The notes beneath the pieces are model-generated. The model was not told where the DNA came from, did no database searches, and saw only the letters and a program-made list of their open reading frames with translations. A stretch of DNA of 64,000 nt from Burkholderiales bacterium (lineage in GTDB: Bacteria > Pseudomonadota > Gammaproteobacteria > Burkholderiales > Casimicrobiaceae): positions 1 to 64,000 of the forward strand of contig JADZDD010000006.1 of the NCBI GenBank assembly GCA_020851235.1, read 5' to 3'. A program made the position numbers and the translations under genes. Each line of letters opens with the position of its first letter. Position 1 is the first letter of the stretch. Shown piece after piece: positions 1-64,000 of the stretch.

Positions 1-225
1 CGGCCGGCCGAGCTCGGTGGCAAACGAGCGCACGTCGCCGCCGGCCATGAAGTGCTTGCCGGCGCCGCGCACGACGACCACTCGCAGGTGATCGTCGGCG
101 GCGATCACGCCCGCGGCGTCGACGAGCGCGTCGACCATCGTGAAGTCGAGGGCATTGAGCGACTCGGGGCGATTGAGCGTCAGCGTGGCGATCGGGCCGC
201 TGCGGTCGAGCGTGATGGTCGTCAT
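1..225 (-). CDS. Enoyl-CoA hydratase/isomerase (crotonase) family protein, N-terminal part
   Basis: Only the first 75 residues lie in the window; the gene continues past the left edge. The N-terminus has the crotonase pattern: a beta-strand opening followed by TLNRPESLNALD (about residues 16-27), then VVVRGAGKHFMAGGD (50-64), which contributes the oxyanion hole and CoA pocket. Family members hydrate or isomerise acyl-CoA esters in fatty acid, amino acid or aromatic degradation; the substrate cannot be read from this fragment. The ATG is preceded about 11 bases upstream by an AAAGGAG ribosome-binding site, which fixes the start. It is transcribed leftward, and the gene behind it (GNAT-like, also leftward) ends 133 bases away. 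Confidence 0.85.
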   Translation of the reverse strand, partial: MTTITLDRSGPIATLTLNRPESLNALDFTMVDALVDAAGVIAADDHLRVVVVRGAGKHFMAGGDVRSFATELGRP

Positions 226-358
226 GGTGGATGGGGCTCCTTTGGATCGACGTGATCGTGAGAGTGTGGCAGTGAGCGGCGCACCGAAGCGGTGCGGCGC
301 GTCGGCATTGTCGCGCATCGCGGCGGGGTTGGCGCACGCGGGAGCGCGGCCCGCGGGC

Positions 359-2112
<1,754 letters not shown>

Positions 2113-2136
2113 TCGTCGTTCCAGGGGACCCACGCC

Positions 2137-2580
2137 ATGTCCATGCTGCGCGATTTTCGCGAGTTCGCGGTCAAGGGGAACGTCATCGACCTCGCGGTGG
2201 CGGTGATCATCGGTGCGGCATTCGGCCGCATCGTCGATTCGCTCGTCAAGGACATCATCATGCCGATCGTCGGCAAGGTGGTGGGGGGTCTCGATTTCTC
2301 GAACTACTTCATCATGCTGGGGAACCCGCCGGCAGGCTACGGTGGCCCGATGACCTACGACGCGCTCACCAAGGCGGGAGTGCCGCTCCTGGGTTGGGGG
2401 AACTTCCTCACGATCGTGCTCAACTTCATCATCCTCGCCTTCGTGATCTTCTGGATGGTGCGTCAGGTCAACAGGACCAAGGAGCGGTATGCCTCAGCCG
2501 CGCCGGAAGCGCCCCCCGCGACGCCCGAGGATGTCGTCCTGCTGCGCGAGATTCGCGACCTCCTGCGCCAGCGCACCTGA
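2137..2580 (+). CDS. mscL: Large-conductance mechanosensitive channel MscL
   Basis: A 147-residue inner-membrane channel that opens under membrane tension to release solutes during hypo-osmotic shock. The N-terminal [20 protein letters not shown] forms the amphipathic helix and pore-lining TM1; the periplasmic loop ([10 protein letters not shown]...) is followed by TM2 ([20 protein letters not shown]) and a charged C-terminal helical bundle ([13 protein letters not shown]). Length matches family norms. It starts 24 bases after glnB and is probably co-transcribed with it. Confidence 0.97.
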
Positions 2581-2648
2581 TCGCGCGGCAGGCGGGCGCG
2601 GCGGCGTTGTCGTCCGCGCAAGGCGCGCCGATCGCACCGGAGAAGTCC

Positions 2649-3800
2649 ATGACGCTTGCCAAGTCGTCGGCGGCCGCAGCGGCCGCGCTGACCCTGACGC
2701 TCCTCGTCGCGGCGCGCCCCGTGGCAGCCGACGTGACGATCGGCGTGTCGATCTCCACGACGGGCCCCGCAGCCTCGCTCGGCATTCCGCAGAAGAACAC
2801 GGTCGAACTCCTGCCGACGTCGATCGCCGGCGAGAGGATCAAGTGGATCGTGCTCGACGATGCGACCGACACGACGAAGGGGGTGACGAATGCGAAGAAG
2901 CTCGTCACCGAGGACAAGGTCGACGCCATCGTCGGCTCGTCGGTCACGCCGGCATCGCTCGCGATGCGCGAGGTCGCGGTCGATTCGGGCACGCCGATGA
3001 TCTCGCTGGCAGCCGGTGCGGCGATCGTCGATCCGGCCGATCCGAAGACACGCTGGGTTTTCAAGACGCCGCAAAACGACGCGTTGATGGCCGACGCCGT
3101 CGCCGTGCACATGAAAGGCGCCGGCGTGAAGACGCTGGGTTACATCGGCTTCGCCGACGCGTACGGCGAGGGTTGGCTCACCGAGATCCGGCGCTCGGCG
3201 CAGCTTGCCGGGATCAGGATCGTCGCCGAGGAGAAGTACAACCGCCCCGATCCGTCGGTGACCGGGCAGGTCCTCAAGCTCATGGCGGCGCGTCCCGATG
3301 CGATCCTCATCGGCGCTTCGGGGACGCCCGGGGCGACACCGCAGAAGGAACTCGCCGCTCGCGGCTACAAGGGCCGGATCTACCAGACGCACGGCGTGGG
3401 CAACCCCGACTTCCTGCGCGTGGTCGGCAAGGACGGCAACGGCACGGTGCTGCCGGTGGGGCCGATGCTCGTGTACGAGCAGCTTCCCGACGGCCCGGTG
3501 AAGAAGGCGGCGCAGGACTACGTGGCGCAGTACGAGAAGAAGTTCGGCGTCCGCGCGACGTTCGGCGGCCACCTGTGGGACGCGAGCCTCCTGCTTGCGC
3601 AGGCGATTCCCGAGGCGCTCAGGAAGGCGAAGCCTGGAACGCCGCCGTTCCGCGCGGCGTTGCGCGACGCGCTCGAGCACGCGACCGTGACCGGCGCACA
3701 CGGCGTCTTCGTCATGACCCCCGCCGATCACAATGGCCTCGACAATCGCGGTCGCGTGATGGTGCGCATCGACGACGGCAAGTGGGTGCTGATCAAGTAG
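2649..3800 (+). CDS. Branched-chain amino acid type ABC transporter substrate-binding protein (LivK-like)
   Basis: A 383-residue periplasmic type-I solute receptor. A signal peptide (MTLAKSSAAAAAALTLTLLV, cleavage near ARPVAA) precedes the mature start DVTIGVSISTTGPAASLG, typical of the Leu/Ile/Val-binding Peripla_BP_6 group. Two alpha/beta lobes are recognisable (VDAIVGSSVTPASLA; KTLGYIGFADAYGEGW; ARPDAILIGASGTPGA). The ATG at this position is chosen because it begins the signal peptide; the frame is open much further upstream without similarity. It heads the gene set SBP-LivH-LivM/G-LivF on one strand. The ligand could be an amino acid, aromatic acid or amide; nothing here decides. Confidence 0.92.
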   Translation: MTLAKSSAAAAAALTLTLLVAARPVAADVTIGVSISTTGPAASLGIPQKNTVELLPTSIAGERIKWIVLDDATDTTKGVTNAKKLVTEDKVDAIVGSSVTPASLAMREVAVDSGTPMISLAAGAAIVDPADPKTRWVFKTPQNDALMADAVAVHMKGAGVKTLGYIGFADAYGEGWLTEIRRSAQLAGIRIVAEEKYNRPDPSVTGQVLKLMAARPDAILIGASGTPGATPQKELAARGYKGRIYQTHGVGNPDFLRVVGKDGNGTVLPVGPMLVYEQLPDGPVKKAAQDYVAQYEKKFGVRATFGGHLWDASLLLAQAIPEALRKAKPGTPPFRAALRDALEHATVTGAHGVFVMTPADHNGLDNRGRVMVRIDDGKWVLIK

Positions 3801-3873
3801 GCATCGGACGACCGTAGAATGGCAGCGCGCCGCCGGGTCCTTCCCGGCGGCGGCGCATCGGAGCCCGAAACCC

Positions 3874-4914
3874 GTGGATCTGACGATCGCCGCGCTGCTC
3901 ACGCAGGACGGCATCACCAACGGCGCGATCTACGCGCTCTTGGCCCTCGCCCTCGTACTCGTCTTCACGGTGACGCGCGTCATCCTCGTGCCGTCGGGAG
4001 AGTTCGTCTCCTGGGGAACGCTCACCCTCGCGGGTCTGCAACTGGGTAAGGCGTCGGGGATCGTCGGCCTCGTCGTGGGCATGGCCGTGCTCGCCGCGGT
4101 GATGGAGACGTGGCGCTGCATCCGCGCCCGCGAACTCGTCCGCCTGCCGCGCGCGCTCGCGCTTTGGTGCGGCGTGCCGCTCGCGGTCGCCACGCTGCTC
4201 GCGTTTGCAGCGCCGATGCGGCTGCCGTTACCCTTCCAGGTGCTCCTGACACTGGCGGCGGTCACCGCGCTGGGACCTCTCCTGTATCGCGTGGCGTACC
4301 AGCCGCTCGCCGAGGCGAGCGTGCTCGTGTTGCTCATCGTCTCGGTCGCGCTGCATTTTGCGATGGTCGGCCTCGGCCTGTGGTTCTTCGGCGCCGAAGG
4401 GTCGCGAACCCCCGCGTTCAGCGCGGCGTCGTTTCGTGTCGGCAGCGTCACGGTCAGCGTGCAAAGCCTCCTCGTCGTGGGCACGAGCGTCGCCCTCATC
4501 GGGGCCCTCGCGCTCTTTTTCGGCCGCACGCTCCATGGCAAGGCGCTGCGTGCGACGGCGGTGAACCGCGCCGGTGCTCGCCTGTGCGGGATCTCGCCGG
4601 AGTTCGCGGGAGCGCTGACGTTCGCGCTGGCAGCACTCCTTTGCGCGTTCTGCGGCGTGCTGATCGGGCCGATCACCACCGTTTATTACGACTCCGGGTT
4701 CCTCATCAGCCTCAAGGGTTTCGTCGGCGCCATCATCGGCGGACTCACGAGCTATCCGATCGCGGCCGCTGGCTCGTTGCTCGTCGGCCTCATCGAGTCG
4801 TTCTCGTCGTTCTGGGCGAGCGCGTTCAAGGAGGTGATCGTCTTCACGCTGATCATTCCGGTGCTCCTGTGGCGGAGCCTTCGCACGCAGCACCACGAGG
4901 AGGAGGAGGAATAG
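3874..4914 (+). CDS. Branched-chain amino acid ABC transporter permease (LivH-like)
   Basis: A 346-residue polytopic inner-membrane permease, longer than a typical LivH (about 290-310). The opening QDGITNGAIYALLALALVLVF is the LivH signature, and the C-terminal half has the coupling region (LRATAVNRAGARLCGISPEFAGALTFA) and GFVGAIIGGLTSYPIAAAGSL. The extra length sits after residue 70, where a Arg-rich cytoplasmic loop (WRCIRARELVRLPRALAL) and an added hydrophobic pair interrupt the usual topology. The C-terminus ends in HHEEEEE, encoded by a run of GAG codons. Start is GTG; no better codon lies nearby. It forms one importer with the flanking SBP and LivM/G, LivF genes. Confidence 0.92.
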   Translation: MDLTIAALLTQDGITNGAIYALLALALVLVFTVTRVILVPSGEFVSWGTLTLAGLQLGKASGIVGLVVGMAVLAAVMETWRCIRARELVRLPRALALWCGVPLAVATLLAFAAPMRLPLPFQVLLTLAAVTALGPLLYRVAYQPLAEASVLVLLIVSVALHFAMVGLGLWFFGAEGSRTPAFSAASFRVGSVTVSVQSLLVVGTSVALIGALALFFGRTLHGKALRATAVNRAGARLCGISPEFAGALTFALAALLCAFCGVLIGPITTVYYDSGFLISLKGFVGAIIGGLTSYPIAAAGSLLVGLIESFSSFWASAFKEVIVFTLIIPVLLWRSLRTQHHEEEEE

Positions 4915-4985
4915 GTGGCCACGCGCGGCGGCCGACCCCGTCCACGGACCGCGCGCACGCCGCCGCGCGGCCGGTGGGGGCGGGC

Positions 4986-6746
4986 ATGATGCGGCGGCAC
5001 GGCGCCGTCGTTGGCATGGTCGTGCTGCTCGCCGTCCTGCCCCTGTTCGCGCCGGCGTTTTGGGTGACGCTCGCCAATTACATCGGCCTGTACAGCATGA
5101 CCGCGCTGGGTCTCGTGCTCCTCACCGGGGTGGCGGGACAGACTTCGTTCGGCCAGGCTGCGTTCGTGGGCATCGGCGCGTACGTGACCGCGTATCTCAC
5201 CACGCGCCATGCGTTGTCGCCATGGTTGACGCTGGCGATCGGCCTCGCCTGCACGGGGGTCGTCGCGCTGTTCCTGGGCTTCATCACCCTGCGCATGCGC
5301 GGACACTACCTGCCGCTCGCGACGATCGCCTGGGGCATCAGCCTCTACTACGTCTTCGGCAATCTCGAAGCGCTGGGCGGACATACGGGGTTGTCGGGAA
5401 TTGCGCCGCTCACGCTTGCCGGAGTCGCGCTCAAGGACGAGCGGCGCTACTACTACCTCATCTGGTTCGTCACGCTCGCCGCACTGTGGGCGACGCACAA
5501 TCTGCTCGACTCGCGCTCGGGCCGTGCCGTGCGCGCGCTCAAGGGCGGCCTCGACATGATCGAGGCCTTCGGCGTCGATGCGGCGCGGCTCAAGATCGTC
5601 GTCTTCGTCTACGCGGCGTTGCTGGCGTGCGTCTCGGGGTGGCTCTACGCGCACCTCCAGCGCTTCGTCAATCCCACGCCCTTCGGCATCAACCAGGGCA
5701 TCGAGTACCTGTTCATGGCCGTGGTCGGTGGTGCCGGCAGCGTGTGGGGCGCGGTCGTCGGCGCTTCGCTCATCACCTTGCTCAAGGAGTGGCTGCAGGA
5801 TCTCCTGCCGGCGCTGCTCGGCCGCCAGGGCAATTTCGAGCTCGTGGTGTTCGGGATCCTGATGGTGCTGATCCTCCAGTTCGCCCGCGACGGCGTGTGG
5901 CAGTGGATCGCCCGTGTGCTCCCGCACCCGGCTCCGCATCCCGTCGTCGCCGCCCCGCCGCTTGCGCCGCGTGCGCGTACCGCGCCTGCCGGCCCGCTGC
6001 TCGAGGTGCAGCAGGTGACGAAGCGCTTCGGCGGACTCGTCGCGGTGGACGATCTGTCGTTCGTCGTCACGCCGGGCGAAATCGTCGGCCTCATCGGGCC
6101 CAACGGCGCCGGCAAGAGCACGACGTTCGCGCTGATCTCCGGTGCCCTGCCGCTGACCGCCGGGCGCGTCCTGCTGGGAGGCGAGAGCATCGGCAGCAAG
6201 CCGCCGCATGAAATCGCCCGGCGCGGACTCGGTCGCACGTTCCAGCACGTCAAGCTCATCGGGACGATGAGCGTCCTCGACAACGTCGCGATCGGTGCGT
6301 ACCTGCGCGGCCGATCCGGCGTCGTCCGCGCAGCGCTCAAGCTCGACCGCGCGGAGGAGGCGCAGGTGCGCGCGGAAGCAGCGCGCGCGGTCGCGCGGGT
6401 CGGGCTCTCGGCGCAGTTGCACACCGCGGCCGGGAGCCTCGCCCTCGGTCAGCAGCGAATCGTCGAAATCGCGCGTGCGCTCGCGAGCGACCCGACGCTC
6501 CTGCTGCTCGACGAGCCCGCGGCGGGCCTGCGCTTTCTCGAGAAGCAGGCGCTGGCCACGCTCCTGCGCTCGCTCAAGGCGGAGGGGATGACGATCCTTC
6601 TCGTCGAACACGACATGGACTTCGTCATGGGACTCACCGATCGCCTCGTCGTGATGGACTTCGGCTTGAAGCTCGCCGAGGGGAGTCCGGTCGAGATCCA
6701 GCGCAACGCCGCGGTGCGCGAGGCGTATCTCGGAGGTGTCGCGTGA
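4986..6746 (+). CDS. Fused ABC permease/ATPase (LivM-LivG fusion)
   Basis: A 586-residue protein joining two normally separate importer subunits. Residues about 1-320 are a LivM-type permease ([32 protein letters not shown] is the family signature, and [23 protein letters not shown] follows). After a Pro/Ala linker (about 320-340), residues about 340-586 are a LivG-type ATPase with Walker [10 protein letters not shown] (about 371-379), LALGQQR in the signature position, Walker [12 protein letters not shown] and the H-loop [10 protein letters not shown]. Signature LALGQQR differs from the usual LSGGQ-like form. The start could also be the in-frame GTG 12 bases upstream. LivF follows with a 4-base overlap, so translation is probably coupled. 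Confidence 0.92.
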
Positions 6747-7495
6747 GCACGCGCCCGGGTCCCGCGCCCATCCTGCAGATCACGAACCTCGCCGTGAGCT
6801 ACGGCCGGGTCGAGGCGCTGCACGGCGTGTCGCTCGCGGTCGAGGAGGGCAGCATCGTCACCGTGATCGGGCCCAACGGTGCGGGCAAGAGCACGCTCCT
6901 CGGCGCGATCATGGGCACGCTCGGCAGTCGCGGCAGCGTGCATTACGGCGGTCGCGACGTGATGCGCCTCACCGTCGAGCAGCGCGTCGCCGCCGGGCTC
7001 GTGCTGGTGCCGGAGCGCCGCGAACTGTTCGGTGCGATGACGGTTGCCGACAACATCGAGCTTGGCGCCTTCGCCCGGTTGCGTCGCGGCGAGCGCGACG
7101 CGCTGCGCAGCCGCGACGAGGTCTACGCGCGCTTTCCGCGGCTTGCCGAGCGTGCGACGCAGGCGGCAGGTACGCTCTCCGGGGGCGAGCGGCAGATGCT
7201 CGCGCTCGGACGCGCACTCATGGCCAGGCCGCGGCTGCTCATGCTCGATGAGCCGTCCTTGGGTCTTGCGCCGATCGTCGTGCGCGAGATCTTCAGCATC
7301 GTGGTGGCGCTCAAGGCGAGCGGCGTGTCGATCCTGCTCGTCGAGCAGAATGCGCGCGCCGCCCTCGAGGTTTCGGATTACGGTTACGTGCTCGAGACGG
7401 GCGAATGCGTGCTGCAGGGGGCAAGCCGCACGCTCGCGGCCGATCCACGGGTGGCAGCAACGTATCTCGGCGAGGCGGCCACGCCCGCGGCTTGA
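6743..7495 (+). CDS. Branched-chain amino acid ABC transporter ATP-binding protein (LivF-like)
   Basis: A 250-residue cytoplasmic ATPase that pairs with the LivG half of the preceding fusion protein to energise import. Walker A is GPNGAGKS (residues 43-50), the signature motif [15 protein letters not shown] is followed by Walker [17 protein letters not shown], which is characteristic of LivF, and the H-loop region reads [12 protein letters not shown]. The GTG start overlaps the upstream TGA (GTGA), consistent with coupled translation. It is the last gene of the importer set; tldD follows after 49 bases. Confidence 0.95.
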
Positions 7496-7544
7496 GGCGA
7501 CCGACGTATCATTCGAGCCGGATCCTCCATTTGCCACCGGCCCG

Positions 7545-9038
7545 ATGACCTTCGACTTTCCATCGCCACCCGCACCCGATCCGACCCCGCCGGTGGTCGC
7601 TGCCGCGATGGTGGCCGACGCCGAGCGGCTGCTGCTCGCCCCCGGCGAGCTCGACCAGGAGCAGCTGTCGCGCGTGCTCGCCGGGATTCATCACCACGAT
7701 GTCGACTTCGCGGACCTGTATTTCCAGCACGCCCGCTTCGAGAGCTGGAGCCTCGAGGAAGGTACGGTCAAGTCGGGAACGTTCAGCATCGATCGCGGCG
7801 TGGGCGTGCGCGCGGTGACGCGCGACAAGCAGGCCTTCGCGTATTCGGACGATATCTCGCTCGGCGCGCTCACCGAGGCGGCGCAGGCGGTTCGGGCGAT
7901 CGCGCGGCAGGGGCAGTCGGCGGTGGCGCCGCTGCGTCGCCACGGCGAGGCGCACGCGCTGTATGCGCCGATCGATCCCCTCGCGAGCCTCACCGAACGC
8001 GCCAAGGTCGCGTTGCTCGAGCGCCTCGAAGCCCACGTCCGCGCGCTCGATCCCCGCGTGACGCAGGTGATGGCGTCACTTGCCGGTGAGCACGAGACCA
8101 TTCTCGTCGTGCGCAGCGACGGCGTCGTCGTCGCCGACGTACGCCCGCTCGTGCGCATGTCGCTGTCGGTGATCGTGGAGGACAACGGGCGTCGCGAACG
8201 CGGCTCGGCCGGCGGTGGGGGTCGCGTCGACTACGGTCACTTCACCGATGCGAGGCTCGCCGGGTACGCGCGCGAGGCGGTCGCGCAGGCGGTGCTCAAC
8301 TTGGCGGCTGGCGCGGCGCCGGCGGGCCCGATGACCGTCGTCCTCGGCCCCGGCTGGCCGGGCATCCTGCTGCACGAGGCGATCGGCCACGGCCTCGAGG
8401 GGGACTTCAACCGCAAGGGGACGAGCGCCTTTTGCGGTCGCATCGGCCAGCGCGTCGCGGCACCCGGCGTCACGGTGGTCGACGACGGCACCTTCGCGGA
8501 CCGGCGCGGGTCGCTCAACGTCGATGATGAAGGCAGCCCCACGCGGCGCACCGTGCTCATCGAGGACGGCGTCCTCCAGGGGTACTTGCAGGATCGGCTC
8601 AACGGCCGCTTGATGCGCACCGCGCCCACCGGCAATGGCCGGCGCGAATCGTTTGCGCATCTGCCCATGCCGCGCATGACCAATACCGTGATGCTCGCCG
8701 GCGAGCGCGATCCGGCGGAGATCATTGCCTCGGTCGCCTCGGGGCTGTACGCCGCCAATTTCGGTGGCGGGCAGGTCGACATCACGAGCGGAAAGTTCGT
8801 GTTCTCGACCGCGGAGGCCTGGCGCATCGAGGGCGGCAAGCTCACGAGCCCGGTCAAGGGCGCGACCCTCATCGGCCATGGCCCGGATGCGCTGACACGG
8901 GTGTCGATGGTCGGCAACGACCTCGCGCTGGACGCGGGTGTCGGCACCTGCGGCAAGGACGGGCAGAGCGTGCCGGTGGGCGTGGGTCAGCCGACGCTGC
9001 GCATCGACGGCCTCACCGTCGGCGGCAGCGCCTCCTGA
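7545..9038 (+). CDS. tldD: Metalloprotease TldD
   Basis: A 497-residue TldD/PmbA-family metalloprotease. With TldE (PmbA) it degrades unfolded peptides and matures some RiPPs such as microcin B17; the partner gene is not in this window. The zinc site HEAIGHGLEGD (HExxxH type) lies near residue 280 and is followed by the conserved FNRKGTSAF segment; the C-terminal FVFSTAEAWRIEGGKLTSPVKGATLIG block is highly characteristic. The start is placed at the ATG before MTFDFPSPP; the open frame upstream runs antisense-like through livF and is discounted. The N-terminal about 20 residues are Pro-rich and not conserved, so an initiation site a few codons downstream is possible. Confidence 0.94.
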   Translation: MTFDFPSPPAPDPTPPVVAAAMVADAERLLLAPGELDQEQLSRVLAGIHHHDVDFADLYFQHARFESWSLEEGTVKSGTFSIDRGVGVRAVTRDKQAFAYSDDISLGALTEAAQAVRAIARQGQSAVAPLRRHGEAHALYAPIDPLASLTERAKVALLERLEAHVRALDPRVTQVMASLAGEHETILVVRSDGVVVADVRPLVRMSLSVIVEDNGRRERGSAGGGGRVDYGHFTDARLAGYAREAVAQAVLNLAAGAAPAGPMTVVLGPGWPGILLHEAIGHGLEGDFNRKGTSAFCGRIGQRVAAPGVTVVDDGTFADRRGSLNVDDEGSPTRRTVLIEDGVLQGYLQDRLNGRLMRTAPTGNGRRESFAHLPMPRMTNTVMLAGERDPAEIIASVASGLYAANFGGGQVDITSGKFVFSTAEAWRIEGGKLTSPVKGATLIGHGPDALTRVSMVGNDLALDAGVGTCGKDGQSVPVGVGQPTLRIDGLTVGGSAS

Positions 9039-9084
9039 CGCGGCGCGTGCGCCACGGGCCGCGCAGGTGTCGCGGTACGGGCGC

Positions 9085-9516
9085 TCAGTGCAAGGGTCCC
9101 GTCGCGGCGGGCATGACGACCGTCGTCACCGGTGAGGCGTGATGGCATACGAGGCGCCACCCGGAAGGCGTGCGCAAGTACACGTTGGTCGCCGCGGCCG
9201 CGCCGCGGGCGCTGCCATCGGCCGCCACCACGTGCTCGATCGCCGATTGCATGGCGAGCCCGACGGTGTCCATCACCACCACGTGCTCGAGGCGGAACTT
9301 GAGTCGCGTGTCGCTCGCGAAGATCTGCTCCCAGGCGCTGCGCACGGCCTCGTAGCCGACCATTCGAGCACCGCCGGGGTGCACGCACACGATCTCCTCG
9401 TCGTCGGCCCAGGTCGCCATCATCGCGTCGAGGTCCTGCGCCTCGATCGCCTGATAGAACGCGGTCGCCACGTCCTGCGGCGAGGTGAAGATCGCGGGCG
9501 TGCGCGCCTTGGCCAT
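9085..9516 (-). CDS. Nuclear transport factor 2-like / SnoaL-type protein
   Basis: A 143-residue protein with the NTF2-like cone fold: helix segment FYQAIEAQDLDAMMATWADDEEIVCVHPGG, then VGYEAVRSAWEQIF and beta strands ending VYLRTPSGWRLVCHHASP. This pattern (DDEEIVCVHPGG, GWRLVCHHAS) is typical of the SnoaL-like DUF4440 group found across proteobacteria. Enzymatic or ligand-binding function is unknown. It starts 8 bases after the waaF stop on the same strand and is probably the last gene of the ilvE-zinc ribbon-waaF operon. tldD converges with it, with 46 bases between stops. Confidence 0.85.
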   Translation of the reverse strand: MAKARTPAIFTSPQDVATAFYQAIEAQDLDAMMATWADDEEIVCVHPGGARMVGYEAVRSAWEQIFASDTRLKFRLEHVVVMDTVGLAMQSAIEHVVAADGSARGAAAATNVYLRTPSGWRLVCHHASPVTTVVMPAATGPLH

Positions 9517-9524
9517 GGGTGGGG

Positions 9525-10577
9525 CTATTCGCGTTCCAGGTGGGGGAGGGGAACGACGGGAAGGACGTTGCGGGCGAGATTGTAGACGAACGCCGGCTTG
9601 AGATCGCGCATGCAGCGGAAGTGGCCCAGGGGGCATTCGCGCTGGAAGCAGGGGCTGCACGCGATGTCGATCCTGGCCACCCGGGCGAGTGGCGACAGCG
9701 GGGGCGTGTAGGCCGGCGACGACGATCCGTACAGCGCGACCACCGGCACCCCCACTGCCGCGGCGGCGTGCATGAGCCCGGAATCGTTGGCGACGGCGAG
9801 GGATGCCAGCGATAGCAAGTCGATCGCGGTACCCAGGTCGGTGCGGCCGGTGAGGTCGCGCACCTTGTCGACGTTCTCACCCAGCGACTGGCGCACCGCG
9901 TCGGCGGCGACCTGATCGTTCGGTGAGCCGACGATCCACACCTGCAGGCCGTCGCGCAGGAAGAGCGCCGCGAGTTCGGCGAAGTAATTCGGCGGCCAGC
10001 GCTTGGCCGGTCCGAACTCGGCGCCCGGACACAGGATCACGGTCGGACGGTTCGTGGGCAGGTGGAGGCTGCGCACGGTCGCGGCACGCCGGGTCGCATC
10101 GGGCACGAGCACCGGTGCCGGCGGCGTGGGGACGAGCGCCCCCGGAGCGACCGCAAGCGCGGCGAAGCGATCGACCAGGCGCGGCACGGCACGTGCATCG
10201 AGGCGACGGACATCGCTCAACAATCCCCAGCGTCCTTCGCCGCGATACCCCACGCGCTTCGGAATGCGCGCGAGGAAGGGCACCAGCGCCGACTTCCACG
10301 AATTGGGCAGGACGAAGGCGTGCGTGTACTGCTCGCGCGCGAGCTCACGCGCCATGCGGCGGCGCGCCGCGAGGTCGAGCTTGCCGTGCGCGAACGGGCT
10401 CTCCACGATGCGCCGAATGCCGCGCATGCGGGCGTACACCGGTGCGCACCACGGCGGCACCAGGACGTCGACGGTCGGATCCTCGAATGGCTCGCGCAGG
10501 AGCGCGACCAGCGGCTCGGACAGGATCGCGTCACCGACCCAGCTCGGCGCAACGATCAGGATGCGCTCGCCGGCCAT
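9525..10577 (-). CDS. waaF: ADP-heptose:LPS heptosyltransferase II
   Basis: A 350-residue GT9-family glycosyltransferase that adds the second heptose to the lipopolysaccharide inner core at the cytoplasmic face of the inner membrane. The N-terminus ILIVAPSWVGDAILSEPLVALL is the WaaF signature, PRVGYRGEGRWGLLSDVR is conserved in the family, and the nucleotide-sugar site reads ILCPGAEFGPAKRWPPNYFAELA followed by NDSGLMHAAAAVGVPVVALYGSSSP. Length is normal for WaaF. It lies downstream of ilvE and the CHCC zinc ribbon gene with a 12-base gap, the order commonly seen in betaproteobacteria. Its presence implies an outer membrane with heptose-containing LPS. Confidence 0.95.
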   Translation of the reverse strand: MAGERILIVAPSWVGDAILSEPLVALLREPFEDPTVDVLVPPWCAPVYARMRGIRRIVESPFAHGKLDLAARRRMARELAREQYTHAFVLPNSWKSALVPFLARIPKRVGYRGEGRWGLLSDVRRLDARAVPRLVDRFAALAVAPGALVPTPPAPVLVPDATRRAATVRSLHLPTNRPTVILCPGAEFGPAKRWPPNYFAELAALFLRDGLQVWIVGSPNDQVAADAVRQSLGENVDKVRDLTGRTDLGTAIDLLSLASLAVANDSGLMHAAAAVGVPVVALYGSSSPAYTPPLSPLARVARIDIACSPCFQRECPLGHFRCMRDLKPAFVYNLARNVLPVVPLPHLERE

Positions 10578-10589
10578 GGCGACGGATCG

Positions 10590-10808
10590 TCAGTGTGCGC
10601 CCGGCAGCGGCCCGCCCTCGAGGATGTAACGCGTGCCGCAGTAGGGGCACATCACTTCCCCGGTCGGCGCGATCTCGAGGAACACCCGTGGGTGCGACGA
10701 CCAGCGGGGCATCGACTTGTTCGGACAGAATACCGGCAGATCCTTCGCTTGCACCACGACCGGGGCAAGCGCCTCCGGCGCGCGACCGCCGTCGTCGGGC
10801 TTGCTCAT
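10590..10808 (-). CDS. CHCC-type zinc ribbon protein
   Basis: A 72-residue protein with the zf-CHCC arrangement: Cys28, His39, Cys54 and Cys57 (spacing C-x10-H-x14-C-x2-C) in [20 protein letters not shown] and [11 protein letters not shown]. The family is related to the mitochondrial complex I subunit NDUFS6; in bacteria its role is not established, though zinc binding is expected. Its ATG overlaps the ilvE stop (ATGA), so the two are translationally coupled, and waaF follows within 12 bases. Confidence 0.92.
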
Positions 10809-11734
10809 CGCGAAACCTCGGTGAGCCAGTGCTGCTTGGTCGCGTCGCGACCGTTGACCGCGGCGAAGAACGCCGCTTGCAGCTTCTGCGTGATCGGGCC
10901 GCGCGAGCCGCTGCCGATCGTCCGGTTGTCGAGTTCGCGAATCGGCGTCACCTCGGCCGCGGTCCCGGTGAAGAACGCCTCGTCGGCGATGTAGACCTCG
11001 TCGCGCGAGATGCGCCGCTCCTCGACCGTGTACCCCAGTTCGCGGGCGATCGTCATGATGCTGCGGCGCGTGATGCCGTCGAGCGCGCCGCTGCCCAAGT
11101 CGGGGGTGGCGAGCACGCCGTCGCGCACGATGAAGACGTTCTCGCCCGATCCCTGGCAGACGAAGCCGGCGGGATCGAGGAGCATCGCTTCCTCGTAGCC
11201 GTCGTGCATCGCCTCCTGGTTGGCGAGGATCGACACGGTGTAGTTGCCCACCGCCTTGGCCTTGCACATCGTGATGTTGGGGTGATGGTGCGTGAACGAC
11301 GACGTCTTCACGCGGATGCCCTTCTCGATCGCGTCCTGGCCGAGGTAGGCGCCCCAGGGCCACGTGGCGATCGCCACCCGTACCGGGTTCGACTTGGCGG
11401 CCACCCCCATCGCATTGGAGCCGTAGAACGCGATCGGCCGGATGTAACAGGAGTCGAGCTTGTTCTCGCGCACGCAGGCGATCTGCGCGGCGTCGATCTC
11501 GTCGCGGGTGTACGGGATCTTCATCTGGTAGATCGCCGCCGAGTTGAACAGGCGCTGGGTGTGATCGCGCAGGCGAAAGATCGCCGGGCCGCGCGCCGTC
11601 GCGTAGCAGCGCACGCCTTCGAACACGCCCATCCCGTAGTGCAGGGTATGGGTGAGGACGTGGGTGGTGGCGTCACGCCAGGGCACGAGCTTGCCGTCGT
11701 ACCAGATCCATCCGTCGCGGTCGGCCATCGACAT
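10805..11734 (-). CDS. ilvE: Branched-chain amino acid aminotransferase
   Basis: A 309-residue fold-type IV PLP enzyme that interconverts Leu/Ile/Val with their 2-oxo acids using glutamate. The N-terminal [12 protein letters not shown] and [10 protein letters not shown] strands, the PLP-lysine region ([13 protein letters not shown]; the second lysine aligns with the Schiff-base lysine) and the cofactor-binding [10 protein letters not shown] and [15 protein letters not shown] are all present. Length matches E. coli IlvE. The start could be either of two close methionines (MSM). It opens the operon ilvE-zinc ribbon-waaF-NTF2-like; glnE is upstream on the same strand, 86 bases away. Confidence 0.96.
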
Positions 11735-11820
11735 GGCGGGTCACTCCTGTTTGCGTTTTCTCGTGGGAACCAGCCATTCTATCCGATCCGCGCCGGCGCC
11801 ATCGGCGCGCGCGTGGGGTG

Positions 11821-14541
11821 TCAAGGCGATGCCGGCTCTCGCCACGGGCTGCCGAAGGCGTGCACCCACAGGCGTTCGACGGCGGCGCGCCGGGCGGCCT
11901 GCGGCACGGGGTCGACGCGTGCCTGCGCGGCGCCGGTGAGCCGCACCTGGTGCTGCAGCCGCCGGTACTCGCGGTAGGCGTCGGCGACCGCCTGCGCGAG
12001 CGGCGCCGGAACGAGCTCGAGATCGGCGGCAAGGCCGAGGAGCGCGATGTTGCCGGCGTTGCGGGTGAGCGCGGCGTGGCGATGCGCATTTCCCAGCACG
12101 AGGTACTGCACCGTGAACTCGATGTCGACCATGCCGCCAGGATCGTGCTTGAGGTCGAACAGCGACGTCGGATTCGCATGTCCGGCGAACATGCGCTGGC
12201 GCATCGCGACGATCTCGGCGCGCAGTTGCGTCGCGTCGCGTGCCATCGTGAGGATCTCGTGGCGCGCCGCCTCGAAGGCGGCGCCGACGGCCGCGTCGCC
12301 GGCGACGTGGCGCGCGCGCGTCAACGCCTGGTGCTCCCACACCCACGCCTGCTCGCGCTGGTAGCGGACGAAGCCGCGCAGTCCCGAGGCGATGAGCCCC
12401 TTGGCGCCGTCTGGACGCAGCCGCAGGTCGGTGTCGTAGAGCGGACCCGCCGGTGTCGTGCTGTTGAGCCAGGTGTTGAGGCGTTGCGCGAGCCGCGTGT
12501 AGGCGACCTCGTGCGCCTCCGCTTCGGGGTCGTCGTCGGCGATGTCGAAGAGGAAGACGAGGTCGAGATCGGAGACGTAGCCCAGTTCCTTGCCGCCCAG
12601 CTTGCCGTAGCCGATGATGGCGAACCGCGGCGGCGCCGCATCGACCCCCCTGAGGCACGACCAGCACGCCGTGAGCGCCCCGGCGAGCACCACGTCGGCC
12701 AACGCGGAGAGGTGGTCGGCGAGACGCTCGACGGTGAGGCGGCCGTCGAGGTCCTGGACCAGCAGGCGAAATGTCTGCGCATGCTGGAAATGGCGCAGCG
12801 CATCCATCCCGTGCTCGGCATCGCCCGGCCGCTCGGCGAGGAGGTGCGCGAGTTCGTCGCGCCACTCGTCCCACGACGGCTCGGTGAGGAGCGCTCTCGC
12901 ATCGAGCAGCTCGTCCAGGAGCAACGGATAGCGCGTGAGGTATTGGGCCGCCCAGGCCGAGGCGCCCATCAGCGTCGCGATGCGTGGCAGCAGGGGTGGG
13001 TGCTCGATGAGGAGCGCCAGGTACGCGCTGCGCCGTGCCACCGTCTCCAGGAGCGCCATGAGCCGCTCGAAGACCGCCTGCGCACCCGACAGCCCGGCGT
13101 GCGCGCCGGCGGCGGCGAGAAAGCGCGGCACGAGGACGTCGAAGCGTTCGCGCGATGCTGCCGGCAACTGCTGGTAGCGTCCGGACGCACGCACGCGGGC
13201 GAGCATGCTCACCAGCGCCTCGGGGTCGGTGAAACCCGCGGCGACGAGCGCGGTGCGCATCGGCTCGTCGAGATGCGGATCGAGCCACAGCGCGGTGTAG
13301 TCACCGGGCGCGCGCGTGGCCGACGCCGCTGGCGCGATGGCCGTGTCGGCAAACGTCTGCTCGAAGGTGAGCGCGACCGCGCCGCGTTGCCGGGCGAGCG
13401 CGTCGGTCAAGCCCGCCGCAGCCGTGTCCATCGCTTCGGCGAGCAGCGCCCACTCGCCAGGATCGGCGGGCAGGTGATGCGTCTGCGCGTCGTCGCGGTA
13501 CTGCAACCGGTGCTCGACGTTACGCAGGAAGACGTACGCCTCGCGCAGCGTCGCCGCCGACGACCGCGGGAGGAGTTCGCGCTCTTCGAGCGCGTCGAGC
13601 GCGCCGAGCGTGCTGCGCACGCGCAGGTCTGGCTCGCGGCCGCCGCGCACGATCTGTTCGGCCTGCACGATGAACTCGATCTCGCGGATGCCTCCGTCGC
13701 CCAGCTTGACGTTGGCCTGCGCATCGCGCCGCGCGCCCTGCTCGCGGATCTGGCGGTGGATGTCGCGCAGCCCCTCGTACGCGTCGTAGTCGAGGTACTT
13801 GCGGAACACGAACGGCACGACGAGTGCCGCGAGGCCGGCGGCATCGGCCCCGGTGATCGCGCGCGCCTTGAGCCACGCGTAGCGCTCCCACATCCGGCCC
13901 TGCGTGACGAGATACCTCTCGAGTCCCGCAAACGACGTGGTGAGCGGTCCGCTCGTGCCGTACGGACGAAGGCGCATGTCGACGCGAAAGACGAAGCCGT
14001 CGGCGGTCACGTCGGCAAGTGCGCCGATCACGCGCTTGCCCAGGCGGTCGAAGTACTCGCGGTTGGCGATGCTGCGCGCGCCGTCGGTGTCGCCTTCCTC
14101 GGGATAGACGAAGACGAGATCGATGTCGGACGACACGTTGAGCTCGCCGCCTCCGAGCTTGCCCATGCCGACCACGATGAGCGACTGTCGTTCTCCGCTG
14201 TCGTGCCCGCGCGGGACGCCGTGCACGGCGGCGAGTTCCCGGTCGTGCGCGTCGACGGCGTGCGCGAGCGCGACGTCGGCCAGCGCGGTCATCGTCGTGG
14301 CGACCTCGGCGAGGCCGGCGCACCCCGTGAGGTCGCGCAGCATCGTGTGCAGGAAGGCGTCGCGGCGCAGCCGGCGCAATGCCGGACCGAGCGCCGTGGC
14401 GGTCGTCGGCAACGATGTCGCCGCGCCCGGCACGTCGAAGGGCAGCGCGAGTGCCGCCGCCAGCGTGTCGAGAAGGCCCGGTTCGGCGGCGAGGCAGCGC
14501 TGCGCGTAGCGACTGTAGGCGAGGGCGCGGGCGAGATCCAT
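11821..14541 (-). CDS. glnE: Bifunctional glutamine synthetase adenylyltransferase/adenylyl-removing enzyme
   Basis: A 906-residue protein that adds and removes AMP on glutamine synthetase in response to PII and glutamine. It has the duplicated architecture: the N-terminal adenylyl-removing half contains VVGMGKLGGGELNVSSDIDL (about 123-142) and the C-terminal adenylylating half contains IIGYGKLGGKELGYVSDLDL (about 620-645), each with the GxS/DxD nucleotidyltransferase core. Downstream FDLKHDPGGMVDIEF is the conserved segment of the second half. Length is normal (about 900-950). It is divergent from the YhdP-type gene, and its PII partner is encoded at 1.8 kb. Confidence 0.97.
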   Translation of the reverse strand: MDLARALAYSRYAQRCLAAEPGLLDTLAAALALPFDVPGAATSLPTTATALGPALRRLRRDAFLHTMLRDLTGCAGLAEVATTMTALADVALAHAVDAHDRELAAVHGVPRGHDSGERQSLIVVGMGKLGGGELNVSSDIDLVFVYPEEGDTDGARSIANREYFDRLGKRVIGALADVTADGFVFRVDMRLRPYGTSGPLTTSFAGLERYLVTQGRMWERYAWLKARAITGADAAGLAALVVPFVFRKYLDYDAYEGLRDIHRQIREQGARRDAQANVKLGDGGIREIEFIVQAEQIVRGGREPDLRVRSTLGALDALEERELLPRSSAATLREAYVFLRNVEHRLQYRDDAQTHHLPADPGEWALLAEAMDTAAAGLTDALARQRGAVALTFEQTFADTAIAPAASATRAPGDYTALWLDPHLDEPMRTALVAAGFTDPEALVSMLARVRASGRYQQLPAASRERFDVLVPRFLAAAGAHAGLSGAQAVFERLMALLETVARRSAYLALLIEHPPLLPRIATLMGASAWAAQYLTRYPLLLDELLDARALLTEPSWDEWRDELAHLLAERPGDAEHGMDALRHFQHAQTFRLLVQDLDGRLTVERLADHLSALADVVLAGALTACWSCLRGVDAAPPRFAIIGYGKLGGKELGYVSDLDLVFLFDIADDDPEAEAHEVAYTRLAQRLNTWLNSTTPAGPLYDTDLRLRPDGAKGLIASGLRGFVRYQREQAWVWEHQALTRARHVAGDAAVGAAFEAARHEILTMARDATQLRAEIVAMRQRMFAGHANPTSLFDLKHDPGGMVDIEFTVQYLVLGNAHRHAALTRNAGNIALLGLAADLELVPAPLAQAVADAYREYRRLQHQVRLTGAAQARVDPVPQAARRAAVERLWVHAFGSPWREPASP

Positions 14542-14617
14542 GGGCGGGCGAGGCAGGGCCGCAGCGAGCCTTCGGCTACAATCGGCGGACCCCGCGTGGG
14601 CATGGCGACGGAGACCG

Positions 14618-17600
14618 GTGTCGGCTCCCGCGCATTATGCCCGCGATCCCGGCACCTTCCTCGACCGCCACCCGCTGCATTCGTCCGTGGCACCTCGCAT
14701 CGCCCTTCGCCTGCTGCGGCTCGCCTTCTCCCTCGTGGTGGCGGCGATCGTCATCTTCCTCGCGCTGCTCGTCGCGGTGCGCTACGTCGTCTTTCCGAAC
14801 CTCGACCCGTATCGCGACGCGATTGCGGCGCGCCTGTCGCAGGAACTCGGCCAGCCGGTCGCCATCGGCGGCATCGAAGGCAGCTGGGACGGCTGGAACC
14901 CGCGTCTGACGCTCACCGACGTCGCGCTGCGTGACGCGGCTGCACCGAATGCGGCGGCGTTGCTGTCGTTGCCCAAGGTGCAGTTCGTCGTGGCGTGGAC
15001 TTCACTTGCCGTGCGCGACATTCGCCTGCGCTCGCTCACCATCGAGCGGCCGGAGCTCACCGTGCGTCGCGACGCCGGCGGGCGCTTCCACATCGGCGGC
15101 ATCGAGGTCGACGTCGACGCGCCGACGGCCGACCTCACGTTCGTCGAGTGGCTTGCGCACCAGCGCGAGATCGTCGTGCGCGATGCCCGCGTGGTGTGGG
15201 AGGACGAGCTGCGGGGTGCGCCCCCGCTCAGGCTCGAGCACGTGCGCTTCAAGCTCGAGCAATCGCGCATGGGCGTGCGCTTCGGACTCGTCGGCTCGCC
15301 GCCGCCCGACGTCGCGGCGCCCGTCGACCTGCGCGGCGAGCTCGTCGCCGGCTCGCTTCGCGACTGGTCGACGGCGCGGGGGCGCTTCTACCTGCGCCTC
15401 GACTACGCCGACGTCGCGCGCTGGCGCGACTGGGTGCCCGTGCTGCGTCCGGTCGACGCGGGTGACGGCGCGCTGCGCGTGTGGGTCGACTTCACGGAAG
15501 GGGTCACCACCGCGGTGGTCGCCGACCTCGAGCTCACCGGGGTGCGCGGGCACGTCACGCCGAAGCTCCCACAGCTCGATCTCGATTACCTGCGCGGCCG
15601 GATCACGTGGCAGCACACGCCGGGCCGCCGCGACATCACGCTGCACGATCTCACGTTTCGCACGCGCACCGGCGAGGCGCTCGTCCCGGTGACGATGACG
15701 ATCGTCGCGCAGGAGAGTGCCGAGGGACGTATCACCGGCGGCACGCTCGCCTTCGATCGCATCGATACCAAGCCGCTGTCCGAGCTCGCCGTGCATCTGC
15801 CGCTGCCCGAGCAGGTGCGCAGCGACCTCGTCGCCCTCGATCTGCGCGGCAGCGTGACGCAGGGGCGCTTTGCCTGGACCGGGACGCCCGACGAGCCCAG
15901 CAGCTTCTCCGGCACGGGGGACTTCGCGCAACTCGGCATTGCCGCCAACAACGCGCTGCCGGGGGCCGAGGGCGTCTCCGGCCACTTCACCTTCGACGAG
16001 ATGCGCGGTGAGCTGACGCTCGACAGCCGCGACGTCCGCGTGCGGCTGCCGCAGGTCTTCGCCGACGCGCTCGTCTTCACGACGGCGTCGGGAACCGTGC
16101 GCTGGGTGCGCGCGCCCGACGAGGTGAAGGTGATCCTCGACGACGTCAAGTTCGCCACCGCGCACACCTCGGGGTCTGCGAGCGGGAGCTGGCGTTCGCA
16201 GCCGCAGGGGCCGGGTCTGATCGACCTGCGCGCGCAGCTCGCCCGGGGCGATGCGCAGGCGCTGTACCGCTACCTGCCGCTGACGCTCAGCACCGAGCTT
16301 CGCGACTGGCTCAAGGCGTCGATCAAGAGCGGCCGCGCGAGCGATGCGCGCATGGTGCTCGTCGGCAACCTCGCCGATTTCCCGTTTGCCAGCGCGAAGC
16401 AGGGGCAGTTCCTCGTCACGTTCAAGGTCGCCGGTGCCACCATCGATTACGCCGACGGCTGGCCGCCCATCACCGGCGTGGATGGCGACGTGAAGTTCGA
16501 AGGCCCGGGTATGGCCATCGAGGCACATCGGGGTCTGCTCCAGGGCGCCACGGTCGGGCCCATGACGATGAACATCCCCGACCTCGACGTCGAGCATCCC
16601 GTGTTGACCGTGCGCGGCAAGGCCGAAGGCCCGACGGCTGCCTTCCTCGACTTCATCGCGGCGAGCCCCGTCGACGCCTGGATCGATCACTCGACGCGCG
16701 GGATCACGGCGAGCGGCAACGCTCGCCTCGACCTCAACTTCACGCTCCCGCTCGGAACCGCACGGGCCACGGCGGTGGCCGGTGACTTCGAGCTCATGGG
16801 CAACGAAGTCGACATTCCCGGGGTGCCGACGCTCGCCGACGTCGTGGGGCATCTCGATTTCAGCGACCACGCCATGCAGGCGCGCGATCTTTCGGCGGCG
16901 CTGTTCGGCGGTGAAGCGAAGATCGGGCTCGTTGCCGCCGACGGCACGTTGCGCGTCACGGCGGAGGGTACGGCCGACGCCGCCGCGCTGCGTCGTGATT
17001 TCGACTCGGCATTCATGGAACGGGTGAGCGGCAGCGCGCCGTGGCGCTTGACGGCCTCCGTGCGTGACGGCGTGCCCGCGTGGACGGTGACGTCGGACCT
17101 CGTCGGCGTCGCCATCGCTGCGCCATCACCCGTGGGCAAGGCGGCAGCGGAGCGCGCGACGCTGCGCGTCGACCGGCGCGATCGCTCCGGCAAGGGTGTC
17201 GAGGACACGCTCGTCGTCGACTATCGGTCGAACCTTCGTCTCGTGGCGCAGCGGCGGCTCGGGCCGCACGGCGCCGAGGTCGAACGCGCGCTGGTCGTGT
17301 TGGGCCCGGATGCCGCGCGGGAGAGCGCCGCGCCGCAGCCGGGGTTGTGGATTCGCGGCACGATCGACGATCTCGACCTCGACGAATGGATCGCGGTGAT
17401 GGCCCGCACCACGGCCTCCGCTGGCGCCGTGCCGGGTGCACCCACGGCACCGGAGGAAGGCCTGCGACTGAGCGGCGTCGAACTCGCTGCGCGCCGTCTC
17501 GACGTGTTCGGCCGCGCCCTCCATGACGTGACGCTCGGCGCCACGCGCGCGGGCGACGACTGGCGCATCCGTACCAAGGGACGCGAGGCGGAGGGCACGG

Positions 17601-18700
17601 CGACCTGGCAAGCCGCCGCGCCGACGCGGCCCAACGGGCGCATCGTGGCGCGCCTTGCGCGCCTCGTCCCGCCCGGGCCGGCCGAGTTGCATCCCCTGCA
17701 CAGCGAGAGTGCCGACGAGACGAAACCGCGCACGGCCTGGCCCGAACTCGACGTCATCGCGGATTCGTTCATCCTGCGTGGCCACGATGCCGGACGCCTC
17801 GAATTGCGCGCGCAACCCGCAGGTGGCGACTGGCGCATCGACAAGCTCGCGCTCGTCAGTGCCGAGGGGCGCATCGACGCGACGGGCGGGTGGCGCGTCA
17901 CCCGCGAGCCGCCACTCACCGAGCTTGCGCTGACGCTCGCGACCGAGAACGCGGGTGCGTTTCTCGCGCGCTTCGGCTATCCCGTCGCCGTACGCAACAC
18001 GCCGACCAAGATCAGCGGCGAGCTCAGGTGGGCGGGCGGGCCCAACGATTTCGACTATCCGACGCTTGCCGGCCGGCTGACGCTCGCGACCGGTGCGGGG
18101 CAGTTCACCAAGATCGATCCCGGGATCGGCAAGCTCCTGGGCGTGCTGTCGCTGCAGGAGTTGCCGCGGCGGATCACGCTCGACTTCCGCGACGTGTTCA
18201 GCGAAGGCTTTGCCTTCGATCGCATCGAGGGCGACTTTGCCATCGAGCGCGGGATCATGACGACGGACAATCTCACGCTGCGGGGGCCCGCCGCGCAGGT
18301 CGCGCTGCGCGGGGACATCGATCTCGCGGCCGAGACGCAAAAGCTCACGGTGCGGGTCAAGCCCGCGCTGTCGACGATGTTCTCGGCCGGCGCCGCGGTC
18401 CTCTTTCTTGCCAACCCCGTCGTCGGCGCTGCCGTGGGCGCCGGCACGCTGCTGGCGCAGAAGCTCTTCGACAACCCGCTCGACCAGATCTTCAGCTACG
18501 AGTACCTCGTGACCGGACCGTGGGTCGATCCGCGCGTCGAGCAGGTGTCGCGCACGCCGATGACGATGCCCGGCGCACCCGCTGCACCGGGCGACAACGC
18601 CGGCTCGCCGGACGCGTCCTCCACCTCGCCGCGACTTTCGGGTGCGCCGGCGACCGACGCGACCCCAGGGGCTCCCCAGCCTGCCGTTGCGCCCCGGTAA
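14618..18700 (+). CDS. YhdP/AsmA-family envelope protein (DUF3971)
   Basis: A protein of about 1,360 residues with one N-terminal membrane anchor (LRLAFSLVVAAIVIFLALLV) followed by a very long periplasmic repeat-like beta structure. Family hallmarks are LSQELGQPVAIGGIEGSWDG near the start and, near the C-terminus, GQFTKIDPGIGKLLGVLSLQ plus LFLANPVVGAAVGAGTLLAQ. YhdP and relatives are AsmA-like proteins that help move phospholipids to the outer membrane in E. coli. The start is uncertain: a GTG with a nearby GGAG is given, and a second in-frame GTG lies 69 bases downstream right before the membrane helix. Placement next to glnE and upstream of unrelated small genes suggests its own promoter. 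The Pro/Ala/Thr-rich tail after about residue 1310 is probably disordered. Confidence 0.9.
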   Translation: MSAPAHYARDPGTFLDRHPLHSSVAPRIALRLLRLAFSLVVAAIVIFLALLVAVRYVVFPNLDPYRDAIAARLSQELGQPVAIGGIEGSWDGWNPRLTLTDVALRDAAAPNAAALLSLPKVQFVVAWTSLAVRDIRLRSLTIERPELTVRRDAGGRFHIGGIEVDVDAPTADLTFVEWLAHQREIVVRDARVVWEDELRGAPPLRLEHVRFKLEQSRMGVRFGLVGSPPPDVAAPVDLRGELVAGSLRDWSTARGRFYLRLDYADVARWRDWVPVLRPVDAGDGALRVWVDFTEGVTTAVVADLELTGVRGHVTPKLPQLDLDYLRGRITWQHTPGRRDITLHDLTFRTRTGEALVPVTMTIVAQESAEGRITGGTLAFDRIDTKPLSELAVHLPLPEQVRSDLVALDLRGSVTQGRFAWTGTPDEPSSFSGTGDFAQLGIAANNALPGAEGVSGHFTFDEMRGELTLDSRDVRVRLPQVFADALVFTTASGTVRWVRAPDEVKVILDDVKFATAHTSGSASGSWRSQPQGPGLIDLRAQLARGDAQALYRYLPLTLSTELRDWLKASIKSGRASDARMVLVGNLADFPFASAKQGQFLVTFKVAGATIDYADGWPPITGVDGDVKFEGPGMAIEAHRGLLQGATVGPMTMNIPDLDVEHPVLTVRGKAEGPTAAFLDFIAASPVDAWIDHSTRGITASGNARLDLNFTLPLGTARATAVAGDFELMGNEVDIPGVPTLADVVGHLDFSDHAMQARDLSAALFGGEAKIGLVAADGTLRVTAEGTADAAALRRDFDSAFMERVSGSAPWRLTASVRDGVPAWTVTSDLVGVAIAAPSPVGKAAAERATLRVDRRDRSGKGVEDTLVVDYRSNLRLVAQRRLGPHGAEVERALVVLGPDAARESAAPQPGLWIRGTIDDLDLDEWIAVMARTTASAGAVPGAPTAPEEGLRLSGVELAARRLDVFGRALHDVTLGATRAGDDWRIRTKGREAEGTATWQAAAPTRPNGRIVARLARLVPPGPAELHPLHSESADETKPRTAWPELDVIADSFILRGHDAGRLELRAQPAGGDWRIDKLALVSAEGRIDATGGWRVTREPPLTELALTLATENAGAFLARFGYPVAVRNTPTKISGELRWAGGPNDFDYPTLAGRLTLATGAGQFTKIDPGIGKLLGVLSLQELPRRITLDFRDVFSEGFAFDRIEGDFAIERGIMTTDNLTLRGPAAQVALRGDIDLAAETQKLTVRVKPALSTMFSAGAAVLFLANPVVGAAVGAGTLLAQKLFDNPLDQIFSYEYLVTGPWVDPRVEQVSRTPMTMPGAPAAPGDNAGSPDASSTSPRLSGAPATDATPGAPQPAVAPR

Positions 18701-18731
18701 GGCGGCGCACGGCGGACGCCGTCGGGGACGC

Positions 18732-18944
18732 TCACGCCGGGGGCTTGCGTCCACCGAGCACGATGCCCACGACGAGGCCAAGGAGCGCGCCGATCGGTCC
18801 GGCGACGAACGCGGCCGTCATGCTCGCCTCGATCGCGACGTCGTGCGTGTTGGAGGACAGTGCGCCGACGAGGACGTATCCGGCAATCGCGGCGACGACG
18901 AATCCGATGCTGCCGCCGAGCACGCCAAAGCCGAGCCGCCTCAT
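18732..18944 (-). CDS. Small hydrophobic membrane protein
   Basis: A 70-residue hydrophobic protein with two predicted transmembrane segments: GFGVLGGSIGFVVAAIAGYV and FVAGPIGALLGLVVGIVLGG, both rich in glycine, joined by a short polar loop (SSNTHDVAIEAS). The C-terminus is GRKPPA. I do not recognise a named family. Support for it being real is the compact start MRRLGFG, the coherent two-helix hairpin and high GC at third positions. It is convergent with the YhdP-type gene, 31 bases away. Glycine spacing resembles self-associating membrane hairpins, which is only a structural impression. Confidence 0.6.
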   Translation of the reverse strand: MRRLGFGVLGGSIGFVVAAIAGYVLVGALSSNTHDVAIEASMTAAFVAGPIGALLGLVVGIVLGGRKPPA

Positions 18945-19246
18945 GCGATCGCCGCGAGCCCGGCTCGCGCCACGGTCGTGCCGCCGCCTGCGGCGGCTAC
19001 GGCCGGCTCGCCATATCGCAACCGAAGCTGCGCACAGGTCATCGCGTCGGGTTTTTTCGGCACGCGCAACTGTAGCGCATCGTTGTCCTGGGCGCAGCGG
19101 GGCGCGGACACGGAGCACCGGGCGACGCGACCACGCTCGCAGGCGGGGTCGGCCGTGCGGCGCCATCCGCCCGTGTTGATGGTTCGCCGCGAGGACCGCG
19201 GCCACCGATGCTAGACTTCGCGGCCCGATTTTCCTGGTTCCCCCCG
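18945..19246. other. Intergenic region between divergent small membrane genes
   Basis: About 300 bases separating a leftward membrane gene from the rightward UPF0114 gene. It holds one strong GC hairpin at 18980-18997 (GCCGCCG arm, CCTG loop), 36 bases upstream of the leftward ATG, and a T6 run around 19050. I see no convincing promoter, RNA gene or ORF. Confidence 0.4.
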
Positions 19247-19894
19247 ATGCTCGACTCATCGCATGCACCACAGGCGCACGGACCCCGCCCGATGCGACCC
19301 CTGGCCCGGATCATCTTCCTGTCGCGCTGGCTGCAGCTGCCGCTCTACCTGGGCCTCATCCTCGCGCAGTGCGTCTACGTCTGGCAGTTCTGGGTCGAGC
19401 TCGTGCACCTCCTGCAGGCGGCGTTCGGCGACACCGAGGCGCTCGAGGCCATCCGCAGGTCCGTGGCGGTGCCACGTGGCGCGAGCGATGCCGAGCAGTC
19501 GCGCGAGACGCTCACCATGCTGCTCGTCCTCGGGCTGATCGACGTGGTGATGATTTCGAACCTCCTCATCATGGTGATCATCGGCGGCTACGAGACCTTC
19601 GTCTCCCGCATGCGGCTCGAGGGGCACCCCGACCAGCCCGAGTGGCTCTCGCACGTCAACGCGAGCGTGCTCAAGGTGAAACTCGCCACGGCGATCATCG
19701 GCATCTCCTCGATCCACCTGCTGCGCACGTTCATCAATGCCGCCGCGTACACCGAGAAGACGCTGCTGTGGCAGACCGCGATCCACATCACCTTCCTCCT
19801 GTCCGCGATGGCCATTGCCGCGACCGACCGCCTGATGCCGGTGCCGAAGGCGCATGCCTCGCGCCAGGCGACACCGGCGGCCGGCGCGCACTGA
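19247..19894 (+). CDS. UPF0114/YqhA-family membrane protein
   Basis: A protein of about 215 residues of the YqhA (UPF0114) family, function unknown. The conserved features are LSRWLQLPLYLGLILAQCVY at the first membrane helix, MVIIGGYETFVSRM after the second, and KVKLATAIIGISSIHLLRTF plus WQTAIHITFLLSAMAIAATD, matching the order in E. coli YqhA. About four membrane helices are predicted. It is longer than E. coli YqhA (164 residues) through an N-terminal extension and a loop of about 20 residues after helix 1. The start is ambiguous: in-frame ATGs also occur at 19208 and 19292, and the last leaves the shortest extension. Confidence 0.82.
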   Translation: MLDSSHAPQAHGPRPMRPLARIIFLSRWLQLPLYLGLILAQCVYVWQFWVELVHLLQAAFGDTEALEAIRRSVAVPRGASDAEQSRETLTMLLVLGLIDVVMISNLLIMVIIGGYETFVSRMRLEGHPDQPEWLSHVNASVLKVKLATAIIGISSIHLLRTFINAAAYTEKTLLWQTAIHITFLLSAMAIAATDRLMPVPKAHASRQATPAAGAH

Positions 19895-19931
19895 AGCGCC
19901 GAGCCCCGTCGTGGGCGGGGCACCCGCCCGG

Positions 19932-20159
19932 TCAGCGCACGCGACCCCGGTGCTCGATCGCGAGCGCACCGGCGGCGAGCCGCAGTTCGGGATCGACGCG
20001 GGGGTGCGCAGCGAGCAGCGTCAGATGGTCGGCGAGGGCGCGTCCCGTGTCCGGGTCGCGCTCGATCGCGAACCGGGTGAACAGGAAGAACAGCGGCCCG
20101 ATCAGCGTCTCGGGGTCGCGCTCGTCGGCCAAGGCGCGGAGGACGTCGAGCGGGCTCAT
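19932..20159 (-). CDS. Small protein, second gene of the putative Fur-regulated operon
   Basis: A 75-residue, mainly helical, cysteine-free protein (MSPLDVLRALADERDPETLI...). It has a hydrophobic central helix GPLFFLFTRF and acidic/basic flanks, with no signal peptide. I do not recognise the family. Its ATG overlaps the stop of the upstream six-cysteine gene by 4 bases (ATGA), indicating coupled translation and a joint role. Because the pair sits directly behind a Fur box, an iron-starvation function is inferred. The downstream neighbour on the opposite strand (UPF0114) converges 37 bases away. Confidence 0.65.
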   Translation of the reverse strand: MSPLDVLRALADERDPETLIGPLFFLFTRFAIERDPDTGRALADHLTLLAAHPRVDPELRLAAGALAIEHRGRVR

Positions 20160-20431
20160 TGCAGGGTCCGCTCGTCGGCGACCGTTGCGCCGCAGGCGCA
20201 GCGACCGCGGGCGTCGGCTTCGAGGGCGCACCAGCGCCTGGCCATGCGGCGGCACACGGAACGAAACTCCGGAGTCAGCGTTCCTGCGGTCGAGAGGCGT
20301 GCGAGGTTGCCCGCGATCCGGGCCGCGTACGCTGGCGCCGGGTGCTGCGCAAAGCAACTCATGAGGCACAAGGTGCCCGCGATGACGGCGTCGGGGTGGT
20401 CGTCGTTCGGGCGTGCAGGCCGTTCGGACAT
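20156..20431 (-). CDS. Small six-cysteine protein, first gene of the putative Fur-regulated operon
   Basis: A 91-residue soluble protein with six cysteines at 22, 26, 60, 68, 78 and 80 (C-x3-C, then C-x7-C-x9-C-x-C near the end, RCACGATV). No signal peptide or membrane helix is visible, so a cytoplasmic metal- or cluster-binding role is a reasonable inference but not shown. I do not recognise a named family. The ATG at 20431 is preferred over a TTG ten codons upstream because GGAG sits 6 bases before it and the predicted transcription start lies between them. A near-consensus promoter overlapped by a Fur box lies 31-58 bases upstream. The next gene overlaps it by 4 bases. Confidence 0.7.
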   Translation of the reverse strand: MSERPARPNDDHPDAVIAGTLCLMSCFAQHPAPAYAARIAGNLARLSTAGTLTPEFRSVCRRMARRWCALEADARGRCACGATVADERTLQ

Positions 20432-20461
20432 CGGGATCTCCGGGAAGGGGCGGCGGCTCAA

Positions 20462-20489
20462 ATGATAATGAGTCGCATTTGCATGTCAA
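20462..20489 (-). promoter_or_regulatory. Sigma70-type promoter overlapped by a Fur box
   Basis: Read on the minus strand, TTGACA (20489-20484) is followed after 16 bases by TATCAT (20467-20462), a 6/6 and 5/6 match to the -35 and -10 hexamers. Overlapping it, GCAAATGCGACTCATTATC (20482-20464) matches the 19-bp Fur consensus GATAATGATAATCATTATC at 14 positions. A repressor bound here would cover the spacer and -10. The predicted start is near 20455, ahead of the GGAG and ATG of the six-cysteine gene. Confidence 0.75.
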
Positions 20490-20661
20490 GCCGCCCGAGA
20501 GCGCTGCGGCAAGGTCCATGCCCCGGTTGCGCGGCGGGACGCGCCGCGTCTGCCGCTTCGAGCCGAAGGCGAGGTTCGCGTTCGCCGCCGCACGCTCGGC
20601 GGCTCTCCCGGGCGGGGGTCGGCGTCGGGAGAAGGTCGCCGACTTCGCGTCGGGACCCGGT

Positions 20662-21510
20662 TCAGCCGGTCGGTTGCATGGCCGCGGCGAGATGCGTCGC
20701 GCTGAATCCCTCCGGCGCCTGCCCGGTGCGCGCGAAGAGGTACAACACCGCGCCGAAGATCGCGCGCAGTGCCGACATCACCACGCCGACGGCGACGAGG
20801 TAGAGCACGCCGACCGTTCCCAGCGCGACGACGTTTTCGAGGTGGCCGCGCGTGACGGCTTCGAAGATCGCGGCGAAGACGGCGATGAGACCCGGGAGCA
20901 TCAGTACGAAGCCGATCAGGCCGTAACCGAGGCCGCTTGCGACCTGCTTGCCCCACGTGCGCGCGAGGAGGTCCTTCGACGCCGCAACCGCTTCCATGGC
21001 CCCCTTGCGCTCGACCACGATGAACGGCACGACGAAGTAGGTGACCAGCGCCCAGGCGAAGCCGAGGATCGAGATCGCGATCTTGCCGACGAGTCCGGCG
21101 CGCTCCGACAGCGCCTTGAGGAGCACGCCGACGGTGGCAGCGATGAGGGACCACGCCGCGATCTGCGGCAGGCACGCCGTGGCCGCACGCAGACTGCTGC
21201 GCAGCGTCGGCGCGCCGCCGCGCAGGCGCGTCACGACGAAGTCGACGAGCGCCGCGTTGAAGAAGACGACGACGAAGAAATTGCACAGGTAGTAGGCGAA
21301 GAGCACGACGTACGTGAGGACGTCGTCCTCGCCTTGCGCCGCGCGGTGCACGCCCAGGACGTTGGCGCCGACGAATGGGGCGACGAAGGTGAGCAGCACC
21401 AGGAACGAGGCCACCCCCGAGATGATCGGGAACAGGAGGAGGCTCTTGTCGCGCATCAGCACGCGCCACGAGTCTTTCATGAGCTGCCAGGTCGTTGCGG
21501 TCTTGCTCAA
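20662..21510 (-). CDS. DUF6159-family multipass membrane protein
   Basis: A 282-residue inner-membrane protein with about six hydrophobic segments (for example LLLFPIISGVASFLVLLTFV, VLFAYYLCNFFVVVFFNAAL, AISILGFAWALVTYFVVPFI, GFVLMLPGLIAVFAAIFEAV). The N-terminal TWQLMKDSWRVLMRDKSLLLFP is characteristic of the DUF6159 family, whose function is unknown. The Lys/Arg-rich loop after helix 4 (VVERKGAMEAVAASKDLLAR) resembles a juxtamembrane amphipathic helix. It is transcribed leftward alone; about 230 bases separate it from the Fur-regulated promoter. Confidence 0.85.
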   Translation of the reverse strand: MSKTATTWQLMKDSWRVLMRDKSLLLFPIISGVASFLVLLTFVAPFVGANVLGVHRAAQGEDDVLTYVVLFAYYLCNFFVVVFFNAALVDFVVTRLRGGAPTLRSSLRAATACLPQIAAWSLIAATVGVLLKALSERAGLVGKIAISILGFAWALVTYFVVPFIVVERKGAMEAVAASKDLLARTWGKQVASGLGYGLIGFVLMLPGLIAVFAAIFEAVTRGHLENVVALGTVGVLYLVAVGVVMSALRAIFGAVLYLFARTGQAPEGFSATHLAAAMQPTG

Positions 21511-21552
21511 CGTCGTTCTCCTTGCGTTGGGGCCGGCGCCCCCGGCCTTCGT

Positions 21553-21744
21553 TCACTGCCGATGTCGGCCGGCCGGCCGCTCGCGTGGTCGGGGTGACCG
21601 CGCCTTGCTGCGTTCGTGCCACCCGACCACCTCGTCGCGCGGGGCGAGGATAGCGTTACCGGCCCCGATCGTCAGCTGTCCGCCGTTGAACGGCGCGCCG
21701 TGACGAACGGGGTTCGACGCCGTGATGAAGCGCGCTGCCGGCAA
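21553..21744 (-). CDS. Possible small ORF or gene remnant upstream of the DUF6159 gene
   Basis: A 63-residue frame opening at TTG, upstream of the DUF6159 gene on the same strand. Its codons show the coding pattern of the region (GC-rich first and third positions, balanced second) up to about residue 48 (SNPVRHGAPFNGGQLTIGAG...VVGWHERSK), after which the composition degrades. There is no clear ribosome-binding site, and I recognise no family. It may be a short gene, the relic of a longer one, or chance in GC-rich DNA. The rest of the 21511-21804 gap shows nothing else beyond a distant 10-bp inverted repeat (21724-21733 with 21800-21809). Confidence 0.25.
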   Translation of the reverse strand: MPAARFITASNPVRHGAPFNGGQLTIGAGNAILAPRDEVVGWHERSKARSPRPRERPAGRHRQ

Positions 21745-21804
21745 GCGGCAAGGGCCAGCGGGGAAGGAACGGTCAGGTCATGCCCGGCGCTTTCCGGCGG
21801 CGCT

Positions 21805-22833
21805 TCATCGCGGGGCCCGCCGGCGCGGCCCCGGGGTGACGTGTGGCGCCGGGACGGCGTCGGTCACGAGCACCGCGGCACCGTCGAAGCGCCCGTGACG
21901 CAGGTCGTCGAGGGCGGCGTTGGCCGCTGCGAGCGGATACGACGTCACGTGCGTCGTGACGCCGGCGGCCACGGCAACGCGCAGGAAGTCGATCCCGTCC
22001 TGGCGGGTGAGGTTGGCCACCGAGACGAGTTCGCGCTCTTCCCACAGGAGCGCGTACGGAAAGCTCGGGATGTCACTCATGTGGATGCCGGCACACACCA
22101 CGCGAGCACCCTTGCGCACCGCGCGCAGCGCCGCGGGCACGAGTTCGCCCGCCGCCGCATAGATGATCGCCGCATCGAGCGGCTGCGGTGGCACCGCGTC
22201 GGCATCGCCCGCCCAGGTCGCGCCCAGCGACCGCGCGAAGGCCTGGCTCGCGGCGTCGCCGGGCCGGGTGAAGGCGTAGATCTCGCGCCCTTGCCACAGG
22301 CCCACCTGCGCCACGATGTGCGCCGCGGCGCCGAAGCCGTACAGGCCAAGGCGCGGTGCGTCGCCGGCGATGACGAGCGAGCGCCAGCCGATGAGCCCGG
22401 CGCACAGGAGCGGGGCGAGGGCCGTCGCGTCGCCCGCCTCTGGCAGCGGCAGGGCAAAGCGCGCATCGGCAAGGCACGCGGTCGCGTAACCGCCGTCGCG
22501 CGTGTAGCCGGTGAATCGTGGGTGGTCGCACAGGTTCTCGCGCCCGGCCTGGCAATACGGGCAGGTGCCGCAGGTGTGGCCAAGCCACGGCACGCCGACG
22601 CGGGTGCCGATGGGCGGAGCGGTCACGCCCGGTCCGAGCGCGTCGATGCGCCCGACGATCTCGTGCCCGGGGATGATGGGCAGGGGCGTCGCGGGCAATT
22701 CGCCGTCGACGACGTGCAAGTCGGTGCGGCACACGCCGCAGGCCGCGATGGCAACGCGGACCTCGCCTGGCCCGGGGATGGGGTCGGGGAGTTCGGTCCA
22801 CGCTAGCGGCGCGCGCAGCGCGTTCAGGACCAT
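21805..22833 (-). CDS. Zinc-dependent alcohol dehydrogenase family protein
   Basis: A 342-residue medium-chain dehydrogenase. Catalytic zinc ligands are visible in CGVCRTDLH (Cys35) and PGHEIVG (His57); the structural zinc site is Cys88, Cys91, Cys94 and Cys102 in CGTCPYCQAGRENLC. The cofactor loop LGLYGFGAAAHI carries the GxGxxA pattern of the AdhA-like TIGR02822 subgroup. These enzymes oxidise or reduce alcohols/aldehydes with NAD(H); the physiological substrate is unknown. A GTG 9 bases upstream is an alternative start. The ATG begins 12 bases after the Smr gene's stop on the same strand, so the two may be co-transcribed. The Arg-rich C-terminal tail (PGPRRRAPR) is unusual. Confidence 0.9.
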   Translation of the reverse strand: MVLNALRAPLAWTELPDPIPGPGEVRVAIAACGVCRTDLHVVDGELPATPLPIIPGHEIVGRIDALGPGVTAPPIGTRVGVPWLGHTCGTCPYCQAGRENLCDHPRFTGYTRDGGYATACLADARFALPLPEAGDATALAPLLCAGLIGWRSLVIAGDAPRLGLYGFGAAAHIVAQVGLWQGREIYAFTRPGDAASQAFARSLGATWAGDADAVPPQPLDAAIIYAAAGELVPAALRAVRKGARVVCAGIHMSDIPSFPYALLWEERELVSVANLTRQDGIDFLRVAVAAGVTTHVTSYPLAAANAALDDLRHGRFDGAAVLVTDAVPAPHVTPGPRRRAPR

Positions 22834-22844
22834 CGCGTGCACGA

Positions 22845-23591
22845 TCAACCGCCCTTGAGCAGGACGAGCAGCGCGCCGCCCCCGCCCGCGTGCGGCGGCG
22901 CCTCGGTATACGCGAGGACCTCGTCCCAGTGCGCGAGCCAGCGGCGGACCTTGCCCTTCAGCACCGGCTCCTTGTGGCGGGAGGTGAGGCCCTTGCCGTG
23001 GATCACGCGGACGCAGCGGAAGCGGCGGTTGCGGGCCGCCACGATGAAGTCGGACAGCGCATCGTGCGCTTCGTCGACCACCATCCCGTGCAGGTCGAGT
23101 TCGGCCTGCACCACCCAGTGATTGCGCCGCAGCTTGCGCGCCACGTCGGTGGCGAGCCCCTTGCGCAGGAACGTCTGCTCGTGCTCGAACTCCTGCCCGG
23201 TGTCCCACGCCTGCGGCGCTGGGTCGTCGCCGAACTTCGACGCCATGAGCACGTCGCGCTCGTCGGCCAGCGTGTGCTTGGGGACGGGCGGCGGCCGCTC
23301 GCGAGCGACGTGGGCGTGATTCGTCGGTGGCAGCGGGCGCACGTCGGCGAAGGCCTGGGCGAGATCGACGTCGCCGCTGCCGTGCTTGCTCGCGGCCACG
23401 GCACGCCGGACGGCAGCCGCCGTCGTGGACCCTGGCGCGGCACCGGCCGCTCCCCCCGACCGTGCGGCCCGGGGGGAGGTGGCCTTGGGCGGTGGCGCAC
23501 CGGGTGGCGCAGGTGGCGCCGGCGGGGACGTGATCGCCGCCCGCGCCCGGGCGCGGGCGACGAGATCCTTCAGGTCCTCGAGCTTCGCCAT
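22845..23591 (-). CDS. Smr-domain protein (SmrA/DUF-type endonuclease-like)
   Basis: A 248-residue protein with a C-terminal Smr domain: LDLHGMVVDEAHDALSDFI (about 168-186), then RCVRVIHGKGLTSRHKEPVL and a C-terminal GGGGALLVLLKGG. The LDxH and HGxG motifs of the Smr nuclease fold are intact. The N-terminal 100 residues are Pro/Ala-rich and low in complexity and likely disordered. In the family, Smr domains act on nucleic acids, including nicking or rescue of stalled ribosomes for some members; the role here is not determined. trxB follows 64 bases upstream on the same strand, an arrangement common in Burkholderiales. Confidence 0.9.
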   Translation of the reverse strand: MAKLEDLKDLVARARARAAITSPPAPPAPPGAPPPKATSPRAARSGGAAGAAPGSTTAAAVRRAVAASKHGSGDVDLAQAFADVRPLPPTNHAHVARERPPPVPKHTLADERDVLMASKFGDDPAPQAWDTGQEFEHEQTFLRKGLATDVARKLRRNHWVVQAELDLHGMVVDEAHDALSDFIVAARNRRFRCVRVIHGKGLTSRHKEPVLKGKVRRWLAHWDEVLAYTEAPPHAGGGGALLVLLKGG

Positions 23592-23655
23592 TGCACGCCG
23601 CGGATGCAGGCCTCGCGTGCGCCGCTGCTCACGAGCGACGGGCGCCGCGCGCGCA

Positions 23656-27057
<3,402 letters not shown>

Positions 27058-27058
<1 letters not shown>

Positions 27059-27444
27059 TGCGTCGTCGGGTCGCGCTGGCGGCGGCCGCGCTCGTCGGTC
27101 TTGCCGCCCCCGCTGCGGCGGGGCCGGTCGAGACCTATCTCACCGGGCCACGTTACTGTCCGCAGGGGATTGCCGCCACCGCGCCGCGCATCAGCGAGGC
27201 GCAGGCGATCGCGCGCACGAAGACGATGCTGCCGCAAGACTTCTGCGGCCCGACGCTCTTCGTGTCCGGCTGCACCTACGACGTCGAGAACGAATACGAC
27301 TCGTGGCGCGTGTACGTCCACCAGTACAAGGACGTGGGCGGCCGACCGGACAAGGGCGGACTCCTCCACACCTATCTCATCCTCGATGCGGTCGGCAACT
27401 GCCTCGCGCACATTCCCGGGACCGAGTTCGGAGCCAACCACTGA
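27058..27444 (+). CDS. Secreted four-cysteine protein of unknown function
   Basis: A 128-residue protein with a clear signal peptide (MRRRVALAAAALVGLAAPAAA, cleavage after about residue 21) and a mature region carrying four cysteines at 34, 63, 72 and 115, an even number suiting periplasmic disulfides. The mature chain is rich in aromatic residues (YDSWRVYVHQY) and I do not recognise the family. It overlaps ftsK by one base and lolA by one base (TGATG at both joints), so translation is probably coupled on both sides. This is a wedge in the otherwise standard ftsK-lolA pair. A role in the envelope is inferred only from the signal peptide and neighbour lolA. Confidence 0.75.
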
Positions 27445-28061
27445 TGGTCACGCGTCTGATCGCCGCCTGCGCCCTTGCGGCGCTGGCCATGCTCGCGGAG
27501 GGCGCGACGCTCGATCGGCTGCGCGCGTTCGTCAAGGACACCCGCACCGCACGTGCGCAGTTCGTGCAGACCGTCGTCGACCGCAACGGGCGGCCCGGCG
27601 CGAGCGCCTCCGGCGAATTCCTGCTCGAGCGGCCCGGGAAGTTTCGCTGGACCGTGACCCGTCCCTACCGGCAGCTCCTCGTGGGTGACGGCGTGCGCGT
27701 GTGGATCTACGACGAGGACTTGAACCAGGTCATCGTGCGTCGTCTGGGGGACGCGCTCGGGGCGACCCCGGCCGCGCTCCTTGCCGGGGATGCCGACGTC
27801 GAGCGCGCCTTCACCTGGCAGGACCTGCCGGCCGCCGACGGCCTCGACTGGCTCGCCGCGACACCCATCGACACCCAGAGCAGCTTCACCGAGATCCGTC
27901 TGGGTTTCGACGCGAAGGGACTCGCCGCGCTCGAGTTGGTCGATGCCTTCGGGCAGCGCAGCCGGGTGCGCTTCACCGCGTTCGAGCGCAATCCGCAGCT
28001 GCCCGCCGGATCGTTCAGCTTCACCCCACCCAAGGGCGCGGACGTCATCGGAGAGAAGTAG
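27444..28061 (+). CDS. lolA: Outer-membrane lipoprotein carrier protein LolA
   Basis: A 205-residue periplasmic chaperone that takes lipoproteins from LolCDE and delivers them to the outer membrane. A short signal peptide (ending near LAEG) precedes LRAFVKDTRTARAQFVQTV, and the family pattern FLLERPGKFRWTVTRPYRQLLVGDGVRVWIYDEDLNQVIVR is intact, followed by FSFTPPKGADVIGE at the end. Length is typical. The ATG overlaps the upstream TGA by one base. It converges with the hydroxyacid dehydrogenase gene, 8 bases away, leaving little room for a terminator. Confidence 0.95.
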   Translation: MVTRLIAACALAALAMLAEGATLDRLRAFVKDTRTARAQFVQTVVDRNGRPGASASGEFLLERPGKFRWTVTRPYRQLLVGDGVRVWIYDEDLNQVIVRRLGDALGATPAALLAGDADVERAFTWQDLPAADGLDWLAATPIDTQSSFTEIRLGFDAKGLAALELVDAFGQRSRVRFTAFERNPQLPAGSFSFTPPKGADVIGEK

Positions 28062-28069
28062 CCCGCGTC

Positions 28070-29113
28070 TTACCCGGGCCCGCCGTGCGCCCCGCGCCAG
28101 GCGCGTACCCGCGGATGGTCGAGCACCGTGCGATCGACGACGAACTCGGGCACGCGACCGTGCAGCGCGTCGACGATGCTTTGCAAGCCGGTGATCGCCA
28201 TGTTGTGGAAGCACTCGTCGGTCCAGCACAGCGAGTGCGGCGTCACGATGACGTTGTCCATTGCGAGCAGCGGATTGGCGGGATCGACCGGCTCCTGCTC
28301 GAAGACGTCGAGCGCGGCGCCGGCGATGCGTCCCTCGCGCAGCGCGTCGATGAGCGCCGCCTCGTCGACGACGGGCCCACGCGAGACGTTGATGAAGTAC
28401 GCCGAGCGCTTCATCCGCGCGAACTCGGCCACACCGATGAGGTGGCGTGTGCCGTCGTTGAGCAGCGGAATGGCGACGACGAAATCGGCGGCGCCGAGCA
28501 GCGTCGGCAGATCGACCTTGCGCGCACCGATGTAGGCGAGTTCCACGGCGTTGACGTACGGATCGCAGGCGACGAGCTTCAAGTCGAACGTGCGCGCCAT
28601 GCGCAGCAGTTCCTTGCCGATGCGCCCCGCGCCGATCACGCCCAGCGTGCGGCCGGTGAGCCCCATGCCCATGTGGTCCATGCGCTCGTCCCAGCGCTCG
28701 GTTCGCGTGAGCCGGTCCTTGACCATGAGCTTTCCGGCCAGCGCCAGGATGAAGGTGAGCGCGATCGTCGCCACCGGGCGCGGCATCGGCATCGGCGTAT
28801 GCGTGACGAGGACGCCGGCCTTCGTCATCGCCGCGACGTCGACCGAGTCGTAGCCGACCCCGTGGCGCGCGATCACCCGCAGGCGAGCATCGGCGCGCGC
28901 GACCACCGACGCCGGCGTGCGCGCCATGTTGACGTAGATCGCGTCGTAGCGGGCGCCGTGCTCGGCGGTCAGCTCGCGTACCACGGTCGGCAGGTACTCC
29001 CATTCGAGCTGGTCGTCGTCGTCGAGCACGGCGAGCGCCTCGCGTCCGAAGGCGGGCTCGCCGCGCGAGTCGAGGATGTCGCGCGTGATGCCCACGCGGA
29101 AACGTGCGGTCAT
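28070..29113 (-). CDS. D-2-hydroxyacid dehydrogenase (NAD-dependent)
   Basis: A 347-residue oxidoreductase of the D-isomer 2-hydroxyacid dehydrogenase family. The nucleotide loop is GVIGAGRIGKELLRMA, the catalytic Arg lies in NVSRGPVVDEAAL, the Glu in ALDVFEQEPV, and the His in VTPHSLCWTDECFHNMA. N-terminal KAGVLVTHTP is also typical. Substrate is not evident. Its ATG overlaps the stop of the upstream HpcH-type aldolase gene (ATGA), so both form a two-gene minus-strand operon. A plausible joint role is cleavage of a hydroxy-oxo acid and reduction of one product, but this is an inference. Confidence 0.9.
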   Translation of the reverse strand: MTARFRVGITRDILDSRGEPAFGREALAVLDDDDQLEWEYLPTVVRELTAEHGARYDAIYVNMARTPASVVARADARLRVIARHGVGYDSVDVAAMTKAGVLVTHTPMPMPRPVATIALTFILALAGKLMVKDRLTRTERWDERMDHMGMGLTGRTLGVIGAGRIGKELLRMARTFDLKLVACDPYVNAVELAYIGARKVDLPTLLGAADFVVAIPLLNDGTRHLIGVAEFARMKRSAYFINVSRGPVVDEAALIDALREGRIAGAALDVFEQEPVDPANPLLAMDNVIVTPHSLCWTDECFHNMAITGLQSIVDALHGRVPEFVVDRTVLDHPRVRAWRGAHGGPG

Positions 29114-29883
29114 GAGGTGCCCTTGAGAATGTCGAGTCCGTGCTTGAGCGCCTTCTGCAGCAGCGCCTGGTCGATGCCGTACGCCATGAGGCGAAAGCCG
29201 TGCGCCCGGTATTCGCGCGCCGAGCGCTCGTCGGTGGCGAGGAAGGCCGCGGTCTTGCCGTACCGCGCGCACGCCGCGACGATGCGCCGCACCGCGGCGA
29301 GATAGTCCGGATGCGTGAACTCGCCCGGGATGCCGAGGAAATTGGTGAGGTCGAAGTGGCCGAGCCACAGGGCGTCCACACCCTCGACGGCGGCGATCGC
29401 CTCGACGTCGGCAAGGCCCCGCGCCGTCTCGATTTGCGCGATCACCAGCGTGCGCGCGTGAATGGCCGCCATCTTGGCGCGCACGTCACCCTCCTGATAC
29501 GCGTCGTGCGCGAAGCCGAAGGCGGCACCGCGCCGGCCCTGCGGCGGGTAGCGCGTGCACGCGACGATGTCTTGCGCCTCCGCGGCGCTGTCGACCATCG
29601 GCACCATCACGCCGAGCGCGCCCAGGTCGAGCGCGCGGGCGATGAAGTGATACTCCCCGCGCGGCACCCGAACCAGTGCGACGAGGTCCTGCGCAGCGGC
29701 AAGCGCGAGCTGGAGCTTCAGTGTCTCGAAGCCGAGCCCGGTATGCTCCATGTCGAAGAGGATGAACTGGGCTCCGGCGTTGCGGCTGATCTGCGCGATC
29801 CCTGGCGAGAAGCACTCGAAAACCATCGTGCCGAACGCGCACTCGCCGCGGGCGAGACTGTCCTTGACCGGATTCGTCCTCAT
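29110..29883 (-). CDS. HpcH/HpaI-family aldolase
   Basis: A 257-residue class II (metal-dependent) aldolase/citrate lyase-like enzyme. Catalytic His47 is in ILFDMEHTGLGFETL; the metal Glu is in IAQIETARGLADV and the metal Asp in GHFDLTNFLGIPG; TRYPPQGRRGAAFGF is the family's substrate loop. Family members cleave 4-hydroxy-2-oxo acids to pyruvate and an aldehyde. The start is the ATG before MRTNPVK; an upstream frame extension has Cys-rich random sequence and is not used. It overlaps the dehydrogenase gene and lies between lolA and rarA, an insertion into a conserved block. Confidence 0.88.
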   Translation of the reverse strand: MRTNPVKDSLARGECAFGTMVFECFSPGIAQISRNAGAQFILFDMEHTGLGFETLKLQLALAAAQDLVALVRVPRGEYHFIARALDLGALGVMVPMVDSAAEAQDIVACTRYPPQGRRGAAFGFAHDAYQEGDVRAKMAAIHARTLVIAQIETARGLADVEAIAAVEGVDALWLGHFDLTNFLGIPGEFTHPDYLAAVRRIVAACARYGKTAAFLATDERSAREYRAHGFRLMAYGIDQALLQKALKHGLDILKGTS

Positions 29884-30000
29884 GCTGGGTGGCTTGTCAT
29901 TCGAGCGTGAAGGGCGCGACTCTACCCTGCATAATGCCCCGCAGCAACGTACCGGCACGGCGAGTCGCCGTCTCGTGACGATGCTCGCGTGCCGCCTGCC

Positions 30001-31377
30001 ATGAGCGATCTCTTCTCCACGACGGACCCGCCGTCACCTTCGGTCACCGACGCCGCGGCCGCACCGCTCGCCGAGCGCTTGCGGCCACGCACGATCGCCG
30101 AAGTCGTCGGGCAGCGGCACCTGCTCGCACCGGGCCAGCCGCTTGCGGTGGCCTTCGCCTCGGGCAAGCTGCATTCGATGATCCTGTGGGGGCCGCCCGG
30201 TGTGGGCAAGACCACGCTCGCGCGCCTCATGGCCGACGCCTTCGCGGCGGAGTTCACGGCGCTCTCGGCGGTGCTCTCCGGTGTCAAGGACATTCGCGAC
30301 GCGGTGGCGCGCGCGCAGGCGACCCGCGAGCACGCGGGACGCGCCACCATCCTCTTCGTCGACGAGGTGCATCGCTTCAACAAGGCGCAGCAGGACGCCT
30401 TTCTGCCGTACGTCGAAAACGGCACGGTGACCTTCATCGGCGCCACGACCGAAAACCCTTCCTTCGAGGTCAACGGCGCGCTGCTGTCGCGGGCGACGGT
30501 CTACGTGCTGGAGCCGCTCTCCGATGCGGATCTCGCGGTGCTGCTCGATCGCGCACTCGCCCTGGCCGCCCCCGACCTTGGGCTGGCGCCGCCGGCCCGC
30601 GACGCCCTCGTGGCCCACGCGGACGGCGATGGACGCCGCCTCGTGAACCTGGTCGAGCAGGTTGCCGTCGCGGCGGTGCAGGCGGGGCTTGCCACGGTCG
30701 ATGTCGCCTTCGTCGAGACCGCGGTCGCGCGGCGCACGCGACGCTTCGACAAGGGCGGCGAGGCCTTCTACGACCAGATCTCGGCGCTGCACAAGTCGGT
30801 GCGAGGTTCGGCGCCGGATGCCGCGTTGTACTGGCTGTGCTGCATGCTCGACGGTGGCGCCGATCCGCGCTACCTCGCCCGGCGCATGATCCGGATGGCG
30901 GTCGAGGACATCGGCCTCGCCGATCCCCGCGCGCTGCGCCTCGCGCTCGACGCGGCCGAGACCTACGAGCGCCTGGGCTCGCCGGAAGGCGAGCTCGCAC
31001 TCGCCGAATGCGCGCTCTACCTCGCCGTGGCCGCGAAGTCGAATGCGACGTACACCGCATTCAACGAGATGCGCGCGCACATTGCCGCAGACGGCACGCG
31101 GCCGGTTCCGCTGCGCCTGCGCAATGCGCCGACGCGGCTCATGAAGAATCTGGGCTACGGCGAAGGCTATCGCTACGCGCACGACGAGGTCGATGCGTAC
31201 GTTGCCGGAGCGACGTATCTGCCCGACGGCATGCCGCCGCGCACGTTCTACACGCCGACCGATCGCGGCCTCGAGGCGCGCATCCGCGACAAGCTCGACG
31301 CGCTGCGTTCGCGCGATCGCGCGGCCGAAGACGCGGCACCACCCCCGCCGCAGTCGGGCGACGACGGCGCGCAGTAA
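30001..31377 (+). CDS. rarA: Replication-associated recombination protein A (MgsA-like AAA+ ATPase)
   Basis: A 458-residue AAA+ ATPase acting at stalled replication forks with SSB and the clamp loader. N-terminal LAERLRPRTIAEVVGQRHLL is diagnostic; Walker A is GPPGVGKTT (64-72), Walker B ILFVDEVHRFNKAQQDA, and sensor I TFIGATTENPSFEVN. The C-terminal YLARRMIRMAVEDIGLADPR and NLGYGEGYRYAHD blocks match the tetramerisation region. Start MSDLFS is preferred over ATG four codons upstream, which lacks a better ribosome-binding site. serS follows on the same strand 117 bases on. Confidence 0.96.
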   Translation: MSDLFSTTDPPSPSVTDAAAAPLAERLRPRTIAEVVGQRHLLAPGQPLAVAFASGKLHSMILWGPPGVGKTTLARLMADAFAAEFTALSAVLSGVKDIRDAVARAQATREHAGRATILFVDEVHRFNKAQQDAFLPYVENGTVTFIGATTENPSFEVNGALLSRATVYVLEPLSDADLAVLLDRALALAAPDLGLAPPARDALVAHADGDGRRLVNLVEQVAVAAVQAGLATVDVAFVETAVARRTRRFDKGGEAFYDQISALHKSVRGSAPDAALYWLCCMLDGGADPRYLARRMIRMAVEDIGLADPRALRLALDAAETYERLGSPEGELALAECALYLAVAAKSNATYTAFNEMRAHIAADGTRPVPLRLRNAPTRLMKNLGYGEGYRYAHDEVDAYVAGATYLPDGMPPRTFYTPTDRGLEARIRDKLDALRSRDRAAEDAAPPPPQSGDDGAQ

Positions 31378-31479
31378 CACGCCGGCGATGCGGGCACCAC
31401 CGTCGTCGGTACCGCACGCACCGCCGGGTCGCGCGTGGTGCCAGGCGTCGGGCGTGGCCCGAGGCGCGCTGCAACCCTC

Positions 31480-31488
31480 TGATAGAAT
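31480..31488 (+). promoter_or_regulatory. Extended -10 element immediately upstream of serS
   Basis: TGATAGAAT (TG-N-TAGAAT) ends six bases before the serS ATG at 31495. The expected transcription start, 6-8 bases after the -10, would fall on or next to the A of the ATG. No Shine-Dalgarno sequence occurs between, consistent with a leaderless mRNA. Confidence 0.5.
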
Positions 31489-31491
31489 TGA

Positions 31492-32814
<1,323 letters not shown>

Positions 32815-32894
32815 CCGCCTCCCGCAACGCGGGTTCGCATCCCGAGGCGGCGCGCACCGCGACGGGAGCGCGCCACCCGCAGGCTGACGCGCCG

Positions 32895-34139
32895 TCAGCG
32901 CAGATTCCCCGTGTGCCCCAGCGAGTAGCGGCCCGGCTGCGGCCACACCGTGAGTCCGTGCGGCTCCTTGCCGACGGGGATCGTCTTCACCGCGCCGCTC
33001 GTCGTATCGAACGCGTACACCGCGTTGTCGTAGCGACCCGACAGCCACAGCCACTTGCCGTCGGCGCTGACGTTGCCCATGTCGGGGCTGCCGCCGCCGG
33101 GGATCGGCCACGTCGCGACGACCGTTTGCGTCGCGAAGTCGATCACCGACACGCTTCCCTTGCCCTTGGTCGGACCGTGGATCTTGTTCGAGCCGCGGTT
33201 GGCGACGTAGAGCTTGGTGCCGTCGCGCGAGGGGTAGAGCCCATGCGTGCCCTTGCCGGTGGCGATGAATCCCGTCTGCCGGAAGGTGGCGAAATCGACG
33301 ACGTGAACGCCGTCGGCCATCATGTCGGCGACGAAGAACGTCTTGCCGTCCGGGGAGGCGCGAATGTCCTGCGGCATGCCTTTCGCGCTCGACTTCGCCA
33401 TCGCGTGGCCCGGCGCCCCTTTGGCGCTCGAAGGCGTTGCCTTGCCGGGTGCGACGAGTTGCGTGTAGCCCAACACCTTGCGCTCGACGAGGTCGATCTT
33501 CGCGATGCTGCCCGCGAACTCGCAGGTGAAGATCGCGTAGCGGCCATCGATCGAGAAATCGGCATGATTGATGCCGGCGCATTGCGGCACCTCGATGCTG
33601 TACTGCATCTGCATCGTGCGTGGATCGCGAAAATCGAGGCGCTTCAACGCTTCGGCGACGATGATCGCCGACTTGCCGTCGGGCGTGAAATACATGTTGT
33701 AGGGGTCGTCGACCGGAAGCGCCTTGCCCGGCTTGCCCGTGCGCGGATCGATCGGCGTGACGCTGCCCTTGTTGGTGTTCTCGGCATTGTTGGCGACCCA
33801 CAGCGTGCGCAGGTCCCAGGCCGGCACCACGTGCTGCGGATTGAGTCCGACGTTGAACCGTGCGACCACCGTGAACGTCGCCGGATCGATCACGTAGACG
33901 TCGCTCGACTGGATGTGCGGCACGTACACGCGCGGCAGGTCGCGCGCGACTTCGGGGTTCAACTTGCCGGCGGCGGTCTCGCTGTACAGGTTATGGGGGT
34001 CGACGACGGCAGGCATGCCGGGGACGGTGGCGATCGCACCGGGAGTCGCGGCGGCGCTCGGTGACTGTGCGGCGCCGGGGCCGGAGACCAGCACGAGGGC
34101 AGCGAGCACGGTGACGGGGACGAGGACGGGGAAGGTCAA
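32895..34139 (-). CDS. Secreted YncE-like beta-propeller protein (YVTN repeats)
   Basis: A 414-residue protein with a signal peptide (LTFPVLVPVTVLAALVLV...AAQ) and a seven-bladed propeller made of repeats such as VYVIDPATFTVVARFNVG and GSVSVIDFATQTVVATWPIPGGG. Similar proteins resemble YncE or the cytochrome-cd1 d1 propeller, without the heme ligands visible here. A low-complexity insert with two SSAKG units (TPSSAKGAPG...KSSAKGMPQ) lies near the middle. The TTG start is chosen because GGAG sits 6 bases before it and the signal peptide begins there; the longer frame overlaps the upstream gene. It follows the secreted creatininase-like gene by 34 bases on the same strand, suggesting a shared periplasmic function. 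Confidence 0.85.
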   Translation of the reverse strand: MTFPVLVPVTVLAALVLVSGPGAAQSPSAAATPGAIATVPGMPAVVDPHNLYSETAAGKLNPEVARDLPRVYVPHIQSSDVYVIDPATFTVVARFNVGLNPQHVVPAWDLRTLWVANNAENTNKGSVTPIDPRTGKPGKALPVDDPYNMYFTPDGKSAIIVAEALKRLDFRDPRTMQMQYSIEVPQCAGINHADFSIDGRYAIFTCEFAGSIAKIDLVERKVLGYTQLVAPGKATPSSAKGAPGHAMAKSSAKGMPQDIRASPDGKTFFVADMMADGVHVVDFATFRQTGFIATGKGTHGLYPSRDGTKLYVANRGSNKIHGPTKGKGSVSVIDFATQTVVATWPIPGGGSPDMGNVSADGKWLWLSGRYDNAVYAFDTTSGAVKTIPVGKEPHGLTVWPQPGRYSLGHTGNLR

Positions 34140-34173
34140 GAGAGGCTCCAGGCGGTGGCAATGAAATCGATGG

Positions 34174-34992
34174 TCAGCGGTGTGTCGCGGCACGTATCGC
34201 GGCAACGCTCTGCGCGACGATGGCGTCGACGGCGCTCTGTCCGAGTGTCGCGCTCGCGCGCGCCGGATCGCCGGTCACGCCGGGCGGTGGCTTTTCCGGC
34301 AAGCGTTCGGTGCGCACCTGCGCGGGGTCGATGGCGAGCATGAGCGAGGTATCGGCGAGGCCGGCGTGGGTGCCGATCTCGCCGGGCGCATAGCCCTGCT
34401 TGCGCAGCGTGGCGGCAAAGCCGCTCGTGGCGGCGCGGTAGTACGCGGCGATCGCGTGCGCACGCACCGGGCTTGCGGCCCATTCGCGATCGAGCGCGGC
34501 GGCGACCGCCTGGTTGTCTTTCTGGTAGTCCCCGTGATCGCCCAGGAAGACGACGTCGCGGAAGCCGGCGAGCTTGAAGCTTCGCCCCGCGGCGATCAGC
34601 ACCTGCCGATAGACGTCGGCGGGCACCGAGATCGTGCCGGGATAGCGCATGTGCCCGGTCGGGGGCGACAGCGCACCTTCCGGCACGTAGGCGAGCACCG
34701 GCGCGACGAGCGCGTCGCCGAGTTCACGCGCGATGCGCGCGGCAAGCGCGCGTGCCCGCACGTTGTGCTTGCCGAGCGTCAGGTGCGCGCCGCTTTGCTC
34801 GGTGCCGCCGATCGGGACGAGGATCGTCGTGGCCCCCGCGGCGATCCGCTGCGCGAGCTCGGGTGAGGTGAGGTCCTCGAGGAAGACGGAGGACGGGGTG
34901 GCGGCCTGCGGTCCCGACGTCGACACGAGGCCGACGAGAAGGGCGATCCACGCGCGCGTGCGCCACGAGGCCGGGAGCATGATGGCGCGCAT
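34174..34992 (-). CDS. Secreted creatininase-family protein
   Basis: A 272-residue creatininase-family amidohydrolase fold with a predicted signal peptide (RTRAWIALLVGLVSTSGPQAA), which is unusual because well-known creatininases are cytoplasmic. Metal-site segments are visible: GGTEQSGAHLTLGKHN (Glu65, His70, and His76 where classical creatininase has Asp), FLGDHGDYQKDNQ and GTHAGLADTS. The Asp-to-His change suggests altered metal binding or substrate. Substrate is unknown; the family includes creatinine, formamide-type and peptide-cleaving (MftE) members. It starts 34 bases before the beta-propeller gene and has no other clear partner. Confidence 0.85.
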   Translation of the reverse strand: MRAIMLPASWRTRAWIALLVGLVSTSGPQAATPSSVFLEDLTSPELAQRIAAGATTILVPIGGTEQSGAHLTLGKHNVRARALAARIARELGDALVAPVLAYVPEGALSPPTGHMRYPGTISVPADVYRQVLIAAGRSFKLAGFRDVVFLGDHGDYQKDNQAVAAALDREWAASPVRAHAIAAYYRAATSGFAATLRKQGYAPGEIGTHAGLADTSLMLAIDPAQVRTERLPEKPPPGVTGDPARASATLGQSAVDAIVAQSVAAIRAATHR

Positions 34993-35065
34993 TCTACGCG
35001 TCGCGATCCGCGGCCGCTGCCGGGGATGGCCCGGGCGCAGCCGTCGCGCCGGCGCCCCGGCACGC

Positions 35066-35071
35066 TATAAT
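35066..35071 (+). promoter_or_regulatory. TATAAT -10 element upstream of SRP RNA
   Basis: A perfect TATAAT lies about 70 bases upstream of the mature SRP RNA 5' end. Transcription from it would give a leader of about 63 bases that contains the hairpin at 35109-35128. No strong -35 hexamer is evident. Confidence 0.45.
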
Positions 35072-35108
35072 CCGGCCGCGACATCGCAGCCGACTCCGTG
35101 CCCTTCGT

Positions 35109-35128
35109 GGCATCGGCTTCCCGATGCC
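35109..35128 (+). other. Perfect 8-bp stem-loop in the SRP RNA leader
   Basis: GGCATCGG and CCGATGCC form a perfect eight-base-pair stem around a CTTC loop, 13 bases before the SRP RNA 5' end. No T-run follows, so it is not a standard terminator. It may help 5' processing of the precursor. Confidence 0.5.
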
Positions 35129-35140
35129 GCATCGATCAAC

Positions 35141-35236
35141 GGCGGGTCGCCCCGCATTGCAGTCCCGTGAACCTGGTCAGGTCCGGAAGGAAGCAGCCAC
35201 AGCGGGGTCCTGCAAGTGCCGGGATCACGGCTCGCC
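35141..35236 (+). ncRNA. ffs: Small signal recognition particle RNA (4.5S type)
   Basis: About 96 bases folding as one long hairpin. The conserved apical region GGTCAGGTCCGGAAGGAAGCAGCC (GGAA tetraloop and the asymmetric internal loop bound by Ffh) is present at about 35174-35197. The ends pair: GGCGGGT at 35141-35147 with GCTCGCC at 35230-35236. The RNA with Ffh targets inner-membrane proteins co-translationally. Placement just upstream of dnaX is the usual order in betaproteobacteria. Confidence 0.95.
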
Positions 35237-35295
35237 ACCTCACCCCTTAAACGCCGGATCGCGTCGTCTGCCCCATCTCCCATGAAGCACCTGGG

Positions 35296-35312
35296 CCGCC
35301 CCGATGGGGCGG
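35296..35312 (+). other. GC-rich hairpin between ffs and dnaX
   Basis: CCGCCCC and GGGGCGG pair around a GAT loop 60 bases after the SRP RNA end and 35 before the dnaX ATG. No T-run follows. It could be a weak attenuator or a processing boundary. Confidence 0.35.
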
Positions 35313-35346
35313 GGCGACGCCGCCCGCCGTCGAGCAGAGGAACGCC

Positions 35347-37098
35347 ATGAGCTACCAGGCACTCGCACGCAAGTGGCGACCGGCGACCTTCGCGGAGCTC
35401 TCGGGACAGGAGCACGTGGTGAAGGCGCTCACCAACTCGCTCGAGCGCGGTCGCCTGCATCACGCGTACCTCCTCACCGGGACACGCGGCGTCGGCAAGA
35501 CGACGATCGCCCGCATCCTCGCCAAGAGCTTGAATTGCGCGCAGGGCGTGACGGTGACGCCGTGCGGCGTGTGCACCCCCTGTCGCGACATCGACGCCGG
35601 CCGTTTCGTCGATCTCCTCGAACTCGACGCCGCCTCGAACACCGGCATCGACGACATGCGCGCGATCCTCGACAACGCGCGCTATGCCCCGACCGTCGGA
35701 CGCTACAAGGTCTATCTCATCGACGAGGTCCACCAGCTGTCGAAGGCGGCGTTCAACTCGATGCTGAAGACGCTCGAGGAGCCGCCCGAGCACGTGCGCT
35801 TCGTGCTTGCCACGACCGATCCGCAGAAGATTCCGATCACGGTCCTGTCGCGCTGCCTGCAGTTCAACCTGAAACCGCTCACCCCGCAGCTCATCGCCGC
35901 ACGCCTCGCGTTCATCGTCGAGGCGGAGGCGGTTGCAAGCGACCCGGCGGCGGTCGCGCTGCTCGCCGCGGCTGGCCGGGGGTCGCTGCGCGACAGCCTG
36001 TCGCTGCTCGACCAGGCGATCGCCTTCGGCGGTGGCGAGGTGCGCGAAGACGTCGTTCGCACCATGCTCGGCACCGTCGATCGCGAGTACGCCTACCGCA
36101 TCGCCGACGCGCTTGCCGCCAACGACGGAACCGCACTCCTGGCCGAGAGCGATGCCCTCGCCGAGCGTGGGCTCGCGGCGCTGCCCGCGCTGGACGAGAT
36201 CGCTTCGCTTTTTCACCGCATCGCGGTCGCCCAGGTGGTGCCGGCCGCTGCCGGCGCGTTCGACGACGCGGAGCGCGTGCGCGCGCTCGCGGCTCGCTTC
36301 ACCCCCGAAGCGGCGCAACTGCACTATCAGATCGCGACGCAAAGCCGTGCCGACGTGGCGCGCGCGCCCGACGAGGCGGCCGGCATGACGATGGCGCTGC
36401 TGCGCATGCTTGCCTTCGCGCCGATCGTGGACGGCGACCCCGAACCGCCGGGCGCGCCGGCGCGCGCGGCTCGGGGCGAGGCGACGGGCGCGTCGGGGTC
36501 GGCGTCGGCACCGAAGGATGCGGCGGCGGCTTCGGCGTCGACGCCGCAGCGCCCGGCGCCAGCGACCCGGGCCCGTGGCGGACGTCACGCCGCCACCGAG
36601 GTTCCGGCAGCGGAAGAGGCGGCACCGCCGCCGCGCGCGCGCCCCGAGGCACCCGCCGCCGCCGAGGCGGCAGGGCGCGAGATGCGGCCGCTGCCCACCG
36701 AACCCGACGCCTGGCCGGCCTTTGTCGCCTCGCTCAAGCTCACCGGCATGGCCGCGCAGCTCGCCGCGCAGACCGGCCTCGTCTCGCTCGTCGGGCACGT
36801 GCTGACGCTCGCCTTGCCCGTTTCCGCCAGGCACCTCACCGACAAGGTCTTCGCCGACAAGCTCACGGTCGCGCTCGACAAGGCCACGGGACGCAAACTT
36901 CGGCTCGCTTTCGAGGTCGGAGTACCGGCCAGTGCATCACTGGCCGACACCGAGCAGCGCAAGCGCGCCGAGGCCAGGGTCGAGCGCGAGGCGGCGTTTC
37001 GCGACGAGCCCTTCGTCCGCGATCTCGTCGCGCGCTTCGACGCCGCGGTGCGCACCGACACCATCGCGCCACTCGCCGACGACGGCGAGGCGACCTGA
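35347..37098 (+). CDS. dnaX: DNA polymerase III subunit gamma/tau
   Basis: A 583-residue clamp-loader ATPase. The opening [20 protein letters not shown] is diagnostic; Walker A is GTRGVGKTT (45-53), a zinc module has Cys64, Cys73, Cys76 and Cys79, and [22 protein letters not shown] is the Walker B region. After domain III, a Pro/Ala-rich linker (about 370-445) leads to the tau C-terminal region that would contact the polymerase. I see no poly-A slippery sequence of the E. coli kind, so a short gamma form through frameshifting is not supported. An AGAGGA site lies before the ATG. ybaB and recR follow on the same strand. Confidence 0.97.
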
Positions 37099-37123
37099 TT
37101 TTTTGCACGAAAGGCACACGCCC

Positions 37124-37450
37124 ATGATGAAGAACCAGCTCGCCGGGCTCATGAAGCAGGCCCAGCAGATGCAAGACAACATGAAGAAGGCGCAGGAAGA
37201 GCTCGCCAGCACCGAGGTCGAGGGGCAGGCGGGGGCAGGGCTCGTCAAGGTCACGATGACGTGTCGCCACGCGGTGAAGCGCGTCGCCATCGACCCGTCG
37301 TTGTTGGCCGAGGATCGCGACATGCTCGAGGATCTCGTCGCGGCCGCCTTCAACGATGCCATTCGGCGCGTCGAGACGACGACGCAGGAGAAGATGGCGG
37401 GACTCACCGCCGGCATGCCGCTGCCGCCAGGCTTCAAGCTCCCGTTCTAG
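37124..37450 (+). CDS. YbaB/EbfC-family nucleoid-associated protein
   Basis: A 108-residue DNA-binding protein of the YbaB family. Characteristic parts are [22 protein letters not shown] at the N-terminal helix, [34 protein letters not shown], and [17 protein letters not shown]. These dimers bind DNA broadly and are nearly always encoded between dnaX and recR, as here (gaps of 25 and 44 bases). The first two codons are both ATG. Confidence 0.96.
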
Positions 37451-37494
37451 CGAGCTCGCGCCCGCACCCACCTTTCGCCGTTCGCCGCGATCGC

Positions 37495-38121
37495 ATGGCC
37501 CTGACCGAACCTCCCCCGCGCGAACCGGTCGTGAGCCTCGATGCGCTCGTCAAGGCGCTGCGCTGCCTGCCCGGCGTGGGTCCGAAGGCGGCGCAGCGCA
37601 TGGCGCTGCACCTCATGCAGCACGATCGCGACGGTGCGCGCGCGCTCGGCCAGGCGCTCGTGCACGCGGCCGATGCGATCCGCCACTGCGAGCGCTGCAA
37701 CACCTTCACCGAGGAGGCGACCTGCAATCTGTGTCGCTCGTCGCGGCGCGACCCCACGCTCCTGTGCGTCGTGGAGACCCCGGCTGATCTGCTCATGGTC
37801 GAGCAGGCGCAGGCGTATCAGGGGCTGTACTTCGTGCTGATGGGCCGCCTCTCGCCGCTCGACGGTGTCGGGCCGCGCGAGATCCACCTCGAGCGCCTCA
37901 TCCGGCGCGCCACCGACGGCATCGTGCGCGAGGTGATCCTCGCCACCAATTTCACCAACGAAGGCGAGGCGACCGCGCACTACATCGGCGAACTCCTCGC
38001 CACGCGCGGTCTTGCCATCTCGCGGCTCGCGCGGGGCGTTCCGGTCGGCGGCGAACTCGAGTACGTCGACGCCGGCACGCTCGCCCAGGCGCTGCGCGAG
38101 CGGCGCCCCGTCACACGTTAG
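37495..38121 (+). CDS. recR: Recombination mediator RecR
   Basis: A 208-residue protein that loads RecA with RecO/RecF at gaps. An N-terminal helix-hairpin-helix ([21 protein letters not shown]), a C4 zinc finger (Cys65, Cys68, Cys77, Cys80) and a Toprim domain ([39 protein letters not shown]) are visible. Length is typical. It is the last gene of the ffs-dnaX-ybaB-recR set; a TRAP receptor follows after 72 bases. Confidence 0.97.
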
Positions 38122-38193
38122 CGAACCACGATCCACCCACCCGATCCTCAACTGCACGTCGTTGCGCCCGGCGACGTCCTGTCCGGAGAGTCC

Positions 38194-39378
38194 ATGACGC
38201 ACCCCACCAAGCCACCTCGCACCGTCCCGACGCCCCCCGGTGTCGCCGCACGACCACGCCGCCGCCGCTTCCTCGCTGCCGCCACCGGGGCCGCCGCGGG
38301 TGCCGCGTCGATCGGCTTGCCCATGGTTGCGCGCGGGCAGGCCGGTCCCGTCACGCTGCGCTGGCAGTCGGCGTGGCCGGCGAAGGACATCTTCCACGAG
38401 TACGCCGTCGACTACGCGAGGAAGGTGGGTGACATGACCGGCGGCGACCTGAAGATCGACATGCTTCCGGCCGGCGCCGTGGTTCCCGCGTTCGGGCTCC
38501 TCGACGCGGTATCGAAAGGGGCGCTCGACGGCGGCCACGGCGTGCTCGTCTATCACTACGGCAAGGATCCGGCGCTTGGGCTCTGGGGCTCGGGTCCCGC
38601 CTTCGGCATGGACGCCAACATGCTGCTCGCGTGGCACCGCTACGGCGGAGGCCAGGAGCTTCTGGCGAAGGTCTATGCCGCGTTGGGCGCCAACGTCGCG
38701 TCCTTTCTCTACGGGCCGATGCCCACCCAGCCGCTCGGCTGGTTCAAGAAGCCGGTGACCAAGATCGGTGACTTTGCCGGGCTCAAGTTCCGCACGGCGG
38801 GTCTGTCCACCGACGTCTTCACCGGAATGGGCGCCGTTGTCGACCCGCTGCCCGCCGACGCGATCGTGCAGGCGATGAGCAAGGGGGTGATCGATGCGGC
38901 CGAGTACAACAACATGACGTCCGATCGCCAGCTCGGCCTGCCCGACATGGCGTCGGTGTGCATGCTGCAAAGCTTCCATCAAAACGCCGAGCAGTTCGAG
39001 ATTCTCGTCAACCGCGATCGGTTCAAGGCGCTGCCCGCCGCGATGCAGGCGATCGTCGCGCATGCCGTCGACGCGGCGTCGGCGGATCTCGCCTGGAAGG
39101 CCATCGACCGCTATTCGAAGGACTATCGCGAGTTGCAGGCGAAGCAGGGCGTGCGCTTCTACAAGACGCCCGATGCCGTGCTGCAAACGGAGCTCGAGGT
39201 CTACGACAAGGTCACCGCGAAGAAGGCGTCCGAGAGCCCGCTCTTCAAGGAGATCCTCGACTCGCAGCGGGCCTTTGCCGAGCGCGCGGTGCGCTGGGAC
39301 ATGGACGGCACGGTGAATCGGCGCATGGCATACAACCACTACTTCGCCAGGAAGGGCTGGCCGTTCAAGAAGGGGTAG
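38194..39378 (+). CDS. TRAP transporter substrate-binding protein DctP-like, apparent orphan
   Basis: A 394-residue periplasmic receptor with a twin-arginine signal (RRRRFLAAATGAAAG, about 22-36), implying export in folded form. The mature part shows DctP/TakP features: RWQSAWPAKDIFHEYAVDYA, SKGALDGGHGVLVYHYGKD, FAGLKFRTAGLSTDVFTGMG (binding Arg) and AAEYNNMTSDRQLGL. Similar receptors bind 2-oxo acids or other carboxylates. No DctQ or DctM membrane genes occur in the window, so its transporter is encoded elsewhere. The upstream ATG is the first in a long Pro/Thr-rich leader; the signal itself begins at about residue 20. Confidence 0.88.
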   Translation: MTHPTKPPRTVPTPPGVAARPRRRRFLAAATGAAAGAASIGLPMVARGQAGPVTLRWQSAWPAKDIFHEYAVDYARKVGDMTGGDLKIDMLPAGAVVPAFGLLDAVSKGALDGGHGVLVYHYGKDPALGLWGSGPAFGMDANMLLAWHRYGGGQELLAKVYAALGANVASFLYGPMPTQPLGWFKKPVTKIGDFAGLKFRTAGLSTDVFTGMGAVVDPLPADAIVQAMSKGVIDAAEYNNMTSDRQLGLPDMASVCMLQSFHQNAEQFEILVNRDRFKALPAAMQAIVAHAVDAASADLAWKAIDRYSKDYRELQAKQGVRFYKTPDAVLQTELEVYDKVTAKKASESPLFKEILDSQRAFAERAVRWDMDGTVNRRMAYNHYFARKGWPFKKG

Positions 39379-39404
39379 GCCACATCCGGCCACGTCGAGG
39401 CGAC

Positions 39405-39428
39405 ACGGCGCCACGGCGCCACGGCGCC
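39405..39428 (+). repeat. Three perfect copies of an 8-bp tandem repeat
   Basis: ACGGCGCC occurs three times in a row between the TRAP receptor and CBS genes. Each unit contains the palindrome GGCGCC, so the array can fold on itself. It may be a slippage site or part of a termination region. Confidence 0.7.
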
Positions 39429-39548
39429 GCGCGCACCGGCGCAGGCGAGGCCCGCGTCGCCCCACCCCCACACAGGCGCGCCTATCGGTAGTACTCTTCG
39501 ATCGACGGGCGCGGACTCCCCGCCGCGCCGGCTCACCGAGGAGGCGCC

Positions 39549-39992
39549 ATGCTGGTCAGCGAGATCCTGCGCATCAAGGGCAACGCACTCTTCACGACCG
39601 CTCCCGACGGCGCGGTGCTCGATGCCGTCAAGGTGATGGTCGACAACGACATCGGCTCGCTCGTGGTGATGGACCACGGGCGTATCGCGGGCATCCTCAC
39701 CTTCCGCGAGATCCTCGCCGCACTGGCGAGCGGGGAAGGGGCGCTCGGCAAGCGTACGGTCGCCGAGATCTGCGATCGCGATCCGTTCACCTGCGCCCCG
39801 AGTCTCGACGTCATGTCGCTGCGCGGGGCAATGCTCGAGCGCCACGCGCGCTACGTTCCGGTGATGGCCGACACCACGCTCGAAGGCGTGGTCTCGTTCC
39901 ATGACGTCGCCAAGGCGGTGTACGAGGAGCAGATCTTCGAGAATCGCATGCTGAAGAGTTATATCGGTGATTCGCCCGCCGCCACGCTGTGA
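39549..39992 (+). CDS. CBS-domain pair protein
   Basis: A 147-residue protein made of two CBS repeats: residues about 5-65 (ITD-type ILRIKGNALFTTAPDG...DIGSLVVMDHGRIAGILTFREIL) and about 75-135 (VAEICDRDPFTCAPSLDV...RHARYVPVMADTTLEGVVSFHDV). CBS pairs bind adenosine nucleotides and regulate partners. A GAGGAGG site precedes the ATG. It is alone in sequence context, ahead of the tripartite tricarboxylate transporter genes (250 bases); whether it regulates them is not known. Confidence 0.9.
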   Translation: MLVSEILRIKGNALFTTAPDGAVLDAVKVMVDNDIGSLVVMDHGRIAGILTFREILAALASGEGALGKRTVAEICDRDPFTCAPSLDVMSLRGAMLERHARYVPVMADTTLEGVVSFHDVAKAVYEEQIFENRMLKSYIGDSPAATL

Positions 39993-40043
39993 GCGGCCCT
40001 CTTCGTACGCGAGCCCAGCGCAAATAGTGTGATACCCTCGTTC

Positions 40044-40068
40044 GCACTGCGTTAATCACGCAGCGTGC
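40044..40068. promoter_or_regulatory. Inverted repeat upstream of the TctC gene
   Basis: GCACTGCGT and ACGCAGCGTGC flank a TAATC loop; five bases pair perfectly and the pairing extends four further bases past a two-base bulge. It lies 174 bases before the TctC ATG and 52 after the CBS stop. It could be an operator or a terminator hairpin lacking a T-run. Confidence 0.35.
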
Positions 40069-40241
40069 ACCGCAACCGGTGCGCGCGGAGCAACAGCAAC
40101 GGCGCGACGCGGTTTCGCCGCGAGCGCTCGCCGCCGCCGCACGCGGTCACGGCGATATCGTGGGCATCGCGATCGCCCCCGTCACGGCCCAGCGCCGGAC
40201 GAGCCCTCTGCCGTCCCACATCACTCCAGAGGAGGCCAATC

Positions 40242-41264
40242 ATGGAATGTCACATCACGACTGAAGCCGCACAGTTGCCGCGCAGGCTGCGTGCCGCGCA
40301 CCGCACCTGGCCGCACTTGGCCGGCGCGGTCGCGCTCGCGGCCGCCTGCGTCGGATGGGTGGCGCCGGCCACAGCGCAGTCCAAGTTCCCCGACCATACG
40401 ATCAACTACATCATTCCGTTCGCGCCGGGGGGCGAGTCGGATATCGCCGCGCGTCTGCAGGAGCCGTTCTTCAAGAAATACGCGGGAGTGACCGTTGCCA
40501 TCCAGTACCGCACCGGCGCCGGAGGCGCCACGGCCTGGGCGCAATTGAACAACATGGAGAATACGGGCTACACGATCATGGGGACGAACCTGCCCCACAT
40601 CGTCTTGCAACCCATGCAAAAGGGCTCCGGGTACGACACCGATGACCTGCAGAACGTCTACTGGTTCCAGTACACGCCCGACGCGTTGATCGTCCCGGCG
40701 GCGAGCCCGTACAAGACACTGAAGGAACTCGTCGACTACGCCAAGAAGAATCCGGCCAAGCTCACGGTCGGCGGGACCGGGACGGCTTCAGGCAATCAGG
40801 TGGCGCAGGTTCGCTTCGACAAGATCGCGGGTATCAAGACCACCTACGTGCCGTTCAAGGGAACCGGAGCGGTCAACACCGCGCTTCTCGGGCACCACGT
40901 CGATGCCTCGTGGGGTTACACCACCGTGCGCCTCGGGCTTGGCGACCAGGTACGTTGCCTCGCGGTGGCCATGCCGGCGCGACATCCCGCGATCCCCGAC
41001 TGCCCGACCTTCAAGGAACTCGGATACGACATGATCGGTGGCGTCTACCGCGGCGTGGCCGTGCCGAAGACGACGCCCAAGGACATCCAGGAGAGGCTCT
41101 CCACGATTCTCGGCCAGATCAACAAGGACCCGGAATTCATCAAGCAGATGGAGAAGGCCGGATTCTCGATGGTCGACGTCGACCTCGCCGGCATGACCGC
41201 CTTCATGGCCAAGATGAAGAAGGAACTCGTTCCCGCAGCGCAGAGCCTGGGCCTCAAGCCTTGA
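40242..41264 (+). CDS. Tripartite tricarboxylate transporter substrate-binding protein (TctC-like)
   Basis: A 340-residue periplasmic receptor (Bug family). A signal peptide (HLAGAVALAAACVGWVAPATAQ) precedes the mature KFPDHTINYIIPFAPGGESDIAAR; the ligand loops GAGGATAWAQLNN, VGGTGTASGNQVAQVRF and FKGTGAVNTALLGHHVDASWG are present. The ligand is probably a carboxylate. A strong GAGGAGG site sits 8 bases before the ATG. It is followed by TctA and TctB genes, forming a complete importer in the order C-A-B. Confidence 0.92.
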   Translation: MECHITTEAAQLPRRLRAAHRTWPHLAGAVALAAACVGWVAPATAQSKFPDHTINYIIPFAPGGESDIAARLQEPFFKKYAGVTVAIQYRTGAGGATAWAQLNNMENTGYTIMGTNLPHIVLQPMQKGSGYDTDDLQNVYWFQYTPDALIVPAASPYKTLKELVDYAKKNPAKLTVGGTGTASGNQVAQVRFDKIAGIKTTYVPFKGTGAVNTALLGHHVDASWGYTTVRLGLGDQVRCLAVAMPARHPAIPDCPTFKELGYDMIGGVYRGVAVPKTTPKDIQERLSTILGQINKDPEFIKQMEKAGFSMVDVDLAGMTAFMAKMKKELVPAAQSLGLKP

Positions 41265-41342
41265 TTCACCGTGTTGCGGCCGGTGCGGGCGGTGCGGATC
41301 GCCGCCGCCCGTACCCAGGCGATGCCATGAGGTGAACGAGCG

Positions 41343-42839
41343 ATGACCCCGGTCGACTTCCTCCTCGGCGCGCTGTCGGTGAACAATCTCCTGCTGTCAC
41401 TCCTCGGGGTGGCAGCGGGGATCGTGATCGGTGCGCTGCCGGGATTGACGGCCACCATGGCCGTGGCCGTGCTGGTCCCGTTCACGTTCGGCATGAATGC
41501 GGCGTCGGGCCTCATCATGCTGGGCGCCATCTACATGGGCGCCATCTACGGTGGATCGTATTCCGCCATCCTGTTGAACACGCCCGGAACACCGTCGGCG
41601 ATCGCCACGACCTTCGAGGGCTATCCGATGGCCAAGCGAGGGGACGGTGACCTGGCGCTGACGCTCGCGTGCCTGGTCTCCGTCTTCGGCGGGCTGTTCG
41701 GCGCCTTCGCGCTTCTCCTTATTGCACCGCCGATGGCGCAGTTCGCGCTGCGCTTCGGGCCGGTCGAGTACTTCTGGTTCGCGGTCTTCGGGCTCACCCT
41801 CATTGCCTCGCTCGGTGAGGAGAGCATGTTGAAGTCGTTGATCGGTTGTTGCCTCGGCTTGCTGCTCGCCATGATCGGGCTCGCCGAGGTGGGAGGCGAC
41901 GTCCGCTTCACCGGCGGCACGTCGTTGCTCCTGGGGGGCATCGACATCGTGGCGGCGCTCATCGGGCTTTACTGCGTTCCGGTGCTCATCGACCTGGTGG
42001 CCACGCCAAAGCCGCACCTCGAGACGAGCAAGCACGGCGCCGGTTTCCGTCTGCACGATGCGATGGGCGTGATCCTGCGCGGCAAGTTCAACCTGATGCG
42101 CAGTTCGGTCATCGGCACCATCGTCGGCATCCTGCCCGGCGCCGGCGGCTCGATCGCCGCCATCGTCGCTTACGCCGAGGCGAAGCGCGGCGCGAAGGAG
42201 GGCGACGGCTGGGGCCACGGCAATCCGCAGGGGATCGTGGCCACCGAATCGGCCAACAACGCGACCGTGGGCGGTGGGCTCATCCCGACGCTCGTGCTGG
42301 GCATTCCCGGCACGCCCGTCGATGCCGTGATCCTCGGGGCACTCCTGGTGCAGGGAATACGCGTCGGGCCGAGCCTGTTCAGCGAACAGAGCTCGGTCTC
42401 GTACGTCTTCATGTATGGCCTCATCATCGCAACGCTCATCATGCTGCCGGTGGGGTTGCTGCTGGGCCGCTACGCCTTCAAGCTCATCATCTCGATTCCC
42501 AAGGAAGTGCTCACGCCGGCGGTTGCCTTCATGACGATCCTCGGCAGCTTCGCCATCAACAACGACGCCAACAACGTCGTGCAGATGGTGCTCTTGGGAG
42601 GCATCGGCTGGGTCCTCGGGCGCTTCGGGTTCTCGGTCACGCCCGTGGTGCTTGGGATCATCCTCGAATCCATCGCCGAAAGCGGCTTCGTCCAGGCCTA
42701 CATCATCGGCGGCGCGCGCGGCTCGCTCGCTGGCGAGTTCCTGGGCAACCCCATCAGCATGGTCATCATCGGCCTCATCATCCTGTCCGTCGTCTACGCG
42801 ACGATCCGGGGCCGCAAGCGTGGGAGCGTCAACGGCTGA
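41343..42839 (+). CDS. Tripartite tricarboxylate transporter large permease (TctA)
   Basis: A 498-residue polytopic inner-membrane protein with about twelve helices. Signature segments are GIVIGALPGLTATMAVAVLVPFTFGM near the N-terminus, GGSYSAILLNTPGTPSAIAT, and the second-half repeat GILPGAGGSIAAIVAYAEAKR and VLGIPGTPVDAVILGALLVQG. It moves the TctC-delivered carboxylate using an ion gradient. TctB overlaps it by one base (TGATG). Confidence 0.95.
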   Translation: MTPVDFLLGALSVNNLLLSLLGVAAGIVIGALPGLTATMAVAVLVPFTFGMNAASGLIMLGAIYMGAIYGGSYSAILLNTPGTPSAIATTFEGYPMAKRGDGDLALTLACLVSVFGGLFGAFALLLIAPPMAQFALRFGPVEYFWFAVFGLTLIASLGEESMLKSLIGCCLGLLLAMIGLAEVGGDVRFTGGTSLLLGGIDIVAALIGLYCVPVLIDLVATPKPHLETSKHGAGFRLHDAMGVILRGKFNLMRSSVIGTIVGILPGAGGSIAAIVAYAEAKRGAKEGDGWGHGNPQGIVATESANNATVGGGLIPTLVLGIPGTPVDAVILGALLVQGIRVGPSLFSEQSSVSYVFMYGLIIATLIMLPVGLLLGRYAFKLIISIPKEVLTPAVAFMTILGSFAINNDANNVVQMVLLGGIGWVLGRFGFSVTPVVLGIILESIAESGFVQAYIIGGARGSLAGEFLGNPISMVIIGLIILSVVYATIRGRKRGSVNG

Positions 42840-43303
42840 TGCCTGCCGCGGAGCAAGTGAAGCGCGATGTGCCGGGGATCGTGATCAGCGCGATCGTGTT
42901 CGGCATCGGCGTTCTGGTCCTCGTCGAGGCGCAGGAGTTCTCGCCCATGGGGTCGATCTTTCCGCGTACCGTGGCCGCGATCATGATGGTCTTTTGCGCC
43001 GCGTACATGATCGTGGCCTGGCGACGCCCGCAGCCGGCAGGGGTGGGCGAGCAGGGTTCGTCTCTTCGCCGTGTTGGCCTCTTCGCGGTGATGCTGCTGT
43101 GGTCGATCGCGTTTTCGACCGTCGGCTTCCTGACGACGAGCGTCATTGCGTATGCGGCGATCACGTTGCTCGCGACCTACGGACGCTGGACCGCGTCGCG
43201 AGTGGCAAGTCGACTCGTCGCCGGGATAGCGATCCTGGCGCTGTTCTACCTGCTGTTCAAGGTCGCGCTCCACGTTCCGTTGCCGAGCGGCTGGCTTTTG
43301 TAG
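42839..43303 (+). CDS. Tripartite tricarboxylate transporter small permease (TctB)
   Basis: A 154-residue membrane protein with four predicted helices (DVPGIVISAIVFGIGVLVLVE, PRTVAAIMMVFCAAYMIVAW, VGLFAVMLLWSIAFSTVGFL, VAGIAILALFYLLFKVAL). The FSPMGSIFPRTVA motif after helix 1 is typical of TctB. Its position after TctA, rather than between TctC and TctA, is the less usual order. Its ATG overlaps the TctA stop. It converges with the RsmI-like gene 16 bases away. Confidence 0.92.
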   Translation: MPAAEQVKRDVPGIVISAIVFGIGVLVLVEAQEFSPMGSIFPRTVAAIMMVFCAAYMIVAWRRPQPAGVGEQGSSLRRVGLFAVMLLWSIAFSTVGFLTTSVIAYAAITLLATYGRWTASRVASRLVAGIAILALFYLLFKVALHVPLPSGWLL

Positions 43304-43319
43304 GCAGCGGCGCGCAGCG

Positions 43320-44036
43320 CTACGACGCCGCCTGCATCACGAACATCGCCGGGCGTTTGGCGAAGCGGGTGGCATCCTCGTGGCGCCATGCCGCGACGGG
43401 GCGACGCACGATCGTTTCGCTCGCGAGGGTGAGGTCGCAGGCGACGCACACGTCGGTGTCGGCGCGTAGCGCTTGGGGTAGCGAGGCGATCATCGCCGCG
43501 TTGCGATACGGCGTCTCGATGAAGAGTTGCGCGCGCCCGAGCGTGCGTGACTCATCCTCGAGCCGGCGCAGCGCCGCGGTGCGTGCCGGTGGCGCCACCG
43601 GGAGATAGCCGTGGAAGGCGAAACCCTGTCCGTTCATGCCGGACGCCATGAGCGCGAGGAGGACGGCGGAAGGGCCGACCAGCGGCACGACGCGGAGGCC
43701 TTCGGCGTGCGCGGCGGCCACGAGCCGTGCCCCGGGATCGGCGACACCCGGACATCCCGCATCGGAGAGAAGGCCGAGGTCGTGCCCGCGGTGTGCCGGG
43801 GCGAGGAGCGCGGCGTGCGCGGCGCGATCTTCGGTCGCGGGCAGCGGCGTGACGACGAGGTTGGCGATCGGATGCGGCAGGTCGAGCGTTTTCAGGAACG
43901 CGCGGGCAGGCTTCGGCGTTTCCACGACCCAGTGCGTGAGCGCTCGCGCGACCACGATGGTGCGTGCCGGCAGGACGGCGTCCGGGGCGACGTGGCCCAG
44001 GAGGTTGGGAACGAGGTAGAGCGTGCCGGCGCTCAT
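43320..44036 (-). CDS. RsmI-like SAM-dependent methyltransferase (tetrapyrrole methylase fold)
   Basis: A 238-residue protein with the tetrapyrrole-methylase fold of RsmI/YraL relatives. Recognisable parts are GTLYLVPNLLGHV at the start, LLSDAGCPGVADPGARLVAAAHAEG (the SAM-binding GxPxxxDPG loop), VPLVGPSAVLLALMASGMNGQGFAFHGYLP and FIETPYRNAAMI. RsmI proper methylates C1402 of 16S rRNA and is usually about 280 residues; this shorter type is a paralogue whose target is not established. Its ATG overlaps the maf stop by 4 bases, so the two are coupled. Confidence 0.88.
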   Translation of the reverse strand: MSAGTLYLVPNLLGHVAPDAVLPARTIVVARALTHWVVETPKPARAFLKTLDLPHPIANLVVTPLPATEDRAAHAALLAPAHRGHDLGLLSDAGCPGVADPGARLVAAAHAEGLRVVPLVGPSAVLLALMASGMNGQGFAFHGYLPVAPPARTAALRRLEDESRTLGRAQLFIETPYRNAAMIASLPQALRADTDVCVACDLTLASETIVRRPVAAWRHEDATRFAKRPAMFVMQAAS

Positions 44037-44641
44037 GGCGCGGTCGCGCTGTCGCGCAACGGATCGAGCCCTTCTGCACGCAGCATGCGACACAGGGCGA
44101 TGAGCGGCAGGCCGATCAGCGCGGTGGGATCGTCGCTGACGATGCTCTCGAACAGGGCGATGCCGGAGGTTTCTGCCTTGACGCCGCCGGCGCAGTCGTA
44201 CGGCGCCTCGCGGTCGAGGTACGCGGTGATCTCGTCGTCGCCGATCGACCGGAACGTGCTGGTGACGGGGATGAGCGCGGTTTGCACGCGCCCGCTCGCG
44301 GCGTGCACGAGGGCGAGCCCCGTGTGGAAGACGACGACCTGCCCGGACAGGCGGCGCAACTCGGCGTGCGCGCGCTCGCGGTTGCCCGGCTTGCCGATGA
44401 GCCGGCCCGCGCATTCGGCGACCTGGTCCGAGCCGATGACGAGTGCGTGGTCGTGACGAGCGGCCACCGCGCGGGCCTTGGCGATGGCCAGTCGCAGTGC
44501 CGTGGCCGCCGGCGCCTCACCGGGTGCGGCGGACTCATCGACCGCCGGCGCCGCGACTTCGAACGGGAGGCCCAGGCGCGCCAGGAGCTCGCGGCGGTAG
44601 CGAGACGTCGAGCCCAAGACCAGGGTGGGGGGCTTCTGCAT
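44033..44641 (-). CDS. Maf/YceF-type nucleotide pyrophosphatase
   Basis: A 202-residue Maf-family nucleotide pyrophosphatase, likely hydrolysing modified nucleotides such as 7-methyl-GTP in the YceF subgroup. The family pattern LVLGSTSRYRRELLARLGLPFEV is at the N-terminus, ALVIGSDQVAE is the metal-binding strand, and YLDREAPYDCAGGVKAETSGIAL is typical. It starts 181 bases from the divergent yceD ATG and shares that region's promoter space. Downstream, it overlaps the RsmI-like gene. Confidence 0.92.
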   Translation of the reverse strand: MQKPPTLVLGSTSRYRRELLARLGLPFEVAAPAVDESAAPGEAPAATALRLAIAKARAVAARHDHALVIGSDQVAECAGRLIGKPGNRERAHAELRRLSGQVVVFHTGLALVHAASGRVQTALIPVTSTFRSIGDDEITAYLDREAPYDCAGGVKAETSGIALFESIVSDDPTALIGLPLIALCRMLRAEGLDPLRDSATAP

Positions 44642-44673
44642 TGTTTTTCCTACACTTTTACGCGTTCGCGGCT

Positions 44674-44703
44674 TTGACAGGAGTCCACTTTGTACACTAA
44701 AAT
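44674..44703 (+). promoter_or_regulatory. Consensus-like sigma70 promoter for the yceD-rpmF-plsX-fab operon
   Basis: TTGACA (44674-44679) and TAAAAT (44698-44703) are 18 bases apart, one of the best promoter matches in the window. Start would be near 44710, giving a leader of about 110 bases before yceD. Confidence 0.75.
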
Positions 44704-44822
44704 CCCACCCTTTCGCGTGCCTGGCGGCATCGCCTTGCCGGGTCGCGCGACTGCCGCCCCGCCGGCCGGCGATGCCTTTTTGCAGGGGCAGGGCCCGCGC
44801 AGAACCGAAGACAGCGCCGCTC

Positions 44823-45269
44823 ATGACGTCCACAGGAAAGTCGTTCGATGCCTTCCGGCTCGCCCGTGAGCGCGGCGTGCTGGAAGGCATGCTCGACCTC
44901 GCCGCCGCTTCGCGCCTGCGCGATCGCATCGCCGAGGACGCGGACCGCACGGAACCGGTGCGCTGGCGCATCGCCGGGACGACCGACGCGGCAGGGCGGC
45001 CGGCGCTTGCCATCCGCTTGGCCGGCGATGTGCCGGTGACGTGCCAGCGCTGTCTTGCGCCCTTGGCCTTCGAGGTCGAGCGGGAAACGGTCACCCTGCT
45101 CGCACGCAGCGAGCAGGAAGCCGACGCGCTCGACGCCAGCACCGACGACGAGGTTCTGGTCGCGGACCATCCGTTGACGGCGAGTGAACTGGTCGAGGAC
45201 GAATTGCTCCTGACGCTGCCGTTCGCGCCGATGCACGAACCCGGCGCCTGCGCGGCGGGCAATGGGTAG
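44823..45269 (+). CDS. YceD-family protein (DUF177)
   Basis: A 148-residue protein of the YceD/DUF177 family, found next to rpmF across bacteria. The features are an N-terminal FDAFRLARERGVLEGMLDL, ALAIRLAGDVPVTCQRCLAPLAFEVE with a C-x2-C pair, and VLVADHPLTASELVEDELLLTLPFAPMH. It has been linked to 23S rRNA/ribosome assembly in plants and E. coli; here the role is inferred from family and context. The ATG used agrees with family N-termini; an upstream in-frame ATG adds 18 residues. Confidence 0.92.
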   Translation: MTSTGKSFDAFRLARERGVLEGMLDLAAASRLRDRIAEDADRTEPVRWRIAGTTDAAGRPALAIRLAGDVPVTCQRCLAPLAFEVERETVTLLARSEQEADALDASTDDEVLVADHPLTASELVEDELLLTLPFAPMHEPGACAAGNG

Positions 45270-45391
45270 AGACCAGGACCGATAGTCACACGTGGCCGGC
45301 ACGACGCCTTGGGTTAGACTCGCCCGCCTGGGGTGAGCCTGTCATCCGGGGCCACGCCCACCGAATCCGAGCTTTCGAGGAGTAGAGCACC

Positions 45392-45574
45392 ATGGCCGTT
45401 CAGCAGAACAAGAAGTCCCCATCCAAGCGCGGCATGCATCGCGCGCACGATTTCCTCACCACCCCGGCGCTCGCGGTCGAGCCCGTGAGTGGCGAGACGC
45501 ATCTGCGTCATCACATCAGCCCGAGCGGGTACTACCGCGGCAAGAAGGTCGTCAAGACCAAGGCCGACGAGTAA
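45392..45574 (+). CDS. rpmF: 50S ribosomal protein L32
   Basis: A 60-residue ribosomal protein, [19 protein letters not shown] at the N-terminus and [16 protein letters not shown] at the C-terminus. The zinc cysteines found in some L32 proteins are absent, as in many proteobacterial forms. A GGAG site precedes the ATG. It lies between yceD and plsX, the standard arrangement. Confidence 0.98.
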
Positions 45575-45668
45575 GCCGGGCGCGCCTCGCCGCCGTGGCG
45601 ATGCCGCACGTCAGGTTCACAGCGCACCATCCCGTGCCCCCGGTACGCATGGCGCGTCGGCGCGCCCG

Positions 45669-46727
45669 GTGAGCGTCACCGTCGCCGTCGATGCGATGGG
45701 CGGCGATCATGGCCCATCGGTCACGGTCGCGGCCGCGCTCGCGTTCCTCGATGCGCAGCCCGACGCGCGAGTCATCCTGGTCGGTATCGAGCCGGCGCTC
45801 AACGAAGTGCTCGGCCGCGCCCGTTCGCCGGCACGGGAGCGCTTGACCGTCCACGCCTGCACCGAGGTCGTGGCGATGGACGAGCCGCCGGCCGATGCAC
45901 TGCGCAAGAAGAAGGACTCGTCGATGCGCGTGGCGGTGAATCTCGTCAAGGACGGCACGGCGCAGGCCTGCGTGTCGGCGGGCAACACCGGTGCGCTGAT
46001 GGCGATCGCGCGCTTCGTCCTGAAGACTCTCCCAGGCATCGATCGGCCGGCCATCGCGTCGCAGTTGCCGACGCGGGCGGGCGTGACCACCGCGCTCGAT
46101 CTCGGCGCGAATGTGAACTGCACCGCGGCGCAACTCGTCCAGTTCGCGGTGATGGGCAGCGCGCTCGCCACGGCGGTGGAGGGCATCGAGCGACCCACCG
46201 TCGGCCTGCTCAACATCGGTGAGGAGGACATCAAGGGAAACGACGTGGTCAAGGACACGGCGGAGCTCCTCAAGGCGGCACCGGTCAACTTCTACGGCAA
46301 CGTCGAAGGCGACGACATCTACAAGGGGACGACCGACGTCGTGGTGTGCGATGGCTTCGTGGGCAACGTCGCGCTCAAGGTCTCCGAGGGGCTCGTCGTG
46401 ATGCTCTACGACTTCCTGCGCGCCGAGTTCACGCGTAACGTGGCGCGCAAGCTGGCGGCCGTTGCCGCGATGCCCGCGCTGGGCGCGTTCAAGAAGCGCG
46501 TCGATCCCCGCCGCTACAACGGTGCCACGCTCGTCGGCCTTCGCGGCGTGGTGGTGAAGAGTCACGGCAGCGCCGACGCGATCGGCTTTCGCAATGCGAT
46601 CGCCAAGGCGCACGCCGAGGTGGTCAACGGCGTCCTCGACAAGATCGCTCGCGAGATCGCGAGGATGCCGGCCACTGCCGGTGACGCGTCGCCGCCGCTG
46701 GCGACGGTGGGCAGCGATGCCCGCTAG
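45669..46727 (+). CDS. plsX: Phosphate acyltransferase PlsX
   Basis: A 352-residue enzyme that converts acyl-ACP to acyl-phosphate for phospholipid synthesis. The N-terminus [18 protein letters not shown] is diagnostic, as are [29 protein letters not shown] and [17 protein letters not shown]. The start is a GTG; no in-frame ATG is available in the gap after rpmF. fabH begins 11 bases inside its 3' end. Confidence 0.96.
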
Positions 46728-47676
46728 GATCGCCGGCACCGGCCGGTACCTGCCGACCGAGGTCCTCACCAACGACGCCCTCGCCCAGCGCGTCGCGACG
46801 AGCGACGAGTGGATTCGCACCCGCACCGGCATTCGTCAGCGGCACATCGCGGCAGCGACGGAGCAGACCTCCGACCTCGCAGTGAACGCGGCGCGGGCGG
46901 CCATTGCGGCAGCGGGGATGCAGCCTGCCGACATCGATCTCATCATCGTCGCGACCGCCACGCCCGACATGATCTTTCCGGCGACGGCGACGATCGTGCA
47001 GGACAAGCTCGGTATCCGCCACGGCGGCGCCGCCTTCGACATCAGCGCCGTGTGCAGCGGCTTCGTCTACGCGCTGGCGATCGCCGAGCGCATGGTGAGC
47101 AGTGGCGGCGCCCGCAATGCACTCGTGATCGGCGCCGAGACGTACTCGCGCATCCTCGATTGGAGCGATCGCGGGACCTGCGTCCTCTTTGGCGACGGCG
47201 CGGGTGCGGTGGTGCTCGTGCCGGCGCCCGAGCCTGGCATCGTGACCGCGCACCTGCACGCCGATGGCAGTCACCGGCACATCCTGTGCGCACCGGGCGC
47301 GATCCAGCACGGCGCCATCACCGGTACACCCTTCGTCCACATGGACGGTGCGGCGGTGTTCAAGTTCGCCGTGAAGGTGATGGCCGACGTTGCCTTCGAG
47401 GCCCTCGCCGCCGCCGGGCTCTCGCCAACCGACGTCGACTGGGTCATCCCGCACCAGGCGAACATTCGCATCATGGATGCGACGATGAAGAAGCTGCACC
47501 TACCCGAGGAGCGGCTCGTGGTCACCGTCGACGTGCATGGCAACACGTCGGCGGCATCGATTCCGCTCGCGCTCGATACGGCGGTGCGCGACGGGCGCAT
47601 TCGCCGCGGCCAGCATGTCCTGCTCATCGGTGTCGGCGGCGGTTTCACTTGGGGTTCGGTACTCGTTCGATGGTGA
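46717..47676 (+). CDS. fabH: Beta-ketoacyl-ACP synthase III
   Basis: A 319-residue enzyme that starts fatty acid synthesis by condensing acetyl-CoA with malonyl-ACP. The catalytic triad is visible: Cys113 in [12 protein letters not shown], His246 in [11 protein letters not shown], and Asn276 in [20 protein letters not shown] at residues 39-47 is the usual CoA-binding segment. It overlaps plsX by 11 bases and is followed by fabD after 7. Confidence 0.97.
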
Positions 47677-47683
47677 GGTGACG

Positions 47684-48619
47684 ATGGCAAGGCTCGCATT
47701 CGTCTTTCCCGGGCAGGGCTCGCAGAGCGTGGGCATGATGGCTGGCTACACGGCGCATCCGGTCGTGCGCGAGACCTTTGCCGAAGCCTCGGCGGCACTC
47801 GGCGAGGATCTTTGGGCGCTGGTGGAAGACGGTCCTGCCGACGCGCTTGCGCGCACCACCAACACGCAGCCGGTCATGCTCACCGCCGGGGTGGCGGCGT
47901 GGCGCGCCTGGCTCGCGGAAGGGGGCGGGATGCCGGTCGTCGTCGCGGGGCACAGTCTCGGCGAGTACACCGCGCTCGTCGCCGCGGGCGCGCTCGCCTT
48001 TGCCGATGCGGTCCCGCTCGTGCGTTTTCGCGCGCAGGCGATGCAGGATGCCGTGCCCGCGGGTGTGGGTGCGATGGCCGCCATCATCGGCGGCGACGAG
48101 GAGGCCATCGTCGCCGCGTGCGCCGAGGCGGCGCAAGGCGAAGTGGTCGAGGCGGTGAATTTCAACGCGCCGGGCCAACTCGTGATCGCCGGGCACCGCG
48201 CCGCGGTCGAGCGGGCGATCGCCCTGGCCCGCGAGAAGGGCGCCAAGCGCGGTGTGATCCTTCCCGTGTCGGCACCCTTCCACTGCACGCTGCTGCGCCC
48301 GGCAGCCGAGGCGCTGGCGGCGAAGCTTGCGACGGTGCCCTTCGCGACGCCGACGATTCCGGTGATTCACAACGTCGACGTCGCCACGCACGCCGAACCC
48401 GACGCGATTCGTGAGGCACTGGCGCGGCAGGCGGCGCGTCCCGTGCGTTGGACGGCGACCATGCGCGCGCTCGGGGAGCGGGGCGTGACGCATGTCGCCG
48501 AAAGCGGACCCGGCATGGTGCTCACCGGCCTCGCGCGGCGCAGCATCGCCGGCGTGGTCACGTACGCGCTCGAGGACAGCGCCGCGATCCAGGCGGCGGT
48601 AAGGGAGATGCAAGGATGA
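47684..48619 (+). CDS. fabD: Malonyl-CoA:ACP transacylase
   Basis: A 311-residue enzyme that loads malonyl groups onto ACP. The N-terminus AFVFPGQGSQSVGMM and the nucleophile Ser91 in AGHSLGEYTALVAAG are diagnostic, with the catalytic His in LPVSAPFHCTLLRP. fabG overlaps its 3' end by 4 bases. Confidence 0.97.
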   Translation: MARLAFVFPGQGSQSVGMMAGYTAHPVVRETFAEASAALGEDLWALVEDGPADALARTTNTQPVMLTAGVAAWRAWLAEGGGMPVVVAGHSLGEYTALVAAGALAFADAVPLVRFRAQAMQDAVPAGVGAMAAIIGGDEEAIVAACAEAAQGEVVEAVNFNAPGQLVIAGHRAAVERAIALAREKGAKRGVILPVSAPFHCTLLRPAAEALAAKLATVPFATPTIPVIHNVDVATHAEPDAIREALARQAARPVRWTATMRALGERGVTHVAESGPGMVLTGLARRSIAGVVTYALEDSAAIQAAVREMQG

Positions 48620-49365
48620 CGGCAAGTCTCGACACGCAAGTGGCGCTCGTCACCGGGGCCACGCGCGGCATCGGCAAGGCGATTGCGTTGCGGCTGGCTG
48701 CCGACGGGGCGACGGTGGTCGGGACGGCAACCACCGACGAGGGCGCGCGCAGCATCGCGGCCATGCTCGAGGCCGCGGGCGGTCGCGGCACCGGGATGCG
48801 CCTCGACGTCAACGACCCGGCGCAGGTGGACAGCGTCCTTGCCGCAATCGCGAATGAATTCGGTCCGGTCGTGATTCTCGTCAACAACGCGGGGGTCACC
48901 CGCGACAACCTTCTGCTGCGCATGAAGGACGAGGAATGGAACACCATCGTGGAGACCAACCTCACGTCGGTGTACCGGCTGTCCAAGGCGGTGCTGCGCG
49001 GGATGATGCGCGCGCGCCACGGGCGCATCGTCAATATCGGCAGCGTCGTGGGCGCGAGCGGCAATGCCGGCCAGTCGAACTACGCCGCCGCGAAGGCCGC
49101 GGTCGTCGGGTTCACGAAGTCGCTCGCGCAGGAGGTGGGAAGCCGCAACGTCACCGTCAACTGCGTGGCGCCAGGCTTCATCGACACCGACATGACCCGT
49201 AACCTGCCGGAACCGGCGCGTGAGGCGTTGCTCGCACGCATCCCGCTCGGTCGCCTGGGCGAGCCCGACGACGTCGCCGCCGCCGTCGCCTATCTCGTCG
49301 GCCCCGGCGGCGCGTACGTGACCGGGACCACGCTGCACGTCAACGGCGGGATGTACCTCGTGTGA
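48616..49365 (+). CDS. fabG: 3-oxoacyl-ACP reductase
   Basis: A 249-residue short-chain dehydrogenase that reduces 3-oxoacyl-ACP with NADPH. The cofactor loop [12 protein letters not shown] (13-24), Asn115 in ETNLTSVY, Ser143, Tyr156 and Lys160 in SNYAAAKAA form the catalytic set, and [12 protein letters not shown] is the family's substrate loop. The ATG overlaps the fabD stop. Confidence 0.97.
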
Positions 49366-49401
49366 GGCGCCGATCGACCCAGGCGGCGGCGATGACCCTT
49401 C

Positions 49402-49410
49402 TGGTAGAAT
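49402..49410 (+). promoter_or_regulatory. Extended -10 element upstream of acpP
   Basis: TGGTAGAAT (TG-N-TAGAAT) lies 47 bases before the acpP ATG, in the gap after fabG. It would allow acpP, which is needed in large amounts, to be transcribed separately from the upstream fab genes. Confidence 0.5.
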
Positions 49411-49456
49411 TCGCCGATTTGATCGTTTCGGGGCCCCGCGACGGGGAGGAGAAGCA

Positions 49457-49696
49457 ATGGACAACGTTGAACAACGCGTCAAGAAGATCGTCGCCGAGCA
49501 ACTCGGCGTCAACGAGGCCGAGATCAAGAACGAATCCTCGTTCGTCGACGATCTCGGCGCCGACTCGCTCGATACCGTCGAACTCGTGATGGCGCTCGAG
49601 GAGGAATTCGAGACCGAGATTCCCGACGAGGAAGCCGAGAAGATCACCACGGTCCAGCAGGCGATCGACTACGTCGGTGCCAATCTGAAGAAGTAA
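49457..49696 (+). CDS. acpP: Acyl carrier protein
   Basis: A 79-residue acidic carrier protein. Ser37 in [20 protein letters not shown] takes the 4'-phosphopantetheine arm. The strongly acidic helix II ([15 protein letters not shown]) is typical. A GGGGAGGAG ribosome-binding site precedes the ATG. fabF follows after 120 bases. Confidence 0.98.
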
Positions 49697-49816
49697 CCTG
49701 CAAGACCCACCGGCGCGGGATTCCCCGGCGCCGGGACGATGCCTGCCGGTACCCGCCGCAGCCATCGTGCGAACGCTCCCACTTCGAAGTTCCGCTCGTC
49801 CCATACGAACAGCTCC

Positions 49817-51058
49817 ATGTCCCGCCGCCGCGTGGTCGTAACCGGTCTTGGCATGATCTCGCCCGTCGGCATCGGCGTGGCACCGTCGTGGCAGGCGATC
49901 CTCGAGGGCCGGTCCGGAATCGCGCGGATCACGCGTTTCGATGCATCGACCTTCCCCTCGCAGATCGCAGGTGAGGTCAAGGGCTTCGACGTTACGCGCT
50001 ACCTCTCGGGCAAGGAAGCACGACGCTACGATACTTTCATCCACTACGGTCTCGTCGCGACCATGGAGGCGGTGGCCGACGCCGGGCTCGAGGGATACGG
50101 CGGCGACAAGGAACGCATCGGGGTATGCATCGGCTCGGGGATCGGCGGGCTGCCGATGATCGAGGAGGTCCACAACCATTTCCTCGCCGGTGGCCTGCGC
50201 AAGATCTCGCCGTTTTTCGTCCCCGGCTCGATCATCAACATGATCTCGGGGCTGGTCTCGATCCACTACGGCTACCAGGGGCCCAACCTCGGCACGGTCA
50301 GCGCGTGCTCGACCGCCAATCACAGCATCGGCGAGGCGGCGCGCCTCATCGAGTATGGTGATGCCGACATCATGGTTGCCGGCGGGTCGGAAGCCACCGT
50401 TTCGCCGCTGGGCGTCGGCGGCTTTTGTGCCGCACGCGCGCTGTCGACGCGCAACGACGACCCGACGACCGCGAGCCGCCCGTGGGACGTCGGCCGCGAC
50501 GGCTTCGTGTTGGGCGAAGGCGCGGGGGTGCTCGTCCTGGAGGAGCTCGAGCACGCGCGGGCGCGCGACGCGCGCATCTACTGCGAGCTTGCGGGCTACG
50601 GCATGAGCGCCGACGCGCATCACATCACCGCGCCTCCCGAATCCGGCGACGGCGCGTGCCGGAGCATGCTCAATGCCTTGAAGAACGCCGGCATGCAGCC
50701 GACCGACGTCGACTACATCAATGCGCACGGCACCTCGACCCCCTTGGGCGACGTGGCCGAGTGCGTCGCGGTCAAGCGCGCCTTCGGCGCACACGCCGCA
50801 AGGCTCGCCGTTTCGTCGACCAAGTCGATGACGGGGCACCTCCTGGGCGCCGCTGGCGGCATCGAGGCGGTGTTCACCGTCCTCGCGCTCCGCGACCAGG
50901 TGGCACCACCCACCGCGAATCTGCACGCGGTGGACCCCGCGTGCGATCTCGACTTCGTTCCCAACACCGCACGGCCGATGCCGATCGCCGGCGCGATCTC
51001 GAACTCATTCGGTTTCGGCGGCACCAACGCCACCCTCGCTTTCCGCACGCTGCCGTAA
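49817..51058 (+). CDS. fabF: Beta-ketoacyl-ACP synthase II
   Basis: A 413-residue condensing enzyme for chain elongation. The Cys-His-His triad is visible: Cys164 in VSACSTANHSIGEAA, His in INAHGTSTPLGD and in STKSMTGHLLGAAGG. The start is uncertain: the family N-terminus begins here (MSRRRVVVTGLGMISP), but no ribosome-binding site precedes this ATG, and an in-frame ATG lies 78 bases upstream at 49739. lysC follows after 19 bases. Confidence 0.95.
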   Translation: MSRRRVVVTGLGMISPVGIGVAPSWQAILEGRSGIARITRFDASTFPSQIAGEVKGFDVTRYLSGKEARRYDTFIHYGLVATMEAVADAGLEGYGGDKERIGVCIGSGIGGLPMIEEVHNHFLAGGLRKISPFFVPGSIINMISGLVSIHYGYQGPNLGTVSACSTANHSIGEAARLIEYGDADIMVAGGSEATVSPLGVGGFCAARALSTRNDDPTTASRPWDVGRDGFVLGEGAGVLVLEELEHARARDARIYCELAGYGMSADAHHITAPPESGDGACRSMLNALKNAGMQPTDVDYINAHGTSTPLGDVAECVAVKRAFGAHAARLAVSSTKSMTGHLLGAAGGIEAVFTVLALRDQVAPPTANLHAVDPACDLDFVPNTARPMPIAGAISNSFGFGGTNATLAFRTLP

Positions 51059-51077
51059 GGCACCGGCGGCAACCACC

Positions 51078-52325
51078 ATGGCACTCATCGTCCAGAAATA
51101 CGGCGGCACGTCGGTCGGCTCGACCGATCGCATCAAGAACGTCGCGCAGCGCGTCGTCCACCATCACCGGCAGGGACATCAGGTCGTCGTCGTCCTCTCG
51201 GCGATGTCCGGGGAGACGAATCGGCTGCTCGCGCTCGCCAAGGAGATCTCGAGCAATCCGTCGCCGCGCGAGCTCGACGTGATCGCCGCAACCGGCGAGC
51301 AGGTCACGATCGGATTGCTCGCCATCGCCCTTCACGAGCTCGGCGTGAAGGCGCGGAGCTACACCGGCGCTCAGGTGCGCATCCTCACCGACAACGCGCA
51401 TACCAAGGCGCGGATCCTCGACATCGACGGGTCGACCATGCAGCGTGACCTCGACGACGGCGTGGTCGTGATCGTCGCCGGCTTCCAGGGTGTCGACGCC
51501 GAGGGCAACATCACCACGCTCGGGCGCGGTGGCTCGGACACTTCCGCCGTCGCGCTTGCCGCGGCGCTCGAGGCCGACGAGTGTCAGATCTACACCGACG
51601 TCGACGGCGTGTACACGACCGATCCGCGGATCGTGCCTGAGGCGCGGCGCCTCAATACCATTACCGTCGAAGAGATGCTCGAGATGGCGAGCCTGGGGTC
51701 GAAGGTGCTGCAGATCCGCTCGGTCGAATTCGCGGGCAAGTACAAGGTCAAACTGCGCGTGCTGTCGTCGTTCGATGCCCCCGACTCGCAGGCGCCGGGC
51801 ACGCTCATCACGTTCGAGGAGGACGAGAACATGGAACAGGCCATCATCTCCGGTATCGCGTTCAGCCGTGACGAGGCGAAGATCTCCGTCATGGGCGTGC
51901 TCGACAAGCCGGGAGTCGCGCACGCGATCCTGGGGCCGATCGCCGCGGCGAACATCGACGTCGACATGATCGTGCAGAACATCGGCGCGTCGGGGCAGAC
52001 TGACTTCTCGTTCACCGTCCAGCGCACCGAGTACCAGCGCGCGCTCGCTGTGCTCGCCGCCGAGCGCACCAAGGGCTTCACCGCTCGCGAGATCATCGGC
52101 GACGACAAGATCTGCAAGGTCTCGGTCGTCGGCATCGGCATGCGCTCGCACGTCGGCATCGCCTCGAAGATGTTCAAGACGCTCGCCGACGAGGGCATCA
52201 ACATCAAGATGATCTCCACCTCCGAGATCAAGATTTCCGTCGTGATCGACGAGAAGTACCTGGAGCTCGCCGTTCGCGTCCTGCACAAGGCATTCGAACT
52301 CGACCGCGAAGACGTCGCTGTCTAG
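51078..52325 (+). CDS. lysC: Aspartate kinase
   Basis: A 415-residue enzyme that phosphorylates aspartate, the first step to lysine, threonine and methionine. The N-terminus [14 protein letters not shown] is diagnostic; [18 protein letters not shown] is in the kinase domain, and two ACT regulatory domains follow ([38 protein letters not shown]). Length matches single-function proteobacterial LysC. tRNA-Ser follows after 88 bases. No lysine riboswitch is visible: only 19 bases separate it from fabF. Confidence 0.97.
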
Positions 52326-52367
52326 CGCAGCACGCGCGAGGGTGCCCGCACGGCCGGGGTGCCCCGG

Positions 52368-52373
52368 TATAAT
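52368..52373 (+). promoter_or_regulatory. TATAAT -10 element upstream of tRNA-Ser
   Basis: A perfect TATAAT lies 40 bases before the mature tRNA 5' end, in the lysC-tRNA gap. The -35 position shows only a poor match. Transcription here would leave a 5' leader of about 33 bases for RNase P. Confidence 0.5.
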
Positions 52374-52413
52374 GCGATGCGCTACGCCGCCGGACCCCAC
52401 CCGGCGGCGATAC

Positions 52414-52507
52414 GGAGACGTGGCCGAGTGGTCGAAGGCACTCCCCTGCTAAGGGAGCATGCGGGCTAAAACCTGCATCGAGGGTTCGAATCCCTCCGTC
52501 TCCGCCA
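52414..52507 (+). tRNA. tRNA-Ser (anticodon GCU)
   Basis: A 94-base class II tRNA. The acceptor stem pairs GGAGACG (52414-52420) with CGTCTCC (52497-52503), followed by discriminator G and an encoded CCA. The anticodon loop CTGCTAA within the stem CTCCC/GGGAG reads GCU, decoding AGC/AGU. The long variable arm and GGTTCGAATCC T-loop are present. The serS product at 31.5 kb charges it. Confidence 0.98.
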
Positions 52508-52556
52508 TGATCATTCTGATGCGCGTGACTCGGGTCGGGGCGCGTGGAGCGCTGGC

Positions 52557-52871
52557 ATGAGACTGATGGTTCTCCTGACCATGCTGGCCTTGGGAGGCTG
52601 CGGCGGCTCGGCATCCGACGCGAAGCTCGCGCAGTGCCTCCAGGGTGCCGCGGACGCCCTCGACAAATCGCATCAGGCGCTCGGTGCGCCCGCGGCGCTC
52701 GACTTTGACAGCCTGCAACGGATCGTCACGGGCGCGCGGAGCGACTTGGGTGCTGGCATTCGCGGCGATCCGCAGGCGCGGGTATCGGTGAGCGTATTGA
52801 GCGGGAAGATCCGCATCTGGGCGAACTGCGGCGGCAAGGAGGGCACCCGCGACTGGGTGCCTCGACCGTAG
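52557..52871 (+). CDS. Small putative lipoprotein
   Basis: A 104-residue protein with a lipoprotein signal (MRLMVLLTMLALGGC; lipobox LGGC, Cys15). The mature part is a short alpha/beta region with two further cysteines (Cys27, Cys91). I recognise no family. It sits 50 bases after the tRNA and is probably transcribed alone. The acylated N-terminus would place it in the inner or outer membrane facing the periplasm. Confidence 0.7.
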   Translation: MRLMVLLTMLALGGCGGSASDAKLAQCLQGAADALDKSHQALGAPAALDFDSLQRIVTGARSDLGAGIRGDPQARVSVSVLSGKIRIWANCGGKEGTRDWVPRP

Positions 52872-53408
52872 CGTCTCGCCTCGGGATCGGCTGGCGTCGA
52901 GGGTGCCTTCGGTTCCTGCCTGCGGCGCCGGCGCCAGAATCGTGACGATGACTGCACAGGATCGCGTCGGTCGCCAGGGTCTCGCGGACGGCGACCGCCA
53001 CGGGCCTGCGCAGCAGGCGAGGCGCTGATCGCCGATCGCAACGACCATGGTGATGAGACGGGCCACCGAGACGCCGTCCGAAGGGTGCAGGAGGCGTCGT
53101 CCTGGCTTCGAGCGGGAAGCGCTTCGGCCACCCGGTGAGGTTCGAGCCGATGCAGACGCGGTCGGCGGCGGTCCGCATCCGCGGTCCAAATCGCTTGCTC
53201 GATTCGTGCGTCCGTTTTAAGATAGAACGGCGTTCCAGAATCTCGGCAGACCCCGGCGAACAGCGACGGGAGCCTGCGAGTCGAGGGGGGTGGTCGCGGC
53301 CGATCGGCCGTTCCGACCGGCGAGCCTGCAAGGGATGATCCACCGTTGGCGGTCACCAGTTCATCGCGGGAAGGAGCGGGAACGATTGCGCCGGATGCGG
53401 CGTGGCCG
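52872..53408. other. Intergenic region upstream of the ABC-transporter/tetronate operon
   Basis: About 540 bases with no convincing gene. The left half shows nothing recognisable. A promoter and palindromic operator lie at 53195-53235; no TPP or other riboswitch was seen. The permease frame stays open from 53346 with a TTG, so the right end may be coding. Confidence 0.5.
53195..53235 (+). promoter_or_regulatory. Promoter with overlapping IclR-type palindromic operator
   Basis: TTGCTC (53195-53200) and TAAGAT (53218-53223) are 17 bases apart, an acceptable -35/-10 pair. The perfect 11-base palindrome GAACGGCGTTC (53225-53235, odd centre at 53230) covers the expected start site. Palindromes of the GGAACNNCGTTCC type resemble operators of IclR-family repressors, and an iclR gene lies in the downstream operon. 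Confidence 0.55.
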
Positions 53409-54254
53409 ATGACGTCGCATCGCGCGCCCACGTCGCGTCCGCCGGGCGACACGTCGACGCTCGGTGTGTCGCGACGTTCCGCCACGATGAAACTCGTTCG
53501 GCGCATCGCGTGGAACCTGCTCCCGCCGCTCACCTTCGTGGCGATGGTCGGGCTATGGTGGGGCGCGGTCGTGGTGTTCAAGATTCCGGCGTATCTCCTG
53601 CCCGGTCCCGACGCGGTGTTCTCGCGGATCGTGAGCGACGCCGCGCTGCTGTGGTCCCACGGCCAGATCACGCTGCTCGAGATCGTCCTCGGCCTGGGGC
53701 TCACGATCGTCGCTGCGATTCCCCTCGGGCTGCTGATTGCGCTCTCGGCGCTCGCCAAGCAGGTCGTGTATCCGCCGATCATGCTCATGCAGCTCGTGCC
53801 GAAGATCGCGGTTGCGCCGCTGTTCCTCGTCTGGCTCGGCTTCGGCATCGAGTCGAAGGTGCTGCTGACGATCCTCATGACGTTCTTCCCGCTGCTGATC
53901 GCGAGCATCAGCGGCTTCATGATCCTCGACGATCGGCTGCTCTACCTCACACGGTCGATGGGAGCGTCGTGGTGGGACACGTTTCGCTACCTGCGCTTTC
54001 CGGCGGCGCTGCCGGTGATCTTCTCGGGCATCAAGACGTCGGCGACGATCGCCGCGACCGCTGCCATCGTCGCCGAGTTCGTCGGCGCCAATCGCGGGCT
54101 CGGCTACGTGCTGCTGCGCGGGACGAGCTCGATGGACATCGAACTCGTCTTCGCGGTCCTCGTCGTGCTCACCGGCATCGGCATCGCCATCAACTACGTC
54201 GTCGAGTTCTGCGAGTGGGCGATCACGCCGTGGGAGCGCGCGAAGTACAAGTGA
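53409..54254 (+). CDS. NMT1-type ABC transporter permease (SsuC/ThiX-like)
   Basis: A protein of about 281 residues with the MetI-like permease fold. The core shows six helices (LLPPLTFVAMVGLWWGAVVVF, LLEIVLGLGLTIVAAIPLGLLIA, ILMTFFPLLIASISGFMIL and others) and the coupling motif TRSMGASWWDTFRYLRFPAALPVIFSGIKTS. It is the transmembrane part of an importer of the nitrate/sulfonate/taurine/pyrimidine-precursor group. The start is uncertain: ATG here, TTG at 53346, or ATG at 53487 just before the first helix (MKLVRRIAWN), with no clear ribosome-binding site. SBP and ATPase genes follow. Confidence 0.88.
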   Translation: MTSHRAPTSRPPGDTSTLGVSRRSATMKLVRRIAWNLLPPLTFVAMVGLWWGAVVVFKIPAYLLPGPDAVFSRIVSDAALLWSHGQITLLEIVLGLGLTIVAAIPLGLLIALSALAKQVVYPPIMLMQLVPKIAVAPLFLVWLGFGIESKVLLTILMTFFPLLIASISGFMILDDRLLYLTRSMGASWWDTFRYLRFPAALPVIFSGIKTSATIAATAAIVAEFVGANRGLGYVLLRGTSSMDIELVFAVLVVLTGIGIAINYVVEFCEWAITPWERAKYK

Positions 54255-54320
54255 CGGATCACCCCCGGATCCCAACCCACGGGTCGCAAGACCCGCGTAT
54301 CCACCCGTAAAGGAGATCAG

Positions 54321-55325
54321 ATGCACGCTGTCAAGAGGTCGATCGGTATCGGTACGTTGCTCCTGGGCCTCGCCGCCGCAGGAAGCGTGCAGGCCGCGAA
54401 TACGCCGGTGACGTTCCAGCTCAACTGGATGGCCGGGGGATACAACGCGGGCTTCGCCTCGGCGCTCGTCCAGGGCTACTACAAGGACGCGGGGCTCGAC
54501 GTCACGATCGTCCAGGGCAACGGCTCCGGAACCACCGCGCAACTCGTTGCCAACGGGCGCGCGCAACTTGCCTACGCCGATGCTGTCGCGGTCATGCAGC
54601 TGATCGCCAAGGGCGCGCCGATGAAGGTCGTCTCCACGGTGTACCAGTCGAACCCGAGCGCGGTCATGGCGTTGAAGAAGACCGGGATCAAGTCGATCAA
54701 GGACCTCGCCGGGAAGAAGCTCGGCGTGCCTTCCGGCACCTCGCAGACGACGATGCTGCCCTTGCTCCTCAACGCGAACCACCTGAAGGCGTCGGAAGTG
54801 ACGATGATCGAGATGCCGGTCCCGTCGCTGGTGCCGGCGATGCTGCAAGGACAGGTCGACGCCGTCCTGGGGTCGATCGATGCCTACCAGATCCAGGCCG
54901 AGGCGCAGGGCGCGCAGCTCGACGTTTGGCGCTTCGCCGATTACGGCGTGCCGACCGTCAGCACGTCGGTATTCGCAAGCAACGACTTCATCAAGAATCA
55001 CCCGGACGTGCTGAAGAAGTTCGTCGCGGCAAGCCTCAAGGGCTGGAGCTTTGCGATCGACCACCCCGAGCAGGCGATCAAGGATCTGAAGAAGGTGTTC
55101 CCCGAGGTGAACGAGAAGGTCGCCGCCGCGGAACTCGCGGTGATCCGGCCGCTGTTTTGCAGCGGCGGGGCGAAGTTCTTCGGCAAGGGCGAGGACGCGC
55201 TGTGGTCGAAGTCGCAGGAGTTGCTCGCGGAGGTGAAGCTCGTGCCCGCGGGCCAGGATCCGAAGACGTACTACACGCACGACTTCCTGCCGCCGGCCGC
55301 GCAAATGCGCGCCTGCCCGCTGTGA
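54321..55325 (+). CDS. NMT1-type ABC transporter substrate-binding protein
   Basis: A 334-residue periplasmic receptor with a signal peptide (RSIGIGTLLLGLAAAGSVQA). The mature start VTFQLNWMAGGYNAGFASAL and the loops ANGRAQLAYADAVAVMQLI and VPSGTSQTTMLPLLL match the ThiY/SsuA-like NMT1 family. The ligand is unknown; family ligands include pyrimidine precursors, sulfonates and aromatic or sugar acids. An AGGAGA site precedes the ATG. Position between permease and ATPase fits one operon. Confidence 0.9.
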   Translation: MHAVKRSIGIGTLLLGLAAAGSVQAANTPVTFQLNWMAGGYNAGFASALVQGYYKDAGLDVTIVQGNGSGTTAQLVANGRAQLAYADAVAVMQLIAKGAPMKVVSTVYQSNPSAVMALKKTGIKSIKDLAGKKLGVPSGTSQTTMLPLLLNANHLKASEVTMIEMPVPSLVPAMLQGQVDAVLGSIDAYQIQAEAQGAQLDVWRFADYGVPTVSTSVFASNDFIKNHPDVLKKFVAASLKGWSFAIDHPEQAIKDLKKVFPEVNEKVAAAELAVIRPLFCSGGAKFFGKGEDALWSKSQELLAEVKLVPAGQDPKTYYTHDFLPPAAQMRACPL

Positions 55326-55381
55326 GCGCGCGACGTGCCCTGCGCGCGACGGCGTAGCGCGACGTCACCACGGGTCGATTC

Positions 55382-56215
55382 GTGACTCCAGCCCCGAGCA
55401 CGGTTGCACGCTGTGGCGTTCCGATCGCCGTGCGCAGCGTCGCGAAGGTCTTCGGCGAGGACAGCGAGCAGCCCTTCGTCGCCCTCGCCGACGTGTCGCT
55501 CGACATCGAGGCCGGCGAGTTCGTCTCGGTCGTGGGGCCGTCGGGCTGTGGCAAGAGCACGCTCATGCTGATGGTTGCCGGGCTCCTCGCGCGCAGCCGG
55601 GGCGATATCACGATCGCGGGGAAGCTCGTCACCAAACCGGTGACCGACGTCGGCATCGCCTTCCAGGATCACTTGCTCCTCGACTTTCGCACGGCGCTCG
55701 ACAACGTCACGCTGCACGCGGACATTCGCAAGCTGCCCAAGCGCAAGATCGAGGACAAGGCGAGGGAGCTCTTTGCGCAGCTTCGGCTCGAGCCGGCGAT
55801 GGGCAAGTATCCGCGCCAACTCTCGGGCGGCATGCGGCAGCGGGTCTCGCTCATCCGCACGCTCGTGCACGAGCCCTCGCTCATTCTCATGGACGAGCCG
55901 TTCGGCGCACTCGACGCGCTCACCCGGTTGCAGGTGCGCACCGACCTCGAGCAGTTGTGGCTGCGCCGGCGGCCGACGGTGCTCTTCATCACCCACAGCG
56001 TCGAGGAGGCGGTGGGACTGTCCGATCGCATCCTCGTCATGAGTCCGAGCCCGGGCGAGATCGTCGAGGAGATCGTCGTCGAGTTGCCGCGGCCCCGGCC
56101 GATCGTTCTCGGTGAGGTGCCGGAGTTCGCCGCGTACGTCGATCGCATCCATCGGCACTTCGAGCGCCTGGGCGTCCTGCACGGGCTCGACGATCGCGCC
56201 GGCGCGCGCACCTGA
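55382..56215 (+). CDS. NMT1-type ABC transporter ATP-binding protein
   Basis: A 277-residue ATPase with Walker A GPSGCGKST (52-60), signature LSGGMRQRVSLIRTL, Walker B LILMDEPFGALDALTR and the H-loop FITHSVEEAV. These features match the SsuB/TauB subgroup. The start is a GTG. It completes the importer with the two preceding genes; the AroE-like gene follows after 39 bases. Confidence 0.93.
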   Translation: MTPAPSTVARCGVPIAVRSVAKVFGEDSEQPFVALADVSLDIEAGEFVSVVGPSGCGKSTLMLMVAGLLARSRGDITIAGKLVTKPVTDVGIAFQDHLLLDFRTALDNVTLHADIRKLPKRKIEDKARELFAQLRLEPAMGKYPRQLSGGMRQRVSLIRTLVHEPSLILMDEPFGALDALTRLQVRTDLEQLWLRRRPTVLFITHSVEEAVGLSDRILVMSPSPGEIVEEIVVELPRPRPIVLGEVPEFAAYVDRIHRHFERLGVLHGLDDRAGART

Positions 56216-56254
56216 GGCCATGGGCTTCGTGCACCTCACACGCAGGAAACGGCA

Positions 56255-57076
56255 ATGACGATCACGGGCGCGACGCGTCTTTATGCGATCGTCGGCGATC
56301 CGATCGTGCAGGTGCGCTCGCCGGAGGTCTTCACCGAGCGCTTTCGCGCCGCGGGGGTCGATGCGGTGTTTCTTCCCGTGCACGTGCCGGCATCAAGATT
56401 CGAAGCGGTCTTCGCGGCGCTGCTCGAAGTCCGCAATCTCGACGGCCTGCTCGTCACGATCCCGTTCAAGACACGGGCGCTGCCGTTCGCGCGGCACGTC
56501 GGGTCGATGGCGCGTGCAGTCGACGCCATCAATGCGCTGCGTCGCGAGGCGAGCGGGGCCTGGGTGGGCGACATGTTCGACGGCCTGGGCTTCGTGCGCG
56601 CCGTCGAACGCAAGGGATACGGCGTCCGGGGACGGCACGCGGCGCTGTTCGGCGCGGGTGGCGCGGGGAGCGCGATTGCGCACGCGCTGGCGGAGGCGGG
56701 GGTTGCCGCGATCGATCTCATCGAACCGGATGCGGCAAAGGCGCACACGCTGGTCAGCCGGCTGCGCCAGCTCTTCCCGGATCAGGCCTTCGCGATCGTC
56801 GACCGGGTGCCGCCCGGATCGACCCTGGTGGTGAACGCGTCCCCGGTCGGGATGGAGGCGCATGACGGACTGCCGGGCGAACTCGGCGCCCTCGATCCGG
56901 GCACGGTCATCGGCGACGTCGTGATCAGCAAGGCGCCGACACCGATCGTTCGCTTCGCTCTGGATCGTGGCTACGGCCACGTGACCGGAAGCGACATGCA
57001 CGAGGGTCAGGTCGACGCCCTGTTCGACTTCTTCCTCCACCGCGTGACGTCGGCTTCGGCGAGTGCGTCGAGCTAG
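56255..57076 (+). CDS. Shikimate dehydrogenase-like oxidoreductase
   Basis: A 273-residue AroE-fold protein. The NADP(H) loop is FGAGGAGSAIA (from about 132), and NASPVGM and HEGQVDALFDFFL match AroE C-terminal elements. The catalytic Lys72 (VTIPFK) and Asp109 (GDMFDG) are retained, but residues that hold shikimate in E. coli AroE are changed: the first Ser is Val20, the Asn before VT is Leu66, and the Thr before Asp is Phe108. It therefore probably acts on another substrate. It lies between an importer and OtnK/OtnC-like genes, suggesting a C4 acid-sugar dehydrogenase. Confidence 0.85.
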   Translation: MTITGATRLYAIVGDPIVQVRSPEVFTERFRAAGVDAVFLPVHVPASRFEAVFAALLEVRNLDGLLVTIPFKTRALPFARHVGSMARAVDAINALRREASGAWVGDMFDGLGFVRAVERKGYGVRGRHAALFGAGGAGSAIAHALAEAGVAAIDLIEPDAAKAHTLVSRLRQLFPDQAFAIVDRVPPGSTLVVNASPVGMEAHDGLPGELGALDPGTVIGDVVISKAPTPIVRFALDRGYGHVTGSDMHEGQVDALFDFFLHRVTSASASASS

Positions 57077-57097
57077 CGCGCAGCGGAACGACCGGCC

Positions 57098-57937
57098 ATG
57101 GCCCATCTTCCTGCCGAGCGTTGCCTCGCCATCATCGAGCTTCTCGCCGATGGGGCGCGGGCGATGCCCTTGGGCGAGATCGCCGAGCGTCTGGCCCTGC
57201 CCAAGAGCGGCGCGCATCGGCTGCTCGGGACCCTCGTGGATATCGGCTGGGCCGCGCAGGAACCCGACACGGGGTTCTATCGCCTGTCGATGCGTCTTGC
57301 CATCCTCGGACAGCAGTTCTACGTCGCGACCGGCATACCCGATCTGTGCCAGCCGATCCTCGAGGGTCTCGCGCGCGAGTCGCGCGAGTTCGTCCGCCTT
57401 GCGGTCATCGATGGGCATGCGCTCGTGTGGGTCGCGCAGGCGCAGGGCGCATCCGGTGGGCTCATGTACCAGCCGACGCTCACGTCCAATACGGTGCCCC
57501 TGTTTGCGACCGCGAGCGGCAAGGCGTGGCTTGCCACACTGTCGCCGGAAGAGGCGATGCCAATCCTCATGAAAAACGGCGGCCTGCACCCGGCAGGGCA
57601 GTGGGGTCCGAGCGCGGTCAAGACGATCGATGCTTTCTTGCGCGAGTTGAAGGCGACCGTGCAGCGTGGCTTCGGCACCGCGGTGAACGAAGCCGAGTTC
57701 GGCGTGACCGCCGTCGCCGCGCCGATTCGTGGCCGCGCCAGCGGCCCCGTGCTGGGGACGATCAGCATCGCCGGTCCCAGCGCGCGCATCGACGCGCGGC
57801 GCATGAACGCGTTGGGCGCGATGGTGCAGCGCGCCGCGCACGAACTTGCAACCCTGTGGCCCCTGCGTGCCGCGAGAAGTGTTCGCGAGGACGTCGGCGA
57901 CGTCGCGCGGGCGAAGGTCCCGGTCGCCTCGGCCTGA
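57098..57937 (+). CDS. IclR-family transcriptional regulator
   Basis: A 279-residue regulator with an N-terminal winged helix-turn-helix (AERCLAIIELLADGARAMPLGEIAERLALPKSGAHRLLGTL, about residues 5-46) and a C-terminal IclR effector domain (about 80-260; for example GLMYQPTLTSNTVPLFATASGKAWLA). These proteins typically repress a catabolic operon until a metabolite binds. It is inside the operon it likely controls, and a palindromic site lies over the operon's promoter at 53225-53235. Confidence 0.92.
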   Translation: MAHLPAERCLAIIELLADGARAMPLGEIAERLALPKSGAHRLLGTLVDIGWAAQEPDTGFYRLSMRLAILGQQFYVATGIPDLCQPILEGLARESREFVRLAVIDGHALVWVAQAQGASGGLMYQPTLTSNTVPLFATASGKAWLATLSPEEAMPILMKNGGLHPAGQWGPSAVKTIDAFLRELKATVQRGFGTAVNEAEFGVTAVAAPIRGRASGPVLGTISIAGPSARIDARRMNALGAMVQRAAHELATLWPLRAARSVREDVGDVARAKVPVASA

Positions 57938-57946
57938 GGTGATGGC

Positions 57947-59230
57947 GTGGCTTCCCTGCTCCTGGGCTGCATCGCCGACGACTTCACCGGCGCGACCGAT
58001 CTCGCCAGCAATCTCGTGCGAGCCGGGATGCGCGTGGTGCAGACCATCGGCGTGCCCACCGGCACGTTGGCAAGCGACGTCGATGCCGTCGTCGTCGCGC
58101 TGAAGTCGCGCACGATCCCGGCGGCGGACGCCGTCACGCAATCGCTGGCAGCCCTCGCGTGGTTGCGCCGCGTGGGCGCGCGACAGATCTACTTCAAGTA
58201 CTGTTCGACGTTCGACAGCACGCCGGCCGGCAACATCGGACCGGTGGCCGAAGCGCTCCTCGACGCCTTGCACGACGCCCCCGGCGACGCATTCACGATC
58301 GCGACACCGGCGCTGCCGGACAACGGGCGCACCGTATTCCAGGGGCACCTCTTCGTCGGCGATCGCCTCCTGAGCGAAAGCGGGATGCAGAACCATCCGC
58401 TCACCCCGATGCGTGACCCCGATCTCGTGCGCGTCCTGCAGGCGCAGGTCAAGCGCAAGGTCGGCCTCGTCGACCATCGTGTCGTCGCGCAGGGTCCCGT
58501 CGCCATTCGCGCCCGTTTCGATACCCTGCGCGCCGAAGGGGTGGGCATCGCCATCGTCGATGCGATCGACAACGCCGACCTGCGGAGTCTGGGGTCGGCG
58601 CTCGCCGGGATGCCACTGGTCACGGGGGGATCGGGTGTGGCGCTTGGGCTGCCGGCAAATTTTGACATCGCGCCTTCACCCGCGGCCAGCGCGTTGCCGC
58701 CGGCAAGCGGAGGCCGCGCGATCATTGCCGGGAGTTGCTCGTCGGCAACACAGCGGCAGGTGCACCGGTTCGTCCAGGGCGGCGGCGCGGCGTATCGGAT
58801 CGATCCCGGCGCGAAGGGGGTTCGCGACGACGTCGTCGCTGCCGCGCTCGCGTGGTGGGATCGGCAGGGGGCGACGCACGCGTCGCTCTTCTACTCGACG
58901 GCCGATCCCGCGAGTGTTCGCCGTGCCCAGGCGGAACGGGGCGTCGAGGCCGCCGGTGCCTGGGTTGAGAGCGTGCTCGCGCGCATCGCGCAAGGCGTCG
59001 TTGCACGGGGCGTGCGCCAACTCGTCATCGCCGGCGGCGAGACCGCGGGCGCGTGCGTGCAGGCGCTGGGGGTCACGCAACTCCAGATTGGCGCGCAGAT
59101 CGATCCCGGCGTGCCGTGGTGCTACGCGCGAACGGGCGGTGACGATGGCGCAGGCGTCCATCTCGCGTTGAAGTCGGGCAACTTCGGCAGCGACGACTTC
59201 TTCACGAAGGCCTTTGGGATGCTCTCGTGA
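57947..59230 (+). CDS. OtnK-like four-carbon acid sugar kinase (3-oxo-tetronate kinase)
   Basis: A 427-residue kinase of the DUF1537 family. The N-terminus LLLGCIADDFTGATDLASNLV is diagnostic of OtnK/DtnK/LtnK enzymes; CSSATQRQVHRF and VIAGGETAGACVQALGV are the C-terminal nucleotide-binding segments. OtnK phosphorylates 3-oxo-tetronate to its 4-phosphate. The GTG start lies 9 bases after iclR. It overlaps the decarboxylase gene by 4 bases (GTGA), the classical pair. Confidence 0.88.
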   Translation: MASLLLGCIADDFTGATDLASNLVRAGMRVVQTIGVPTGTLASDVDAVVVALKSRTIPAADAVTQSLAALAWLRRVGARQIYFKYCSTFDSTPAGNIGPVAEALLDALHDAPGDAFTIATPALPDNGRTVFQGHLFVGDRLLSESGMQNHPLTPMRDPDLVRVLQAQVKRKVGLVDHRVVAQGPVAIRARFDTLRAEGVGIAIVDAIDNADLRSLGSALAGMPLVTGGSGVALGLPANFDIAPSPAASALPPASGGRAIIAGSCSSATQRQVHRFVQGGGAAYRIDPGAKGVRDDVVAAALAWWDRQGATHASLFYSTADPASVRRAQAERGVEAAGAWVESVLARIAQGVVARGVRQLVIAGGETAGACVQALGVTQLQIGAQIDPGVPWCYARTGGDDGAGVHLALKSGNFGSDDFFTKAFGMLS

Positions 59231-59892
59231 ACGAGACGCGAGCGCGCGAGGAGATCTGCCGGGTCGGGCGCAGCCTGTTCGAGCGCGGCTACGTGCACGC
59301 GACGGCCGGCAACATCAGCGTGCGCCTGGACGACGGCGGCTTTCTCATCACGCCCACCGACGCGTGTCTGGGTTTTCTCGATCCGGCGCGGCTCGCCCGG
59401 CTCGACGCCGCGCAGCGCCATCGCGACGGCGATACGCCGAGCAAGACGATCGCGCTGCACGCGGCGATCTACGCCGCCGCCGCAGCGAGCGATCCCGCGA
59501 CCTCATGCATCATCCACACGCACAGCACGTACTGCGTCGCGCTCTCGCTCGTCGCGCGTGGCCCCGAGCTCATCGCGCCGATCACGCCGTATTTCGTCAT
59601 GAAGGTGGGCCACGTCCCCCTCATCGCCTATGCGCGCCCGGGCGCGCCGACCGCGGCCCACGACGTGGTGGCCGCGATCGAGCGCTACGCGGACGCCGGC
59701 ACCCCGCTTCGGGCGGTGATGCTCGCGCGGCTCGGGCCCAACGTCTGGCACGACACGCCGGCGTCCGCCATGGCGACGCTGGAGGAACTCGAGGAAACCG
59801 CGCGGCTATGCCATCTCGCCGGCGACACCGTGGCGCCCCTCGCGGCGGCGCAGATCGACGAGCTGCGGCAGACGTTCAACGCGCGGTGGTAG
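59227..59892 (+). CDS. OtnC-like aldolase/decarboxylase (3-oxo-tetronate 4-phosphate decarboxylase)
   Basis: A 221-residue class II aldolase-fold protein. His97 and His99 in IIHTHSTYCVALS are zinc ligands, the phosphate-binding TAGNISVRL lies at 26-34, and GHVPLIAYARPG holds further ligand residues. The catalytic Glu of fuculose-phosphate aldolase aligns with Thr74 here (PSKTIALH), which fits decarboxylation rather than aldol cleavage. OtnC converts 3-oxo-tetronate 4-phosphate to dihydroxyacetone phosphate and CO2. It overlaps the kinase gene by 4 bases and ends the operon. Confidence 0.88.
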   Translation: MNETRAREEICRVGRSLFERGYVHATAGNISVRLDDGGFLITPTDACLGFLDPARLARLDAAQRHRDGDTPSKTIALHAAIYAAAAASDPATSCIIHTHSTYCVALSLVARGPELIAPITPYFVMKVGHVPLIAYARPGAPTAAHDVVAAIERYADAGTPLRAVMLARLGPNVWHDTPASAMATLEELEETARLCHLAGDTVAPLAAAQIDELRQTFNARW

Positions 59893-59937
59893 CAACGATC
59901 GGATCGCAGGCCATCGCGCGGCACGATGGGTTGCCGA

Positions 59938-60230
59938 TCAGGTCGACGGCTTGTTCATCATGTTCTTGATGACGCCGACGATGATCATGATGATGATGCC
60001 GCCGACGCCGCCTCCCGCGACGTTCGAGACCACCGAGCCCATGCCGCCCGCCGCCGCTGCTGCGCCGCCGCCGGTCAGCGCTCCGATCAGCTGGCCGCCG
60101 AGGCCGCCTCCGACGATGCCCGCGATCGAATTGCCGAGCGTGCCGAGGCTGAAGTTTTTCAGTATCGCGCCGCCGATGTTCCCCCCACGGCGCCCGAGAT
60201 CAACTGCACAATCAGGGATGTCATGTCCAT
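59938..60230 (-). pseudogene. Glycine-zipper protein gene with a single-base frameshift
   Basis: The minus-strand ATG at 60230 has a strong GGAGG site, and the frame reads MDMTSLIVQLISGAVGG before running into a stop after 23 residues. Adding one G to the run of six C/G bases near 60181-60186 restores a 97-residue protein: NIGGAILKNFSLGTLGNSIAG, then a series of Gly-zipper helices ending IIIMIIVGVIKNMMNKPST. The 293-base length is one short of a multiple of three. The restored sequence matches a conserved hypothetical family with glycine zippers. It may be a sequencing error, a recent mutation or programmed slippage. Confidence 0.75.
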
Positions 60231-60482
60231 GGTCGCTGTTCCTCCTCTGGTTGTTGGAATGGGCGGTGCGACGATCTCCATGCGAGGAGTCGGCGTCTGT
60301 CCGCCGCTCGCACTATGCTCCCGGATGCTCGCCATGGCAATGGAGCGCGGCCCCATGGGGACCCGAGGTTGATTGCAGGAGGTGGCTCCAACGCGTCGGC
60401 GCACGGTCGCGGGTTGGCCGAGCATGTTGTGACCTGCGCCGTCGCGGCATTGGGAGAGCGCGCGTCATCGGCGCGGCGTACC

Positions 60483-61292
60483 ATGGCGCCCATGCCGCAC
60501 CCCGCTGCAACCATCGATTGGACGCGTCCGTTCGCGGAGCTTGCCGGACGCCGGGTGCTCGTCACGGGGGCGAGCCGCGGCATCGGCGCCGCGGTGGCCA
60601 CGGCGCTCGCCCAGTGCGGTGCGCACGTCGGCGTGCACTACGGCCAGGCGCGTGAGTCGGCCGAGGCGCTGGTCGCGCGTTTGCGCGCGGACGGCGGCAC
60701 CGCGTTCGCCCTCGGGGCGCCGCTGCAGGTGCCACAGGCCGGGCGCGATCTCGTGCACGCGGCGGTCGATCGGTTGGGTGGGCTCGACCTCCTGATCGCC
60801 AACGCCGGCGCGCCGGGCCCGCGCGCCGCCTTCGCCACGCTCGATGGGTCGACGATCGACGACGTGCTGCGCGTGAATCTCGTCGCGGTGATGGACATGA
60901 TCCAGGCGGCGATCCCCGCGCTGCGCGTGGCGAGCGATGGTGCGATCATCAGCACCACGTCGATTGCAGCACGTAGTGGCGGGGGGCGGGGGATCGCTGC
61001 GTATGCCGCCGCGAAGGCCGGTGTCGAAAGTCTCACGCGAGCGCTCGCCAAGGAGCTTGGACCGCAGGGCATCCGCATCAACTGTGTGGCGCCCGGCTAC
61101 ATCGAGACCGAGATCCACGAGCGCTTCAGTACCGCGGCCGACCGTGATGGCTACGTCGCTGCAACACCGCTCGGCCGCGGCGGCCGACCCGACGAGTGCG
61201 TCGGCGCCTTCCTCTTCCTCGCGACGAGCCGTCTCAGCGGTTACGTCACGGGACAGACCCTGTGCGTCAATGGCGGCCTGGCGATGAGCTGA
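60483..61292 (+). CDS. Short-chain dehydrogenase/reductase
   Basis: A 269-residue SDR. The cofactor loop is VTGASRGIGAAVA, NAGAPGPR follows, and the catalytic Ser (STTSIAARSG), Tyr and Lys (AAYAAAKAGVESL) are intact, with NCVAPGYIETEIHERF downstream. Substrate unknown. ATGs at 60483 and 60492 are both possible. It stands alone between divergent and unrelated genes; the 250 bases upstream show no clear promoter. Confidence 0.9.
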   Translation: MAPMPHPAATIDWTRPFAELAGRRVLVTGASRGIGAAVATALAQCGAHVGVHYGQARESAEALVARLRADGGTAFALGAPLQVPQAGRDLVHAAVDRLGGLDLLIANAGAPGPRAAFATLDGSTIDDVLRVNLVAVMDMIQAAIPALRVASDGAIISTTSIAARSGGGRGIAAYAAAKAGVESLTRALAKELGPQGIRINCVAPGYIETEIHERFSTAADRDGYVAATPLGRGGRPDECVGAFLFLATSRLSGYVTGQTLCVNGGLAMS

Positions 61293-61462
61293 TGGAGCGC
61301 GTACGGAGGATCTTCGGTCGCATTGCACTTGGCAGCGGCGAGGTGTAGCGTGGTGTCGACGCAATGGGCTCACCGGCCTCGCAGTTTGGCTGCTTCGATT
61401 CCCTGGACCTGACGCTCGCGTGGCGGAGGTTGCTCACGTGAGCACTTCGTGGAGGAACCGCC

Positions 61463-62470
61463 ATGACGACTCAACGGAAGCTGTGGACACGGGCCGCGGT
61501 GATACTTGTGCTCGCGGCAGGCGCGCTCGGACAGGCCGCGGCGACCACACGATACTGGATGCTGCAGGACGTCGTGTTCACCGATGGCCGTGTCGCCGTC
61601 GGCAGCTTCGGCTACGACGATGCGACGAACCAGGTGACGTTCTGGAACATCCGCATCAGCGGTTCATCTGCCATACTTCCGTTTACCTACCTGCCGGGCG
61701 ACTCCACCTCCTGGGCGGGTCTCATCGCCGAGGGGCTCCCGAGCCAGCACTTCCGGTACATCTTCTACGCGAACGAAGGCAGCGGCGGTGCGGAACGCGA
61801 GCTGGGACTTTCGGTGCCGGCCGAGCCCGATGGCACTTCGCCCACGATCGCGCTTCTGACGTTCGATCCCGTCGTCGGCGGCTACTTTTCGGCCGAGTGT
61901 TGCAGCGTCCCCACTCGGGGAATCAGCGGCGGCTCGCTCGTGCTCGTGCCGTTTCCGCCCCCGGTGGGGCTCGTCGACGTGATCGAGTTCCACCACGCTG
62001 CGTTCGATCACTATTTCATGACCGCTGATCCGGCCGAGATCGACAAGCTCGACAATGGGTACTTCCAAGGCTGGGCGCGCACCAACTACCGGTTCAAGGC
62101 GTACGCGATCGGGTCGAGCGGAGGATCGGTCATGAACCCGACCTGCCGCTACTACGGGCTGCCCTCCGCGGGCCTCGATTCTCACTTCTACTCGGCCGAT
62201 CCGGCCGAGTGCTATCGCGTGAACCGCGACTTCGGCACGCAATGGCAGATCGAAAGCGACAACGTGTTCCAGATCGACCTGCCCGATCGCACGACCGGCG
62301 CGTGTCCTGCAGGCACGAGCGCCGTGTATCGCGTGTTCAATAATCGGCAGGACGCCAACCACCGCTACATGACCAACACCGCCGTGCGTGCGCAGATGGA
62401 GGCGGCGGGGTGGATCCGCGAAGGCTACGGGCCCAACGCGACGATCATGTGCGCGGTCGCCACACCCTGA
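61463..62470 (+). CDS. Secreted protein with C-terminal DUF5648 domain
   Basis: A 335-residue protein with a signal peptide (TRAAVILVLAAGALGQAAA). The N-terminal about 140 residues form an unassigned beta-rich region (WMLQDVVFTDGRVAVGSFGYD). From about residue 170 is a DUF5648 domain: FHHAAFDHYFMTADPAEIDKL, CRYYGLPSAGLDSHFYSADPAEC and RVFNNRQDANHRYMTN, a repeat-like fold seen in secreted bacterial proteins, some with lipase or peptidase domains. No catalytic domain is recognised here. Two cysteines in AECCSVPT are adjacent. A GGAGG site precedes the ATG. Function is unknown. Confidence 0.85.
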   Translation: MTTQRKLWTRAAVILVLAAGALGQAAATTRYWMLQDVVFTDGRVAVGSFGYDDATNQVTFWNIRISGSSAILPFTYLPGDSTSWAGLIAEGLPSQHFRYIFYANEGSGGAERELGLSVPAEPDGTSPTIALLTFDPVVGGYFSAECCSVPTRGISGGSLVLVPFPPPVGLVDVIEFHHAAFDHYFMTADPAEIDKLDNGYFQGWARTNYRFKAYAIGSSGGSVMNPTCRYYGLPSAGLDSHFYSADPAECYRVNRDFGTQWQIESDNVFQIDLPDRTTGACPAGTSAVYRVFNNRQDANHRYMTNTAVRAQMEAAGWIREGYGPNATIMCAVATP

Positions 62471-62562
62471 CGACAAGGTGGACACAGGCTCCGAGGAGGG
62501 GCGCGACCGACTCGTCACGTTTCAGGACGTTTAAGGTCGCTCAAGGACAGGCGGCTCCGGTT

Positions 62563-62568
62563 TTGACA
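62563..62568 (+). promoter_or_regulatory. Possible -35 element upstream of the small membrane protein
   Basis: A perfect TTGACA lies about 100 bases before the ATG at 62669. The expected -10 position is poor (GCATGC), so this is only a weak promoter candidate. Confidence 0.25.
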
Positions 62569-62668
62569 TCGTGCAGCCACGGGCCGCATGCGGCTCGACG
62601 CGCCTCCCGGCCGATGGCCACGCGGCCACGGCTGGGGAGCACCGGTGACTGACGCCAAGGAGCTCGCC

Positions 62669-62917
62669 ATGATCCACGCCCCACCCATGTCGAAGTCGGA
62701 GGCCATCGGTCACATGACGGTGGCGGTGCTCGCGACCGTGATCGGCGTCGGCATCGTGACCGGCGTCACCGTCCTCTTCCAAAGCCGCGGCGAGCCGTTG
62801 GGCCAGCTCGTCGCGGCGGAGCGCGCATGCGGCGCGCACGAGTACGTGTCCGACCTCCAGAAGTGCATGAGCGCATGGCTCGCCGCCCAGCAGGAAACGC
62901 AGGTCGCGCACCGCTGA
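62669..62917 (+). CDS. Small single-pass membrane protein
   Basis: An 82-residue protein with one transmembrane helix (TVAVLATVIGVGIVTGVTVLF, about 17-37) and a C-terminal helix with two cysteines (Cys54, Cys66). The ATG is supported by AAGGAG 8 bases upstream; a longer frame begins at 62588 without that support. The family is not recognised. It converges with the TPR/ATPase gene, 29 bases away. Confidence 0.6.
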   Translation: MIHAPPMSKSEAIGHMTVAVLATVIGVGIVTGVTVLFQSRGEPLGQLVAAERACGAHEYVSDLQKCMSAWLAAQQETQVAHR

Positions 62918-62946
62918 TCCTGCAGGAGGCGGTTCGCAGGGAACAC

Positions 62947-64000
62947 TCACCCGGCGTCCGGGTCACCGCACGACCGGTGCGCGGCGGCCTCGGGCGCCGT
63001 CCCTGATGCGGCTGCGCTTGCCGCGTCGAGCGCGGACCCTGCGGCGTCGATGACGTCGCGAAGCGGGCGGGAGCGGTCGGCGCCCCACGCGAGGTCGAAT
63101 GCCTCGGGTTTTCCCAACGCGGCGCGCGCTGCTGCGATGCGCCGGGCATGGTGGTCGCGCAGCGGATCGGCGAGTGCGTAGGTGAACTCTTCGCGCAACC
63201 GCTGACTGGCGCCCCAGATGCGTGCCGCCGCTGCCGGTTCGCCACGTCCGGCCACGACATCGGCGAGCCCATCGAGCGCCTCGGCGATGCCGCGACGATC
63301 GTCGAGGTCGCGGGCGATGCCGAGCGCTTCGCGGTAGCGACGCCCGGCTTCGTCGAGATCGTCTTCCAGCAGCGCACCAAAGCCCAGGCCACTGACCGCG
63401 TACGACGCGCCGACACGATCGGTGATGCTTGCGAAGGCGACGAGCGCCTGCTGATGGAGGTTGCGCGCACGTGCGACGTCGTGCGCAGGAATCAGTGCGA
63501 GGTACCCCAGCCCGTTCAGTGCCATCGCCGTCCCCCACGTATCCCCGACGGCGCGGCACATGCGAAGTGTTTCGTCGAACATTGCTTGTGCAACGCGGGC
63601 GTCCGGCGTGCCCTGCGACCACGCCCAGTACGCGACGGCGAGTTGGGATCGTGCCGTCTCGTGACGCTCGGCGAGGGACGCTGCGCTGGCGAGCGCCGCC
63701 TCGTGGTGACTCTGCGCTGCGGCAGGCTCGCCTTGGCCGAGCGCGAGCGAGGCCATCGCGCAAAGCGCCTTTCGGCGAATCGCCGGTGGCGCGTCGGTCG
63801 CAAGGTCGAGCAGCAGCGCGAGCCAGCGGCGACCTTCGCGCAGGAGCCCGCGTAGCCACCAGTACGTGCCGAGTGCGCCGGCAAGCCGCAGCCCGTCGCC
63901 TGCGCGACCGCGGGTGGAGGCGGCCCAGGCGAGCGCTGCGAGCAGGTTCTCGCGTTCGCAGTCCAGGTGATCGAGCCACGGACCCTGGTCCGCGGTCAGC
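62947..64000 (-). CDS. TPR-containing ATPase/regulator, C-terminal part
   Basis: At least 350 C-terminal residues of a protein entering from the right edge. The segment near the edge, LDCERENLLAALAWAA and then LRLAGALGTYWWLRGLLREG, is typical of the region after the NB-ARC-like ATPase in LuxR/AfsR-type or adenylate-cyclase-type regulators. It is followed by tetratricopeptide repeats (GDTWGTAMALNGLGYLALI, VGASYAVSGLGFGALLEDD, RRGIAEALDGLADVVAGRG). The end is an Ala-rich tail with a CGDP motif. The reading frame continues through the edge, so the internal ATG at 63756 is not the true start. The protein's function depends on its missing N-terminus. Confidence 0.8.
   Translation of the reverse strand, partial: LTADQGPWLDHLDCERENLLAALAWAASTRGRAGDGLRLAGALGTYWWLRGLLREGRRWLALLLDLATDAPPAIRRKALCAMASLALGQGEPAAAQSHHEAALASAASLAERHETARSQLAVAYWAWSQGTPDARVAQAMFDETLRMCRAVGDTWGTAMALNGLGYLALIPAHDVARARNLHQQALVAFASITDRVGASYAVSGLGFGALLEDDLDEAGRRYREALGIARDLDDRRGIAEALDGLADVVAGRGEPAAAARIWGASQRLREEFTYALADPLRDHHARRIAAARAALGKPEAFDLAWGADRSRPLRDVIDAAGSALDAASAAASGTAPEAAAHRSCGDPDAG

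Follow-up and report, generated by a model that had tools for sequence, protein, structure and literature searches.

The tetronate (DUF1537) pathway, as outlined in an excerpt of PMC12540250, proceeds through LtnD or DenD, OtnI, OtnK, and OtnC. The locus described here lies in a 64-kb stretch of DNA that was analyzed as a whole (hereafter, the window), and it encodes an OtnK-type kinase and an OtnC-like protein side by side with an importer and an AroE-like dehydrogenase, AroE being best known from the biosynthesis of aromatic amino acids. This arrangement raises the question of which enzyme provides OtnK with its substrate, and to which pathway the AroE-like protein contributes.

Gene content and conservation of the locus

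Gene identities were assigned with Pfam and NCBIfam profile models and their respective cut-offs (Table 1). The original prediction had placed on one strand a three-gene NMT1-type importer, an AroE-like enzyme, an IclR regulator, OtnK, and an OtnC-like protein, and all seven genes were recovered on the + strand, spanning positions 53490–59892 with intergenic gaps of 66, 56, 39, 21, 9, and −4 bp. The same order, continued by a short-chain dehydrogenase (SDR), is repeated in another genome (locus L109) with 76–97% identity and dN/dS values of 0.04–0.26 over the eight genes, which argues that the gene set of the window is beyond chance. For the ATPase, the top NCBIfam model was SaoA, with a score below its cut-off. 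The substrate-binding protein (SBP) is 69–97% identical to nine relatives; its predicted structure reached a pLDDT of only 50 and was left out of the evidence. The start codon of the permease is uncertain, its frame being already open from 53346.

Table 1. Features of the importer/AroE-like/OtnK locus in window coordinates.
Feature	Coordinates	Strand	Basis or remark
Palindromic operator-like site TAAGATAGAACGGCGTTCCAGA, putative IclR-family site	53218..53239	+	Matrix from related operons
BPD_transp_1 ABC transporter permease	53490..54254	+	PF00528, 90.6 bits; 96% identity with L109
NMT1-type periplasmic SBP	54321..55325	+	PF09084, 196 bits
ABC transporter ATPase (ABC_tran)	55382..56215	+	PF00005, 98 bits
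AroE-like dehydrogenase, diverged from biosynthetic AroE	56255..57076	+	PF08501 (Shikimate_dh_N)
IclR-family regulator	57098..57937	+	PF09339 + PF01614
OtnK-type 3-oxo-tetronate kinase, DUF1537 family	57947..59230	+	NF043035; PF07005 + PF17042
OtnC-like class II aldolase-family protein, variant T74/L169	59227..59892	+	NF043034, below cut-off
SDR	60492..61292	+	PF13561

A shared operator-like palindrome

A palindrome precedes the permease gene in all 11 complete operons examined that combine the ABC importer with IclR. The matrix was built from 10 of these operons, and the 11th (L191), held out as a test, yielded a palindrome scoring 29.5 bits. The window palindrome reached a leave-one-out score of 20.4, compared with 10.7 for the runner-up in the window and 19.2 for the best of 30 random 64-kb sequences, and the site before the permease is the single one in the window above the random level. 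It is a probable binding site of the IclR-family regulator and, given that the palindrome is common to all 11 operons, the window genes look like one regulated unit. A sigma-70 scan returned nothing upstream of the permease; a weak −35/−10 pair at 53195–53223 was picked by eye only.

Related operons and loss of CoA-dependent genes

Comparison of gene neighborhoods across genomes bore out the grouping first proposed for these genes, in that the arrangement recurs in other genomes. Among 14 AroE loci, a CoA-transferase gene is present in 12 and OtnK is adjacent in six (a scan of the genome contigs with one protein alone had recovered only two loci). The window and L109, its closest relative, lack the CoA-transferase, MaoC, enoyl-CoA hydratase, and the EthD-like gene, and retain AroE with OtnK and OtnC. 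When 10 operons were concatenated for a tree, these two grouped with L112 (support 1.00), and every operon around them carries the CoA-transferase, which makes its absence a derived state; in the AroE-only tree the grouping of L112, the window, and L109 has a support of only 0.209. Judging from these sequence comparisons, the window operon looks like a trimmed form of a larger importer/AroE/IclR operon with CoA-dependent enzymes. The two genomes without CoA genes, in which AroE is kept with OtnK and OtnC, constitute a natural experiment separating two routes. As the SBP is highly conserved in operons with or without OtnK, the imported ligand is probably the same across them, and because this AroE-like clade comes with recurring partner genes, a recurring operator-like site, and the same kind of importer and regulator, that protein could lead to the substrate.

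The OtnK and OtnC-like proteins

OtnK scored 601 bits against a cut-off of 350 and bears both DUF1537 domains, in agreement with membership in the kinase family. The OtnC-like protein, at 223 bits, falls below the cut-off of 250, as do its relatives in L109 (222) and L112 (220), while those in L003 (274), L194 (282), and L195 (277) lie above it. Aligned with E. coli YgbL, the window protein has Thr in place of Glu and Leu in place of the third His, with the remaining two His kept, and thus falls short of the expected catalytic site by two residues; we take these two positions to be catalytic from the role of their counterparts in FucA. The same replacements were found in 12 of the 18 OtnC-like proteins compared, and L003, L194, and L195 carry the T/L pair despite their scores above the cut-off. 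On these alignments, an OtnC-like protein without two expected catalytic-site residues is a new observation. The occurrence of this subtype beside OtnK in several Burkholderiales settings questions the automatic naming of such proteins as decarboxylases.

The AroE-like dehydrogenase

Against the best shikimate dehydrogenase model, the AroE-like protein scored 123 bits (cut-off 252), which sets it apart from biosynthetic AroE; a second AroE copy, with the canonical SKSP and NRT motifs, is located on contig C33 of the same genome. In the AroE-like protein these motifs read VRSP and IEPD, the NADP-binding NRT being replaced by E-P-D. The L191 homologue has N-P-N at this NAD/NADP position, with no acidic residue. 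The AlphaFold model (pLDDT 92) has as its nearest solved structure 4k28 (TM 0.89, 36% identity), which we take to be a Pseudomonas putida member of the shikimate dehydrogenase (SDH) family in complex with NAD+. The catalytic pair K72/D109 is retained and both residues are invariant in 24 sequences; the modeled SDH fold and the Lys/Asp pair place the protein within the shikimate dehydrogenase superfamily. A further structure match to the model is 5-ketofructose reductase, an SDH-family enzyme with a keto-sugar substrate according to an excerpt of PMC7954740. Members of the family found in catabolic settings are often labeled "shikimate dehydrogenase", as in several records.

Proposed pathway

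From the gene content, its conservation, the shared operator-like site, and the derived loss of CoA genes, all shown by the comparisons, we infer IclR control, NAD+ use, the direction of the reactions, the feeding of OtnK by AroE, and the OtnC activity. The resulting proposal, which we hold tentatively and at somewhat less than an even chance, is that an IclR-controlled operon, trimmed from a CoA-type operon, would serve to import a small hydroxy acid and degrade it via the AroE-like, OtnK, and OtnC-like proteins. The NMT1-type ABC transporter would take up the acid, and the AroE-like enzyme would use NAD+ to oxidize it, or an early product of it, yielding a keto acid. A 3-oxo acid would be phosphorylated by OtnK, and the OtnC-like protein would decarboxylate the phosphate to dihydroxyacetone phosphate or a close analogue. 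The proposal is favored by the gene order and spacing preserved in L109, the single operator-like site, the replaced NADP motif, and the precedent of 5-ketofructose reductase. In the window lineage, which is devoid of the CoA enzymes, the AroE-like protein could possibly feed OtnK directly. Several points weigh against the proposal: shikimate dehydrogenase oxidizes a hydroxyl one carbon farther from the carboxylate than the C3 required for the OtnK substrate, the OtnC-like protein is short of two catalytic-site residues, OtnK adjoins AroE in fewer loci than contain the CoA-transferase, and the L191 homologue has no acidic residue at the NAD/NADP position. A bolder and quite unlikely version would have the AroE-like proteins form a new class of NAD-dependent 3-hydroxy-acid dehydrogenases that give the 3-oxo acid directly, with two interchangeable disposal routes, namely a 3-oxoacid-type CoA-transferase or OtnK plus an OtnC variant that dispenses with the customary three-His/Glu metal site; the window lineage would then use the kinase route alone and need no isomerase.

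At the genome level, OtnK is present in 10 of 10 genomes with a full-length close AroE versus 6 of 54 without (64 genomes of the family, p = 5e-8) and, within the genus, in 9/9 versus 1/13 (p = 2e-5), these Fisher p-values ignoring kinship. In four of the 10 AroE genomes (G809, G761, G798, and G787), OtnK belongs to operons of a different type, apart from AroE, and this co-occurrence therefore overstates the direct link. Inclusion of G783, with a partial AroE and no OtnK, gives 10/11; G808 was scored as lacking AroE, though its contig begins inside OtnK.

Alternative sources of the OtnK substrate

The original prediction had seen no denD, ltnD, or otnI gene. This holds for the window, in which no four-step tetronate operon (LtnD or DenD plus OtnI within the operon) is found, and fails for the genome, where DenD (contig C35, 464 bits) and OtnI (contig C6 at 93.8 kb, 368 bits) both exceed the NCBI cut-offs of 325; for LtnD, the best of four PF14833-matched proteins reached 190 against a cut-off of 350. 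An ordinary D-erythronate pathway might accordingly operate in trans, with the unlinked DenD and OtnI supplying 3-oxo-tetronate to OtnK and OtnC and with AroE as a side activity, which we consider somewhat unlikely. It draws support from L112 and L003, where AroE, DenD, OtnI, OtnK, and OtnC all lie in one stretch, so that OtnK there need not be fed by AroE directly. These two loci also rule out AroE as a general replacement of DenD and OtnI and, together with the unlinked DenD and OtnI genes of this genome, leave the earlier suggestion that the AroE-like protein sits in their place unsupported as worded. As a simple answer, however, DenD and OtnI in trans are weakened, since no operator-like site above the random level lies near either gene, whether here or in G805 (12.4 bits at most), and both are widespread without OtnK: of the 64 family genomes, 40 carry DenD and 46 carry OtnI, and 28 and 31 of these, respectively, lack the kinase. 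Both genes are only weakly associated with OtnK (p = 0.19 for DenD and 0.021 for OtnI; 0.66 and 0.31, respectively, once the small-genome genus is left out). DenD is surrounded by haem-synthesis-type genes (named by eye) and may therefore have a different role.

An unlikely reading is that two modules share one promoter, with AroE as a remnant of the CoA-transferase pathway that acts apart from OtnK. In relatives, the CoA-transferase gene immediately precedes AroE, the two overlapping by 4 bp in L002, and Comamonas and Caballeronia plasmids carry OtnK–OtnC pairs without an adjacent AroE. Against a mere remnant stands the state of AroE in both genomes where the CoA genes have been lost: with a dN/dS of 0.255 between the window and L109 it evolves faster than any other gene of the set, yet it is not decaying and, its catalytic residues being intact, it is still under selection.

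That the SDR, rather than AroE, produces the OtnK substrate appears very unlikely. This gene, overlooked in the original prediction, belongs to the operon gene set by its conserved position: in L109 it follows OtnC by 56 bp and is 87% identical to the window SDR. SDR genes are also close by in L003, L114, and L186, but these match another reference SDR better, and the window SDR lies 599 bp away with no operator-like site of its own.

We give next to no credence to a quinate/shikimate dehydrogenase in an operon for quinate uptake: although the SDH fold and catalytic residues are retained, the AroE-like clade (support 0.992) is separate from two homologues of quinate-type loci in the same tree, V20 occupies the position of Ser14, presumably the carboxylate-binding residue of shikimate dehydrogenase, and the linkage expected of a quinate dehydrogenase (dehydroquinase or dehydroshikimate dehydratase nearby) is missing, with no dehydroquinase or QuiC-like gene in 14 AroE loci at E ≤ 1e-4 (some loci being short or truncated by the end of a contig) and matches of the same queries in 6/6 control loci. 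Together with the canonical copy on C33, this absence supports an AroE-like enzyme distinct from biosynthetic AroE, in keeping with the initial view of an uptake/catabolism operon that joins it with OtnK/OtnC.

Comparison with known operons

No published description of such an operon was found among the matches listed from the open-licence literature. The window operon resembles the L-threonate/D-erythronate operons of the E. coli ygbJKLMN type in having an OtnK above cut-off, an adjacent OtnC-family gene, a transporter, and a regulator, whereas it differs in the absence of LtnD, DenD, and OtnI, in its NMT1 ABC importer, IclR, and AroE-like and SDR dehydrogenases, and in an OtnC-like protein without Glu and the third His. 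The E. coli ydiN-ydiB-aroD-ydiF stretch likewise has an SDH-family dehydrogenase close to a CoA-transferase, but YdiB is only 23% identical to the AroE-like protein, and that stretch has a dehydroquinase and no kinase or ABC importer. On plasmid pNK83 of Caballeronia sp. NK8, the order is permease, SBP, MaoC, ATPase, ECH, hypothetical protein, FAH, CoA transferase, "shikimate dehydrogenase", and IclR. This operon shares with the window the importer type, an AroE-like protein (53% identical), IclR, and a predicted operator-like site, while the window, without the CoA enzymes and FAH, has OtnK, OtnC, and the SDR.

Composition of the operon

The seven genes named in the original prediction all lie, as it had proposed, on one strand, which is the plus strand, with gaps from the permease to the OtnC-like gene of, in order, 66, 56, 39, 21, 9, and −4 bp. 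Against the NCBI model for 3-oxo-tetronate kinase, which has a cut-off of 350, OtnK scored 601 bits. The OtnC-like protein reached 223 bits, below the cut-off of 250 of its NCBI model, and the AroE-like protein at most 123 bits against the 17 shikimate dehydrogenase (SDH) models that it matched, whose cut-offs are at least 196. A short-chain dehydrogenase (SDR) gene also belongs to the set, since the order in the closest relative (locus L109; 76–97% identical) is permease–substrate-binding protein (SBP)–ATPase–AroE–IclR–OtnK–OtnC–SDR. The OtnC–SDR spacing is 56 bp in L109, where toxin–antitoxin-like small gene pairs (read by eye; L109:3769-5255) separate an aspartate-kinase-type gene from the operon.

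Features of the operon and its flanks in the window
Feature	Coordinates	Strand	Remark
tRNA-Ser(GCT)	52414-52507		immediately upstream of operon
Palindrome copy	53218-53239		precedes permease
ABC permease	53490-54254	+	
NMT1 SBP	54321-55325	+	
ABC ATPase	55382-56215	+	
AroE-like	56255-57076	+	
IclR	57098-57937	+	
OtnK	57947-59230	+	
OtnC-like	59227-59892	+	
OtnC–SDR interval	59893-60491		contains apparent frameshifted small glycine-rich gene, minus strand
SDR	60492-61292		599 bp from OtnC

Gene neighborhoods in relatives

With the window's own genome included, the AroE-like search returned matches in 4 of 369 genomes of the class (E ≤ 1e-30), 42 of 399 of the order, and 35 of 64 of the family (E ≤ 1e-40). 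Full-length homologs at ≥53% identity occurred in 10 of the 64 family genomes, the window's among them, and the neighborhoods of these ten were examined together with a partial copy in genome G783 (L118), Paraburkholderia sp. UYCP14C (L003), and plasmids of Caballeronia sp. NK8 (L191) and Paraburkholderia caribensis (L192). The set leaves out the plasmid matches H2, H4, and H5 (48–49%) and totals 14 loci, L002 and L111 being counted once because they are the same contig (identical matches). Twelve of these loci form a clade (support 0.992, L003 included) in the AroE tree, which was built without L191 and L192.

A CoA-transferase gene lies near AroE at 12/14 loci (missing from the window and L109), IclR at 12/14 (exceptions L003 and L192), a complete ABC trio at 11/14, and MaoC, with that of L002 as query and at ≥80%, at 10/14. 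OtnK lies near AroE at 6/14 loci (window, L109, L112, L113, L116, and L003), and genome G811 likely provides a seventh, because its AroE contig stops just past IclR and a second contig, carrying an OtnK of the same subtype as these, breaks off ~180 bp upstream of that gene. As the original prediction stated, DenD and OtnI are missing from the window, and AroE accompanies OtnK there; that AroE generally replaces them was not borne out, since both occur near AroE at two of the 14 loci, L112 and L003. The fullest order, in L112, is permease–SBP–MaoC–ATPase–enoyl-CoA hydratase (ECH)–EthD-like–DenD–CoA-transferase–AroE–IclR–OtnK–OtnC–OtnI, "EthD-like" being a label given by eye (the L002 copy has no Pfam or NCBIfam family). 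A Bosea AroE that falls outside this clade (43%) is accompanied by a different ABC importer, a MaoC, and a CoA-transferase.

At L116:5982-9171, the ATPase and the CoA-transferase were both matched as two pieces, which may reflect sequence gaps, indels, or frameshifts in a draft genome. At L002:9083-11657, the IclR gene of the AroE operon is directly followed by genes for the tricarballylate dehydrogenase proteins TcuA (757 bits) and TcuB (704 bits), possibly a clue to the substrate.

Probable loss of the CoA genes

An unrooted tree of concatenated permease, SBP, ATPase, AroE, and IclR sequences from ten operons placed the window and L109 together with L112 (support 1.00), L110 joining them next (0.997). 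CoA-transferase is present in the other eight operons and in L003, which falls outside them in the AroE tree. As the window and L109 nest with L112 and L110 among CoA-transferase-bearing operons, the MaoC, ECH, EthD-like, and CoA-transferase genes that they lack were probably lost in their lineage. Within the clade, the tree of AroE alone has little support (0.209 for L112, window, and L109). AroE has stayed intact since this loss, its dN/dS between the window and L109 being 0.255, against 0.036–0.204 for the other seven genes. The window operon is conserved and carries the operator-like site common to its relatives; it represents a CoA-transferase/AroE operon in reduced form, to which OtnK and OtnC are joined.

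The AroE-like enzyme

The AlphaFold model (pLDDT 92) resembled structures of the SDH family, with its best match in 4k28 (36% identity, TM 0.89), and matched the 5-ketofructose reductase 7cok with a TM of 0.85. Among the Escherichia coli AroE positions mapped, Lys65, Asp102, Asn86, Gln244, and Ser16 are kept as K72, D109, N93, Q252, and S22, Ser14 is replaced by V20, and the NADP motif NRT by E-P-D, a substitution that suggests NAD+ as the cofactor. An acidic residue at this position is usual, not universal (N-P-N in L191), and VRSP or VKSP is conserved in all 14 proteins. Genes for dehydroquinase and for a QuiC-like protein were not found at the 14 loci, and the same queries matched all six control loci (other AroE homologs). 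One report describes an SDH relative active on a keto-sugar and another putative SDH inactive on it (PMC7954740).

Three more AroE-type genes occur in the window genome, on contigs C33 (canonical motifs), C13, and C11. The C13 gene (C13:334900-335673, L049; 43% identical to the window's) neighbors CoA-transferase, ECH, DUF993, SDR, and TRAP-type transporter genes (the last by eye), constituting a second AroE/CoA-transferase set within this genome. A further AroE-like group (L044, L045, L050, L051, L052, L060, and L063) is linked to related flavoproteins, FAD_binding_2 being confirmed in L044 only, and four of these loci have a NIPSNAP-type protein (likewise confirmed only in L044).

The OtnC variant

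In the window OtnC-like protein, Thr74 stands where E. coli YgbL has the catalytic Glu of PSKE, which the alignment pairs with the Glu of FucA. Leu169 takes the place of the third metal-ligand His (ANHG), and His97 and His99 are kept; in FucA, these residues make up the metal site. This T/L pair was found in 10 of 16 OtnC-like proteins (window, L109, L112, L113, L116, L186, L180, L003, L177, and L178), the other six retaining both Glu and His, and in both plasmid copies, from Comamonas endophytica and Caballeronia grimmiae. The NCBI OtnC model does not exclude T/L proteins, since those of L003, L194, and L195 score above its cut-off; those of the window, L109, and L112 fall below. The L177 and L178 genomes had no matching AroE at E ≤ 1e-40.

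The operator-like palindrome

A palindrome with the consensus CAAGATGGAATAGCATTCCATC precedes the permease in the ten family ABC+IclR operons, the window's among them, and does so by construction, because the matrix was defined from them. Independent support comes from the leave-one-out scores, which ran from a low of 20.4 in the window up to 38.2, compared with 10.7 for the second-best window site and a best score in random 64-kb sequences of 19.2 in a set of 30 and 13.1 in an earlier 10. It also comes from Caballeronia pNK83, outside the matrix set, with a 29.5-bit site at the corresponding position. The palindrome was not found in the LacI-regulated, IclR-less versions (L003 has no site at 11 bits, and the best in L192 scores 9.2), and scores stayed in the random range at the unlinked DenD/OtnI loci of the window genome and G805 (best 12.4) and at the 10 OtnK loci scanned out of 12, a set without L179 and L181 (best 14.2). 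In the window, the palindrome shares bases with a weak −10-like TAAGAT picked out by eye, at a promoter that the promoter scan did not list. IclR is a candidate repressor acting through this palindrome. L002 has one additional site (19.5 bits), far out in its flank.

Proposed pathway and distribution of OtnK, DenD, and OtnI

In the best-supported scheme, a small hydroxy acid would be imported and oxidized by the AroE-like enzyme, whereupon OtnK would phosphorylate the product and the OtnC variant would decarboxylate it to a triose phosphate, with IclR controlling this uptake-and-degradation operon. The known four-step route, as outlined in PMC12540250, employs LtnD or DenD, OtnI, OtnK, and OtnC, and PMC10580937 describes it for Brucella.

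OtnK exceeded its cut-off in 16/64 family genomes, comprising 10/10 of those with a full-length close AroE versus 6/54 others (p = 5e-8). This pattern speaks for a lifestyle or pathway in common and does not prove a direct step. Genomes G809, G761, G798, and G787 carry OtnK elsewhere, with an OtnC just 39–44% identical to the window's, and a second OtnK copy of G798 lies beside DenD. OtnI was detected in 46/64 genomes (43 above cut-off), and its association with OtnK (p = 0.021) became p = 0.31 without a small-genome genus. DenD occurred in 40/64 genomes, 28 of them lacking OtnK, and its association with OtnK gave p = 0.19. The window genome itself has a DenD-type gene (C35:194236-195201; L141:8237-9214) scoring 464 bits against a cut-off of 325, in haem-synthesis-type surroundings, as read by eye. 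Because of these neighbors, and because DenD mostly occurs without OtnK, the gene annotated here as "D-erythronate dehydrogenase" may serve a different function.
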